From Victivallaceae bacterium (GTDB lineage: Bacteria; Verrucomicrobiota; Lentisphaeria; Victivallales; Victivallaceae), in the NCBI GenBank assembly GCA_028718375.1, contig JAQULZ010000005.1, forward strand, positions 1-49,487: DNA of 49,487 nucleotides, given 5' to 3'. Of this stretch, positions 1-49,487 are shown piece by piece. The notes under the pieces are model-generated. The model worked only from the letters and a program-made list of their open reading frames with translations, had not been told where the DNA came from and did not search any database. Within the stretch, counting starts at the first letter, position 1. Each line of letters starts with the position of its first letter. A program made the translations under genes and the position numbers.

Positions 1-1
1 A

Positions 2-223
2 AAGTGCCCCGTGCTTATTTCAGTTGGATTCATTGATACCGTATGTCCTCCGACAACCGTATATTCGGCGTTTAATGTGATTAACGCGGAAAAACAGATT
101 CTGCCGTTCCCGCGGATGGGACACAGCCAGATCAGGGACTATGTGGAAATTAAGGATAAATGGATACTTAAACAAACGGATAAGGATCCCGAAAAAGTAA
201 AGTCGAGCTATACCATAAATTAA
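2..223 (+). CDS. Acetylxylan esterase / cephalosporin-C deacetylase family, C-terminal fragment (truncated by window start)
   Basis: Frame 2 reads KCPVLISVGFIDTVCPPTTVYSAFNVINAEKQILPFPRMGHSQ; the GxxDxxCPPTTVYxAxN and GH motifs match the AXE1 C-terminus. Confidence 0.75.
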   Translation, partial: KCPVLISVGFIDTVCPPTTVYSAFNVINAEKQILPFPRMGHSQIRDYVEIKDKWILKQTDKDPEKVKSSYTIN

Positions 224-272
224 AGACCAATCATTTTTATAAAAAAACTAACATATATAGGAGGACCAGGTC

Positions 273-3200
273 ATGCAAAAAGTAAACACCAGAATTAACC
301 GACCTGAAAAAAGTTCGACTTTTTTCAGGAGAAGCAACTTTTCGGGACTGAACTTTTACTGCTTGTGCATATTGATATTAAGTACTTACATACTATCAAC
401 GGGTAATCACGCTTATGGAAACCCAAAACCGGTTGCGTACTGGACAATGGACAAAATCATTAATGATAAAATTATTCCCGACGAAAGCGGCAATAATAAT
501 AACGCCCTGATAACAGGAAAGGTTTCATTGAAAACCGGCAAAAAAGGACTGGCGCTGGATTTTGAAGATGGTTTTTTAACGGTAGCTCCGAGCAAAACTT
601 TGGACAAGCTCACTAAATTTACGCTGACCTGCTGGGTAAAGTTTTCCGATATTGGAGCACTCGAGGAAAAAACCGATAATTATCCCACAATTATCAATCG
701 GGGAAAGGAGGGTCAATATCCCGAATTCTGGTTATTTCCGGGTTTCTATAAGAAGGCCCAGTGGTCCTATGGGAAACTGGCTGCCAGAATAGGGAAAAAG
801 GCTGACTGGAGGTGGACCAGAACAGTTCAGTCAGGTTCATTAGAATGGGAAAGGGATCGCTGGTATCATATTGCAATTACCGTTGATTCGGCAACGGGAA
901 TAACGCACTTTTATCGTGACGGGAACGAAGTCGGCGGGGAAAACAATATTCCTGAAGACTACAATTTCGGAACCGGAAAGATTTTCATCGGTTCATACCA
1001 GGGAAGTAAGAAAAACTGGAAATTCAAAGGAGTAATAGATGAATTTAAAATATATGATCGGATTCTGACCGGCGCGGAAATAGAAAAATTATGTCCGGTT
1101 AATAAAATTACCATTAAAGGCCGGGTATTCCTTGATGAGAATAAAAATGCGGTTTGTGACCCCAACGAAAAAGGATTGAACGGAGTACTGATTTCCGATG
1201 GAGAAAATGTAATTTCCACTTCGAATAACGGAGATTACCGTCTTGCGGTCAGTGCGACCCGGCTTCCGGCGTACATATTTGTTTGCATGCCCGCCGGCTA
1301 TCAGGGTACTGAGGGGTTTTTTAAACCGATAAGTCCATATAAACGTTCCGCGGTGCCCGTTGATAAAAAGGATTATCATGCCTTAAACTTTCCCCTCCAT
1401 CCTTACCAAGCTTCCCTGAAAGAAAATTTTTCTTTTATTCAAATTACCGATGTCCACATGACTGCCAATAAAAAACCCGGTATAATCTCCGATATGCATG
1501 ACTTGAATAATCTGGATATCAATCCGGATTTCGCAGTGGATACCGGGGATAAAGTTGACGGTTACGGCGGTAAGGATAATATCCTTAATCAATGGCACGA
1601 TTATATGAAAGCCGTAAAAAGCGTAAAATATCCATTTTATCATGCGATTGGGAATCATGATGTTTACAGTTTTACGGGAGAGCGTAATTCTTACGACGCC
1701 TTCAGCGAAAAAAACATCCGTACCTTCATAGGAATCACCTATTACAGTTTTGACTACGGCCAATACCATTTTGTAATTCTGGATGGCTATGAAGATTATT
1801 CAAAGCAATTATCCTGGTTAAAAAAAGATCTGACGCTTCAGCCGCCGAATAAGCCGGTTGTTATTTTTCAGCATGAGCCGTTTCGCGACAGTTTCATGAA
1901 TGCTTTTGCCGATTATAATATCAAGGCGCTGATAAGCGGGCACTATCATTCCAATCATTCCTATTTACTTAAAGGAGCTTATAATATTACTGCTCCGCCT
2001 TTATCTTTCGGAGGATCGGATCAATCTCCCGGAGGCTTCAATATTTTCTCTGTAAATAAAGATAAGATCAGTGTAGCCCCCAGACTCGCTAATATTCATA
2101 AAAAGATTACTATTGTCAGTCCGGGCGCAAATACATACCTTTCCGACGATAACAAAATCAAGGTAATGGCGAATATCTATGATACCTCATCTACCAGGCT
2201 CAAAGTACAATGTTCGCTCGATCGAAAGAATTGGACGGATATGGCAAAAAGCGGTGACTGGAGCTGGAACGCGGCCATGCCTGCTGCAGCGGGCAAAAAA
2301 GATTATGACATAACGGTCAGGACAACAAATCAAAAAAATGAAACCTGGAGTGCGCGGAAAAAAGTTTCAGTGGATAAGGGCGCCCTTTCCCCGGCCCCGG
2401 ATGAAAACTGGACGATGTTCCGTAAAGATGTCAAGCATACAGCCGGATCGGCGCATGATTTGACGCCGCCTTTGAATCTGGCCTGGTTCTATTCGACCGG
2501 AGGTTCGATTTTACTTTCTTCGCCGCTCATTGTAAATAAAAGACTTTATACGGGAATAGACGGAAACGGCAGGGAGGATAAATCAGGAATTATCTGCCTG
2601 GATGCGGTCAAGGGTAAACTCCGGTGGAAATACAAAACGGACTCCGCGGTAAAAGGCAGTCTGGCTTATTCCCGGGGTCTCATATATGCGGGAAGCGTTA
2701 AAGGTACGGTTTACTGCATAGATAGTGATAACGGCAATAAAATATGGATTTATCAGCTTTATGATGATGTTCCGGGCCCAATTTGGTTCTACTCTTCCCC
2801 GCTGGTCGTTGACGGTATTGTCTATGTCGGAGTGGCTTCCGATTTTGTCGCATTAGACGCCCGGACCGGGAAGCTGATCTGGAAACGCAATGATCTTGTC
2901 GGGCATTTTCAGTGCCCCTGCTATTCGGTACCGGCATTTTCTCAAGATAAAGTTTTTGCCGGATTTACCAACTGCCTGGCCGCATTGAACGGGAAAAACG
3001 GCAAATCCTGGTGGGAAAGGAAAGGATTAACCAATAAGGAAACCCGTAGTTTTTATACGTTACAAGCCTCTCCGGTTATTTACCAGGGGCGGTTATATTG
3101 CGGCAGAACGGACAAAATTTACGCTCTGGACGCCGCTACCGGGGATATTGTTAAAAGTTATGCTGTTGACTCAAACATTTTCAGTACGCCCGCGGTTCGG

Positions 3201-3572
3201 GACAATAATCTTTATACCGCATCTTCTACCGGTCAGGTCATCAAGTTTGACCTCGCTACCGGGAAAAAACTGTGGAGCTGCCAAACCGGGATTTCCATTA
3301 CCCTTGCGGCCCCTTATCGAAGGGTAAGGGGTGGCGCCGGTATTGTTTCTTCTCCTGCCATAACGTCAAGTACCGTTTATATCGGCTCTAATGATGGTTA
3401 TATTTATGGTCTGGACAATGCTACGGGAAAGAAAATATGGAAATACAATCTCGGAGCTCCGGTTCTGGCGTCTCCTTCCATTTCGGGGAACTGCCTGTAT
3501 ATCGGGGCGCTGGACGGCAATATTTACGCATTTGTCAAACGGCAACGATCAGGGCAGCAACCCGGCGGATAA
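273..3572 (+). CDS. Secreted multidomain protein: LamG-like lectin domain, calcineurin-like metallophosphoesterase, PQQ-type beta-propeller
   Basis: 1099-aa ORF with SD-like 'aggagg' upstream, N-terminal hydrophobic segment, LamG motif (LTCWVKFS...WYHIAITVDSATGITHFYRDGNEVG), phosphoesterase motifs (QITDVHMT, DTGDKVDG, AIGNHDVY, ISGHYHSN), then repeated PQQ blades (GIICLDAVKGKLRWKYKT, VYCIDSDNGNKIWIYQ etc.). Confidence 0.85.
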   Translation: MQKVNTRINRPEKSSTFFRRSNFSGLNFYCLCILILSTYILSTGNHAYGNPKPVAYWTMDKIINDKIIPDESGNNNNALITGKVSLKTGKKGLALDFEDGFLTVAPSKTLDKLTKFTLTCWVKFSDIGALEEKTDNYPTIINRGKEGQYPEFWLFPGFYKKAQWSYGKLAARIGKKADWRWTRTVQSGSLEWERDRWYHIAITVDSATGITHFYRDGNEVGGENNIPEDYNFGTGKIFIGSYQGSKKNWKFKGVIDEFKIYDRILTGAEIEKLCPVNKITIKGRVFLDENKNAVCDPNEKGLNGVLISDGENVISTSNNGDYRLAVSATRLPAYIFVCMPAGYQGTEGFFKPISPYKRSAVPVDKKDYHALNFPLHPYQASLKENFSFIQITDVHMTANKKPGIISDMHDLNNLDINPDFAVDTGDKVDGYGGKDNILNQWHDYMKAVKSVKYPFYHAIGNHDVYSFTGERNSYDAFSEKNIRTFIGITYYSFDYGQYHFVILDGYEDYSKQLSWLKKDLTLQPPNKPVVIFQHEPFRDSFMNAFADYNIKALISGHYHSNHSYLLKGAYNITAPPLSFGGSDQSPGGFNIFSVNKDKISVAPRLANIHKKITIVSPGANTYLSDDNKIKVMANIYDTSSTRLKVQCSLDRKNWTDMAKSGDWSWNAAMPAAAGKKDYDITVRTTNQKNETWSARKKVSVDKGALSPAPDENWTMFRKDVKHTAGSAHDLTPPLNLAWFYSTGGSILLSSPLIVNKRLYTGIDGNGREDKSGIICLDAVKGKLRWKYKTDSAVKGSLAYSRGLIYAGSVKGTVYCIDSDNGNKIWIYQLYDDVPGPIWFYSSPLVVDGIVYVGVASDFVALDARTGKLIWKRNDLVGHFQCPCYSVPAFSQDKVFAGFTNCLAALNGKNGKSWWERKGLTNKETRSFYTLQASPVIYQGRLYCGRTDKIYALDAATGDIVKSYAVDSNIFSTPAVRDNNLYTASSTGQVIKFDLATGKKLWSCQTGISITLAAPYRRVRGGAGIVSSPAITSSTVYIGSNDGYIYGLDNATGKKIWKYNLGAPVLASPSISGNCLYIGALDGNIYAFVKRQRSGQQPGG

Positions 3573-3578
3573 TTTTCC

Positions 3579-5414
3579 TTACAGGATTTCGCGGCTTAAA
3601 ATTTGAATTTCCATCGGTGCCAAGGTAACCGGTAAGGCCCGGTTACCTCCAATGGTCAAAACCGCGCCGGGAGCCCGGGAATTTTTTATATTGCTGTACA
3701 ATATTTGCCAAATTGCTCCGTTAGTGCTTAAAGCAAAATCGATCAGGACATTGCCGCTCCAGCCGTTTTCGGTCTGCGTATTGGCGGCAATAAGGATTTC
3801 AGTATCGCCGAGAATACGTGAAAACGCCACCACCCCGTTAGGATAAACTGATATACCGAAGTCTCCTCCCGGTGCCGCAACCGGCCGGAAATACTGCCGT
3901 CCGTAACGCAGCGCCGGACACGCCGCATGAAGCCTGATAACGGCGCTAATATCACGAAAAAAAGGATGATTTACATCAAACGCATCAAGTTTGCCCCATA
4001 AGGCTTCCCTTACCGACTGGTCACTGTCGCCGCGACCGCAAAGTCCTTGTTCCGTACCGTAATAAATACACGGAATCCCCTGCAACGCAAACAGCAGGGC
4101 GATCCCCAGCGTTAATTGCGGATCATACTTGTGCGGCATCCGGGGATCAATATAATAGAACCTGCCATGCTTGTCATGATTATCGAGGAAGGTAACAAAA
4201 TATTGACTGGCTTCCCCATGAGAGCTCAAACAATTCTTCTGTTCTTCCTTGCGGGCATTAAACATATCGACCAGTTCACAGGGCGCTTTTTCTCCTTTTA
4301 CTACCCAGTTCAACCTGTCGCAAAGCGGAAAATCGAGTGCGGCATCGACTCCGATCAAATCTTCAGGCCGGTTTGCATCGCGGCCGACATACTCTCTTAT
4401 TTTGGCTTCTTCATCAGCCACTTCGCCAAAGGTGAAAAAGTTTTTTTTGCCGATACTGAGCGCATATTCCCGCATGGTATTGCCGAAGACCCGGGCAAAT
4501 TCGGGTTCTACATATTTCAAGGTATCAATTCGGAATCCGTCCACGTCAAATTTCGCAATCATAAGCTGATAAGCCCGGATTAAAATATTCCGTACCGGAT
4601 AATGATCTCCGTTGATGCCGTCATATTTTCTCCAGCCGGTATCAAGTTCTTTTAATGAGCAGAAATCACCACTGGGCTCAGCACCCTTGCAATAACCTTT
4701 GCGGATGACTTTCTCAGGTTTTCCCTGCTGCCGGAAATAATCATCGTTGCGCAGCTCAACCGGATGCACGGCCGCATCACAATGACAGTCGGCCGGGGCC
4801 GATTTCCAGTCGGGACGCAGAATATCGTTTTCATCCCGCCAGCGAACCTGATATTTTCGGTCTGACCAGTCCGCTTCCGCCTGAATATTTCCATTCACCT
4901 CATAAGCGAATACATCCCCGGCATGATTGAGAACTATATCAAAAATAACATAAATATTTCTGGCATGAGCTTCATAGACCAAATTGCGCAGGTCATCTTC
5001 TGTCCCGAACCGGGGGTCTATGGCCAGCAGGTCCTGAAATCCGTAACCGTGATAGGTCCCATCCTGCCGGGGACAATTCTTGAAAACCGGAGTAAGCCAT
5101 ACCGCCCCGACGCCAAGCTGTTCAAGATAATCCAGTTTTGCCCGGATCCCATTAATATTACCTCCCTGGAAACTGCCGCATTTGCCGTTCCAGGAACGGT
5201 GGCGGGGCGGGGCGTCGGGATTATTGAAGCGGTCGACCATAATAAAATATATCCATTGATCGCGCCAATCCGCCGGCGACGGAAACGGAACCGGAACCGA
5301 TACCTTTTTACCACCGACTAATACCTCCTGACTGCGAAGCTCTTTCGCGTTTAGTAATAAGTCCTGCACTCCATCACTGTACACTGATTCGAGGCGGTTT
5401 TGTTTTCCTCTCAT
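3579..5414 (-). CDS. Alpha-amylase family glycoside hydrolase (GH13)
   Basis: 611 aa; GH13 regions: GVGAVWLTPVF, DIVLNHAGD, VDGFRIDTLKYV, FGEVAD, FLDNHDKHGR, GIPCIYYGTEQGL. Confidence 0.9.
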   Translation of the reverse strand: MRGKQNRLESVYSDGVQDLLLNAKELRSQEVLVGGKKVSVPVPFPSPADWRDQWIYFIMVDRFNNPDAPPRHRSWNGKCGSFQGGNINGIRAKLDYLEQLGVGAVWLTPVFKNCPRQDGTYHGYGFQDLLAIDPRFGTEDDLRNLVYEAHARNIYVIFDIVLNHAGDVFAYEVNGNIQAEADWSDRKYQVRWRDENDILRPDWKSAPADCHCDAAVHPVELRNDDYFRQQGKPEKVIRKGYCKGAEPSGDFCSLKELDTGWRKYDGINGDHYPVRNILIRAYQLMIAKFDVDGFRIDTLKYVEPEFARVFGNTMREYALSIGKKNFFTFGEVADEEAKIREYVGRDANRPEDLIGVDAALDFPLCDRLNWVVKGEKAPCELVDMFNARKEEQKNCLSSHGEASQYFVTFLDNHDKHGRFYYIDPRMPHKYDPQLTLGIALLFALQGIPCIYYGTEQGLCGRGDSDQSVREALWGKLDAFDVNHPFFRDISAVIRLHAACPALRYGRQYFRPVAAPGGDFGISVYPNGVVAFSRILGDTEILIAANTQTENGWSGNVLIDFALSTNGAIWQILYSNIKNSRAPGAVLTIGGNRALPVTLAPMEIQILSREIL

Positions 5415-5452
5415 AATTATCTCCTCCCAAAAACGAATTAGTTATTTTAGCA

Positions 5453-6970
5453 TTATACTCGGGTAACCTGAACGAAAGTTACGGCCTCATTTTCTCCAAA
5501 GGCAAACGCGTAAGCTTCCTTCATATTGGCTTTGCCGCTGTCAGTATAGACTAACAGTCTGGTACCGTCGGTTCTGGTTTTTACAATACCATAGGCAGTA
5601 CGACTGAAGGCAAAAAAGTCGCCGCGTTTGGAAGTTTTCCGCGGATTGGTCAAGCGGGCCCAGCCTTCCATATTGAAAAAGGCGACAAGTTCAGTAACAA
5701 AAATCAACGGTTGGTCTATTCTGGAATATTTTCCCAAGGCACCGAGCAGAGTTGCCCGCGGATGGATATGCTCTTTTATGGTCGATTCATCGCCGCTGGA
5801 AACAATGCTGACCAGCGGAGCAACCTTTTGAATAAACTCTCCTGAAAAATCGGCAGAACCGTGATGCGGAACTTTTAAGACTTCAGAATCAAGGGTAATT
5901 TCGCCTTTCTGATGCTGGTCCGCCAGCATCCGGCCGGCTTCTTCGTTCAGGTCACCGCAGAAAAGAAAACTGAATTTCCCGTATCGGAGACGAAAAACAA
6001 TCGAATGCCCATTAATGGTATGGGAAGCGGATAATCCGCCGGAACCGGATGATATACCGTGATCCCCGGTATCCTGGGGGGGATTGCCTAAAAACTTCAG
6101 TCCTTCGACCCCGTCTTTAGAAGTCGGGATCGGCCCCAGAACTGAAATTTCAAGATCATCCTGATTAAAGAACCGGAAAGCCCGGTCATCGCCCTTTACA
6201 AGTCGGCGGAATTCAATTTCATGGCGGCTGTTCCATTCGGAAAGCGCTTTTTTCCAGCTTAGGAACGGCCGGTTCATTTCCGCGTCCGGAACCTTAAGCA
6301 GATTATCTTTCAGACCAGTGACAATAACCTTTCCATCAATTACCCGAGTCTCTCCCAACAGGTCCTTTTCCGCTATAGTTTGACGGTCAGCATTTTTCGA
6401 CGGCCTTTTCACCAGGCCGTTATGATACACGCGTTCCGGGCTGATGAAAAGCCGTTTAAGCGGATTCCGGTTATTTTCCGACTTATAGATTTCCGTCAAC
6501 CCGGCAAAATGGTCGGCATCGCCGTGAGAAACCAGAATGCAGTCGATTTTCTTCGGCTTATCTTTACTGGTGCCGCGAAAACGCGCCGCCAAATAACGGG
6601 CGAACAGTTGATTATCACCGCCGTCCACCAAGATAATTTTACCGTCAGGGGATTCGACAACTGCGCCGTCGCCCTGCTGAACGTCAACAAAGTTAACCTT
6701 GAGCACCCGGTTTTTATTCAACGGTCTTATTACTTCGGCCGGACTGATTCCAGAAGATTTTTTCGGACAGATATAAGCCTCGATATTCTCCGGGAGAATA
6801 CTGCCATCCGGCCGTTCCATATATTTGACGGTATTGATCCGCAAATAACTGGATGTCGTCTCCAGGACTTCCACATAATCCCCCCACGCCAAAGAATAGA
6901 GAAATCCTTTGCGTCCCGGCTGTTCAAATACATCCGCAAGGTCAACATTTATTACGTACCGAGCTCCCAT
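5453..6970 (-). CDS. ComEC/Rec2-like MBL-fold metallohydrolase with N-terminal SH3-like region
   Basis: 505 aa; VDVQQGDGAVVESPDGKIILVDGG, LVSHGDADHFAG (HxDxDH), FCGDLNEEAG, VPHHGSADFS motifs; no transmembrane competence domain. Confidence 0.8.
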   Translation of the reverse strand: MGARYVINVDLADVFEQPGRKGFLYSLAWGDYVEVLETTSSYLRINTVKYMERPDGSILPENIEAYICPKKSSGISPAEVIRPLNKNRVLKVNFVDVQQGDGAVVESPDGKIILVDGGDNQLFARYLAARFRGTSKDKPKKIDCILVSHGDADHFAGLTEIYKSENNRNPLKRLFISPERVYHNGLVKRPSKNADRQTIAEKDLLGETRVIDGKVIVTGLKDNLLKVPDAEMNRPFLSWKKALSEWNSRHEIEFRRLVKGDDRAFRFFNQDDLEISVLGPIPTSKDGVEGLKFLGNPPQDTGDHGISSGSGGLSASHTINGHSIVFRLRYGKFSFLFCGDLNEEAGRMLADQHQKGEITLDSEVLKVPHHGSADFSGEFIQKVAPLVSIVSSGDESTIKEHIHPRATLLGALGKYSRIDQPLIFVTELVAFFNMEGWARLTNPRKTSKRGDFFAFSRTAYGIVKTRTDGTRLLVYTDSGKANMKEAYAFAFGENEAVTFVQVTRV

Positions 6971-7203
6971 TTTCTCCCCTCCCCCGGTTAAATATCCAAG
7001 TCTATATTATTTTGCACGCTTCAACCTGAAAACAATTATATATAATATTTATCAGCTCCCCGTCTATTTAATTATACAGCGCGATTTTAACATTTCAATC
7101 TTTTTATAAACAGATGGAACAATAATTGTTAAATATCCCCTTAGGAACTGTAAGAAAATAAACTTGACAAGATGCGTGAATTATCCCGGAATGATTTGAG
7201 GAA

Positions 7204-7308
7204 TTACCGATGAGGCGCATAGCCTCAGCCATGTAGTCGATACTGAAAAAGTCTATTTTGTTTCATAATCGAGGGTTTTTCAGTATCGACTATGCAACGA
7301 ATCGGTAA
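7204..7308. repeat. Nested palindromic intergenic structure (three stems)
   Basis: Outer TTACCGA (7204-7210)/TCGGTAA (7302-7308), hairpin TGAGGC-gcata-GCCTCA, and a perfect 16-bp arm AGTCGATACTGAAAAA (7235-7250)/TTTTTCAGTATCGACT (7276-7291). Confidence 0.7.
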
Positions 7309-7423
7309 GCCGCAAAACAACCGGGAGAAACACGCAGATGTAAAGATTATTTTTGAACAGCTCCTTAATATCAGGAAAAAATCAAACCTGACTCCCGGTT
7401 ACCGTCGATCGAATGGGGAATTA

Positions 7424-8200
7424 TTAAAAGGCGCAGATGATGGTTATATTGTCTTCGCCGCCGTTAATCAACGCCTCTTTCATCAAGGCGTTCACCGCGT
7501 TTTTCGGCGTGGTGCTCCGGGCAAGGATTTCTTTTATCCGCTGGTTGGCAACGTGCATGGATAAACCGTCCGAACACAGCAGGTAGCGTTCACCGACCAA
7601 TTTCGGATACACGCTGATCATGGGGTCAACATTGGGATTCGGGCCAATGGATTTGGAAATGATATGGGCAAAAGGATGGGTCTTCGCTTCCTCGCTGGTA
7701 ATCGTGCCTTTCCTGACCAGGGTAGCGACCAGGCTGTGGTCTTCGGTCAGTTGTTTCAGTTTGTCCTCGTTTAAAACGTACAACCGGCTGTCCCCGGCAT
7801 GTCCCACCACTACATGCGTCGGCGTGAAAACCGCTGCAACCACAGTCGTTCCCATCGGGCAGGAAAAATTCTTGCGTTTATTCTGGGAAAAAATGTCTTT
7901 ATTTACTGAGCGTATTTCATGCTGCAGGAAGGATTTGATTTTCTGCAATGAGGTAATATTGCCGATATTCAGATATTTCCAGCTGGCCACGAACTGGCGG
8001 CAGCACAATGAACTGGCAACCTCCCCGTTCTTATGACCGCCGATACCGTCGGCTATTACCGCCATGGAATTGATTTCTTCATGATAATCGATATAGCAGA
8101 AACAATCTTCGTTGACATCCCGAATCAGACCAATGTGAGTTTCGCCGGAAAAGGTTAAACGGGGTATATATGCTTGATTTTTTATTTTCAGTTTGTCCAT
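7424..8200 (-). CDS. PP2C-family Ser/Thr protein phosphatase (Stp/PrpC-like)
   Basis: HIGLIRDVNEDCF, MAVIADGIGGHKNGEVAS, VGHAGDSRLYVL, LLCSDGLSMHV, GGEDNITIICA. Start trimmed to the internal Met (MDKLKIKNQ) because the N-terminal extension of the 8374 ORF is not PP2C-like. Confidence 0.85.
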   Translation of the reverse strand: MDKLKIKNQAYIPRLTFSGETHIGLIRDVNEDCFCYIDYHEEINSMAVIADGIGGHKNGEVASSLCCRQFVASWKYLNIGNITSLQKIKSFLQHEIRSVNKDIFSQNKRKNFSCPMGTTVVAAVFTPTHVVVGHAGDSRLYVLNEDKLKQLTEDHSLVATLVRKGTITSEEAKTHPFAHIISKSIGPNPNVDPMISVYPKLVGERYLLCSDGLSMHVANQRIKEILARSTTPKNAVNALMKEALINGGEDNITIICAF

Positions 8201-8480
8201 TTGTTGCCCGCTGATTAGAATATACAGCTTGAATAAGGTTTTATCAACCCCCCCTGTATAATCTGAGGCGAGAATACTAACCTGAAACCTCCTCGCCGTC
8301 TTCCTGAAATTCCGCCTTGCTCCATCATTAATATATGGCGGTAAAAATCTTATTAAACTTTTGATTTTCCACAAAGGTCTGCTATTTTAGTATACATTTA
8401 CTGCTTTGTCAAGGCACTAAATAAAGTTAAACCGTTTATTTCTTTAATTTTCTTAAATTCCTAATAGAAAAGGAGCTGCT

Positions 8481-10499
8481 ATGGAAAAAGCAAATGAGAC
8501 CAGAAATTTTGTTGTCGCCGGTCACAGCGGATGCGGCAAGACCTCGCTTTGCGATCTGATACTTTTCAAAGCCGGGGCCGTCGACCGCCTGGGCAGTGTC
8601 GACCAGAAAACCAGCGCCTCTGATTACAGTCCCGAAGAACAGGAAAAACAGGCCAGTATTTATTCCGTTCCCTTTAACTGCGCCTGGAAAGGCAAAAAGG
8701 TTTTTTTCGTAGACACTCCCGGCTATACTGAATTCATCGGGGAAACCATTGCCCCGATGAACGTAGCGGACAGTCTTTTATTAGTTGTCGATGCCGTCGA
8801 AGGTATCCAGATCGGGTCTACCCGGGCCTGGAAAATCGCCCGCGATCTGAATATGCCGCGCTTTATTCTAATCAATCGCATCGATCAGGACCGCGCCGAT
8901 TTCAAGGCGGTGCTGGCCAAACTGCAGGAAGCTTACGGAAAAACCGTTTGCGTGCCGGTTACCTTGCCGGTAGGGAAAGGGGCGGACTTCCGGGAGGTGG
9001 TCAATGTCCTGCGGGATACGGACATTCCCGAAGAATTGACCGAAGATGCCGCGAAATACCGGGAAATGCTTATGGACACTATCGCCGAATCCGACGAGTC
9101 CCTGATGGAAAAATACCTGGATGGCGGAGAACTCAGCGACGAGGAAATAGCCACCGGTTTATCTACCGCGATCATGAGCGGTGACCTAGTGCCGGTTTAC
9201 GCGGCGAGCGTCGCGAAAGACATCGGCGTGACCAAACTCCTGGACAGCATCAATAATCTTTTCCCCGGCCCCCTGACCCGGCAAACCGTTTCCCTGGCCG
9301 ACAGCAGTGAATTGAAGCTCTCCGCCGACGGCCCGCCGGTCGCCAAGGTCTTCAAATGCGTAGTCGACCCGTTCATCGGCCAGTTGACTTTCTTCAGAGT
9401 AATTTCCGGAACCTTCGCTTCCGACACCGAATATTACAACGTCAACACCGCGACGAAAGAGCGGCTGGGTTCAATTATGCTGTCCAACGGTAAAACTCAG
9501 AAAAACACCGCCTCGATCGGTCCCGGCTGCATCGGCGCCGTGGCAAAGCTCAAAAATACCCATATCGGCGATACCTTGGGCGCCGGCAGTTCCGCCAAAG
9601 CCCTGCCGCCGATAGAATTTCCCCGGCCGGTCATGTCCTATGCGATTTTCCCGGCCAAAAGCGGCGAGGAAGACAAAGTGGCGCAGGGCCTGCATAAACT
9701 GTCCGAAAGCGATCCTACCGTAACTCTCAACCGGCACGGGGAAACCCATGAAATACTGCTTTCCGGGATGGGCGACCAGCATCTGGCTCTGATCGTCAGG
9801 AAACTGAAAGATCATTACAAAGTCGACGTCAACCTTGAAACCCCGAAAGTTCCGTATCGCGAAACCATTACGATTAACGGCGAAGGACATTACCGGCACA
9901 AGAAACAGACCGGCGGCGCCGGCCAGTTCGCGGAAGTATTTTTGCGCATCGAACCGTCCCCGGAAAAATATGAATTTGAAAACAAGGTCGTGGGCGGCAA
10001 TATTCCGAAAAACTTTATCCCGGCAGTGGAAAAGGGCGTGGTCAGTACTCTGGAAGCCGGGCCGCTGGTCGGCTGTCAGGTGGAAAACGTCAAGGTAACC
10101 GTTTACGACGGCAAATACCATCCGGTGGATTCCAACGAAATGGCGTTTAAAATCGCCGGCCGGATGGCGTTTCGCGACGCCATGGCCAAAAGCCGGCCGG
10201 TCATTCTCGAGCCGATCATGAAAGTGAAAATCACTATTCCCAATGATTATATGGGGGACATAACCGGCGACCTGAACCATAAACGCGGCCGGATTCTGGG
10301 CATGGGCACGGAAGAGGGTCTCCAGGTGGTGAACGCGGAAGTTCCCCTGGCGGAAATGGCGAAATACGCCACCGAACTGCGCAGTATGACTCAGGGGCGC
10401 GGTCTTTTCCAGATGGACTTTGAACGCTATGAGCAGGTCCCGGCCAACATTGCCGGCGAAATCATTGCGAAACACCAGGCCGATCAGCAGGAGGATTGA
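8481..10499 (+). CDS. Elongation factor G-like translational GTPase
   Basis: 672 aa; G1 GHSGCGKTS, G3 DTPGYTEF, G4 NRID, EF-G domains III-V (RETI..GEGHYRHKKQTGGAGQFAEV, HPVDSNEMAFKIAGRMAF); SD 'aaaaggag' before the ATG. Confidence 0.9.
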   Translation: MEKANETRNFVVAGHSGCGKTSLCDLILFKAGAVDRLGSVDQKTSASDYSPEEQEKQASIYSVPFNCAWKGKKVFFVDTPGYTEFIGETIAPMNVADSLLLVVDAVEGIQIGSTRAWKIARDLNMPRFILINRIDQDRADFKAVLAKLQEAYGKTVCVPVTLPVGKGADFREVVNVLRDTDIPEELTEDAAKYREMLMDTIAESDESLMEKYLDGGELSDEEIATGLSTAIMSGDLVPVYAASVAKDIGVTKLLDSINNLFPGPLTRQTVSLADSSELKLSADGPPVAKVFKCVVDPFIGQLTFFRVISGTFASDTEYYNVNTATKERLGSIMLSNGKTQKNTASIGPGCIGAVAKLKNTHIGDTLGAGSSAKALPPIEFPRPVMSYAIFPAKSGEEDKVAQGLHKLSESDPTVTLNRHGETHEILLSGMGDQHLALIVRKLKDHYKVDVNLETPKVPYRETITINGEGHYRHKKQTGGAGQFAEVFLRIEPSPEKYEFENKVVGGNIPKNFIPAVEKGVVSTLEAGPLVGCQVENVKVTVYDGKYHPVDSNEMAFKIAGRMAFRDAMAKSRPVILEPIMKVKITIPNDYMGDITGDLNHKRGRILGMGTEEGLQVVNAEVPLAEMAKYATELRSMTQGRGLFQMDFERYEQVPANIAGEIIAKHQADQQED

Positions 10500-10516
10500 G
10501 TCTGGTTTAGAAATTA

Positions 10517-10785
10517 ATACCGAATTGCATTCTAATAGCTAGTAAAAACAGCTTTGATTTTGAGGCTGAGTTGCCGGCAAAAATAATGAGCGATAGGTCT
10601 ATCGCACCATTCTTTTTGCCGGTGAACGAGCCCAAAAGCATGCTGCCGTGTACGGTCGGATTCTTGCGGTGCCGTTTTGCGCCAAAACGAACCGTCGCTA
10701 CCTCGGTAGCGCACAGTTCGTTTTAACGCTTCCGGCATCCGCAATAATTCCGATTTTTACTTGCTCTTAGATTGCAAATCGGTAT
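10517..10785. mobile_element. 269-bp MITE-like repeat element, copy 1
   Basis: Near-identical (3 differences seen by eye) to 48916-49184; ends form ~32-bp imperfect TIRs (ATACCGAwTTGCAwTCTAAkAGCwAGTAAAAA, 28/32); internal hairpins CCGGCAAAAA..GCGATAG/CTATCGC..TTTTTGCCGG and AAAACGAAC..GCTACC/GGTAGC..GTTCGTTTT. Confidence 0.8.
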
Positions 10786-10786
10786 A

Positions 10787-10804
10787 ACCACGAAATACAC
10801 GAAA
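10787..10804 (+). repeat. ACCACGAAATACACGAAA-type dispersed repeat (left arm)
   Basis: Same motif occurs inverted at 10858-10886 and 37785-37812 and direct at 49189-49216. Confidence 0.65.
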
Positions 10805-10857
10805 AAAAGAATTAGTCAATACTGAAAAATCGGTATCAGTACCGACAAATTAAAAAA

Positions 10858-10886
10858 TTTTTCGTGTATTTCGTGTATTCCGTGGT
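10858..10886 (-). repeat. ACCACGAAATACACGAAA-type dispersed repeat (right arm, inverted)
   Basis: TTTTTCGTGTATTTCGTGTATTCCGTGGT pairs with 10787-10804, forming an inverted repeat between two convergent genes. Confidence 0.65.
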
Positions 10887-10898
10887 AAAAAAAACAAA

Positions 10899-12224
10899 TC
10901 AGTTCTCAACGAGCGCTGCGGGACGTTTCCGGTTCTGCTGATAAATCCTGGCCATGGAAATGATGATCGCAAAGAAAAACATCATCTGATAGAAATTACA
11001 CGGCTGCTTCAGCACCCATTCCAGGTAAGACTGGACATAAAGCGCCGACAATCCCCCGGCGATGGCAATCGGCAGATACAATATTTTCTGATCCCGGTAA
11101 CGGAAGATATTGCGCACGTTAATGATATAAAAATACGCCAGCATGAAGATGAATACGAACATGTTCAGCCAGCCCGTTTCCGCGGCAATCATCAGGTAAA
11201 CGCTTTCCACCAGTCCTTCCTTGAAGCCTTTCGGCAGATAATGTTTGCTGTACGGATACTCGGCATTCACTTTTACCCCGAAATTGTTCAGGCCGATACC
11301 GAAAAATTTATCGTTCGCCATATTTTTGGCCGATACCGCCAAGTTTTCCCGGCATTCCATCGAAGACTTCGGAGCATACGCAAACCGTTCGTAAATCGCA
11401 TCCGCATAAAACAGCAACCCCGCCAAGCCGACTAAACTGATCAGGATGAAAACGAGTATTTTGCGGGTTCTGAAGCGGCTCAGAAAGGAAAAGAACAACA
11501 CCACGGTACAGCATCCAGCATAACACACGATTCCCGCCCGTGACAACGCCAGGCATTCGATAAAACTGCAGATGCCGAACAACCCGAGCAGCCAGAGCGT
11601 CGTAATCTGTTTCGTTTTGATTTCCAGCAGCAAGGCCAGAAAAATTCCTCCCAGCGTCATAAAATACATCGACAGCGAATTCTGATGGGGAAACGGACCG
11701 CCGGGCTGATAGACGCCCATCCGTTTCTGATAGACCACCGCCAGAAAAGTATAGATGACGATCACCGGCAACATGCCGATCACCTGCTGAATGTGCTCCA
11801 GGTCAATAAAATAATTATACCACACCCAGAAATAAAAATACATTTTAGTCATTGACCATACTTCAAATTCCGAATACAACAGATTGGCGGAGTTTCTGAG
11901 CGAAATCACGCTGAACAGGTAATAAATGAAAAACAGCAGACTGCCGGGAGGAAACCATTTTATCTTGAATTTCGGTTTAATTATGATCAGAAAAAAAACC
12001 ACGAGCGTCGCCAGGTCGACGATCCCGACTTCGAAACCGCGCGAAGTCCCGCGGTAATCCTTGTGTGAATAAAAATTGATCGTTCCGGCCAGACTGGCGG
12101 TGAAAAACATCATCATGAATACAATGATTTTTTCCCAAAATTTACTGCTGTAGGCCAGAACGACGGCAACCGGCACGCCGATGAGGAGCGCCAGAAAAAA
12201 GATGATATATTTATACTCCGACAT
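10899..12224 (-). CDS. O-antigen ligase/polymerase-like (Wzy/WaaL) polytopic membrane protein
   Basis: 441 aa with many hydrophobic helices; PHQNSLSMYFMTLGG and FFGIGLNNFGVKV-type motifs typical of the O-antigen ligase family; position in an EPS operon. Confidence 0.8.
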   Translation of the reverse strand: MSEYKYIIFFLALLIGVPVAVVLAYSSKFWEKIIVFMMMFFTASLAGTINFYSHKDYRGTSRGFEVGIVDLATLVVFFLIIIKPKFKIKWFPPGSLLFFIYYLFSVISLRNSANLLYSEFEVWSMTKMYFYFWVWYNYFIDLEHIQQVIGMLPVIVIYTFLAVVYQKRMGVYQPGGPFPHQNSLSMYFMTLGGIFLALLLEIKTKQITTLWLLGLFGICSFIECLALSRAGIVCYAGCCTVVLFFSFLSRFRTRKILVFILISLVGLAGLLFYADAIYERFAYAPKSSMECRENLAVSAKNMANDKFFGIGLNNFGVKVNAEYPYSKHYLPKGFKEGLVESVYLMIAAETGWLNMFVFIFMLAYFYIINVRNIFRYRDQKILYLPIAIAGGLSALYVQSYLEWVLKQPCNFYQMMFFFAIIISMARIYQQNRKRPAALVEN

Positions 12225-12226
12225 GG

Positions 12227-13291
12227 TTAATTGGAAGTTCCGCTGATCGCCACGTTGGCGCTGCTGAACGGACCGGCCAGCAGGTTGAGGGCGGCGATGG
12301 TCGGGACGATTTTCCGGATGACATCGTTATACGCGGACAGGCCGCCTTTGGGTACGTAAACAATGTCGTTGGGTTCCAGGGCGAAATCAAAGCCGTTGCC
12401 TTCCAGGATATTGTCGATATTGACCTTATACACTTTCGGATTGACCAGGCTGCCGCGGATAACCATCACCATTTCCGAATGTTCGATCGTCATGCCGCGG
12501 GCATAAGCCAGCGCCTTCAGCAAAGTCAGGTCTTTCTTGTAGCCGATGCTGGCGGGATTGTTGACCTCGCCGAGGACGTATACCGAAGTGTTCAGGTTGG
12601 ACGGAATATAGATGTAATCCCCGTTCAGGAGGGGAATATTGTTGAGCGCATCCCCTTCATATAAAGCCTTCGAAAAATTGACCGGCAATATCTTGCCGCT
12701 CCGCACTATGTAGGCATCCTTCAGATTGGCGATTTCCACGGAGTCGCCGCCGAACACTCCCATCGCCAGACCGCCGGCCATGGCGATAGCGTCGGTGATG
12801 CGCGCGTCATTGCTGATGACATACCGGTTGGGAGTCTTGACTTTGCCCAGGATGGTAAAAGTCGCACTCTGAATGCGTTTCGGCGCCAGTGATATTTTGG
12901 GATTACGGATATATTTGCCCAGCTTGTTCTCAATCAGTTTTGTCGCATCCTGGATGGTCATGCCGCCGATCTTTACCGGCCCGATTAAGGCGATGCTGAT
13001 ATAACCGTCCGGAGTTACCGTAAGTCCCGTATGCAGCAGTTCCGGATTGTCGTAGACGGAGAAATCAAAGACATCTCCGCCGGAAATCCGGTACGGCGGC
13101 CGCTGGACCTGTTGCAGTTCAGTCAGTTCACGTTTTATCTCCTCCGGACTTTTCCGCTCCACCTTGACTTCTTCCAATTCCTGTTTCTGGGCCAGTTTCA
13201 ACGGCACCTGGGGGGCCATGTAGTTGCATCCGGCAATAAATAAAACACTGCCGGCGAATATGCCTGCCGTTAAAAAAGCGCTTGCGTTCAA
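12227..13291 (-). CDS. Wza-like polysaccharide biosynthesis/export lipoprotein
   Basis: GGDVFDFSVYDNPELLHTGLTVTPDGYISIALIGPVKIGGMT (Poly_export) and SLBB-like segments; lipobox LFIAGC. A TTG start at 13291 with upstream GGGGGCGG avoids overlap with the upstream gene; the longer ORF start at 13375 seems less likely. Confidence 0.85.
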   Translation of the reverse strand: MNASAFLTAGIFAGSVLFIAGCNYMAPQVPLKLAQKQELEEVKVERKSPEEIKRELTELQQVQRPPYRISGGDVFDFSVYDNPELLHTGLTVTPDGYISIALIGPVKIGGMTIQDATKLIENKLGKYIRNPKISLAPKRIQSATFTILGKVKTPNRYVISNDARITDAIAMAGGLAMGVFGGDSVEIANLKDAYIVRSGKILPVNFSKALYEGDALNNIPLLNGDYIYIPSNLNTSVYVLGEVNNPASIGYKKDLTLLKALAYARGMTIEHSEMVMVIRGSLVNPKVYKVNIDNILEGNGFDFALEPNDIVYVPKGGLSAYNDVIRKIVPTIAALNLLAGPFSSANVAISGTSN

Positions 13292-13310
13292 TATACCGCC
13301 CCCTTTACTG

Positions 13311-15335
13311 CTAAATATTTTTGCCGAAATATCTCTTCTCGACACTGTTGATGACGACGCCGATATTTTTGACATGGTGTTCCTTGAGATATTTGATACA
13401 GTTCACCAGCGTCATTTTTCTGGATTTCTTGAATTTCGTCATGATAACGGTGGTATGGGCCGCCGAACAGATGGTAGCGAACAGCGGTTCATTCCGCTTG
13501 AAGTTGAACAGTTCCCAAAAAATGAAATCATAATCGTCCAGGTAACTGATGAATTTTTCAATCTGTACCATATCCAGCGGTACGATGTAGCTGTAATTGT
13601 CCAGCAGAAAATAAAGGTGATCATTATTTTCCCTCGCCAGACCGGGATCTATCGCCTGGTCATTGTAGATGAAATCATTGATCTTATACTGCAGGAGTCC
13701 GGACGCCAGTTCATTGCAACTGGAAATATATAAGGTTTTCTTTTCCATCGGGCCGAAAATATCAATACATTTCTTGATGAAAAACGTCTTGCCGGCGCCG
13801 CCTTCCACATCGCCGAACGCGATCAGCACCTTTTTATGATGTTCCTTGAGGTCGTTCTTGAAAATCCGGGTGAAAACAATCTGAATGGCGGAATAGAATT
13901 TTTTCAGTTTGACTTCATTGATTCGGGGCAGACTGCCCAGAACATTCACATGCAGGACGTGCTCGACATCAAATTCCGATTTTATCGTCAAATCGATTGC
14001 TTCGAGCAGAACAGCGCAAACTCCGGCCAATACCAGCCCCAGCATGATCCCCATGACCAATATTTTCCGCCGTTTATCCACGGTCGGATAAACCGGCGGT
14101 TCCGCTTTTTCAAATACCCTGAGATCACTGACGCTGGAAGTCAGCGCCAGACTCATTTCAGTAACCCCCTTATCCAGTTTTCTCAACAGATCATAATTCA
14201 GCTCTATTTTCCGGTTTATTTCTTTGTATTCATTGGCGGTTTTGTCCAAATGTCCCAGTTGCTCTTCCAGCTCCTTTTTTTCCCTGGCATATTTTATCAG
14301 GGTAAAGCTCAGACTCTTGAGCTCGGTCTGAGCCGCGAAAACTTCGTCTTCCAAGTGAATGAGATGCCAGTTTTTGCCGTAAGTGATTTTCCCGGCCGGA
14401 CGTTTTTCCTTTTTGTCCAGTTCCATTTTCTTCTTCAGGGCTTTTATTTCGGCAATGAGTTTCTGCACCTTGGGATTGATATCGGTATAGCGCTGGCGGA
14501 GGATATCCAGTTCGTTGTTCTTCATCACCAGGGCGGTATCATCCACGGCCGTCACTTCATAGGAAAGCTTGACTTCGGGTTCCAGTTTCTGCATTTTTTC
14601 CAGGCATTCCCGGATTCGTATCTTCAGCGCGTATTCGCGTTGTTCCGTCTGAGTTATCTTTTCCTCCAGCCGGGAAAGCTCTGTGAAATGTTTGGAATGT
14701 TCCAGGGCGATAGCACTTATCCCGTGTTTGTTCAGATAAGCTTTCTTCTCGGCTTCCAGATTCTTGATTTCATTCATAACCAGTATCTTCTGCCGGCTGA
14801 AATAATCATATTTTTTCTGGACGGAACGGTTACGCATCTTTTCATAAGCCTGTAAAAATACTTTTCCCAATTCGTTCGCAATATCCGCGGAGTCCTGGGG
14901 ATCAGGGGTAATGGCGCTGATATTGATCATGCTCCGGTTATGTTCATCCACGGAAACCGAAGTGGCGCCGTAGAGGGACTGGAGGGATTCGGACAATTTC
15001 AGATTGGTGATCACGGCCCTCATATTGTCTTTGGTGCGAATCATTTCCTTAATGACATCGACGGAAAACTGCTGGCGCAGGGTGGACAATTCGTTTTCCT
15101 TTTCCGGTTCGGGAGCGGTCTTGAACAGGATGCAGGTTGCCTGCCACAGCTTAGGCATGGAATAAATATAAGTGATGGTCATGGCGATAACGGCAACCGG
15201 GATCAGCAGCAGGAACGGCAGGCGACGGCGCAGCGAGATCAGGAAAACCCGCACGTCATATTTAAAGATGCCGACGTCAAGTCCCCCCAGAAAAGACTGT
15301 TCTTCAGTTTCCGTATTCTTGTGCTCGTCCTGCAT
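13311..15335 (-). CDS. Wzc-like polysaccharide co-polymerase with C-terminal P-loop domain
   Basis: 674 aa; N-terminal Wzz-type segment, long coiled coil, second TM (ILVMGIMLGLVLAGVCAVLLE), Walker A GDVEGGAGKTF; no C-terminal Tyr cluster. Confidence 0.85.
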   Translation of the reverse strand: MQDEHKNTETEEQSFLGGLDVGIFKYDVRVFLISLRRRLPFLLLIPVAVIAMTITYIYSMPKLWQATCILFKTAPEPEKENELSTLRQQFSVDVIKEMIRTKDNMRAVITNLKLSESLQSLYGATSVSVDEHNRSMINISAITPDPQDSADIANELGKVFLQAYEKMRNRSVQKKYDYFSRQKILVMNEIKNLEAEKKAYLNKHGISAIALEHSKHFTELSRLEEKITQTEQREYALKIRIRECLEKMQKLEPEVKLSYEVTAVDDTALVMKNNELDILRQRYTDINPKVQKLIAEIKALKKKMELDKKEKRPAGKITYGKNWHLIHLEDEVFAAQTELKSLSFTLIKYAREKKELEEQLGHLDKTANEYKEINRKIELNYDLLRKLDKGVTEMSLALTSSVSDLRVFEKAEPPVYPTVDKRRKILVMGIMLGLVLAGVCAVLLEAIDLTIKSEFDVEHVLHVNVLGSLPRINEVKLKKFYSAIQIVFTRIFKNDLKEHHKKVLIAFGDVEGGAGKTFFIKKCIDIFGPMEKKTLYISSCNELASGLLQYKINDFIYNDQAIDPGLARENNDHLYFLLDNYSYIVPLDMVQIEKFISYLDDYDFIFWELFNFKRNEPLFATICSAAHTTVIMTKFKKSRKMTLVNCIKYLKEHHVKNIGVVINSVEKRYFGKNI

Positions 15336-15353
15336 CCGCTATCATCCTTTGTC

Positions 15354-16457
15354 CTAATTCAGCCGGTTCCAACAAATTAGAAAATTCTTCCCATTCCGAC
15401 GATTAGTATAATCGCTGTGGAGGGAATGTTCAAATAATAAACAGAGCAAAACCTCCAAAAGCTTCAGCCGGGGAGACGCGATGGAAAACAGAAAACGCCA
15501 CCCGAGGCGCCGCATGTAAACCGTGTTCAAAATAAAATTTTTCACGATCTCCCGGAGTCCGAAACCGGGCGTCAGATAACATCGGGTTTCCAAAACCATT
15601 TTCAGTTCCCGCAGATTATTGATTGGAAAATTGCAGCAGACGCTGAAGAAATGCAGACAAGCCCGTTCAAACAGCATCATTGCCGTTCCCCGCAATTCCA
15701 CCAGTTCCTGGATTGAATAAATTTCCGGCGACAGCTTGAACTGTACCGCCAAACGATACATTTCCATGGTTTCGTCCTCCGGCGGCATCTGTTCCAGCAG
15801 CCGGAGCCGTTCCACTACCGAGAGACAATATTGATCCCGCAGCAGGAGCAGCACATCTCCGCAGGACTGGATCGCTTTGTATAAATTACGTCCAATAAAA
15901 TCCCGGTCATTTTCCGTGAGATTTTCCCGTTCCAAGCGCTGCTGGGCAAACAGCAGCCCGGCGCCGCGGTTGAGAAGCAGCCGAAGACCTTCCGTATGCG
16001 GCAGGTAATGCAGTCCGTAAGCCGGCAGCAGTTTCAGGACGGTTTCGTCCCCGTAGATGACTTTATGGCCCTCCCGCAACTCCTGCCACATGATAGTAGC
16101 CGGCAATTTCGAAAGTTGCTTCCGGGTCTTAACCGGCCCGAAATCGACCTTGACGCCGATTTTCCGGCTGAGCTTCCGGCCCAATACTTTCAATACCCCG
16201 TTGATTTTTCTTATCCGGCGCCAGCCGCAGTTTTCCGCAATGACGAAAAAATCCAGGTCATTATAAAGTTTTTCCGTTCCGTCATCCGTAGAAAAAACTC
16301 CGCCTTCCCCGCGCCCGTAACCGCCGCCGAGTACCACGGCGGCGATATCTCTGCTGACTTGCGCGGCACTTACCGCCGCGACCACGGTATCCAGACATTT
16401 ATCCAGCATCGCGTCGAACGCGGCATCGCCGTATACCGTATACTTACTTTTTCCCAT
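15354..16457 (-). CDS. Nucleotidyltransferase-fold protein of unknown specificity
   Basis: VVLGGGYGRGEGG...YNDLDFFVIAE resembles the pol-beta superfamily GGxGRGE...DxD pattern; 367 aa. Confidence 0.6.
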   Translation of the reverse strand: MGKSKYTVYGDAAFDAMLDKCLDTVVAAVSAAQVSRDIAAVVLGGGYGRGEGGVFSTDDGTEKLYNDLDFFVIAENCGWRRIRKINGVLKVLGRKLSRKIGVKVDFGPVKTRKQLSKLPATIMWQELREGHKVIYGDETVLKLLPAYGLHYLPHTEGLRLLLNRGAGLLFAQQRLERENLTENDRDFIGRNLYKAIQSCGDVLLLLRDQYCLSVVERLRLLEQMPPEDETMEMYRLAVQFKLSPEIYSIQELVELRGTAMMLFERACLHFFSVCCNFPINNLRELKMVLETRCYLTPGFGLREIVKNFILNTVYMRRLGWRFLFSIASPRLKLLEVLLCLLFEHSLHSDYTNRRNGKNFLICWNRLN

Positions 16458-17079
16458 TCAGCTTCTCCCGTAAAAATTCCAGCGCCTGCCGCTGATTATC
16501 GGCCGGGACGGCGGTGTTGCCGTCCAGCATCAGATCAGCATAATGGCAGTACGGTTCGATATATTCCGCATGCATGGGGCGGACATCGTTCAGATACTGG
16601 CGGATAACCAGCTCAATCGGCAACCGGCGCACCGCCGTATCCCGCTCAATCCGCCGCGCCAGCCGGAGATCGGCGTCCGCCCGAACGAAAATCTTCGCCG
16701 TCGCCAGCCGGCGCAGCGGCCCGGAATACAGCGCGAAAATTCCTTCGAGAATAATGAAGTCAGTAACCGGTAAAAAACGGTCTGTTTCGGTAACCCGGTG
16801 AGTCCTGAAATCGTAATGCCGTTCCCGCACCTGCCGCCCGGCCCGCAAATCCCGCAAGTCCCGGAACAGCGACTCGAAATCAACCGCTTCCGGGCGGTCG
16901 AAATTCCTGCGGTCGGCTTCGGCCGGCGTCAGGGAACCCAAATCGAAATAATAATTATCCATAGAAATTACCGCGGCCGTGCCGAATATATGCAGCGCTT
17001 CGGCCAATTCGGCCGCCAGGGTGGTTTTACCCGAACACGAGCCGCCGCCAACCAGAATTATGTCAGTCCTTCTGCGCAT
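16444..17079 (-). CDS. Uridine kinase-like P-loop kinase
   Basis: GGGSCSGKTTLAAELAE, ISMDNYYFD, NFDRPEAVDF, DFIILEGIFAL, RIERDTAVR motifs of the uridine kinase/phosphoribulokinase family. Confidence 0.85.
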   Translation of the reverse strand: MRRRTDIILVGGGSCSGKTTLAAELAEALHIFGTAAVISMDNYYFDLGSLTPAEADRRNFDRPEAVDFESLFRDLRDLRAGRQVRERHYDFRTHRVTETDRFLPVTDFIILEGIFALYSGPLRRLATAKIFVRADADLRLARRIERDTAVRRLPIELVIRQYLNDVRPMHAEYIEPYCHYADLMLDGNTAVPADNQRQALEFLREKLNGKK

Positions 17080-18472
17080 GGGTCATTCCGAAAAAATTGA
17101 CAATCAGGGTCTTGACAAAAATCCCCAAATTGAGCCGCAGCGTGGCGTGCCGGGCATAAAAAAGTTCGTACACCTGGCAATTCTCATCATCATAGTCGCA
17201 GCCGTTCATGTCGCTCAAGGAAAAAACCGCCGGATAATAATTCGCCAGTTCCCGGATATTCTGCAACGCTTCCGGGGTAGCCGGCCGGGGGATGGAACCC
17301 ACCAGCCGCAGCTTCCTGGTCAGACATAACGGCAGCAGATGGAATTTATGCAGGCTCAATTTGACGAAAAGTTTATCCGCCCGCCAACTGTGCCGAAAGA
17401 CAAAGCGGTTCAGCAATAACTCGGCTGAGCCGCTTTTATCCTTCCAAACCGCCGTTTTGCGGTAGGACCCATGCAACCGGGGGCGCAGCAGGAGATAAAA
17501 CGGCAGCTGTACTGCGAACAACAGGCAGACCAGGATCACTTCCACCAGCCAGTTGGCGAAAAACGGCACCGTGTCGTTATGGATTTCGGCCAGCAAAGCA
17601 TCATCGGCAATATCAATTACGTGGCCTGAATCCGGATTGATCAGGCGGCGTTTGTAAATAATCTTGTTATCTACTTCCAGTTTAGTGCCGATATACGAAT
17701 TGCGGTAAATTACCGTGTTGCTGACTGAAGTGTCGCTGTCGACCAGCGAATTGCTGCCGATGATGGCGCCCGGCCCGATGCGGGAATGGCGTTTCAACTG
17801 GATATTGTCACCGAGAATGATCGGTTTGATTATTTCGCAGCCGTACATAATTTCGACGTTCTGGCCGATGAACACCCCTTTTTCATTGCTGTAACTGGGC
17901 ATGATATAATTCCGGGCCGCCCCCGCAACCATCTCCATATTCAGTTCGAAATAAGCCTTGACGGTATCCAGTTTCTTCGCCTGCAAAAAGTGTTTGCCGT
18001 CAAAATATTCCAGGGTCTTTCCCGGTTTATAATCCCGGACCTGGCGCAGGAACAGCAATCCCGCCCCCTCCCCGGTGAGGTTTTGCCACGACTGCCGGCG
18101 CGGCAGAAAATCGGCTTCCAGATGCGCTTTTTTATACTGAAGAAAGAAAAAACCGTTGAAAACCAGCAGACTGTCGGCGCGGAACAATTTTTTTCTGGCC
18201 TCAAGCACCTTTTCGAGATGAGATCCCTGGTCAAAAGTCAGATAATTGAGGCTGACATCCCATTTGGAACCGTTTTCAAAATAATTTTCAATATCATGGG
18301 AAGGGCGCTCGCAGCTTATATATATCTCTTTTATTCCATTCAGGGCGCAGAATTCAATGAAAAACTCGAGCAGGGGTTTATTGCCGATCCGCAGCATATA
18401 CGGTTCCGCGTCGGAAAAGAGCCGGCGCACCCATTCAGTTCCGCGGTCCGGGCAATAGATCAGACATCTCAT
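17063..18472 (-). CDS. Nucleotidyltransferase/left-handed beta-helix protein with C-terminal degenerate sugar-transferase-like region
   Basis: N-terminal NTP_transferase-like segment (MLRIGNKPLLEFFIEFCALNGIKEIYIS), hexapeptide-like region (NVEIMYGCEIIKPIILGDNIQLKRHSRIGPGAIIGSNS), membrane helix, then KLRLVGSIPRP...NLGIFVKTLIVNFFG resembling the C-terminus of bacterial sugar transferases. Confidence 0.7.
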   Translation of the reverse strand: MRCLIYCPDRGTEWVRRLFSDAEPYMLRIGNKPLLEFFIEFCALNGIKEIYISCERPSHDIENYFENGSKWDVSLNYLTFDQGSHLEKVLEARKKLFRADSLLVFNGFFFLQYKKAHLEADFLPRRQSWQNLTGEGAGLLFLRQVRDYKPGKTLEYFDGKHFLQAKKLDTVKAYFELNMEMVAGAARNYIMPSYSNEKGVFIGQNVEIMYGCEIIKPIILGDNIQLKRHSRIGPGAIIGSNSLVDSDTSVSNTVIYRNSYIGTKLEVDNKIIYKRRLINPDSGHVIDIADDALLAEIHNDTVPFFANWLVEVILVCLLFAVQLPFYLLLRPRLHGSYRKTAVWKDKSGSAELLLNRFVFRHSWRADKLFVKLSLHKFHLLPLCLTRKLRLVGSIPRPATPEALQNIRELANYYPAVFSLSDMNGCDYDDENCQVYELFYARHATLRLNLGIFVKTLIVNFFGMTHAQKD

Positions 18473-18488
18473 TAAGTTCGGTTCCTTA

Positions 18489-19235
18489 TTAATACGCGCC
18501 GCGTCCGGTAATGACGGCGGGAATGGTTTTTAACAGAATGATCAGGTCTTTCCAGAAACTGCGGCTGCCGATATACTGCTTGTCGAGCTCGACCTGTTCC
18601 TGGAAAGAAATATCGCTCCGGCCTGAAATCTGCCAGATACAGGTTATTCCGGGCTTGATATGCAGCCGCTTCCGCTGTTCCAGGGTATATTGCGCCACTT
18701 CCGACGGCAGCGGCGGCCGGGGGCCGACCAGACTCATGTCGCCGGTCAGCACATTAAACAACTGCGGCAGTTCGTCAATGCTGAATTTACGCATGAAACG
18801 TCCGACAAAGGTTATCCGGGGGTCCCGCTTTATCTTGAAGATGACCCCATCCGCGGATTCATTCTGCTGTTTCAGCTCTTCCCGGAGTTTTTCCGCATCG
18901 ACGCGCATGGAACGGAACTTATAGAATTTAAAATGCCGGCCGTCCTTGCCTACCCGGATCTGGGTGAAAATCACCGGACCGGCAGAAGTCAGCTTTACCA
19001 GGACGGCGGTGATGAAAAACAACGGTGACAACAGGATAATAAAAAACAGCGCTCCCAGACAATCGAAAAAACGTTTAAGGAAATACGCCAGTCTCACGGT
19101 CAGATTCCAAAGTTCAAGTTTGATCCGGATATATCTGCTTTCCCGGGGCCTGCCGCGTGCAATCAGCAGGTCGACGAGTTCCGCCCGCATAATCCGTTTC
19201 TGAGTGCCGACCGGCTGTTGTTCTTTTCTGCTCAT
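18489..19235 (-). CDS. Polyprenyl-phosphate sugar phosphotransferase (bacterial sugar transferase family)
   Basis: RFFDCLGALFFIILLSPLFFITAVLVKLTSAGPVIFTQIRVGKDGRHFKFYKFRSM...KFSIDELPQLFNVLTGDMSLVGPRPPLPSE...KPGITCIWQISGRSDISF. Confidence 0.93.
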   Translation of the reverse strand: MSRKEQQPVGTQKRIMRAELVDLLIARGRPRESRYIRIKLELWNLTVRLAYFLKRFFDCLGALFFIILLSPLFFITAVLVKLTSAGPVIFTQIRVGKDGRHFKFYKFRSMRVDAEKLREELKQQNESADGVIFKIKRDPRITFVGRFMRKFSIDELPQLFNVLTGDMSLVGPRPPLPSEVAQYTLEQRKRLHIKPGITCIWQISGRSDISFQEQVELDKQYIGSRSFWKDLIILLKTIPAVITGRGAY

Positions 19236-19239
19236 CCGT

Positions 19240-21609
19240 TTACTTCCTGGTGTTCTGTTCCCAGCGGAACACCCGCCATAAGAACAAAGGGTTTCCGATT
19301 ATATAACGCCTGAACATCCGGACCGGTTCCATAGCCAGCCGGAAAACCCATTCCAAACCGATTTCCCGCAGCCAGCGCGGGGCTCGTTTAATCCTGCCGG
19401 AATAAAAATCAAACAGCCCCCCTACTCCGAGCATGAGCCGGCACGGCAGTTCGCCGGCATGGGCGGCAATCCATTTTTCCTGAAGCGGAACACCGAGAGC
19501 GGTCAACAAAATATCCGGCTCGAGCGCTTTAAGTTCAGCAAGCAGCGCCGCCTCTTCTGCCGGGCCGCTGAAATAACCGTCTCTTGCCCCCAGGATGCGC
19601 AGCCCCGGATAAGCTTCCTGCAGTTTCCGCTGCATCAGCGCGGCCACGCCGGGCCGGGCGCCGAACAGGAACAGCGAATAATTGCGGCGTACCGCCAACT
19701 CACATAAAAAAGGCAGCATATCCGTTCCGTTGACATTTTCCTTCAATCCGGTTTTCAGCATCTTACACGCAATCAATATTCCCACCCCATCCGGTAAAAT
19801 ATAATCCCCCTGCCGCAAGATTTCAAGATAGTTCCGGTCATGAAACGTCTTATTGAAACAATCGGAATTAACGAAATACACTTTTTTCCGGCGGCCGGCG
19901 GCGATATCCGCGGCAAAGGCGTCGATCACCTGTTTCATGTTCAGATTGTCGAAGCGGACGTCCAGCAAATTGATTTGAGGAGGGAACGGCAACTGCTTAT
20001 TATAAAGCAGCAACGCCGGAACCGAACGCAGAATAATCATTACGTCGCCGTGGAAACTGCGGCGGCGCAGGTATTCGAGTTCCGTCTCCAGCCGGCCGCC
20101 GTAAGCGATACCCCGGCTTCGGCGCAGAAACCAGAGACTGAAAATTCCCGGGCGGTCCCGGAACAAATCCGCATCCCCCGGCCGCCGTTCCGGCTCCGGA
20201 TAAGCGTGAACGCTCACCCCGACCAGCCGCAGCTTAAAAGTAAGAACATGAAAAAACAACGAAGCGCAGCGGCAAACAATATTATCGAAGTTGAAATAAC
20301 GCACGGTCAGGATCCGTTCGTCCCTACCGTAAATTTTTTCCCGGCGGAAAATACTTTTTCCGGTAAACAGCCGGCGGCCGGCCGCGCTGCCGAACACCGG
20401 CAGCGCCACGCCAACACTGACCGCCAGGGCAAACAGAAAATCCAGCATCCGGATGCCTGAATCAGCCCAAAAACCGCGGTAAGCCGATTCATTGCGGTTT
20501 TCGTAAAGCCGGATCAGATCGGCCGCCTGCCGGGCCCAGTCAAAACTGCTCAGGCGGGCAAAACCGCGTCTGACCAGTTCATCCCTCAACGCCGGTTTTT
20601 CCAGGATATCCTGCATCGCCGAACGGATTTCATCGGGGTTTTCCGGATTGAACCGGAGCACCGCATCCCCGCCGATCTCGCCGAGCGATGAAGTTGCCGA
20701 ACAGGCCGCCGGAATCCCGCAAGCCAGCGCTTCGACCAGGGGCAGGCCGAAACCTTCAAAAAGGGACGGAAAAATATACATTGCGGCGCCGTGATAGAGC
20801 GCCGGGAGTTCATCCTGGACAACAAAACCGATAAACCGGATATTCGCCGCACTCCCGGACCTGGCCGCGTAGTCCCGCACCGCTTCCGCTCCCGGCCAGA
20901 AGCTGCCGGCCAGCACCAGGTCATAAGCGTCACGCAACGGCTCCGGCAACCGTTCGTAGGCGCGGATCAGGTTCAGGTGGTTTTTGCCGGGATGTTCGAT
21001 CCGGGAAACATACAGAATGTAGTTTTTTTCCAAACCATATTTCGCCCGGACGGCGCGGCCGTCGACCGCTTCCGGATTGAATTTATTCCGGTCGAAGCCG
21101 TTGTAACTGACAGTTATCCGGGAGGCGGGAATCCGCCAGAAACGTTCCAGGTCGGCGGCGGTGCTGCCGCTCACCGCGACCACCCGGTCGACGCGCCGGA
21201 GGTAAAACGGCAAAATCCTTTTGCAGTAAAGCATCCGGAAACAGTCATATTTCCGCTCCACGTGATACTGCGACAAATCGTGCACCACGGCGATCGTGAA
21301 TTTTCGGCAGAATGCCAGCAGCCGGCGGTTACCGGCAGGCAGCAGGATGAAATCATAATTTTTCCATTTTAAAGCGTACGGCAGAATGAACAGATGCCAG
21401 AACATGTTGACCAGCGGCCGGCGCAGGAAGGAAGCCGTTTCCAGATACTTTATATTTTGGGCTGCGGGCAACCGGCTGAGGTCGTCCCGGAGCGCCAGTA
21501 CTTCCAGCTGATGGGTTTTGGCCAGTTCCTCCAGGAGTTGATCGATACACACGGAAATTCCCGACTTACCTGAATCATAAGCCATGGCGCTGACGAAAAT
21601 CTTACTCAT
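19240..21609 (-). CDS. Fusion glycosyltransferase: GT4 domain + degenerate sugar-transferase-like domain + WecG/TagA/CpsF (GT26) domain
   Basis: 789 aa; GT4 motifs (YVSRIEHPGKNHLNLIRAYERL, IFPSLFEGFGLPLVEALACGIP); middle RMLDFLFALAVSVGVALPVF...KLRLVGVSV...DVMIILRSVPALL; C-terminal VYFVNSDCFNKTFHDRNYLEILRQGDYILPDGVGI...LTALGVPLQEKWIAAH...GVGGLFDFYSGRIKRAPRWLREIGLEWVFRLAMEP. Confidence 0.85.
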   Translation of the reverse strand: MSKIFVSAMAYDSGKSGISVCIDQLLEELAKTHQLEVLALRDDLSRLPAAQNIKYLETASFLRRPLVNMFWHLFILPYALKWKNYDFILLPAGNRRLLAFCRKFTIAVVHDLSQYHVERKYDCFRMLYCKRILPFYLRRVDRVVAVSGSTAADLERFWRIPASRITVSYNGFDRNKFNPEAVDGRAVRAKYGLEKNYILYVSRIEHPGKNHLNLIRAYERLPEPLRDAYDLVLAGSFWPGAEAVRDYAARSGSAANIRFIGFVVQDELPALYHGAAMYIFPSLFEGFGLPLVEALACGIPAACSATSSLGEIGGDAVLRFNPENPDEIRSAMQDILEKPALRDELVRRGFARLSSFDWARQAADLIRLYENRNESAYRGFWADSGIRMLDFLFALAVSVGVALPVFGSAAGRRLFTGKSIFRREKIYGRDERILTVRYFNFDNIVCRCASLFFHVLTFKLRLVGVSVHAYPEPERRPGDADLFRDRPGIFSLWFLRRSRGIAYGGRLETELEYLRRRSFHGDVMIILRSVPALLLYNKQLPFPPQINLLDVRFDNLNMKQVIDAFAADIAAGRRKKVYFVNSDCFNKTFHDRNYLEILRQGDYILPDGVGILIACKMLKTGLKENVNGTDMLPFLCELAVRRNYSLFLFGARPGVAALMQRKLQEAYPGLRILGARDGYFSGPAEEAALLAELKALEPDILLTALGVPLQEKWIAAHAGELPCRLMLGVGGLFDFYSGRIKRAPRWLREIGLEWVFRLAMEPVRMFRRYIIGNPLFLWRVFRWEQNTRK

Positions 21610-22750
21610 CGGCGCTCCGCGTTCTTTTGATCAGAGCGTCCAGGGCGGCAACGAATTTTTCCGCCGTGAAATTTTGGGCGACGAAGTCATAACCGGCGGC
21701 GCCCAGGGCAGCGGCGGTTTCCGGTTCGCCCAGCAGATATTCCAGTTCAACATACAACGCCGTAATGTCCTTCGAAGGCACGGCGATACCGTTTTCGCCG
21801 TTATGCAGCCATTCCGAAACCCCGCCGACGTCGAACCCGATCACCGGCACCTGGCAGGCAAACGCCTCGATACCGGTCAAGCCGAACGGCTCCTGCCAGC
21901 GCGACGGGAATACCGCGATGTCGGCCCGCGCCCAGAACGGGGCGACGTCATCCTGCCAGCCGGTGAATTCGACCTTATCGGCGATCCCCAGTTTCCGGGC
22001 CAGTTCCTCCAGCAATTCCCGGTCGCTGCCGTCGCCGACGATCAGGGCATGATACGGCCTGCTGACCCGGGCCAGCGCCCGCAGCATCAGGTCGACCCCC
22101 TTTCCCCGGATCAACTGCCCGGCAAACATCACCACCGGGGGATCGGAAAACCCTTTTTTACGGATGCCGGCGGCGGGCAGTTCCCGCACCGGGTAAATCT
22201 TGAATACGGAATCCCGGTCGAACCCGTTCAGCAACAGGTTGCCGCGCATGAATTCCGACAGCACGATGAAACTCCGGCAGCGGCGGATCTCATTGAGTAA
22301 AGCGGCAAAGGCAAACATTCTTTTCCGCCCCGGAGAGCACAGTGCGCAATACAGAAGGTTGGAGGGCAAAGGACAGTTGATCCTGCCGACCGGAAAATAT
22401 TTATGCCGCCGCAGACAATAATAGTCATGATCGGAAACGCAGACGGCGGTATTGAACGCCATGCGCAGCTTGGAGACCAGCGGCGCCCGGCTCACCTTGA
22501 AGATGACCACCAGGTCGAAATCCTCCTCGGCGATTATCTTATCCACGTCCCCGCTCCGGAAAGTCTGGTCGAAAAGCGCCAGAAAACGCGCTGCGTCCCG
22601 GACTTCTTCGGCAAACATCATACCGACCTTCCAGCCGGCGGATTTCAGGACTCGGGCAGTATCGTAGCAGTAACGCTCAACTCCGCCGAAAAACCCCGCC
22701 TTTTCCGAGACGTACAAAATCCGCTTTTGAAGATGTTTCTTACCGCCCAT
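21602..22750 (-). CDS. Glycosyltransferase family 4 protein
   Basis: GGVERYCYDTARVLKSAGWKVGMMF, MFAGQLIRGKGVDLMLRALARV, VFPSRWQEPFGLTGIEAFACQVPVIGFDVGGVSEWL. Confidence 0.9.
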   Translation of the reverse strand: MGGKKHLQKRILYVSEKAGFFGGVERYCYDTARVLKSAGWKVGMMFAEEVRDAARFLALFDQTFRSGDVDKIIAEEDFDLVVIFKVSRAPLVSKLRMAFNTAVCVSDHDYYCLRRHKYFPVGRINCPLPSNLLYCALCSPGRKRMFAFAALLNEIRRCRSFIVLSEFMRGNLLLNGFDRDSVFKIYPVRELPAAGIRKKGFSDPPVVMFAGQLIRGKGVDLMLRALARVSRPYHALIVGDGSDRELLEELARKLGIADKVEFTGWQDDVAPFWARADIAVFPSRWQEPFGLTGIEAFACQVPVIGFDVGGVSEWLHNGENGIAVPSKDITALYVELEYLLGEPETAAALGAAGYDFVAQNFTAEKFVAALDALIKRTRSADE

Positions 22751-23618
22751 TTTCCGCCCTCCCGGAAGTCAGATAGCCACGCCGTCCCTGCCAGGCGGAA
22801 AAGCGCTGTACCACCCGATAACTCAGCGCCGCCGGCAACGCGGCAAGCCGCCCTGCTTTCAGCAAATAAACCAGATCCCGGCCGATTTCCGCCAGACAGG
22901 GCAAGGCGAAGCCCCCTAAAAAAGATTTTTTGGTCCCGTAGATCTGTCCTTCAGCCACCCCTTCCTGGTAAAAGCGGCGCCGCAACTCCTTCAGCGGGTA
23001 ATTATGCGAATGCTCGACCTGCGCCTCCGGGACGTAAAGCGGCCGGTAACCGAGTTGTTTCAGCCGCCAGGCCCAATCCGTATCTTCGGAGTACTGCAAG
23101 TCTTCCCGGAACGGCTGCGCCAGCAGCAATTCCCGCAACGCGGCGGAACTGGCCAGCGAGAAAAAATGTTCCCAGCAGCCGGCTATCTTCCCGTCCCCGA
23201 AAGCGCGCTCATGATCTTTGCGCACCAGCGGAAACGCATCCGGACGGGGCAATTGATTGCCGAATACGCCGGAAATCCGCTCCGCCCCCGGCGCCAGCAG
23301 CGGCCGGATCAGCTTGCCGAGCCAGTCGTCAGCGGCCGGAATGCAGTCGGAATTGTTGAATACGATGATCTTGCCGGCGGCTTGCCGCACCGCCTCATTG
23401 AGCACTTTGCCGGGAATGTAGTCCTCCGGCCGGATCTGCCGGGAGTTATCAGGATTGTATTTCCGGACGACTTCCCAGGTACCGTCCGCCGAACCGGAAT
23501 CGATGTTCAGCAACTCGAAATCGGTGAACTTCTGCTTCAATATCTGTTCAAAGGTCGCGGCGATATACAAAATGTCGTTTTTCGACCGCATGACAATAGT
23601 GACCAGCGCCATCGGCAC
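22740..23618 (-). CDS. Glycosyltransferase family 2 protein
   Basis: VTIVMRSKNDILYIAATFEQILKQKFTDFELLNIDSGSADGTWEVV; IIVFNNSDCIPAADDWL; EDTDWAWRLKQLGY. Confidence 0.9.
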   Translation of the reverse strand: MPMALVTIVMRSKNDILYIAATFEQILKQKFTDFELLNIDSGSADGTWEVVRKYNPDNSRQIRPEDYIPGKVLNEAVRQAAGKIIVFNNSDCIPAADDWLGKLIRPLLAPGAERISGVFGNQLPRPDAFPLVRKDHERAFGDGKIAGCWEHFFSLASSAALRELLLAQPFREDLQYSEDTDWAWRLKQLGYRPLYVPEAQVEHSHNYPLKELRRRFYQEGVAEGQIYGTKKSFLGGFALPCLAEIGRDLVYLLKAGRLAALPAALSYRVVQRFSAWQGRRGYLTSGRAENGR

Positions 23619-25240
23619 TATTCCTCCCGTCTGATGATGAAAGTCGTCTCATTCAAATCTCCGTAACGGTTGGCTTCGATTCTGCTGACCATAGACCTGA
23701 TGATCGCCATGCCGCGGCCGGCGGTCGCCAGGGTGTTGTCGTCCCAGATCCGTTCATCGAGGGGCGCCGGGTTAATATTGAAAGTCCAGGGTTTCCCGCG
23801 ATCGCAAACCGTCAGCACCAGTTCACTGTCACTGATCCTCAGGTATACATAGATTTTCGGCACTTCCTGCCGGGAGGCACCCAGTCCGTGGATAATAATA
23901 TTATTCAGGAATTCATTGAGCAGCAATTCACCCTTTACCGCCAGTTTTTCATCGCAGCTTTTTTCGATGATGAACCGCTCGCATTCGATCCCCAGCAGAT
24001 CGGCGTGCGCAATATCCGGCTTGGTGGCGAGGTGCAAATAATTTCCATCGGATTTCGGGCCTCGGTTCTTTTTTATCATGACCATACAGACATCGTCTTC
24101 GACCACATTATAACCGATCTCCCGGATGGTATCGCAGACATGATACGGCACCAGCGCCGGCAGCGTTCCGGACACGGCGTCCTCGAGCAGCAGGCGCAGG
24201 CGTTCGGTACCGAGTCCAATGCCGTATTCATTGCTGATCTCAATAATGCCGTCCGTAATCCCGAAAAAAATACTGTCATCGTGAAAATCTACTTCCACCG
24301 CCTCATGATCACAATTAAATTCGTAATCCCGGGTCCAGCCCACCGGAATCGCGCCCCGGTTTCCCGGGTTCAGCAGTTCCATTTTCCCGGAGGGCCCGTC
24401 ACACATGAAGAATCCCGGATGCCCGGCACTGATGAACTGAAGCCGGTTGATGTTGAAATCGAACAGGGCTACCAGACAGGTCATGTAATTCCGGTCCTGC
24501 ATGTCCACACAGAAAAAACCGTTCAGGCGATTCAGAATGTCATCGAGCCGAATATCATCGTCGGCCGTCATGATGATCGTCTTGACCAAAGCCTGAATAG
24601 CGCTCATGTAAAGCGCCGCCTGGATGCCGTGCCCCGCAATATCTCCCAGCAGCATGAAATAACGCCCGGAACTGATCCTGATAACCTCGAAAATATCCCC
24701 GCTCACCTTATAGGCGGAACGGTAAAGCAAGGACATTATCAAATCGCCCTCCAGCCGGATCCAGTCCGGCAGCAGCAGATGCTGCACCTCGGAGGCCAAA
24801 TTGAGGTTTTCCTCCAAAATATTGTAATATTTCCGGGTCTGATTTTCGGAACGGTGGGTCTGGACGACGTTCCTCAGCAATTTGACCAGCTGAGACCGCT
24901 CGAAAGGCTTTTTCATGTAATAGGTGGCTTTATCCGCAGCGATTTTTTCAAGTAAATCATTGTCGGCGGTATTGACAATCGTGGTAAGGTAAATTATCGG
25001 CAGATAACGGTCATATTCCCGAATCCGGCGGCGCAGCGCAAAACCGTCCATGCCGGGCATTATTATAGCGGACAGCACCACCTCATAGTTGTTTCTTTTG
25101 ATAAGTTCAATCGCCTTTTCGCCGGTATTGCAGCAATCGATATTAACGCCTTCATCTTTCAGGGTTTCTTCCAGCAGTAAAAGGCTGACCGCCTCATTGT
25201 CTACCGCTAAAAGTTTTATGTTTCGATCATGGAGTTCCAA
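23618..25240 (-). CDS. REC - PP2C/SpoIIE phosphatase - HATPase (RsbW-like) partner-switching regulator
   Basis: REC-like N-terminus (VVLSAIIMPGMDGF...YYMKKPF), PP2C (FMLLGDIAGHGIQAALYMS; FFGITDGIIEIS), HATPase (LLNEFLNNIIIHG, VCDRGKPW, TAGRGMAIIRSMV). Same domain order as Pseudomonas HsbR. Confidence 0.88.
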   Translation of the reverse strand: MELHDRNIKLLAVDNEAVSLLLLEETLKDEGVNIDCCNTGEKAIELIKRNNYEVVLSAIIMPGMDGFALRRRIREYDRYLPIIYLTTIVNTADNDLLEKIAADKATYYMKKPFERSQLVKLLRNVVQTHRSENQTRKYYNILEENLNLASEVQHLLLPDWIRLEGDLIMSLLYRSAYKVSGDIFEVIRISSGRYFMLLGDIAGHGIQAALYMSAIQALVKTIIMTADDDIRLDDILNRLNGFFCVDMQDRNYMTCLVALFDFNINRLQFISAGHPGFFMCDGPSGKMELLNPGNRGAIPVGWTRDYEFNCDHEAVEVDFHDDSIFFGITDGIIEISNEYGIGLGTERLRLLLEDAVSGTLPALVPYHVCDTIREIGYNVVEDDVCMVMIKKNRGPKSDGNYLHLATKPDIAHADLLGIECERFIIEKSCDEKLAVKGELLLNEFLNNIIIHGLGASRQEVPKIYVYLRISDSELVLTVCDRGKPWTFNINPAPLDERIWDDNTLATAGRGMAIIRSMVSRIEANRYGDLNETTFIIRREE

Positions 25241-25315
25241 ATTAACTGCCCCTCACAATCAACAGCCCGGGCTATTACCGGCTGCTTGCCATTTGCTGCG
25301 GTATTATGTCTGCTT

Positions 25316-25648
25316 TCATTTAAAAGCCGCTACGGCTGAATCTACATCCTCAAAAATATCAAAAATCTTATACGCGCGAGTTATTTCAAAAACCATCTTG
25401 GTCTTATTTTGCAGACAGGCAATTTTCACGTCACCGTTGTTGTCGCTGGCGGCCTTCAGGCATGACACAATCCCCCCCAGACCGGTACTGTCCAGGTATT
25501 CCAGTGCTCCCAAATCGAAAACAAAACAATTTTCCCCCGGACAGAATTCCTTGAATTTTTTTTGCAGCAGATGAACGTTCACCGCATTAAGGCGTCCGGA
25601 CAATTCAATAACGACCACATCATTTTTTTTATATGATTTGATTTTCAT
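25316..25648 (-). CDS. STAS-domain anti-sigma factor antagonist
   Basis: VVVIELSGRLNAVNVHLLQKKFKEF...FVFDLGALEYLDSTGLGGIVSCLKAA with DST phosphosite; start set at the internal Met MKIKSYKK (25648). Confidence 0.88.
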   Translation of the reverse strand: MKIKSYKKNDVVVIELSGRLNAVNVHLLQKKFKEFCPGENCFVFDLGALEYLDSTGLGGIVSCLKAASDNNGDVKIACLQNKTKMVFEITRAYKIFDIFEDVDSAVAAFK

Positions 25649-25790
25649 TACGAACAAACTCTTTATGTTTTTTATCAACAAATCGTTAAAAATAAACTAT
25701 ACTGTAAAATATTATAAAAAACAATAGCAAAACTAACATAAATTACATTTCCGCAGGTATTTCCCTGCCGGGAGAGATTCGATGACACCG

Positions 25791-26016
25791 CCAAAAGTCG
25801 GCATGCAATGTTTTTCGTCCAGCTCGCCCGCTCAACATCCGGAAAAAAAATACGCTCCGCTGATTTTTCCGGACATCGCTTTGCGAGAGCGGTACTGCTT
25901 AAGGCGCAACAACTTGCGCCATTACTTCCGCTCGTTGGAGACGAGCGGCCAGCGCTTTCGGCCGCTGGATCACCGACCAGAACAAGTTCTGGACTATGTC
26001 ATTTTTTTTACTTTTG
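25791..26016. other. Multi-hairpin intergenic region (candidate structured RNA or REP-like element)
   Basis: Stems: TCCGGAAAAA (25838-25847)/TTTTTCCGGA (25864-25873); GGCGCAA-caac-TTGCGCC (25903-25920); CCGCTCGT-tggag-ACGAGCGG (25928-25948); CCAGCG/CGCTGG (25949-25968); CCAGAAC-aa-GTTCTGG (25977-25992); outer CAAAAGT/ACTTTTG and GTCCAG/CTGGAC. Confidence 0.55.
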
Positions 26017-26137
26017 TCGGCCCCGTCAGATTCATCATCATTCCAATCCTTTTAAAATTATGTTAATATGTACTGGCATTTTTGTCAAGTACGGTTATTG
26101 TTTATAACCGAAACCCGAAACATAAGGGCAGTTTCTG

Positions 26138-29100
26138 ATGAAGTCATTTTTTCATAATACCTTAGTTTGGTCATTGTTCCTCCTCGCGGTCACCCAGCTA
26201 CGCCTGACGGCAGCTCCGGCGCCTTTCATTAACCGCGCCGAAGCAATGCAGGCCGCCGCCAAGGTTGACCGGAAGACTTATCCGGATGCCGACCAGGTGC
26301 TGGTACGGGACGTTCAGAAAATCACTTACCAATCCGACGGCACCGCCGTCGAGTTCGACGAATTCTACCAGAAGATTCTCACCGAAAAAGGTAAACGCGG
26401 GGCGAGTGTATTCAGCGAATTTTTCGACCGTTCTTACGGCACGGTCAAGGTCTGGGCTATCGAAATCATCAAGCCGTCCGGCGCCGGCGTGAAAATCGAC
26501 GTTGCCGCCAATTCGAAAATAATGATTTATTCGGGACAAATGGGGGGCAATATCTATGATCCCAATCTGAAAACGCTGACGGTAGCGGTTCCCGGCGTTG
26601 AAATCGGGGATACCGTCCGTTATTTCGTGCAGCGTACCCTGCCGGTGCCGCGGATAAAAAATATCTGGACGGATATGTACGTGGTACAGAGCACTGCTCC
26701 GGTCGTAGATTACACTATCGAGATAAATGCTCCCTCCGGCCGTCCCCTTAAGAAATACCTGGTCAAAGATGCGGTAAAAGATTCCTGGACGTTCGCGAAA
26801 AAGGAAGCGGGTGACCGGATTATTTATAATTGGACCTTTCGCAACCTCCCCCGCATGTTCCCTGAACCCCGGATGCCGGCTCATCACCGCCATGCCGAAC
26901 GGCTGCTGGTCAGCACGGCGGAATCCTGGGCGGAGATTTCCCAATGGTATGCTAAACTCTGTACCCCGCACCTGCTCAAGATAATTCCGGAAATGGAAGC
27001 GAAAGTAGCCGAACTGACGAAGAATCTCACCACTGACCGGCAGAAAATCGAGGCGATTTTCCGTTTTGTTTCGACCCAGGTTCGCTATCTTGGCCTCACC
27101 CTGGAAACCACTGCTCCCGGCTACGAACCCCATGACATCGATATCACCTTCAAAAACCGCTACGGCGTCTGCCGCGACAAGGCGGCCCTGCTGGCCGGGA
27201 TGCTCCGCCTGGCCGGCATCAAAGCCTATCCCGTTCTGATCATGGCAGGCAGCAAAAAAGACGAAGAAGTTCCCGACAACCGGTTCAATCATGCCATTAC
27301 CCTGGCCGTCACCAAAACCGGCGAAACCATACTGATGGACTCCACCAACGAAAGCACCCGCGAATTGTTGCCGGCCTACCTTTCCGGCAAAAGTTATCTG
27401 CCCGCCAAACCTGCCGGCAGTCCGCTGCTCACTTCACCGATTATTCCGGCGAGCACCAATCTGCTCCGGGCGGAAACCGCCGGAGAATTGCGGGAAGACG
27501 GCAGTCTGCAGGCAACCACCAGCCTTAAGTTCAGCGGCATCAACGACACCATCTACCGCAATGTCTTTTCACGCTGGAAACCGGAGCGCATTAAACAATT
27601 TTTCGCCGCCCGTCTGAAATCCATAATGCCGGGCGCCAAACTCACCGGCTTCAAAATCACTCCCGAAAATCCGCGCAATTTCAAAATCCCGCTTTCCCTG
27701 GAATTAAACTTTATCACTGACAGTCTTTTCATCCGGGGTAAAAATGCCATGCTGCTGCAACTGCCCTGGATCGGAGCTTCGTTCAGTGCCGTCAATTGGC
27801 TGCTGGGCGATCTGGGGCTGCAAAAACGCCTCTATCCCCTGCAATTGATGTCGACCTGCGGCGTCAGCGAGAATTTCTGCTGTAAAATTCCGCCGGGGCT
27901 GGCGATCGTCAAACTGCCCGAATATGAAAAAATCAGTTGGGACAAGCTCAGCTGGAAACGGGAAATCACCTGCCGGGACAAGCGGCTTGCCGGCAGTTCG
28001 GAATACCTCATCAACGCGATCGAATTCACGCCCGCAGAATACGCGGAACTGAAACGGGACATAAAAAAAATCGAATTTCAAAACCGGAAACTGATCGTTT
28101 TGCGGAAAGATTTCGCGGGAGTAAAGGAATTGCCGGACTTATTCCCGACTGCGCCGGCCGTAATCGTCAACCAGGAAAGCCGGATTGACGTCGAAAATCC
28201 ATACCGCTTTACCGTCAGTTCCCGGATAAAAAAGAAAATTCTGAATTATGCCGGGGTCAAGGATAACTCGGAAATAAAAATCCATTATAACCCGAGCTGG
28301 CAAAAAGTAACCGTAAAAACGGTCGCCATTACCAATCCGGACGGCCGGAAACTGAAACCCAACCCAAGTGAAACCAATATCATGGATCAGGACTGGGTGA
28401 GCAGTGCGCCGCGTTATCCCGCCGGCAAGGTCATGGTGATCAGCCTGCCCGGCGTCCAGGTCGGCAGCCTGATCGAATACGAATTAGCCATCGAAAGCGC
28501 CGGCCAGCCGTTCGTCAATTCCATGGTTCTGTTCAGAAACTCCGATCCGATCATAAGCAAAGAAACCGTTTTGTGCTGTCCGGAGCGCCTGAAGTTGAAA
28601 ATTTCCCCTCCCCCGGACTGTCTGAATGTCTCCACGACCCGGAAAGACGGAAAAATAATTCACACCTGGCAAAGTGCCAACTTAACTGCCATTCCCCCGG
28701 AAATCAACACTCCTCCGGCCTGGCTGTTTGCGCCGCTGGTGAATTTTTCCGGCGGCGACTGGCCGGCTTATTCCAGGGAGTTGAAAACACACCTGGAAAA
28801 AGCTGCCGCCAAGCAGCCCGCAGTCGAAGCTGTGGCGGCAAAACTGACCGCCGGCAAACCGCCGCTCGAAGCGATGAAAGCAATCCGCGATTACGTTGCC
28901 CGGGAAATCCGGGCGGCCGGACCCGGTTTGAGCGCCCTCCCCCTGACCTGCATCAGCCCTGCCGACCGCACTTTGCGCGACGCTTACGGCAATTCCGCCG
29001 ACCGGGCGGTATTACTGGACGCAATGCTCAAGCAGGCCGGTTTCACGCCGGAGTTCATCGCCGTCGCCGGAATCCCGCCGGTGGCCCGAGCCCGGGCGGA

Positions 29101-29926
29101 ACTTGAAGCCTATCCGGCCAATGATTTCAATGCGGTCCTGGTCCGGGTCGTCCATCAGGGAAAAAGCTATTATTTCAATGACACCGATCAATATGCCCCG
29201 CTCGGCAGCTGCGCCGCTGAAGGCCGGGTCGGGCTGGAATTGAACACCGCCAAACTGGAAATAATCCGGCCGCAGCCCGACCTGGTCAGCCGGCTTGAAT
29301 TGGATTACAGCCTGAAGCTGATCGATGACGGCAGTACGCTGATTTCCTCCACCACCTTTTCTTACGGATCGGATTTCGGGCGTGAAAACCGTTTATTCAG
29401 CGAACTGTCCCCGGAAGAGCGCCGCCGTCATTTTCAGCAGGCGGTAGCCCGGCTGGCCCAATCCGCAGTACCCATAACCCCGTTCACTACCGAGTTCACG
29501 GCTTATCCGGGCAAGGTCCATTATGCCGTGAAGATTCCCGACTATGTGGTGAAAGACGGTAAATATCTGTATTTTACTTTGCCGGACAACTGCCTGGATG
29601 ATCTGATCCGCACCGGCGCCGAAAAACGTGAAAACCCGTATTTCCAAAGCCGTTATCAGCGCCTCCGGGTAAAATATTCCGTCGAACTGCCGGGCAATTG
29701 CAAACAGGTGGTGCTTCAGCCTGAAGACAGGTTGTTCAAATATCCGCAGGACGGCGGCAGCATCAGGATTACCGCGCGCCAAAGCGCGCCGCGCCGCCTG
29801 GAAATCACTTACAATATCGATCTGAAACCGCGTATCGTGCCGGCTGAGGAATACGGTTTTCTGGTCAATATGCAGACGGCTTTAAGTCAGCCGGCATTGC
29901 GGACCATCATGCTCGTTATTGAATAA
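26138..29926 (+). CDS. Tandem DUF3857/transglutaminase-like protein, exported
   Basis: 1262 aa, signal peptide; first half ends in YGVCRDKAALLAGMLRLAGI...FNHAI...LMDST (Cys-His-Asp triad); second half repeats DUF3857 plus transglutaminase-like YGNSADRAVLLDAMLKQAGF. Confidence 0.85.
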   Translation: MKSFFHNTLVWSLFLLAVTQLRLTAAPAPFINRAEAMQAAAKVDRKTYPDADQVLVRDVQKITYQSDGTAVEFDEFYQKILTEKGKRGASVFSEFFDRSYGTVKVWAIEIIKPSGAGVKIDVAANSKIMIYSGQMGGNIYDPNLKTLTVAVPGVEIGDTVRYFVQRTLPVPRIKNIWTDMYVVQSTAPVVDYTIEINAPSGRPLKKYLVKDAVKDSWTFAKKEAGDRIIYNWTFRNLPRMFPEPRMPAHHRHAERLLVSTAESWAEISQWYAKLCTPHLLKIIPEMEAKVAELTKNLTTDRQKIEAIFRFVSTQVRYLGLTLETTAPGYEPHDIDITFKNRYGVCRDKAALLAGMLRLAGIKAYPVLIMAGSKKDEEVPDNRFNHAITLAVTKTGETILMDSTNESTRELLPAYLSGKSYLPAKPAGSPLLTSPIIPASTNLLRAETAGELREDGSLQATTSLKFSGINDTIYRNVFSRWKPERIKQFFAARLKSIMPGAKLTGFKITPENPRNFKIPLSLELNFITDSLFIRGKNAMLLQLPWIGASFSAVNWLLGDLGLQKRLYPLQLMSTCGVSENFCCKIPPGLAIVKLPEYEKISWDKLSWKREITCRDKRLAGSSEYLINAIEFTPAEYAELKRDIKKIEFQNRKLIVLRKDFAGVKELPDLFPTAPAVIVNQESRIDVENPYRFTVSSRIKKKILNYAGVKDNSEIKIHYNPSWQKVTVKTVAITNPDGRKLKPNPSETNIMDQDWVSSAPRYPAGKVMVISLPGVQVGSLIEYELAIESAGQPFVNSMVLFRNSDPIISKETVLCCPERLKLKISPPPDCLNVSTTRKDGKIIHTWQSANLTAIPPEINTPPAWLFAPLVNFSGGDWPAYSRELKTHLEKAAAKQPAVEAVAAKLTAGKPPLEAMKAIRDYVAREIRAAGPGLSALPLTCISPADRTLRDAYGNSADRAVLLDAMLKQAGFTPEFIAVAGIPPVARARAELEAYPANDFNAVLVRVVHQGKSYYFNDTDQYAPLGSCAAEGRVGLELNTAKLEIIRPQPDLVSRLELDYSLKLIDDGSTLISSTTFSYGSDFGRENRLFSELSPEERRRHFQQAVARLAQSAVPITPFTTEFTAYPGKVHYAVKIPDYVVKDGKYLYFTLPDNCLDDLIRTGAEKRENPYFQSRYQRLRVKYSVELPGNCKQVVLQPEDRLFKYPQDGGSIRITARQSAPRRLEITYNIDLKPRIVPAEEYGFLVNMQTALSQPALRTIMLVIE

Positions 29927-29942
29927 CCAGAAGGAACTTATT

Positions 29943-31859
29943 ATGTTTGGTTTTTATCGTTTCGCGGCGGTTTCGCCTGAAATCAGAGTTGCAGACGTAG
30001 CTTTCAATACGGCTGAAATAATCAAAAACGCTCATACCTGCATGGAAAACGAAGTCTCAGCAGTCGTGTTTCCTGAAATGGCGGTAACCGGATACAGTTG
30101 CCGGGATTTGTTTTTCCAGTCGGTCCTGCTGCAGGATGCCCTGGAGGCAGTAAAAAAAATTGCGGCGGCGTTTTCCCGGAGTTCAATGATCATTATCGTC
30201 GGTGCGCCGTTTTGGTGGGAGAACGCGCTGTTCAACTGCGCTTTTGTTTTGCAGTCGGGGCGCATCCGCGGGATCGTCCCCAAAATCAACAACCCCAATT
30301 ACCGGGAATTCTACGACAAACGCTATTTTAAATCCGGCAGTATTGTTCCTCCCGATACGATTTGCCTGAATTCAGTGCCCTTCGGAACGGATTTTATTTT
30401 CAGTTGCGATCAGGATTTCTCGTTCGGCATCGAAATCTGCGAAGACTTATGGTGCGCCATTCCGCCGAGTTCATACCAGGCGCTCGCCGGAGCGACGGCA
30501 ATATTCAATCCCTCGGCCAGCAATGCGCTGGTGACCAAATCCCAGTACCGGCGCGACTTGGTCCGGCAGCAGAGCGCCCGTTGTCTGGCGGCCTATGTCT
30601 ATACTTCTTCCGGAGTACATGAATCGACTACCGACCTGGTTTTTGACGGGCATTCGATCATCGCTCAGAACGGCCGGCTGGTGGCGGAAAACGGCCGTTT
30701 TCATCAGAAAAGCAGCATCACTTACGCCGACGTCGATTTGGCCGGCCTGCGCGGCATCCGGCTGGCTGAAAGTTCCCTGGGTGATGCGAAACCCGAAAAG
30801 TGTTTCACCCGGATTTCCCTGACCACAGTCTTTCCTTCGCCGCGGGTGGAGTACGCTCATATTGACCTGGATCCTTTTGTCCCCGCCAATCCGGCCGAAC
30901 GCGCTGCGCATTGCGAGGAAATTTTCCATATCCAGACCGCGGCCCTCGCCAGGCGCCTCGAACATGTCGAGGCGGAAAAACTGGTCATCGGCACCTCCGG
31001 CGGGCTGGATTCCACTCTGGCCCTGCTGGTCTGCGCCGAAACAATGAAATTACTGAACCGCCCGATGTATGATATTATGGCGGTAACCATGCCCGGTTTC
31101 GGCACCACCGACCGCACCTACAACAACGCGGTGGAAATGATCAAGCTCATCGGCGCGGAATTCCAGGAAATAAACATCACGGATGCCTGCCTGCTGCATT
31201 TCAAGGACATCGATCACGATCCCGAAGTCCACGACATCACTTATGAAAACGTCCAGGCGCGCGAGCGCACCCAACTGCTGATGGATATCGCCAACCGCGA
31301 ACGCGGCCTGCTGGTAGGCACCGGTGATCTGTCGGAAATCGCCTTGGGCTGGTCGACTTATAACGGTGACCATATGTCAATGTACGCCATTAACTGCAGC
31401 ATCCCCAAAACCCTGGTGCGCTATCTCATCAACTGGGTGGCGGAAAATTCCGAAGCCAAGTTGCGCAGTATACTGGAAGATATTATCAATACCCCGGTCA
31501 GCCCGGAATTGCTGCCCAATAAACGCACCGGTAAAATCAATCAGAAAACCGAAGATATTCTGGGACCTTATCAACTGCATGATTTCTTCCTCTATCACCT
31601 GATCAAATACGGCGCGGAACCGGAAAAAATCTATTATCTGGCCACGCTCGCGTTTGAAAAGGTCTACAATAATACTCAAATTCTGGAAACCTTGAAAATT
31701 TTCATAAAACGGTTTTTCCAGCAGCAGTTCAAACGCAACTGCATCCCCGACGGCCCGAAAGTCGGAACCATCTGCCTTTCCCCGCGCGGCGACTGGCGGA
31801 TGCCGTCCGACGCCAACGCCGAAAGTTGGCTGGAACGGCTCGAAAACCTCTCCCTGTAA
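29943..31859 (+). CDS. nadE: Glutamine-dependent NAD(+) synthetase
   Basis: N-terminal nitrilase-fold (AVVFPEMAVTGYSCRDLF, FGIEICEDLW) plus synthetase domain (LVIGTSGGLDSTLALLVC, GTGDLSEIALGWSTYNGDHMSMYAINCSIPKTLVRYL). SD AAGGAA precedes the ATG at 29943. Confidence 0.95.
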   Translation: MFGFYRFAAVSPEIRVADVAFNTAEIIKNAHTCMENEVSAVVFPEMAVTGYSCRDLFFQSVLLQDALEAVKKIAAAFSRSSMIIIVGAPFWWENALFNCAFVLQSGRIRGIVPKINNPNYREFYDKRYFKSGSIVPPDTICLNSVPFGTDFIFSCDQDFSFGIEICEDLWCAIPPSSYQALAGATAIFNPSASNALVTKSQYRRDLVRQQSARCLAAYVYTSSGVHESTTDLVFDGHSIIAQNGRLVAENGRFHQKSSITYADVDLAGLRGIRLAESSLGDAKPEKCFTRISLTTVFPSPRVEYAHIDLDPFVPANPAERAAHCEEIFHIQTAALARRLEHVEAEKLVIGTSGGLDSTLALLVCAETMKLLNRPMYDIMAVTMPGFGTTDRTYNNAVEMIKLIGAEFQEINITDACLLHFKDIDHDPEVHDITYENVQARERTQLLMDIANRERGLLVGTGDLSEIALGWSTYNGDHMSMYAINCSIPKTLVRYLINWVAENSEAKLRSILEDIINTPVSPELLPNKRTGKINQKTEDILGPYQLHDFFLYHLIKYGAEPEKIYYLATLAFEKVYNNTQILETLKIFIKRFFQQQFKRNCIPDGPKVGTICLSPRGDWRMPSDANAESWLERLENLSL

Positions 31860-31872
31860 ACTGCGGAAGAAT

Positions 31873-33033
31873 TCAGATATAATAACTTTTCAGGGGGGGG
31901 AAACCGTTGAATTCAACCGAACTGTAACTGGCGGTATAAGCCCCGCACGACAACCAGTACAGCAGGTCGCCCGAGGCCAGGTTCAGGGGCAGTTCGTAGA
32001 GATAATTTTCATAAATGGTGTCGACGCTGTCGCAGGTCGGCCCGGCCAGAATGGCTTTTTCCCGGATGCCGTTTTTCTCGGTGTAAATCGGATATTTGAT
32101 GGATTCCTCGAGGGTTTCCATGAGGCCGTTGAACTTGCCGATATCGGTAAATATCCAGCGCTCCATGGCGGTTCTGGATTTACGGGAAATCAGGATGATT
32201 TCACTGACAATCACCCCGGCATCGGCGACCAGCGACCGACCGGGCTCGATGATGATCTCCGGCATTTCATCGCCGAAATCCTCCTGCAGGAAACGGGTTA
32301 TTTCACTGGCATAAACTTCCAGAGAATTGGTTTTTTCAATATAATTGGCGGGAAAACCGCCGCCCATATTGATACATTTGATGGTTATGCCTTCCTCGTT
32401 CAGGCTGTCGTAAAGATACCGCGTCTTGGCAATAGCGGCGTCCCAGGCGGAAATATCCCGCTGCTGTGAACCGACGTGAAAAGATACCCCGTAGGGCTCG
32501 AGTCCCAGCTTTTTCGCCAGTACCAGCAAATCCAGCGCCATATCCGGCTGACAGCCGAATTTGCGGGATAACGGCCAGTCCGCGGTAAGTACGCCTTCCG
32601 CCAGAATCCGCACCAGCACTTTCGAACCGGGAGCAACCAGGGCGATATTGCGCAAATCCATCTCGCTGTCGGTAGCAAACAGCCGGACACCGGCATTGTA
32701 GAATTCTTCAATATCGGCGGTTTTCTTGATGGTATTGCCGTAACTGAGGTTTTCCGGCCGGATATTGAGACTGAGCAACTTCCGCAGTTCGTAAACGGAA
32801 GCCACGTCAAAACACGCGCCGAGTTCGTCCAGCATGGTTATTATTTCAGCGGCCGGATTGGCCTTGACGGCGTAATAGATTTTAGCATAGGGGAGATTTT
32901 TTTTCAATTCCTCGAATTTATTTTTGATGACGTCCAGAAGAACCACCAGGAACGGAGTATCTTTTCCATGGGCGAATTCGGTTATTTTACGCCACTCCTC
33001 CTCCGTATAAAAATCATTTATATCGATTTTCAT
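31873..33033 (-). CDS. Fold-type III PLP-dependent ornithine/lysine-type decarboxylase
   Basis: YYAVKANP (PLP Lys), FHVGSQQ, NMGGGFPANY, EPGRSLVADAG, AGPTCDSVDTI; 386 aa. Confidence 0.9.
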   Translation of the reverse strand: MKIDINDFYTEEEWRKITEFAHGKDTPFLVVLLDVIKNKFEELKKNLPYAKIYYAVKANPAAEIITMLDELGACFDVASVYELRKLLSLNIRPENLSYGNTIKKTADIEEFYNAGVRLFATDSEMDLRNIALVAPGSKVLVRILAEGVLTADWPLSRKFGCQPDMALDLLVLAKKLGLEPYGVSFHVGSQQRDISAWDAAIAKTRYLYDSLNEEGITIKCINMGGGFPANYIEKTNSLEVYASEITRFLQEDFGDEMPEIIIEPGRSLVADAGVIVSEIILISRKSRTAMERWIFTDIGKFNGLMETLEESIKYPIYTEKNGIREKAILAGPTCDSVDTIYENYLYELPLNLASGDLLYWLSCGAYTASYSSVEFNGFPPLKSYYI

Positions 33034-33261
33034 CCCATTCTCCCAAGTTTAAACCGGTAAATATATAAAATAAACCCAGGATACCCCTGGAACAATAGGG
33101 GATAATTATAGCCGTCATTTGGATTATGTAAATAGCAAAAGCGAAAAATAAAGGATTTTTTATTTTCCGGTGCGATCATGATTTTCGCCGATCCCGTTTT
33201 GCTTGTATTATAAAAGCCTGCGATTATATTTATTTCATTAACCCATATAAGAGGATAAGCC

Positions 33262-33507
33262 ATGAAAACATTGCTCTGGATCATTATTATTGCCGCGTTG
33301 ATTTTCGGGGGAATTAAGCTTTACCGGCATTATTCCGCCAAACCGGAGGAAACTAAAACCGGGAATGCAACCCAGCCCCCGAAACCGGAACCGACCACTG
33401 CCGCCAAACCCAATTCGGAAAAAGGCATTGAGAACTGGCGGCCGGTAAAACGCGTTTTAAATCTCTCCGATCAGCATAACAAAGATTTGGAAAACAACTT
33501 GAAATAA
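33262..33507 (+). CDS. Small single-pass membrane protein, unknown function
   Basis: 81 aa, N-terminal TM LLWIIIIAALIFGGIKLY then Pro/Lys-rich tail; 'aagaggataagcc' SD before the ATG. Confidence 0.6.
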   Translation: MKTLLWIIIIAALIFGGIKLYRHYSAKPEETKTGNATQPPKPEPTTAAKPNSEKGIENWRPVKRVLNLSDQHNKDLENNLK

Positions 33508-33524
33508 GGGTAAAAATGAACCGG

Positions 33525-34808
33525 CTACTGTTTACGCCCGGTAACCATCGCAAAATAATCAGGAAAAGGTTCGGTTCCCGCTTCCCGGCAGATTGTTTCA
33601 CTGATTTCCGGCGGAAAAGGCAAGTTTGCCGTTTCCCGGTAATATTTCCGGATAAGCCGGCGATTCTTTTGCACGAAGCAGTTCCGCCGGGGATTGCCCA
33701 TAGCGGCATTCATCCGCCGCCAAATCTCCGTCAGCGGCTGTTCCGTTGCCCGGCCGAAACTCAAAGGCGTGAAGTCACAGGGACACACCTCAGCGTTATG
33801 ATCAATGAACAGATGTTGAGTCCCGCCGCCGCAACCGAAATATTCCGGACTTTCGATCTGGTTGAAAGCACATATTTTCGGTAATTTTCCCCGCCGATTG
33901 ACTTCCGTATGAAATTTGCGCAACACCGCAAGATGTTCCGGGGTCAGCAACTCGTCATCACTCGCGTCAATAAGACGGCCGCACGGCATGGGTTCAACTA
34001 ACCGGAACTCGTGAACGCCGATTTTACGGGCGGCCTTATAAACCTGCTCATATTCCCGGCTTTCCACGCAACTGCGCCGCGCCACACTGCCGATCATCGT
34101 ATAAAATCCGGTCTTCACGGACAGTTCCAGCGCCTGGAGCGCAACCGGCAGAGCCTCGGAACTGTTGCGCGACCGGGAATTCCGCTCAGCGTCGAAAGAG
34201 TCCGCACTGACACAAAACGCCCACAGCCCCGCCTTCTTTAAAGCGTGAGCCGATTCCGGCGTAAACCCCGCGCCCGAACTGAAAACTATCACCTCAGCGC
34301 CGCCGTCAACCGCAGCTTCAACCAGTTCCGGCAGATCGTCGCGCCACAGCGGTTCACCGCCGGTAAAACCGATTATGCTGCTGCCTAACTTATGCAATTG
34401 ACTGATAATCTTCAGCCAGGCCGCCGCAGACAACTCGCCTGCGGGACGTCCCCCGATGCTGCAATGCGGACAAGCGAAAGGACAGCGCGCGGTCAGCGCC
34501 AGATATGCCGAAACCGGACTCAGACGCCGCCCGGAAAGCAGATTTTCGAACATCCGTTCATACGCCCGCCCCGGAAACGGAGGCAGAAATGAATTCAAAA
34601 CCCACTTTCCGTTATGCCGGGTCGGCATTTCCCCGGCCAGCCATTCCCGCAGGAAACCGAGGCGTTTCAACCGGCTGCCGCCCTTAGCGAAAACTTCAGG
34701 CAGCCGGTTAATACCGCGCTGGCGCAATTCCCGCACCGCTTTTGACGGGGGACCGGTTATCCGCCTATTGGCGATGATCCGCAATAATTTCAACAGTTGA
34801 AAATTCAT
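33525..34808 (-). CDS. Radical SAM protein with SPASM-like C-terminal cysteines
   Basis: ALTARCPFACPHCSIGG (CxxxCxxC), GFTGGEPLWRDDLPEL, FGCGGGTQHLFIDHNAEVCPCDF..CFVQKN. Confidence 0.88.
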   Translation of the reverse strand: MNFQLLKLLRIIANRRITGPPSKAVRELRQRGINRLPEVFAKGGSRLKRLGFLREWLAGEMPTRHNGKWVLNSFLPPFPGRAYERMFENLLSGRRLSPVSAYLALTARCPFACPHCSIGGRPAGELSAAAWLKIISQLHKLGSSIIGFTGGEPLWRDDLPELVEAAVDGGAEVIVFSSGAGFTPESAHALKKAGLWAFCVSADSFDAERNSRSRNSSEALPVALQALELSVKTGFYTMIGSVARRSCVESREYEQVYKAARKIGVHEFRLVEPMPCGRLIDASDDELLTPEHLAVLRKFHTEVNRRGKLPKICAFNQIESPEYFGCGGGTQHLFIDHNAEVCPCDFTPLSFGRATEQPLTEIWRRMNAAMGNPRRNCFVQKNRRLIRKYYRETANLPFPPEISETICREAGTEPFPDYFAMVTGRKQ

Positions 34809-35737
34809 TTATTTTTTACGAAAACCCCCATAAAATAATGATGTGCCAGCGGCTCGCCGGATTCATTCAGCGCCCGGTTGAAATATGCCGCCAGTTCCGG
34901 ATCGTCCCGCAGCGGCAGCACTTGGTCAAAACCGGCCAGTACGCTGGTCTGCAACAGCCATTCCAAAGTGATGATGCCGCCGGCCGGCTGAATCGGCACG
35001 GTTCCGTCCTCCCGCATCCGGACGGTAAAACCGTTCGCGGTGAGCAGCTTAGACAACTGCTTCGAAGCGACCGGAAATTCCGGTTTTAAGGCCAGTTTCA
35101 CCCGGCCGGGAAATTTATTCATACATTTACGGAAAGCGTAAAATACCGGCGCCAGCGTGTCGCGGTAATTTACCACGAAAGCCCAACTGCCGCCCGGTTT
35201 CAACACCCGGGCGGCTTCGGCAATCACCCGGGCCGGATTGGAATAACCTATCGCCCAGCCGGAAAAGATCAGCGCGGCTGATCTATCGGCCCGGCTCGAT
35301 AAAAACTCCAGTAAATCCGCCTCCACCAGTTCCGGGCGGGAACACTTTGCTCCGGCAACCCGGAGCATTTCGGGAGAAATATCCACCCCGATTACCGGAT
35401 TGCCCGGGTATTCTGCTTCCAGGTACGCCGTTGAAAAACCGGTCCCGCAGCCCAAATCCAGAATATCCCCCTCCCCCGCCGGCGGCAGACTGCCTAAAAG
35501 TTTTTCCGTTACCGGGCGCAACCGGCAAAGCCATTGGTCGTCATAAGTTGCCGCGGCTTTATCATAACCGGCCCCGTAATCCCGCCCGGAAAGCCAGCGC
35601 TTCGCGCCCGCCAGTTTCAACAGGCGGCAATTGAGATAAAAACACCTGAAATAACTCGCGATAGTGCATTTTCTGATATAAAAAAACCAGACCGGCGGCG
35701 TTTCGGAAAACTTTGCTTTTTCATCGATTTCAGCCAT
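34805..35737 (-). CDS. Class I SAM-dependent methyltransferase
   Basis: ILDLGCGTGFSTAYLEAEYPGNPVIGVDISPEMLRVA; ARVLKPGGSWAFVVNY; 4-bp overlap with the radical SAM gene. Confidence 0.88.
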   Translation of the reverse strand: MAEIDEKAKFSETPPVWFFYIRKCTIASYFRCFYLNCRLLKLAGAKRWLSGRDYGAGYDKAAATYDDQWLCRLRPVTEKLLGSLPPAGEGDILDLGCGTGFSTAYLEAEYPGNPVIGVDISPEMLRVAGAKCSRPELVEADLLEFLSSRADRSAALIFSGWAIGYSNPARVIAEAARVLKPGGSWAFVVNYRDTLAPVFYAFRKCMNKFPGRVKLALKPEFPVASKQLSKLLTANGFTVRMREDGTVPIQPAGGIITLEWLLQTSVLAGFDQVLPLRDDPELAAYFNRALNESGEPLAHHYFMGVFVKNK

Positions 35738-35781
35738 TTTAATATTCCTTAAATTATAAAGAACTACGGAAAATCTCTCGG

Positions 35782-36804
35782 TTATTTTTTACTTTTCATC
35801 GCCTTTTCCAGCATTTCAACAGCATCAGTGTTTTTCAGATTTCTGTTTTTCCTGGCGTAATCCAAAGCGGTCTTTCCTTGCCTGTCCTTTATGGCGACGT
35901 CGGCTCCCGCATCTATCAGGATTTTAATTATCTCACCATTTTTTCCATCGGCGGCAGCATACATCAACGCGGTATCTCCTTTTTTACTCTTCGCGTTAAC
36001 GTCAGCGCCTGCTTTCAACAACACTTTCACGACTTCAGGATTTTCATTTATAAAAACCGCATAAAAAAACGGCGTCATGCCGGAAAAAGCTTCCTTTTCG
36101 TTGACATCCAACCCCGCATTTACCAATGCTTTTATCATTTCGGGATTTTTTCCGCATACTACCGCAAGAGAAAGGTAGCTTTTTCTTCTTCCTTCCGGTT
36201 TCAGGTTCAAGCCCGCTTTCAACAACATATTGAGGAATTCCGGACTTTCGGTAAATTTGACTGCCAACAAAGTATGGCGGTTATCTTTTACGTTGACATC
36301 AGCTCCCGTATCGAGAAGAGTTTTAATTACCTCGGGATTCTTATTGAACCGCAAAGCATACATCAAAGGGGTAGTTCCTTTTTCATTTTTTGCATTGATG
36401 TCAGCCCCCGCTTTCAGCAATGCTTTTATCACTTCCGGATTTTTATTTGACGTGGCTGCATAATGCAAAGCGGTTTTGCCCCAGTTGTCTCTTAGATTGA
36501 CTTTTGTGCCGGCCTTAAGCAAAATTTCCGCTGCCTTTACATTTTCATTATGGGCGGCGGCATGCATAAGAAAAGTCATCCCTTCACCATCCCTGGCATC
36601 ATTGATATCACCCTTAAAACGCCTTGCGCATCTCACCAGATTTTCCACATCTTTAAAAGGGCCGTAACCGGCTGCAACAAAAACAAGATCATCTATTGTC
36701 ATGGGGTTTCTTTTTTCAGGGGCATTTTTTGCTCTTTCTGCCTCGGTAGAAAAACTCAGTAATACAGCACTCAATACAATCACTCCCGCATATAAGTTTT
36801 TCAT
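35782..36804 (-). CDS. Exported ankyrin-repeat protein
   Basis: Signal peptide MKNLYAGVIVLSAVLLSFS; multiple ankyrin repeats (GKTALHYAATSNKNPEVIKALLKAGADINAKNEKGTTPLMYA...). Confidence 0.92.
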   Translation of the reverse strand: MKNLYAGVIVLSAVLLSFSTEAERAKNAPEKRNPMTIDDLVFVAAGYGPFKDVENLVRCARRFKGDINDARDGEGMTFLMHAAAHNENVKAAEILLKAGTKVNLRDNWGKTALHYAATSNKNPEVIKALLKAGADINAKNEKGTTPLMYALRFNKNPEVIKTLLDTGADVNVKDNRHTLLAVKFTESPEFLNMLLKAGLNLKPEGRRKSYLSLAVVCGKNPEMIKALVNAGLDVNEKEAFSGMTPFFYAVFINENPEVVKVLLKAGADVNAKSKKGDTALMYAAADGKNGEIIKILIDAGADVAIKDRQGKTALDYARKNRNLKNTDAVEMLEKAMKSKK

Positions 36805-36940
36805 CTTAACTTTATCACTCCTTTTTTAAAGTAAAAATTCAGCCTTAAAAAATTGCTTATTATGAAAAAATTATGACTTTTTTTCTGTCGCGCTCTATGA
36901 CAGCAGGTATAATCGCCAGCCGCTTCATAGACGAACAACC

Positions 36941-37027
36941 CTAGATCGGGCCGCAAGCCGCGGCAATAAATACCAAAGCAATTGCGACGCAGACTGTCAA
37001 GACATTCATTATGATCGTCTTTTTCAT
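36941..37027 (-). CDS. Unannotated 28-aa lipobox-containing peptide MKKTIIMNVLTVCVAIALVFIAAACGPI
   Basis: Hand translation from ATG at 37027 to TAG at 36941; begins 1 nt after the TetR stop codon; strong SD GGGAGG ('acgggaggttagtATG'); absent from the supplied ORF track because of its length. Confidence 0.6.
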   Translation of the reverse strand: MKKTIIMNVLTVCVAIALVFIAAACGPI

Positions 37028-37028
37028 A

Positions 37029-37688
37029 CTAACCTCCCGTTTTTTCGGTTAATCCAATATCAATTACAGGTACATGTTCGATGCAGGCCAGCAGCATTTG
37101 TTCCGCCTGAGCGGCAATTACCTGAAAAACCGCCGGACCGTCTTTGGCAAAATAGTAAACAACTCCGGCCAGCATGCTCCAGGCGGTTTCCGCAGTAATG
37201 ATCACCTGTTCTTCATTAAGATCAGGTCGCATGCTTCGGACCGTCTCCGCAATCAATTCAAGACCAGCGGCCTTACAGGCCCGGAGTCGCTGATAGATGT
37301 CGCTTCCATGGTCAAACACATCGAGGACGCCGCGTCTTTCGCTTTGAACCATAAAAAACACCAAGTTGAAATTTTCAGGGTACGCCAGCGCAAAATCAAA
37401 AAAGGCACGCACCATCATGACTCCGCGCTGCCGCCCCGGGCTGCCGGCCACGGCTGCATTAAGTTTGCTGATCAGCAGATCATAGCTTTCAAGCAGCAAG
37501 GCGGCAAAAATATGGGTTTTATCAGGAAAATAAAGATAAATAGTGCCCGGAGCAAGCTCACATAACGCGGCTATCTGGCGAATAGTAGTGCCGCTGAACC
37601 CTTGTTGCCTAAATACTGTCCTGGCCGCAGTCAGAATGTTCTGCCGGCGGCATTCCTTTTCCCGTCGTCGTCTGGCCGATATACCCAT
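37029..37688 (-). CDS. TetR/AcrR-family transcriptional regulator
   Basis: ILTAARTVFRQQGFSGTTIRQIAALCELAPGTIYLYFPDKTHIFAALL N-terminal HTH; ATG at 37688 preferred over GTG at 37694. Confidence 0.92.
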   Translation of the reverse strand: MGISARRRREKECRRQNILTAARTVFRQQGFSGTTIRQIAALCELAPGTIYLYFPDKTHIFAALLLESYDLLISKLNAAVAGSPGRQRGVMMVRAFFDFALAYPENFNLVFFMVQSERRGVLDVFDHGSDIYQRLRACKAAGLELIAETVRSMRPDLNEEQVIITAETAWSMLAGVVYYFAKDGPAVFQVIAAQAEQMLLACIEHVPVIDIGLTEKTGG

Positions 37689-37717
37689 AATCACTCGTCA
37701 CTGCTTTCGGGTTTAAT

Positions 37718-37752
37718 AATGAACATTGTTCATTATATATACATTGTTCATT
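37718..37752. promoter_or_regulatory. Candidate TetR-type operator(s)
   Basis: AATGAACATTGTTCATT near-perfect palindrome (37718-37734) followed by half-repeat ACATTGTTCATT (37741-37752), just upstream of the TetR gene. Confidence 0.6.
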
Positions 37753-37784
37753 AAATGCAAGAGCAATGCCTGAAAAAACTTTAA

Positions 37785-37812
37785 TTTTCGTGTATTTCGT
37801 GTGTTTCGCGGT
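37785..37812 (-). repeat. ACCACGAAA-type dispersed repeat
   Basis: TTTTCGTGTATTTCGTGTGTTTCGCGGT, reverse complement of ACCGCGAAACACACGAAATACACGAAAA. Confidence 0.65.
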
Positions 37813-37822
37813 TAAAAAAACG

Positions 37823-39154
37823 TCACTCGTCCGCATCGGTCAGGGGATGAAGGTCTTCTATCCGGACGCGTTCCGCTTTTATTTTGACCCCGGGTTCCGG
37901 ACTGTAGATAATGTAACCCTGGTTTTTTTCTAAAAGCAGAACCAGCTTTCGGGGTTCATCTTTGAGCTTAAGCACCGAGTTGGCAATCCACACGTTGATT
38001 GGTTTGGGACGGGTTATCTGGGCTTTGCGTACCGTGACTGCGAACGTTTCGGTAGGCGGCAGCATGCGTTTATGGGCCAGCATAATGCGGTATTTCCCGG
38101 CCGGAAGATTCCGGATCCGGATCACTTTCGATAAATCTTTGCTTTCCCCGGCAACAGTTTCGCCATGTTTCTTGCCGTTGATATATACCGTTACTCCCGG
38201 AGGATTTACGCTCAGGTCGATCCCGCCGGTATTGCGCGTCAAGGTGAATTCAACTGTATTGACCCGTCCGGGGGTAATATGCACCTCCCGGCCGATGCCG
38301 TCAAAACCGTCCTTCGCCACTCTTACGTTATACTTGCCCGCCGGCAGATCGGCCACGGTCAACGGGGTTTTACCGTAACTCTTCCCGTCAATATATACCA
38401 GCGCCCCGTCCGGAGAACTGATAAACTTGAACGTGCCGGGGAGCCGCACCAAAGTAAGGGTTTTAGTCGTCGTTTTATCCCGGACTATGTCCACTGAGGT
38501 CTTTACGTCGGCAAAACCGGTCCGGGTAACTTTCACTTCATGCCGTCCTTCCTGCAACTCCGTACTATATGGCGTAAAACCGGAAGCCGCATCATCAATA
38601 TATACCCGGGCATGATCCGGTTCCGTATTCAAAACCAGTTGGCCGATATTGGATTCCAAAAGAATGCTGATTTTTTTGGGGCGGGCGTCGGTGATTTCCC
38701 ATTTCACGGTACGGGGCGACCGGTTGAGATGTTCAATTTGAGCGGAATATTCCCCCGCCCCCAAATCCGTAAGCACCAGAGGGGTAACCCCCTGTACCTT
38801 GCCGTTCATCACCACCCTGGCCCCTGCCGGTTTACTGACGACCAGAACCGCACTCTTCAGCGGCGCCAGTTTCAACTTAAGAACGGCTTTCCGGCCAAGC
38901 CCGACGTTAACGTAACTCCAGACCGGCTGAAAATTTTCCTTACTCATTTTAATGAGATAAGCGCCCGGCTTAAGTTTTAAATTGACCGGAGTCGGTTTTT
39001 TGAGTTTTATTCTGGAATTCACCAGCACTTCCGCTCCCTGCGGAACGGAATCCAGTTCCAGTTGCCCTTTCGTCTCCGGCGTACTTTCGGGCGCACAAGC
39101 CGTAACCAGCAGCATCCCGAGACTTATCATCATTAACCAACGGCAGTTCATCAT
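37823..39154 (-). CDS. PEGA-repeat lipoprotein
   Basis: Lipobox LLVTAC; five PEGA-like repeats (e.g. FISSPDGALVYIDGKSYGKTPLTVADLPAGKYNVRVAKDGF). Start assigned at the Met overlapping the upstream stop; 39151 also possible. Confidence 0.88.
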   Translation of the reverse strand: MMNCRWLMMISLGMLLVTACAPESTPETKGQLELDSVPQGAEVLVNSRIKLKKPTPVNLKLKPGAYLIKMSKENFQPVWSYVNVGLGRKAVLKLKLAPLKSAVLVVSKPAGARVVMNGKVQGVTPLVLTDLGAGEYSAQIEHLNRSPRTVKWEITDARPKKISILLESNIGQLVLNTEPDHARVYIDDAASGFTPYSTELQEGRHEVKVTRTGFADVKTSVDIVRDKTTTKTLTLVRLPGTFKFISSPDGALVYIDGKSYGKTPLTVADLPAGKYNVRVAKDGFDGIGREVHITPGRVNTVEFTLTRNTGGIDLSVNPPGVTVYINGKKHGETVAGESKDLSKVIRIRNLPAGKYRIMLAHKRMLPPTETFAVTVRKAQITRPKPINVWIANSVLKLKDEPRKLVLLLEKNQGYIIYSPEPGVKIKAERVRIEDLHPLTDADE

Positions 39155-40683
39155 TTCTTCCTCTCCCGGGCGGCTTCCGAAAGCCGGTTTATCCGCAACC
39201 GGGCCCACTTATAGGCCTTTGAGCCTTCCGGAGCCAGCAGAATCATCTCATTCAATACTTCCACCGCCTCTTTGAGTTTATCCAAACGCTCCAGGCGTTC
39301 CACTTCATAAAGCAATTCCGTCCAGCGTTTTTTCCGCAACGCTTCGACTTCCGCATACCGTTTCCGGGCAATTTTCCAAATCTCCGGTTTAGGCGAAAAC
39401 TGGTCGAGATAATCAATCGTCAGTTTATACCGGCGTTCCGCCTCCAATAAATTGGCGGAATTGGCATTGCGGTTGGCGTAATACTCCTCGGCCCGCACAA
39501 AACTCGCCTTGGCGCGCTTTTGGAGTTCCTCCGGGGTCATGGCGAAAGTCAGCAGATCGTAACCGTCGGCAAAATCCTCAATCGCTCCTTCAATATCCTC
39601 AAAGGAGGTCGGAGCGGAATTATTCCGGATAACGATCGAGTTATAACGGTTATTGAGCGCAATCGCCAGTTTTCTGGTCGTATCGAGGTTGTTGACCGCC
39701 GATCCGAACGACACCGGCGGCAAGGTCATAAAACCGGTGTTTTCAACCGCCGTCCGCAAGGATTTAAGAAACTCCGGTTTGACCTCCTCGATAACTTTAT
39801 TGTAATGCCGGTCGGACTTCAAATCGTCAATGGCAAAGGTGGCGGTATGGTTTTCTATCAGCAGGGAAAACCGGAAAACATTGTCTTTAGCGACCACTTC
39901 CTTGACGTAATCCAATACCAGGGGGATTTCTTTTTCCGCCGTAACCGTAATCCCGACCGTTTTTTTGCCGTCCCGCCGGGAACTCAGAAACCAGAAGACA
40001 AATCCCGCCACCCCCACCAGCAGCACCAGGTAAAACAGAATATTGAACAGTTGTTTTCCGGCCGGCAGAGCGGAAGTTTTCCGCCCGGTCTTTACCGTTT
40101 TCCGGGATGCGCCGAAAATATCGGCGGCGCCTTCCGACAAGTCTTTGACCGTAATCACCGGTATGGTTTTCGCTCCGGAATCAGTCTCGGCGGCGGCAGA
40201 CGATTTTTTCCCGGTTTCACCCGCCACCGGTTCGGGCGGTGACGCTGAAACCGGCGGCGCGGTTTTCTTCGGCAGCGGTTCAAAAACGATCTTCTTTACG
40301 GCCGGCTGAGTTCCGGCTTGTTCAGACTTTTCCGCCGGCGCGGAATCAACTACCGGAATAACGGCAGCCGGAGAGGCATTTCCGGAAACCGCCTTCAGTT
40401 CCGTTATCCGGAAATTCTGATCGCCCAGGGTGATGGTGTCGCCTTCAGCCAACAGTTTTTCACCTTCAACCGGAATTTTGTTGACTTTGCTGCCGTTGGT
40501 GCTTCCCAGGTCTTTGATGAGCCAGTCTCCGGCCGAGTCAGTGGTCAGTTTGGCATGGTAACGCGATACGCCCGCGGTTTCGATGACGACATCGTTGTCG
40601 GTCTCCCGCCCGATGGAGATTTCCCGGCCGGACAATTCCAACCGTTCACCGCTGCGCGAACCATTCAGAAAATACAGTTTCAT
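39151..40683 (-). CDS. FHA-domain membrane protein
   Basis: N-terminal FHA: ISIGRETDNDVVIETAGVSRYHAKLTTD..WLIKDLGSTNGSKVN; single TM LFNILFYLVLLVGVAGFVFWFLSS; C-terminal helical region. Confidence 0.88.
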   Translation of the reverse strand: MKLYFLNGSRSGERLELSGREISIGRETDNDVVIETAGVSRYHAKLTTDSAGDWLIKDLGSTNGSKVNKIPVEGEKLLAEGDTITLGDQNFRITELKAVSGNASPAAVIPVVDSAPAEKSEQAGTQPAVKKIVFEPLPKKTAPPVSASPPEPVAGETGKKSSAAAETDSGAKTIPVITVKDLSEGAADIFGASRKTVKTGRKTSALPAGKQLFNILFYLVLLVGVAGFVFWFLSSRRDGKKTVGITVTAEKEIPLVLDYVKEVVAKDNVFRFSLLIENHTATFAIDDLKSDRHYNKVIEEVKPEFLKSLRTAVENTGFMTLPPVSFGSAVNNLDTTRKLAIALNNRYNSIVIRNNSAPTSFEDIEGAIEDFADGYDLLTFAMTPEELQKRAKASFVRAEEYYANRNANSANLLEAERRYKLTIDYLDQFSPKPEIWKIARKRYAEVEALRKKRWTELLYEVERLERLDKLKEAVEVLNEMILLAPEGSKAYKWARLRINRLSEAARERKK

Positions 40684-41114
40684 TTTCGACTCTCTTTAAA
40701 GGGAACTATCGACTCCATTTCCCGTACCAGCCGTTTGTCGTCCGGTTTGGCCGCCAGTTCCGCTACGCTTTCTTCGGCAACGTTGATCACATGGCCGACT
40801 TCGGTGCCGCTGTAGTCAATTAGCCCCGCCGGCAATTCAATGGTAGTAACGGCTTTCGCACACCGGACCCAGGGCAGCCAGCGCACCAGTCCCCGGCGCA
40901 AACCGACCACTTTGCGGTCGGCGTCAAGGAAAATAACATCAATGTTCTGCCCCATGAACAAGGTATGAATATTATTGCAACGCTCGAACACCATCGCGTC
41001 GAAACCGGATTCATAAAATCTCCGGCCGATCATTCCCTGCAGCCGGGCGCCGAAACTCACCGCAAAAAACGGTTTTCGCGCAATATACTTTTTATTGGTC
41101 AGGTTTACAATCAT
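40680..41114 (-). CDS. DUF192 family protein
   Basis: ARLQGMIGRRFYESGFDAMVFERCNNIHTLFMGQNIDVIFLDADRKVV pattern typical of DUF192. Confidence 0.8.
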   Translation of the reverse strand: MIVNLTNKKYIARKPFFAVSFGARLQGMIGRRFYESGFDAMVFERCNNIHTLFMGQNIDVIFLDADRKVVGLRRGLVRWLPWVRCAKAVTTIELPAGLIDYSGTEVGHVINVAEESVAELAAKPDDKRLVREMESIVPFKESRK

Positions 41115-41141
41115 GCTTAATCCCGAAATACGGCAATCCCA

Positions 41142-42026
41142 TCAAAACAGCAAGGTCTTAAACGCCTGCAGCACAATCGGCATCACCAGAATAATCACTA
41201 CCGCAGGGAAAATGAACAGCGCCAGCGGCAGCACGATCTTCACCGGGGCCTCGCCCGCCTGCTTTTCCGCGCGGGAAAAACGTTTATTGCGCAGCATGTC
41301 GCCCTGGATCATCAGCAGTTCGCCGATACTGACCCCCAGTTCCTCCGCCTGAATAATGGCGCTGAGCACCGTGGACAAATCCGGCTGTCCCACCCGCACC
41401 GACAGTTCCCGCAACGCCTGCGAGCGTTTTTTACCCAGTTTGATTTCGTGGAAAGTGCGGCTCAGTTCCTCGTTCAGGGCATCCATTTTCCGGCGTTTGA
41501 TGATGTCGCGCAGCGCCGCCAGGAAATCCTTGCCGGCCTGAACCGACAACGTCAACAAGTCCAGTACATTAGGCAGCGCCCGGAGGATCTCCTCATGCCG
41601 GGACTGAATCACCTTGCGCAGCCAGACCGCCGGATAGATCACCAATATAACCAGCAGGATCACCCCGACTGCAAGCCGCTGCTGAATCAGGCCCAGCACC
41701 AGGGCAATTGCGCCGTAAACCCCGAGAATAATCCGCAGGGCAATAAAGTCGACCCCGGTAATCGTATCGGAATACCCCGCCATCGACAATTGCCGTTCAG
41801 TCTGCTCACCCCAGGACTTGAAGCTCGGATGCCGGGCGATGAACCGGACATTCCCGGCAAAAGGCAGCGCCAGAAGGAAAATCAGCGGCAGCCGCCGGCG
41901 CATTTCATAATCCAGCTTTTTTTCGACGGTAATCCGGCGGGAGAGGTTCAGGAAAAGCAGCAGGAAAAAACCGGCGGAAAGACCCGCGCAAACCGCCGGA
42001 ATCAGCGTCCAACTGAAAATTTCCAT
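41142..42026 (-). CDS. tadC: TadC-like type II secretion F-domain protein
   Basis: Multi-TM; LPNVLDLLTLSVQAGKDFLAALRDI...ELSRTFHEIKLGKKRSQALRELSVRVGQPDLSTVLSAIIQAEELGVSIGELL; start moved to MEIFSW. Confidence 0.85.
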   Translation of the reverse strand: MEIFSWTLIPAVCAGLSAGFFLLLFLNLSRRITVEKKLDYEMRRRLPLIFLLALPFAGNVRFIARHPSFKSWGEQTERQLSMAGYSDTITGVDFIALRIILGVYGAIALVLGLIQQRLAVGVILLVILVIYPAVWLRKVIQSRHEEILRALPNVLDLLTLSVQAGKDFLAALRDIIKRRKMDALNEELSRTFHEIKLGKKRSQALRELSVRVGQPDLSTVLSAIIQAEELGVSIGELLMIQGDMLRNKRFSRAEKQAGEAPVKIVLPLALFIFPAVVIILVMPIVLQAFKTLLF

Positions 42027-42037
42027 AACCCGCCTCC

Positions 42038-42928
42038 TTACACTCTGATCGAGGTTATTTTCCGAATCATCAGGAAACCGGCGATCACCAGAATAATGGC
42101 GACCGCACAACTTACGATCCCGATCACCGAGCGGAAAAAGGCCGCCATGGCGTCCGGCACGATATACGACATCAGAAACATCAGCGCAAACGGCATGATG
42201 CCGATGACGACCGCCTGCATCCGCCCCTGCGCCGTCAGCGCGCTTATCTTGCGGTAAATGCGGAGGCGTTCGCGGATAACCGCCGCCAGCCGTTCCAGGA
42301 CGGAAGTCAATTCTCCTCCGGTCTGGCGCGCCGTGATGATCGCCACCGCCACCAGTTCAAAATCCTCGCTTTCAATGCGCTTGCACATATTTTCCAGGGC
42401 ATTTTCCAAAGACACCCCCAAATGCAGTTCCTGAATCAGCAGCCGGAATTCGATGGAAATCGGCGGCCGGTTCTCTTCCGCCACGGCCTCCAGCGCCTGA
42501 TTGATGCTGAATCCGGCCTTCAGCGAACTGCTGATTGCGCCCAGAACGTCCTCAAGCTGTTCATTGAATTTGCCCAGCCGCCGAATCCGGAGGTAACGCA
42601 GGATCAGCCGCGGCACGGGAAAACTTGCCACCGCCACGATAACACCGAGGGCAACCGCCTTCGCCCAGGAAAAACCGCTGCTCGCGGCGCCGAAAACAAC
42701 CACCGTCATAAAACTGCAGAAGGCGCTGATCGCCAGACTCAAATCGAAAATCCGGCCGGCGGGCATCTGCAGCAGCACGTCGTCCAGTTCCACCGCCGCC
42801 TCTTTCAAATAACGCTCCTTGTAACGGGTGGAAATATAAATGAACGAGTCAATTATCACCAGCGTCGCCAGCGTCACCGCGATCAGAACGCAGACGCTCG
42901 GCACCCAGGTTCCGGTCATAATACTCAA
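42038..42928 (-). CDS. tadB: TadB-like type II secretion F-domain protein
   Basis: FNEQLEDVLGAISSSLKAGFSINQALEAVAEENRPPISIEFRLLIQELHLGVSLENALENMCKR...ARQTGGELTSVLERLAAVIRERLRIYRKISALTAQGRMQA. Confidence 0.88.
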   Translation of the reverse strand: MSIMTGTWVPSVCVLIAVTLATLVIIDSFIYISTRYKERYLKEAAVELDDVLLQMPAGRIFDLSLAISAFCSFMTVVVFGAASSGFSWAKAVALGVIVAVASFPVPRLILRYLRIRRLGKFNEQLEDVLGAISSSLKAGFSINQALEAVAEENRPPISIEFRLLIQELHLGVSLENALENMCKRIESEDFELVAVAIITARQTGGELTSVLERLAAVIRERLRIYRKISALTAQGRMQAVVIGIMPFALMFLMSYIVPDAMAAFFRSVIGIVSCAVAIILVIAGFLMIRKITSIRV

Positions 42929-44670
42929 ACTCCACCTCCCGGTCCGTCACTGCTGAACATGGCAATATCCAACCCAATCTTGGCCCGCCTGATCTCATCC
43001 ATAAAAGTCGGTATATTATTAGCGGGTTCAAAACTGCCGATGATCCGTTCATTAGCGTCCCAGCCTTTATGGTTAAAAACGAAAATATCCTGAAGCGTGA
43101 TAATATCGCCTTCCATTTTGGTGATTTCGCTGATGTTGGTAACCTTGCGCGAACCGTCGCGTTCCCGGTTCACCTGAACAATAACGTCGATCGCGGAAGC
43201 CACCTGTTCGCGGATCGCCCGCAAGGGCAGATCGAACCCGGCCATCAGCACCAGCGTTTCCAGCCGGGACAGAGCATCGCGCGGACTGTTGGCGTGAATC
43301 GTGGTCAGAGAACCGTCATGCCCGGTATTCATCGCCTGAAGCATGTCCAGCGCTTCCCCGCCGCGGCACTCACCGACGACGATCCGGTCGGGACGCATCC
43401 GCAACGCGTTGCGCACCAGATCGCGAATAGCTATTTCACCTTTCCCCTCAATATTCGGCGGCCGGGCTTCCAGCCGGACAATATTTTCCTGATGCAACTG
43501 GAGTTCGGCCGCGTCTTCGATGGTAACGATGCGTTCCCGGTTCGGGAGATAATTGCTCAGGACGTTCAGCAGCGTAGTCTTACCGGAACCGGTACCGCCG
43601 GAAATAATGATGTTTTTCCGCACCATCACGCAGGCGCGCAGAAATTCGGCCATGTCCGGCGTGAGCGTCCCGAAACCGATGATGTCGTCAATACAGAACG
43701 GAGTCCTGGAAAATTTACGGATGGTAAGCGACGGGCCGTTCAGGGACAACGGCGGAATAATGGCGTTGACCCGGGAACCGTCCGCGAGCCGGGCATCCAC
43801 CATCGGAGAACTTTCGTCAATCCGCCGTCCGAGCGGCGCCACGATCCGCTCAATGGCCGCCAGCACCTGATTATCGTCGGCAAAGGCCGTATCCGTGCGG
43901 TATAAAGTCCCTTTGCATTCGACATAAACCTCGCTGGCGTTGTTGACCATGATTTCAGTGATCTCGTCGAGCGCAGTCAGATATTCCAATGGTCCCAGAC
44001 CGATGGCTTCCTGAACCAGTTCGCGCTCAATGGTACTGACCTTGACCTCATCCGGCAACGGAATGGACAATTCCGAGAGGATTTCCTTGATCGTTTCTTT
44101 GGCGCGCTCGCCGAGTTCCTCCTCCGAAGCGCCGGAAAGCGCCAGTTTCTTGAGGTTGAGACGCTTGAGCAATTCGGCGTGGGCGCGTCTTTTTATTTCC
44201 TGTACCAGCGGGCGGACACTTTGAGGAACGCCGGATATTTCCAGCAGCGGAATTTTTTCCTTGCCGGCAGCCGGGGATTTGACGGCTTTCAACTGCCGGG
44301 AAAGCGAAGCCAGTTTCCGCTTATCCTGATCGGACTGAGGCTTCGGCGGCTGACTTTCAGCCGGTTCCTCGTATTCCGGGCCTTTCACTTCTATTGCTAT
44401 TTCTCCGATGGTGATTACTGAATTAATGTCCGCCGGATATTCCTCCTGCGGAGCAATCAGCTGCCCGTCAAGGTAAGTGCCGTTGCGGCTGTCCAGGTCG
44501 ATGACCGCCAGGCGGTTGTCCCGGACATTGAACTGAGCATGATGGCCGGAAATGCCGGGAAGGTCGAACTGGATGTGGCAGTCGGACTCGGAACCGACAA
44601 TATAAGCCCCCGGAACCAACTTGCCCAAGGCATCGTCCTGTCCCGGCTGCCTGATGATAATTTCAAACAT
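42925..44670 (-). CDS. tadA: FHA-CpaF/TadA secretion ATPase fusion
   Basis: N-terminal FHA-like ([43 protein letters not shown]) plus CpaF ATPase ([83 protein letters not shown]). Confidence 0.92.
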
Positions 44671-44706
44671 TTTCGCCTCGAAAAATATTTTAAACCGTGA
44701 AAGCCA

Positions 44707-45492
44707 TCAGTAATTTTTGGAGCTGCGCCGGCGCGCCTGTTCTTCAAGATATTTTTTCAGGGACCGGAAATAGACCGATTTCAAATCGGTGACAATTGCC
44801 GAGTCCTCATTATTTCTCAGGCTCAGCGAAAGCCGCCCTTTCTGGGAGGCAAATTCGACAATTTCCACATCGCCGGGAGAAAGTTCCAGGGTGACGCTGC
44901 TGTAGCTCCGGCGGGACGGCCCCTGATCGCCGATATTCCGTCCCCAATGGCTGCCGGTCGCAATGATCCGGACGTTCTGCAGAATGGTCAGGGTAATGGT
45001 GTCCCAGTCCTTTTCGCCGCGCATTTCCGGAAAACGAAAGGTGCCGAGGACATCCACCCGGTCGTCAGGGCGAATCAGATAATTCAGCGAAGAAATAGAA
45101 TCGACGGCAATGGCTTTGGCGCGCATCCCGGGCGCGATGCTGGCATTGATCCCGAATACCCGGCGGGAAGCGGCTTTCAGGTCGTCATATTGCAGAATGC
45201 TGTCCTTGGCCAAGTAACTGTCGAGTTCCCGGCCGAGGATCTGAGCGCGGTTTTTCCAGGGAATCGCCCGGGAAAAAATCGCGCCGCTTTTAATACTGGT
45301 TTCAACATAGGGCGCCAGGTCCTCTTCCGTAAGTTTTTCTCCGGCGTTTTTATTGACCGTCAGCCGGATAAGTTTCGAGGTAACCGCCTGGCCGCGGATT
45401 TTTTCCTTTTCCTGCTGAAGCTGCTGATAGGTAAGCACAAAGGCGACAATCCCGAAAAAGACCGCCACCAGTAAAAGCAGTTTTTGTTTCAT
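44707..45492 (-). CDS. cpaB: CpaB/RcpC-like Flp pilus assembly protein
   Basis: Single N-terminal TM, SAF-like region (GEKLTEEDLAPYVETSIKSGAIFSRAI...VLGTFRFPEM..WDTITLTILQNVRIIATGSHWG); start moved to MKQKLLLLVAVFFG. Confidence 0.85.
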   Translation of the reverse strand: MKQKLLLLVAVFFGIVAFVLTYQQLQQEKEKIRGQAVTSKLIRLTVNKNAGEKLTEEDLAPYVETSIKSGAIFSRAIPWKNRAQILGRELDSYLAKDSILQYDDLKAASRRVFGINASIAPGMRAKAIAVDSISSLNYLIRPDDRVDVLGTFRFPEMRGEKDWDTITLTILQNVRIIATGSHWGRNIGDQGPSRRSYSSVTLELSPGDVEIVEFASQKGRLSLSLRNNEDSAIVTDLKSVYFRSLKKYLEEQARRRSSKNY

Positions 45493-45646
45493 ACCGTCTT
45501 CTCCTGTGAACCGGAAATTGAGCTTTATCGTACCGCCATATCCATAAAATACCCTCAATATAGAAAATGTCCAGCCGGTTAAGCGGGTTTTTTATCAAAC
45601 CAGGCGCGGGCCGCGGCGGGACAGCGGATTTTACCGCGGGGTTTGC

Positions 45647-46048
45647 TTATTTTTCGTCGAGAATCCGGCGGACCTCGGTCGCCATCACGGAAATGCGGTG
45701 GGGTTTGGGCAGGAATCCTTTCGCCCCCTGCGTCAGCAGGTCATTGACTTCCTCCTCGGAAACATAACCGCTGGAAAGCAGAATCTTGGCGTCAGGATCG
45801 ATGGCCTTAATTTTATAGAAAGTCTGATGGCCGCCCAGTTTCGGCATAACCATATCCAGCAGCACCAGATCGATTTCATGGGGATTTTCCCGGTAAATCT
45901 CGACCGCGTCCAGTCCGTTTTCCGCCAGCAGCACCGAATAACCGAGCCGCTGGAGGGCTTCGATAAGAAAATCCCAGATAGTCTCATGATCATCAACTAT
46001 CAAAATCGTTTCCTTCCCGCCGGGAAGCGTTTTAAAATCATCCGTCAT
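45647..46048 (-). CDS. Single-domain response regulator (CheY-like)
   Basis: ILIVDDHETIWDFL, DLVLLDMVMPKLGG, ILLSSGY, GAKGFLPKPH. Confidence 0.92.
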   Translation of the reverse strand: MTDDFKTLPGGKETILIVDDHETIWDFLIEALQRLGYSVLLAENGLDAVEIYRENPHEIDLVLLDMVMPKLGGHQTFYKIKAIDPDAKILLSSGYVSEEEVNDLLTQGAKGFLPKPHRISVMATEVRRILDEK

Positions 46049-46123
46049 CTGAAAAAGACCTTTAGTTTAGCTTGGTTTAAGTATATCTTAAAAAGCTTAA
46101 AATTGCAAGCCGGTTCAGTCATC

Positions 46124-47545
46124 TCACCGGCCTTTCGAGCCGATATGGTAACTTTCCAGTAAAACCTTCTGATCTCTCAGCTGATTTTTCAACTGCTGAT
46201 TTTCAATATGCAGCAGATAATACCGCAATTGCCACAAGAGCAGTTCCTGACGCATAGTCGGACGTTTAATCTTCTCCAGCGGTCTGAGCAGTTCATCCGC
46301 CTGTTTTTTCAGGTCAGGCAGCAAATATTCCGACGATCTGTAGCGGAGGGCGAAAATCTGCATTCTCGTTTCATAGACACTGGTCATATGCGGCTCGCCG
46401 GCAGACTCGTTCACAAACAGGAAAATCAGGAGAATAACGATCGGAATCGGGAATACGGTCAGCAGCACCCAGAACAAAATATCCCGGCGTCCCTTCAGTT
46501 TTTTCACCTGTTTCTGGGTGGACATGATATTCTTGTAGGACTTTTTCTGCAAGCCGTAATTCAGATGGCGGATGGAAACGGTATGGACTTCCGGAATCAG
46601 AGACGAGTCCGGGGCCGTCGTATGGCGCAGATTCCACAACGCTTTCAGAAGGGCTTCATAATGCGGGAAGCGGTCCTCCGGCAGCTTTTCCATCATTTTT
46701 TTGACCAGGCTGGAGACTTTCAGACTGACGCCGAGGTTCAACCGGCAAAGCGGCAGCGGTTCCTCGTTGAAATGCTGGCCGGCTATTTCCTGAAAGGACT
46801 CCCCGGTAAACGGCAGTTGGCCGCTGATCATCTGGTAAAGCGTAATTCCCAGGCTGTAAATATCGCAGCGGCAGTCGAGTTCTTCCCCGGCAAACTGTTC
46901 CGGGCTCATATACGACGGACTGCCGGAAATCTCCACGGCTTCATTCCAGTCCCGCTGCCGGATCGCCAGTCCCATATCGGTCAGTTTGACGATCCCGTCC
47001 GTGGTGATCATGATGTTGTCCGGCTTAACGTCGCGGTGAATGAGTTTGGAGTGATCCCAGGCGTAGAACAACGCTTCGGCCACCTGTTGGACAATATGCA
47101 GCGCTTCATCGGTAGGAATGCGTTTTTCCCGCTCCAGTCGGGCACTCAGGGTTTCACCGCTGATATAACTCATCGCCAGATAACAGACGCCGCTTTCTTC
47201 GCCGACCGCATAAGACTGCACCAGATTGGTATGGCTCAATTGGGCGGCGGCGCGGGCTTCGCGCAGAAACGAATCGACGAATTTAGCGGAACTCAGTTCA
47301 GGGGAGAGTATTTTCAGCGCGACTTCGCGTCCCAGGGACAGTTGGACGGCATGGTAGACTTTGCCGATCGAACCGGAACCGATCTCCTCGCCGATAACGA
47401 AATCGCCGATAACGCAGTGTTCTTCAAACGGGGTAGCGGGTACGAAACACGAATTGCCGCAGCTCGGGCACTCCAGCCGGCTTTTAGGGGGGAATTCCGT
47501 GGAGATTATCGACGAACAAAAAGAACACTGAAAACGCATACTCAT
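46124..47545 (-). CDS. Membrane Ser/Thr protein kinase with N-terminal zinc-ribbon-like CxxC pairs
   Basis: CSFC...CPSC; GSGSIGKVYHA, VALKIL, LIHRDVKPDNIMITTDGIVKLTDMGLA, GSPSYMSPEQF; TM ILFWVLLTVFPIPIVILLIFLFV and C-terminal helical segment. Confidence 0.9.
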   Translation of the reverse strand: MSMRFQCSFCSSIISTEFPPKSRLECPSCGNSCFVPATPFEEHCVIGDFVIGEEIGSGSIGKVYHAVQLSLGREVALKILSPELSSAKFVDSFLREARAAAQLSHTNLVQSYAVGEESGVCYLAMSYISGETLSARLEREKRIPTDEALHIVQQVAEALFYAWDHSKLIHRDVKPDNIMITTDGIVKLTDMGLAIRQRDWNEAVEISGSPSYMSPEQFAGEELDCRCDIYSLGITLYQMISGQLPFTGESFQEIAGQHFNEEPLPLCRLNLGVSLKVSSLVKKMMEKLPEDRFPHYEALLKALWNLRHTTAPDSSLIPEVHTVSIRHLNYGLQKKSYKNIMSTQKQVKKLKGRRDILFWVLLTVFPIPIVILLIFLFVNESAGEPHMTSVYETRMQIFALRYRSSEYLLPDLKKQADELLRPLEKIKRPTMRQELLLWQLRYYLLHIENQQLKNQLRDQKVLLESYHIGSKGR

Positions 47546-47624
47546 CACCCTCTGTCCCATACCCCGGATTATTGTCAATATGCCGGTAAATTATCCACTA
47601 ACCTGGTCAAATACAAGTCATATT

Positions 47625-48887
47625 TTATTTTTTTATCAATATTGCCGCGAAAGCGCCGTCGTGCTCCCGCCCCGGCAGCAGCAATTGCTGCCGGATCAGG
47701 CGGAAATCCGGATTCCGGCTCAGAAAATTTTCAATCTGCCCGCGGTTTTCTTCGGCTTCGATGCTGCAGGTGCTGTAGATCAACTGCCCCTCCGGCCGAA
47801 CAAGTTCCGCAGCTTTTTTCAGAATCCCGGCCTGAAATTCAACGGTATCGGCCAGCACCGCCTCACTGAACCGCCACAAAACGTCCGGCTTATGCCGAAA
47901 CACCCCGGTATTGGTACAGGGCACGTCCGCCAGGACGACATCGAAACCCGCCGGCGGAAATTGCAGTTCATCCGCTGCGGCGACGACTATCCGGCAAGTC
48001 AGGCCGCGGCAGTTGAAATTCTCCCGGGTCAAAGCCTGCCGCCGGGCGGAACGGTCGACAGCAGTCAGTTCGCCGCCGCTCTTCAAACGTTCCGCCAGGA
48101 TCAGGCTCTTGCCGCCCGGCGCGGCACACAAATCCAGCACCTTTTCGCCGCCGCTGAGTTCCGCCATCCCGGGGGCCAGCGCCGCCGCCGGGTCCTGAAG
48201 ATAAATCCGCCCTTTCCCGATCAGATTTCCCCGGAACAGCTCCCGCGGTTCGGCAACGCTGAAAAAACTCAGTCCGGGCGCCCAGGCGAATTCGGGAAGC
48301 GGTTCCGCCTGCACCGATTCGAGCTCTTTTTTCCCGACTTTGCCGGTCAGCCGGAAAGTCAGCGGCGCTTCCCGCTCTGCCGCGGCAATTATTTCCCGCA
48401 GTTCCCCGGAGTTGAACCGCTTCCGCCAGCGCTCCTGCAGGACTTGCGGAAACCGGGCCAGGGGATTACCGGCCGTTTCCTCCTGATCAACTTTCAACCC
48501 GGTTCTGAGGACATTCCGAAGCACCCCGTTAATGAACCCGGCGGCAGTTTCGCCGTAGTTCCGGCGCGCCGTCTCCACCGCGACATTGACCGCCGATTCC
48601 GCTCCGATGCCGCGCTGAAAAAAACACTGGGTCAAAACCAGGGCCAGCAACCGCCGGTAACGCGGCTTGGGCGGCCGGGCGCAGTTGGCGGCGATGATGC
48701 GGTCGATCAAGGCCTTGTTGCGGAAATATCCGAACAGCAGACTCGCCGTCGGCGGCCGCAAATCGGCGGTCACGTACCGGTCCAGATAATCATCCGCAGT
48801 GAGCTGTTCCTTCGTCCATTTTTCCAGCCCGGTCAGCGCCGTTTTCAAAATCCGTTCCGCGGTTTGCGGAGATCGCTTGTCATCCAT
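47625..48887 (-). CDS. rsmB: 16S rRNA (cytosine-C5) methyltransferase, RsmB/Sun family
   Basis: N-terminal NusB-like region (NVAVETARRNYGETAAGFINGVLRNVLR), DLCAAPGGKSLILAE, ADVPCTNTGVFRHKPDVLWR, LIYSTCSIEAEENRGQI. Confidence 0.92.
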   Translation of the reverse strand: MDDKRSPQTAERILKTALTGLEKWTKEQLTADDYLDRYVTADLRPPTASLLFGYFRNKALIDRIIAANCARPPKPRYRRLLALVLTQCFFQRGIGAESAVNVAVETARRNYGETAAGFINGVLRNVLRTGLKVDQEETAGNPLARFPQVLQERWRKRFNSGELREIIAAAEREAPLTFRLTGKVGKKELESVQAEPLPEFAWAPGLSFFSVAEPRELFRGNLIGKGRIYLQDPAAALAPGMAELSGGEKVLDLCAAPGGKSLILAERLKSGGELTAVDRSARRQALTRENFNCRGLTCRIVVAAADELQFPPAGFDVVLADVPCTNTGVFRHKPDVLWRFSEAVLADTVEFQAGILKKAAELVRPEGQLIYSTCSIEAEENRGQIENFLSRNPDFRLIRQQLLLPGREHDGAFAAILIKK

Positions 48888-48915
48888 AAGTCAGCCCTTG
48901 GCAACCGTTATCTTT

Positions 48916-49184
48916 ATACCGAATTGCATTCTAATAGCTAGTAAAAACAGCTTTGATTTTGAGGCTGAGTTGCCGGCAAAAATAATGAGCGATAGGTCTA
49001 TCGCACCATTCTTTTTGCCGGTGAACGAGCCCAAAAGCATGCTGCCGTGTACGGTCGGATTCTTGCGGCGCCGTTTGGCGCCAAAACGAACCGTCGCTGC
49101 CTCGGTAGCGCACAGTTCGTTTTAACGCTTCCGGCATCCGCAATAATTCCGATTTTTACTTGCTCTTAGATTGCAAATCGGTAT
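48916..49184. mobile_element. 269-bp MITE-like repeat element, copy 2
   Basis: Same length and orientation as 10517-10785, 3 substitutions seen by eye; same TIRs and hairpins (GGCGCC-gttt-GGCGCC perfect here). Confidence 0.8.
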
Positions 49185-49188
49185 TAAT

Positions 49189-49216
49189 ACCACGAAACAC
49201 CCGAAATACACGAAAA
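49189..49216 (+). repeat. ACCACGAAA-type dispersed repeat
   Basis: ACCACGAAACACCCGAAATACACGAAAA, 4 bp after the 269-bp element. Confidence 0.65.
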
Positions 49217-49375
49217 TCATACTTTCAAATTACTTAAGGATTTTCAATTTCGCGTTTGAATCCGCTCGTACCATGGAAACGAACCGGTTCAGTTCATCCC
49301 GCCGGCGGCGGGGAGATGTGCAGGCGTTTTTTTCATACCCGGCAATATAGACGGCCCCGACAGATATGTTTCCAT

Positions 49376-49486
49376 TCAAGTCCTGGAATTAATAATAAAC
49401 CAAAATTCTTCGAAAAAATCATTTTTTGATTTATATCCCAATGCTTTCACAAACAGAATATTCAGCTCGTTAACAATATGCCTGAT
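49376..49486 (-). CDS. C-terminal end of an ORF continuing beyond the window, unknown function
   Basis: Hand translation of the complement: IRHIVNELNILFVKALGYKSKNDFFEEFWFIINSRT*; open to the window edge. Confidence 0.3.
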   Translation of the reverse strand: MRHIVNELNILFVKALGYKSKNDFFEEFWFIINSRT

Positions 49487-49487
49487 T

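Follow-up and report, generated by a model that had tools for sequence, protein, structure and literature searches.

MITEs are usually regarded as passive leftovers of one transposon. ERIC and Correia elements, repeated intergenic sequences that fold, are MITEs, and to our knowledge they and the bacterial stem-loop repeat families are restricted to narrow lineages and to a single end type. Among elements of the IS5/IS1031 type, IS1031 duplicates TNA. A 3-bp duplication is also left by ISAzo13/Zator (PMC10045372), and the IS630/Tc1/mariner superfamily is stated to duplicate TA (PMC8533490, PMC10045372). For the RUP element of Streptococcus pneumoniae, a MITE, mobilisation by IS630-Spn1 has been proposed (PMC2229807). 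The element presented here, MITE1, was found in a window of 49,487 nucleotides (the whole stretch of DNA that was analysed) from a Victivallaceae bacterium. It resembles RUP in being a small, intergenic, non-coding repeat that carries the TIRs of an IS630 of the same genome and, as we infer here, is moved in trans. RUP, however, is 107 bp long and has a TA target, whereas MITE1 comprises 267 bp and is flanked by a TNA duplication; moreover, its large two-arm body is conserved well outside a single genome and a single end type. In its 3-bp duplication MITE1 is similar to ISAzo13/Zator and IS5/IS1031, but its partner transposase matches DDE_3 and not the ISAzo13 or IS5 models. The partner-group transposase matches both IS630-family models (NF033545, PF13358), yet the published rule for this family is TA, whereas the DD31E subgroup found here duplicates TNA. 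Like the bacterial stem-loop repeat families (e.g. the survey PMC2267715), MITE1 is a repeated intergenic sequence that folds; unlike in those families, ERIC or Correia, one fold here spans six families and stands on unrelated ends.

The sequence-only reading of the window had described a 269-bp MITE-like element in two nearly identical copies, placed in intergenic space downstream of unrelated genes. Both copies are present at 10517-10785 and 48916-49184 with 98.9% identity, and they differ at three positions (10670 T/C, 10678 T/G, 10700 A/G). The comparison of flanks, however, showed that the true element is 267 bp long (10518-10784 in the case of copy 1) and reads TACCGA...TCGGTA, with TACC...GGTA as its ends (Table 1). 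The 32-bp imperfect TIRs quoted earlier were confirmed, with 28 of 32 positions matching. The implied number of copies was too low: the source genome (G000; 2.85 Mb, 206 contigs, 87% complete) gave many more when searched, 51 matches of which 8 are near full length with both ends, and MITE1 is present there as dozens of fragments and at least eight near-full-length copies. An exact 23-mer search in the genome_contigs collection gave no match. The genes flanking the window copies have ordinary Pfam content. Copy 1 follows an EF-G-like gene of the same strand at a distance of 18 bp, as claimed, but copy 2 lies upstream of an RsmB/F-like gene (minus strand, 47625-48887; Pfam match on the neighbour), 29 bp from its start. 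Repeats of the TTTTCGTGTATTTCGTGTATTCCGTGG / CCACGAAATACACGAAA type occur at window positions 10788-10886, 37785-37821 and 49190-49220; they directly adjoin both window copies and several other copies in the genome, and their T(T/A)A edge may be a frequent landing site of MITE1. In two further copies of the source genome (C95:5350-5477 and C139:283-418; L055, L056) the apex of arm B is inverted relative to the other copies and sits between flanking AACGAAC/GTTCGTT repeats.

Table 1. Positions of the MITE1 copies and their parts in the window.
Feature	Position	Strand	Basis
Copy 1, left target duplication TAA	10515-10517	.	flank comparison of 15 two-ended copies
Copy 1 of MITE1, 267 bp, sense strand of the fold	10518-10784	+	genome search; covariance model R1
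Copy 1, right target duplication TAA	10785-10787	.	
Left TIR, 5' side of outer stem	10518-10548	+	28/32 positions match the right end
Right TIR, 3' side of outer stem	10754-10784	-	TACCGATTTGCAATCTAA identical to IS end
Arm A of conserved core	10549-10644	+	fold; covariation across subfamilies
Arm A apex GCGATA-GGTC-TATCGC	10590-10605		
Connector hairpin, GCCGC..GCGG type in relatives	10645-10654	+	
Arm B of conserved core	10655-10753	+	fold, covariation
Arm B apex CGCTAC-CTCG-GTAGCG	10696-10711		
70-aa ORF, TTG start, within the element, not a gene	10532-10744	-	neutral substitutions, stops and indels among copies
Copy 2, left target duplication TTA	48914-48916	.	
Copy 2 of MITE1	48917-49183	+	R1 match
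Copy 2, right target duplication TTA	49184-49186	.	

The 70-aa open reading frame had been suspected to reflect the repeat and not a protein, and this view was borne out. Among the copies, changes in this frame comprised 15 synonymous, 29 nonsynonymous and 3 stop changes, compared with a neutral expectation of about 11, 34 and 2 (23, 73 and 5%), and many copies carried gaps or indels within it. With this near-neutral pattern, the stops and the indels, the frame gives no hint of selection; a coding role is ruled out, and the frame is a by-product of the repeat. Purifying selection on the frame had been named in advance as an outcome that would overturn the mobile-element reading, as had a finding of only two copies without empty-site homologues; neither occurred.

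The mobility signature of MITE1 is clear in its flanks. The TNA triplets on the two sides were identical in 12 of the 15 two-ended copies, compared with a mean of 4.5 after shuffling (p < 1e-4). The unequal triplets, seen in 3 of 15 MITE1 copies and in 9 of 34 IS relatives, most plausibly come from mutation or recombination. Two insertions nested within MITE1 itself have the structure CTC-TTA/element/TTA-GATT and GGC-TGA/element/TGA-GTTGCC; unoccupied MITE1 sequence contains the triplet once, and in the nested insertions it is duplicated. In a related genome (G021) one IS of the TNA group interrupts a canonical IS630 whose own flanks are consistent with TA. The interrupted copy repeats exactly three bases, and 18 uninterrupted copies of the same target IS630 serve as empty sites. 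A duplication of TA only, as in the TA target that the sequence-only reading had considered compatible with the ends, is ruled out by the nested insertions and the empty sites of G021. MITE1 is short, non-coding and multi-copy, with TIRs, a target duplication and an empty site, and it is classed as a MITE on these grounds.

The other half of that proposal, mobilisation of the IS630/Tc1 type, fared better. The right end of MITE1 includes 18 bases identical to the ends of an IS630-family element of the same genome. This sequence, TACCGATTTGCAATCTAA, stands at four contig ends and is followed about 50 bp on by an open reading frame. Copies of the right end at C161, C74 and C12 adjoin the C-terminus of an IS630-family transposase. 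The assembly breaks inside the repeated partner IS and its interior is missing, so that only contig edges and the remnant at C12 connect transposase and end. At C12:30900-31255 (L073/L074) the 3' end of an IS630 transposase gene is fused directly to the end of a prmA-like methyltransferase gene, as if by recombination. The IS630 model NF033545 (cut-off 100) was matched with 128 and 119 bits in relatives and with 77 bits by the partial fragment from the source genome, and PF13358 was matched above its cut-off in the partner group. The partner-group transposase matched only DDE_3 and helix-turn-helix models. An ISAzo13/Zator identity was also considered and is ruled out, since neither an ISAzo13-type domain nor an IS5 model match occurs in the partner transposase. 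The spacing between the D and E residues is 31-32 in the TNA group and 33-36 in other IS630s, and the two groups separate on a tree with an SH-aLRT of 95 (a quick method, with long branches). The relatives in other genomes have two overlapping transposase frames and mostly TNA duplications. Among relatives in public genomes with clear ends, 25 of 34 triplet pairs, taken by eye from printed ends, match as TNA, compared with 12.1 in shuffles; together with the empty-site test, this sets the partner group apart from the TA duplication of IS630. No IS630 with a TNA duplication was found in a literature search that covered sources other than ISfinder. In the relatives L103 and L105-L108 the split of the transposase over two overlapping frames suggests programmed frameshifting. 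The ends of MITE1 are very probably recognised by the DD31E IS630-family transposase of the same genome, and an IS630-type enzyme probably mobilises MITE1 in trans, the shared 18-base end being the only link between the two.

The strong internal hairpins noted earlier were confirmed on both strands, with folding far beyond chance (z -13.0 and -13.7). In the fold, the TIRs pair to an outer stem that encloses arm A, a short connector hairpin and arm B. The substitutions between the window copies that had been taken to retain pairing do keep or improve pairs, but they do not amount to covariation: within 13 aligned MITE1 copies no pair changed on both sides, their divergence being too small, and compensatory changes became visible only upon comparison with other subfamilies. 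In genus g3 a weak match to the ends led to a 270-bp element that has similar ends and is flanked by TTA duplications; in this genus 10 of 13 copies show TNA duplications. It folds like MITE1, although the two interiors have only remote similarity (local score 38; maximum of 500 shuffles 34). A covariance model (R1) built from 13 copies of three g3 genomes, with no window sequence included, matched both window copies over model positions 1-270, with 122 bits (E 1.2e-36) for copy 1 and 115 bits (E 2.1e-34) for copy 2, where the E-values, as all from covariance models here, are rough owing to a short calibration. A sequence-only model gave 53 and 49 bits. Antisense matches of the models arise from the palindromic form, and an alignment that mixed strands (A4) was set aside for a structure-blind one (A5), which covers five subfamilies with 14 copies. 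In the latter, 51 of 80 pairs showed changes on both sides, and 92.6% of cells were paired, compared with 74.4% after shuffling. Cells with compensatory double changes numbered 191, compared with 60 in shuffles, which leave relatedness in, and at most 56 with slid partners, which remove it in part. The apex stems also covary (CGCTACC/GGTAGCG to CGATACC/GGTATCG). The loop of arm A is TGAA in most members and GGTC in MITE1, and that of arm B has the form YYYG in most members. The apices sit at nearly fixed positions, about 78-82 and 186-190, although in a few members a simple apex finder chose a different hairpin. The literature search yielded no description of this fold.

The earlier hint of RNA-level structure was right as to structure and incomplete as to its extent, because the fold is conserved across genera and families, even on unrelated ends. 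Within the family, R1 found members in seven of 79 genomes. A further model that combines all subfamilies (R3), used across the phylum with strict filters and few candidates scored per genome, found members in at least 15 of 390 sampled genomes, from 12 genera and six families, of which four belong to one order, one more to the same class and one lies elsewhere in the phylum. Full-length members are mostly 258-279 bp long, with one of 293 bp, and shorter derivatives also occur. Their ends are TACCGA and TACCAAG in the TNA type, TACTCTATA and GTACTC/GTGCTC where flanks are consistent with TA, and TGTCAAG and CTAGTGTCATG in the CTAG type; AAGGGCACTTCG is a further end type. For the TA and CTAG types the length of the duplication was deduced from few copies, and in the CTAG type TA and CTAG are indistinguishable. 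When elements with different end types are compared, their cores resemble each other (z mostly 3-11) but their ends do not (z about -1 to 2), whereas within the TNA type the ends are alike as well (z 7-9). By these scores the end types are not homologous to one another while the core is shared. A folded body on quite different jumping ends in distant relatives is unusual.

A TGTCAAG-ended element of 269 bp is nested repeatedly, in either orientation, at the same CTAG of the MITE1 left end (L040:1628-1896, L051:316-584, L042:1853-2121, L039:1509-1777, L047:2103-2372), and this CTAG-flanked element is itself a member of the folded family (up to 123 bits, E 5e-33). A second element of the source genome, MITE2 (loci such as C119:5456-5613, L258:2043-2200 and L102:1-660), is 158 bp long, has at least 40 near-identical copies with TNA duplications, and matches the fold model as an arm-A-only derivative (42 bits). 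A DD31E transposase at C44:1-660 has outer ends that match MITE2. At L291 (G263:C12:36500-45600) a pair of GC-rich members with AAGGGCACTTCG ends, oppositely oriented and separated by about 6.3 kb, resembles the two ends of a composite element. No DNA match to a 270-bp relative was found in plasmid and phage collections.

The explanation that we regard as probable is that MITE1 is a non-autonomous DNA transposon, which the DD31E IS630-family transposase of the same genome would move in trans, leaving a 3-bp TNA duplication. Arm A, the connector hairpin and arm B make up the conserved, folded core between its ends, which is about 210 bases long and belongs to a family of elements mostly 258-279 bp long with several unrelated end types. 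Since the core occurs with these unrelated ends, the fold has apparently outlived changes of the mobilising transposase. That MITE1 is a simple internal deletion derivative of an IS630 element with the same ends is very improbable; the 18 identical terminal bases agree with this, but beyond the ends there is no similarity to the known 123-125 bp IS edges, and the interior has homologues among elements whose ends differ. What maintains the fold may be judged from private mutations, found in single copies. In g3 these kept pairs in 11 of 38 events, the whole sample, with 10.7 expected at random, and they were equally dense in stems and loops. Moreover, the copies show no orientation bias to neighbouring genes. 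Inserted copies therefore appear to decay freely, and pairing in single copies shows no trace of selection. Both observations speak against a structured host RNA, such as a regulator or terminator, that is spread by a transposon and kept for host use at its insertion sites. Such a role would fit the covarying structure, the stable-looking tetraloops, the preferred strand and the position of copy 1 just after the EF-G-like gene, but the fold was found in only 15 of 390 sampled genomes and none of 4227 Rfam models matched beyond chance in the window or in 15 related loci, so we consider it improbable.

As the fold is kept across subfamilies while single copies decay, it is simplest to suppose that selection acts on those lineages which are still spreading; the fold seems to be kept because propagating lineages need it, and not for host use of each copy. 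Lineages that lose it would most likely stop spreading, and during propagation it may act, for instance, as RNA or as single-stranded DNA that is extruded. Quasi-palindrome correction can yield compensatory changes without selection, and the main rival to selection on spreading lineages is an ordinary palindromic MITE family whose arms stay paired through template-switch correction in replication. Almost the whole element is indeed palindromic and folds on both strands. However, mismatches and internal loops recur at the same places in different subfamilies, the apices hardly move, TGAA persists in the arm A loop while its stem covaries, and the total length hardly changes. Correction should also act on single copies, yet their private mutations are random. 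Given the conserved loops and positions, palindrome correction falls short as an explanation, and we hold it to be unlikely. Selection on spreading lineages is also part of a further-reaching proposal, which we put forward tentatively. The structured non-coding body would be a long-lived satellite of several transposase systems, its ends having been swapped several times (IS630-DD31E TNA, TA-type, CTAG-type) and its fold, under selection, probably serving the propagation of the body itself, as RNA or folded DNA.

If the satellite proposal is true, these elements represent a new class of transposon satellite. The TNA-duplicating DD31E subgroup would widen the TA rule for IS630/Tc1/mariner elements. 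The conservation of the fold across bacterial families, while the mobile ends were replaced, suggests a role of the body itself in spreading, and why bacterial MITEs have so much structure becomes a testable question.
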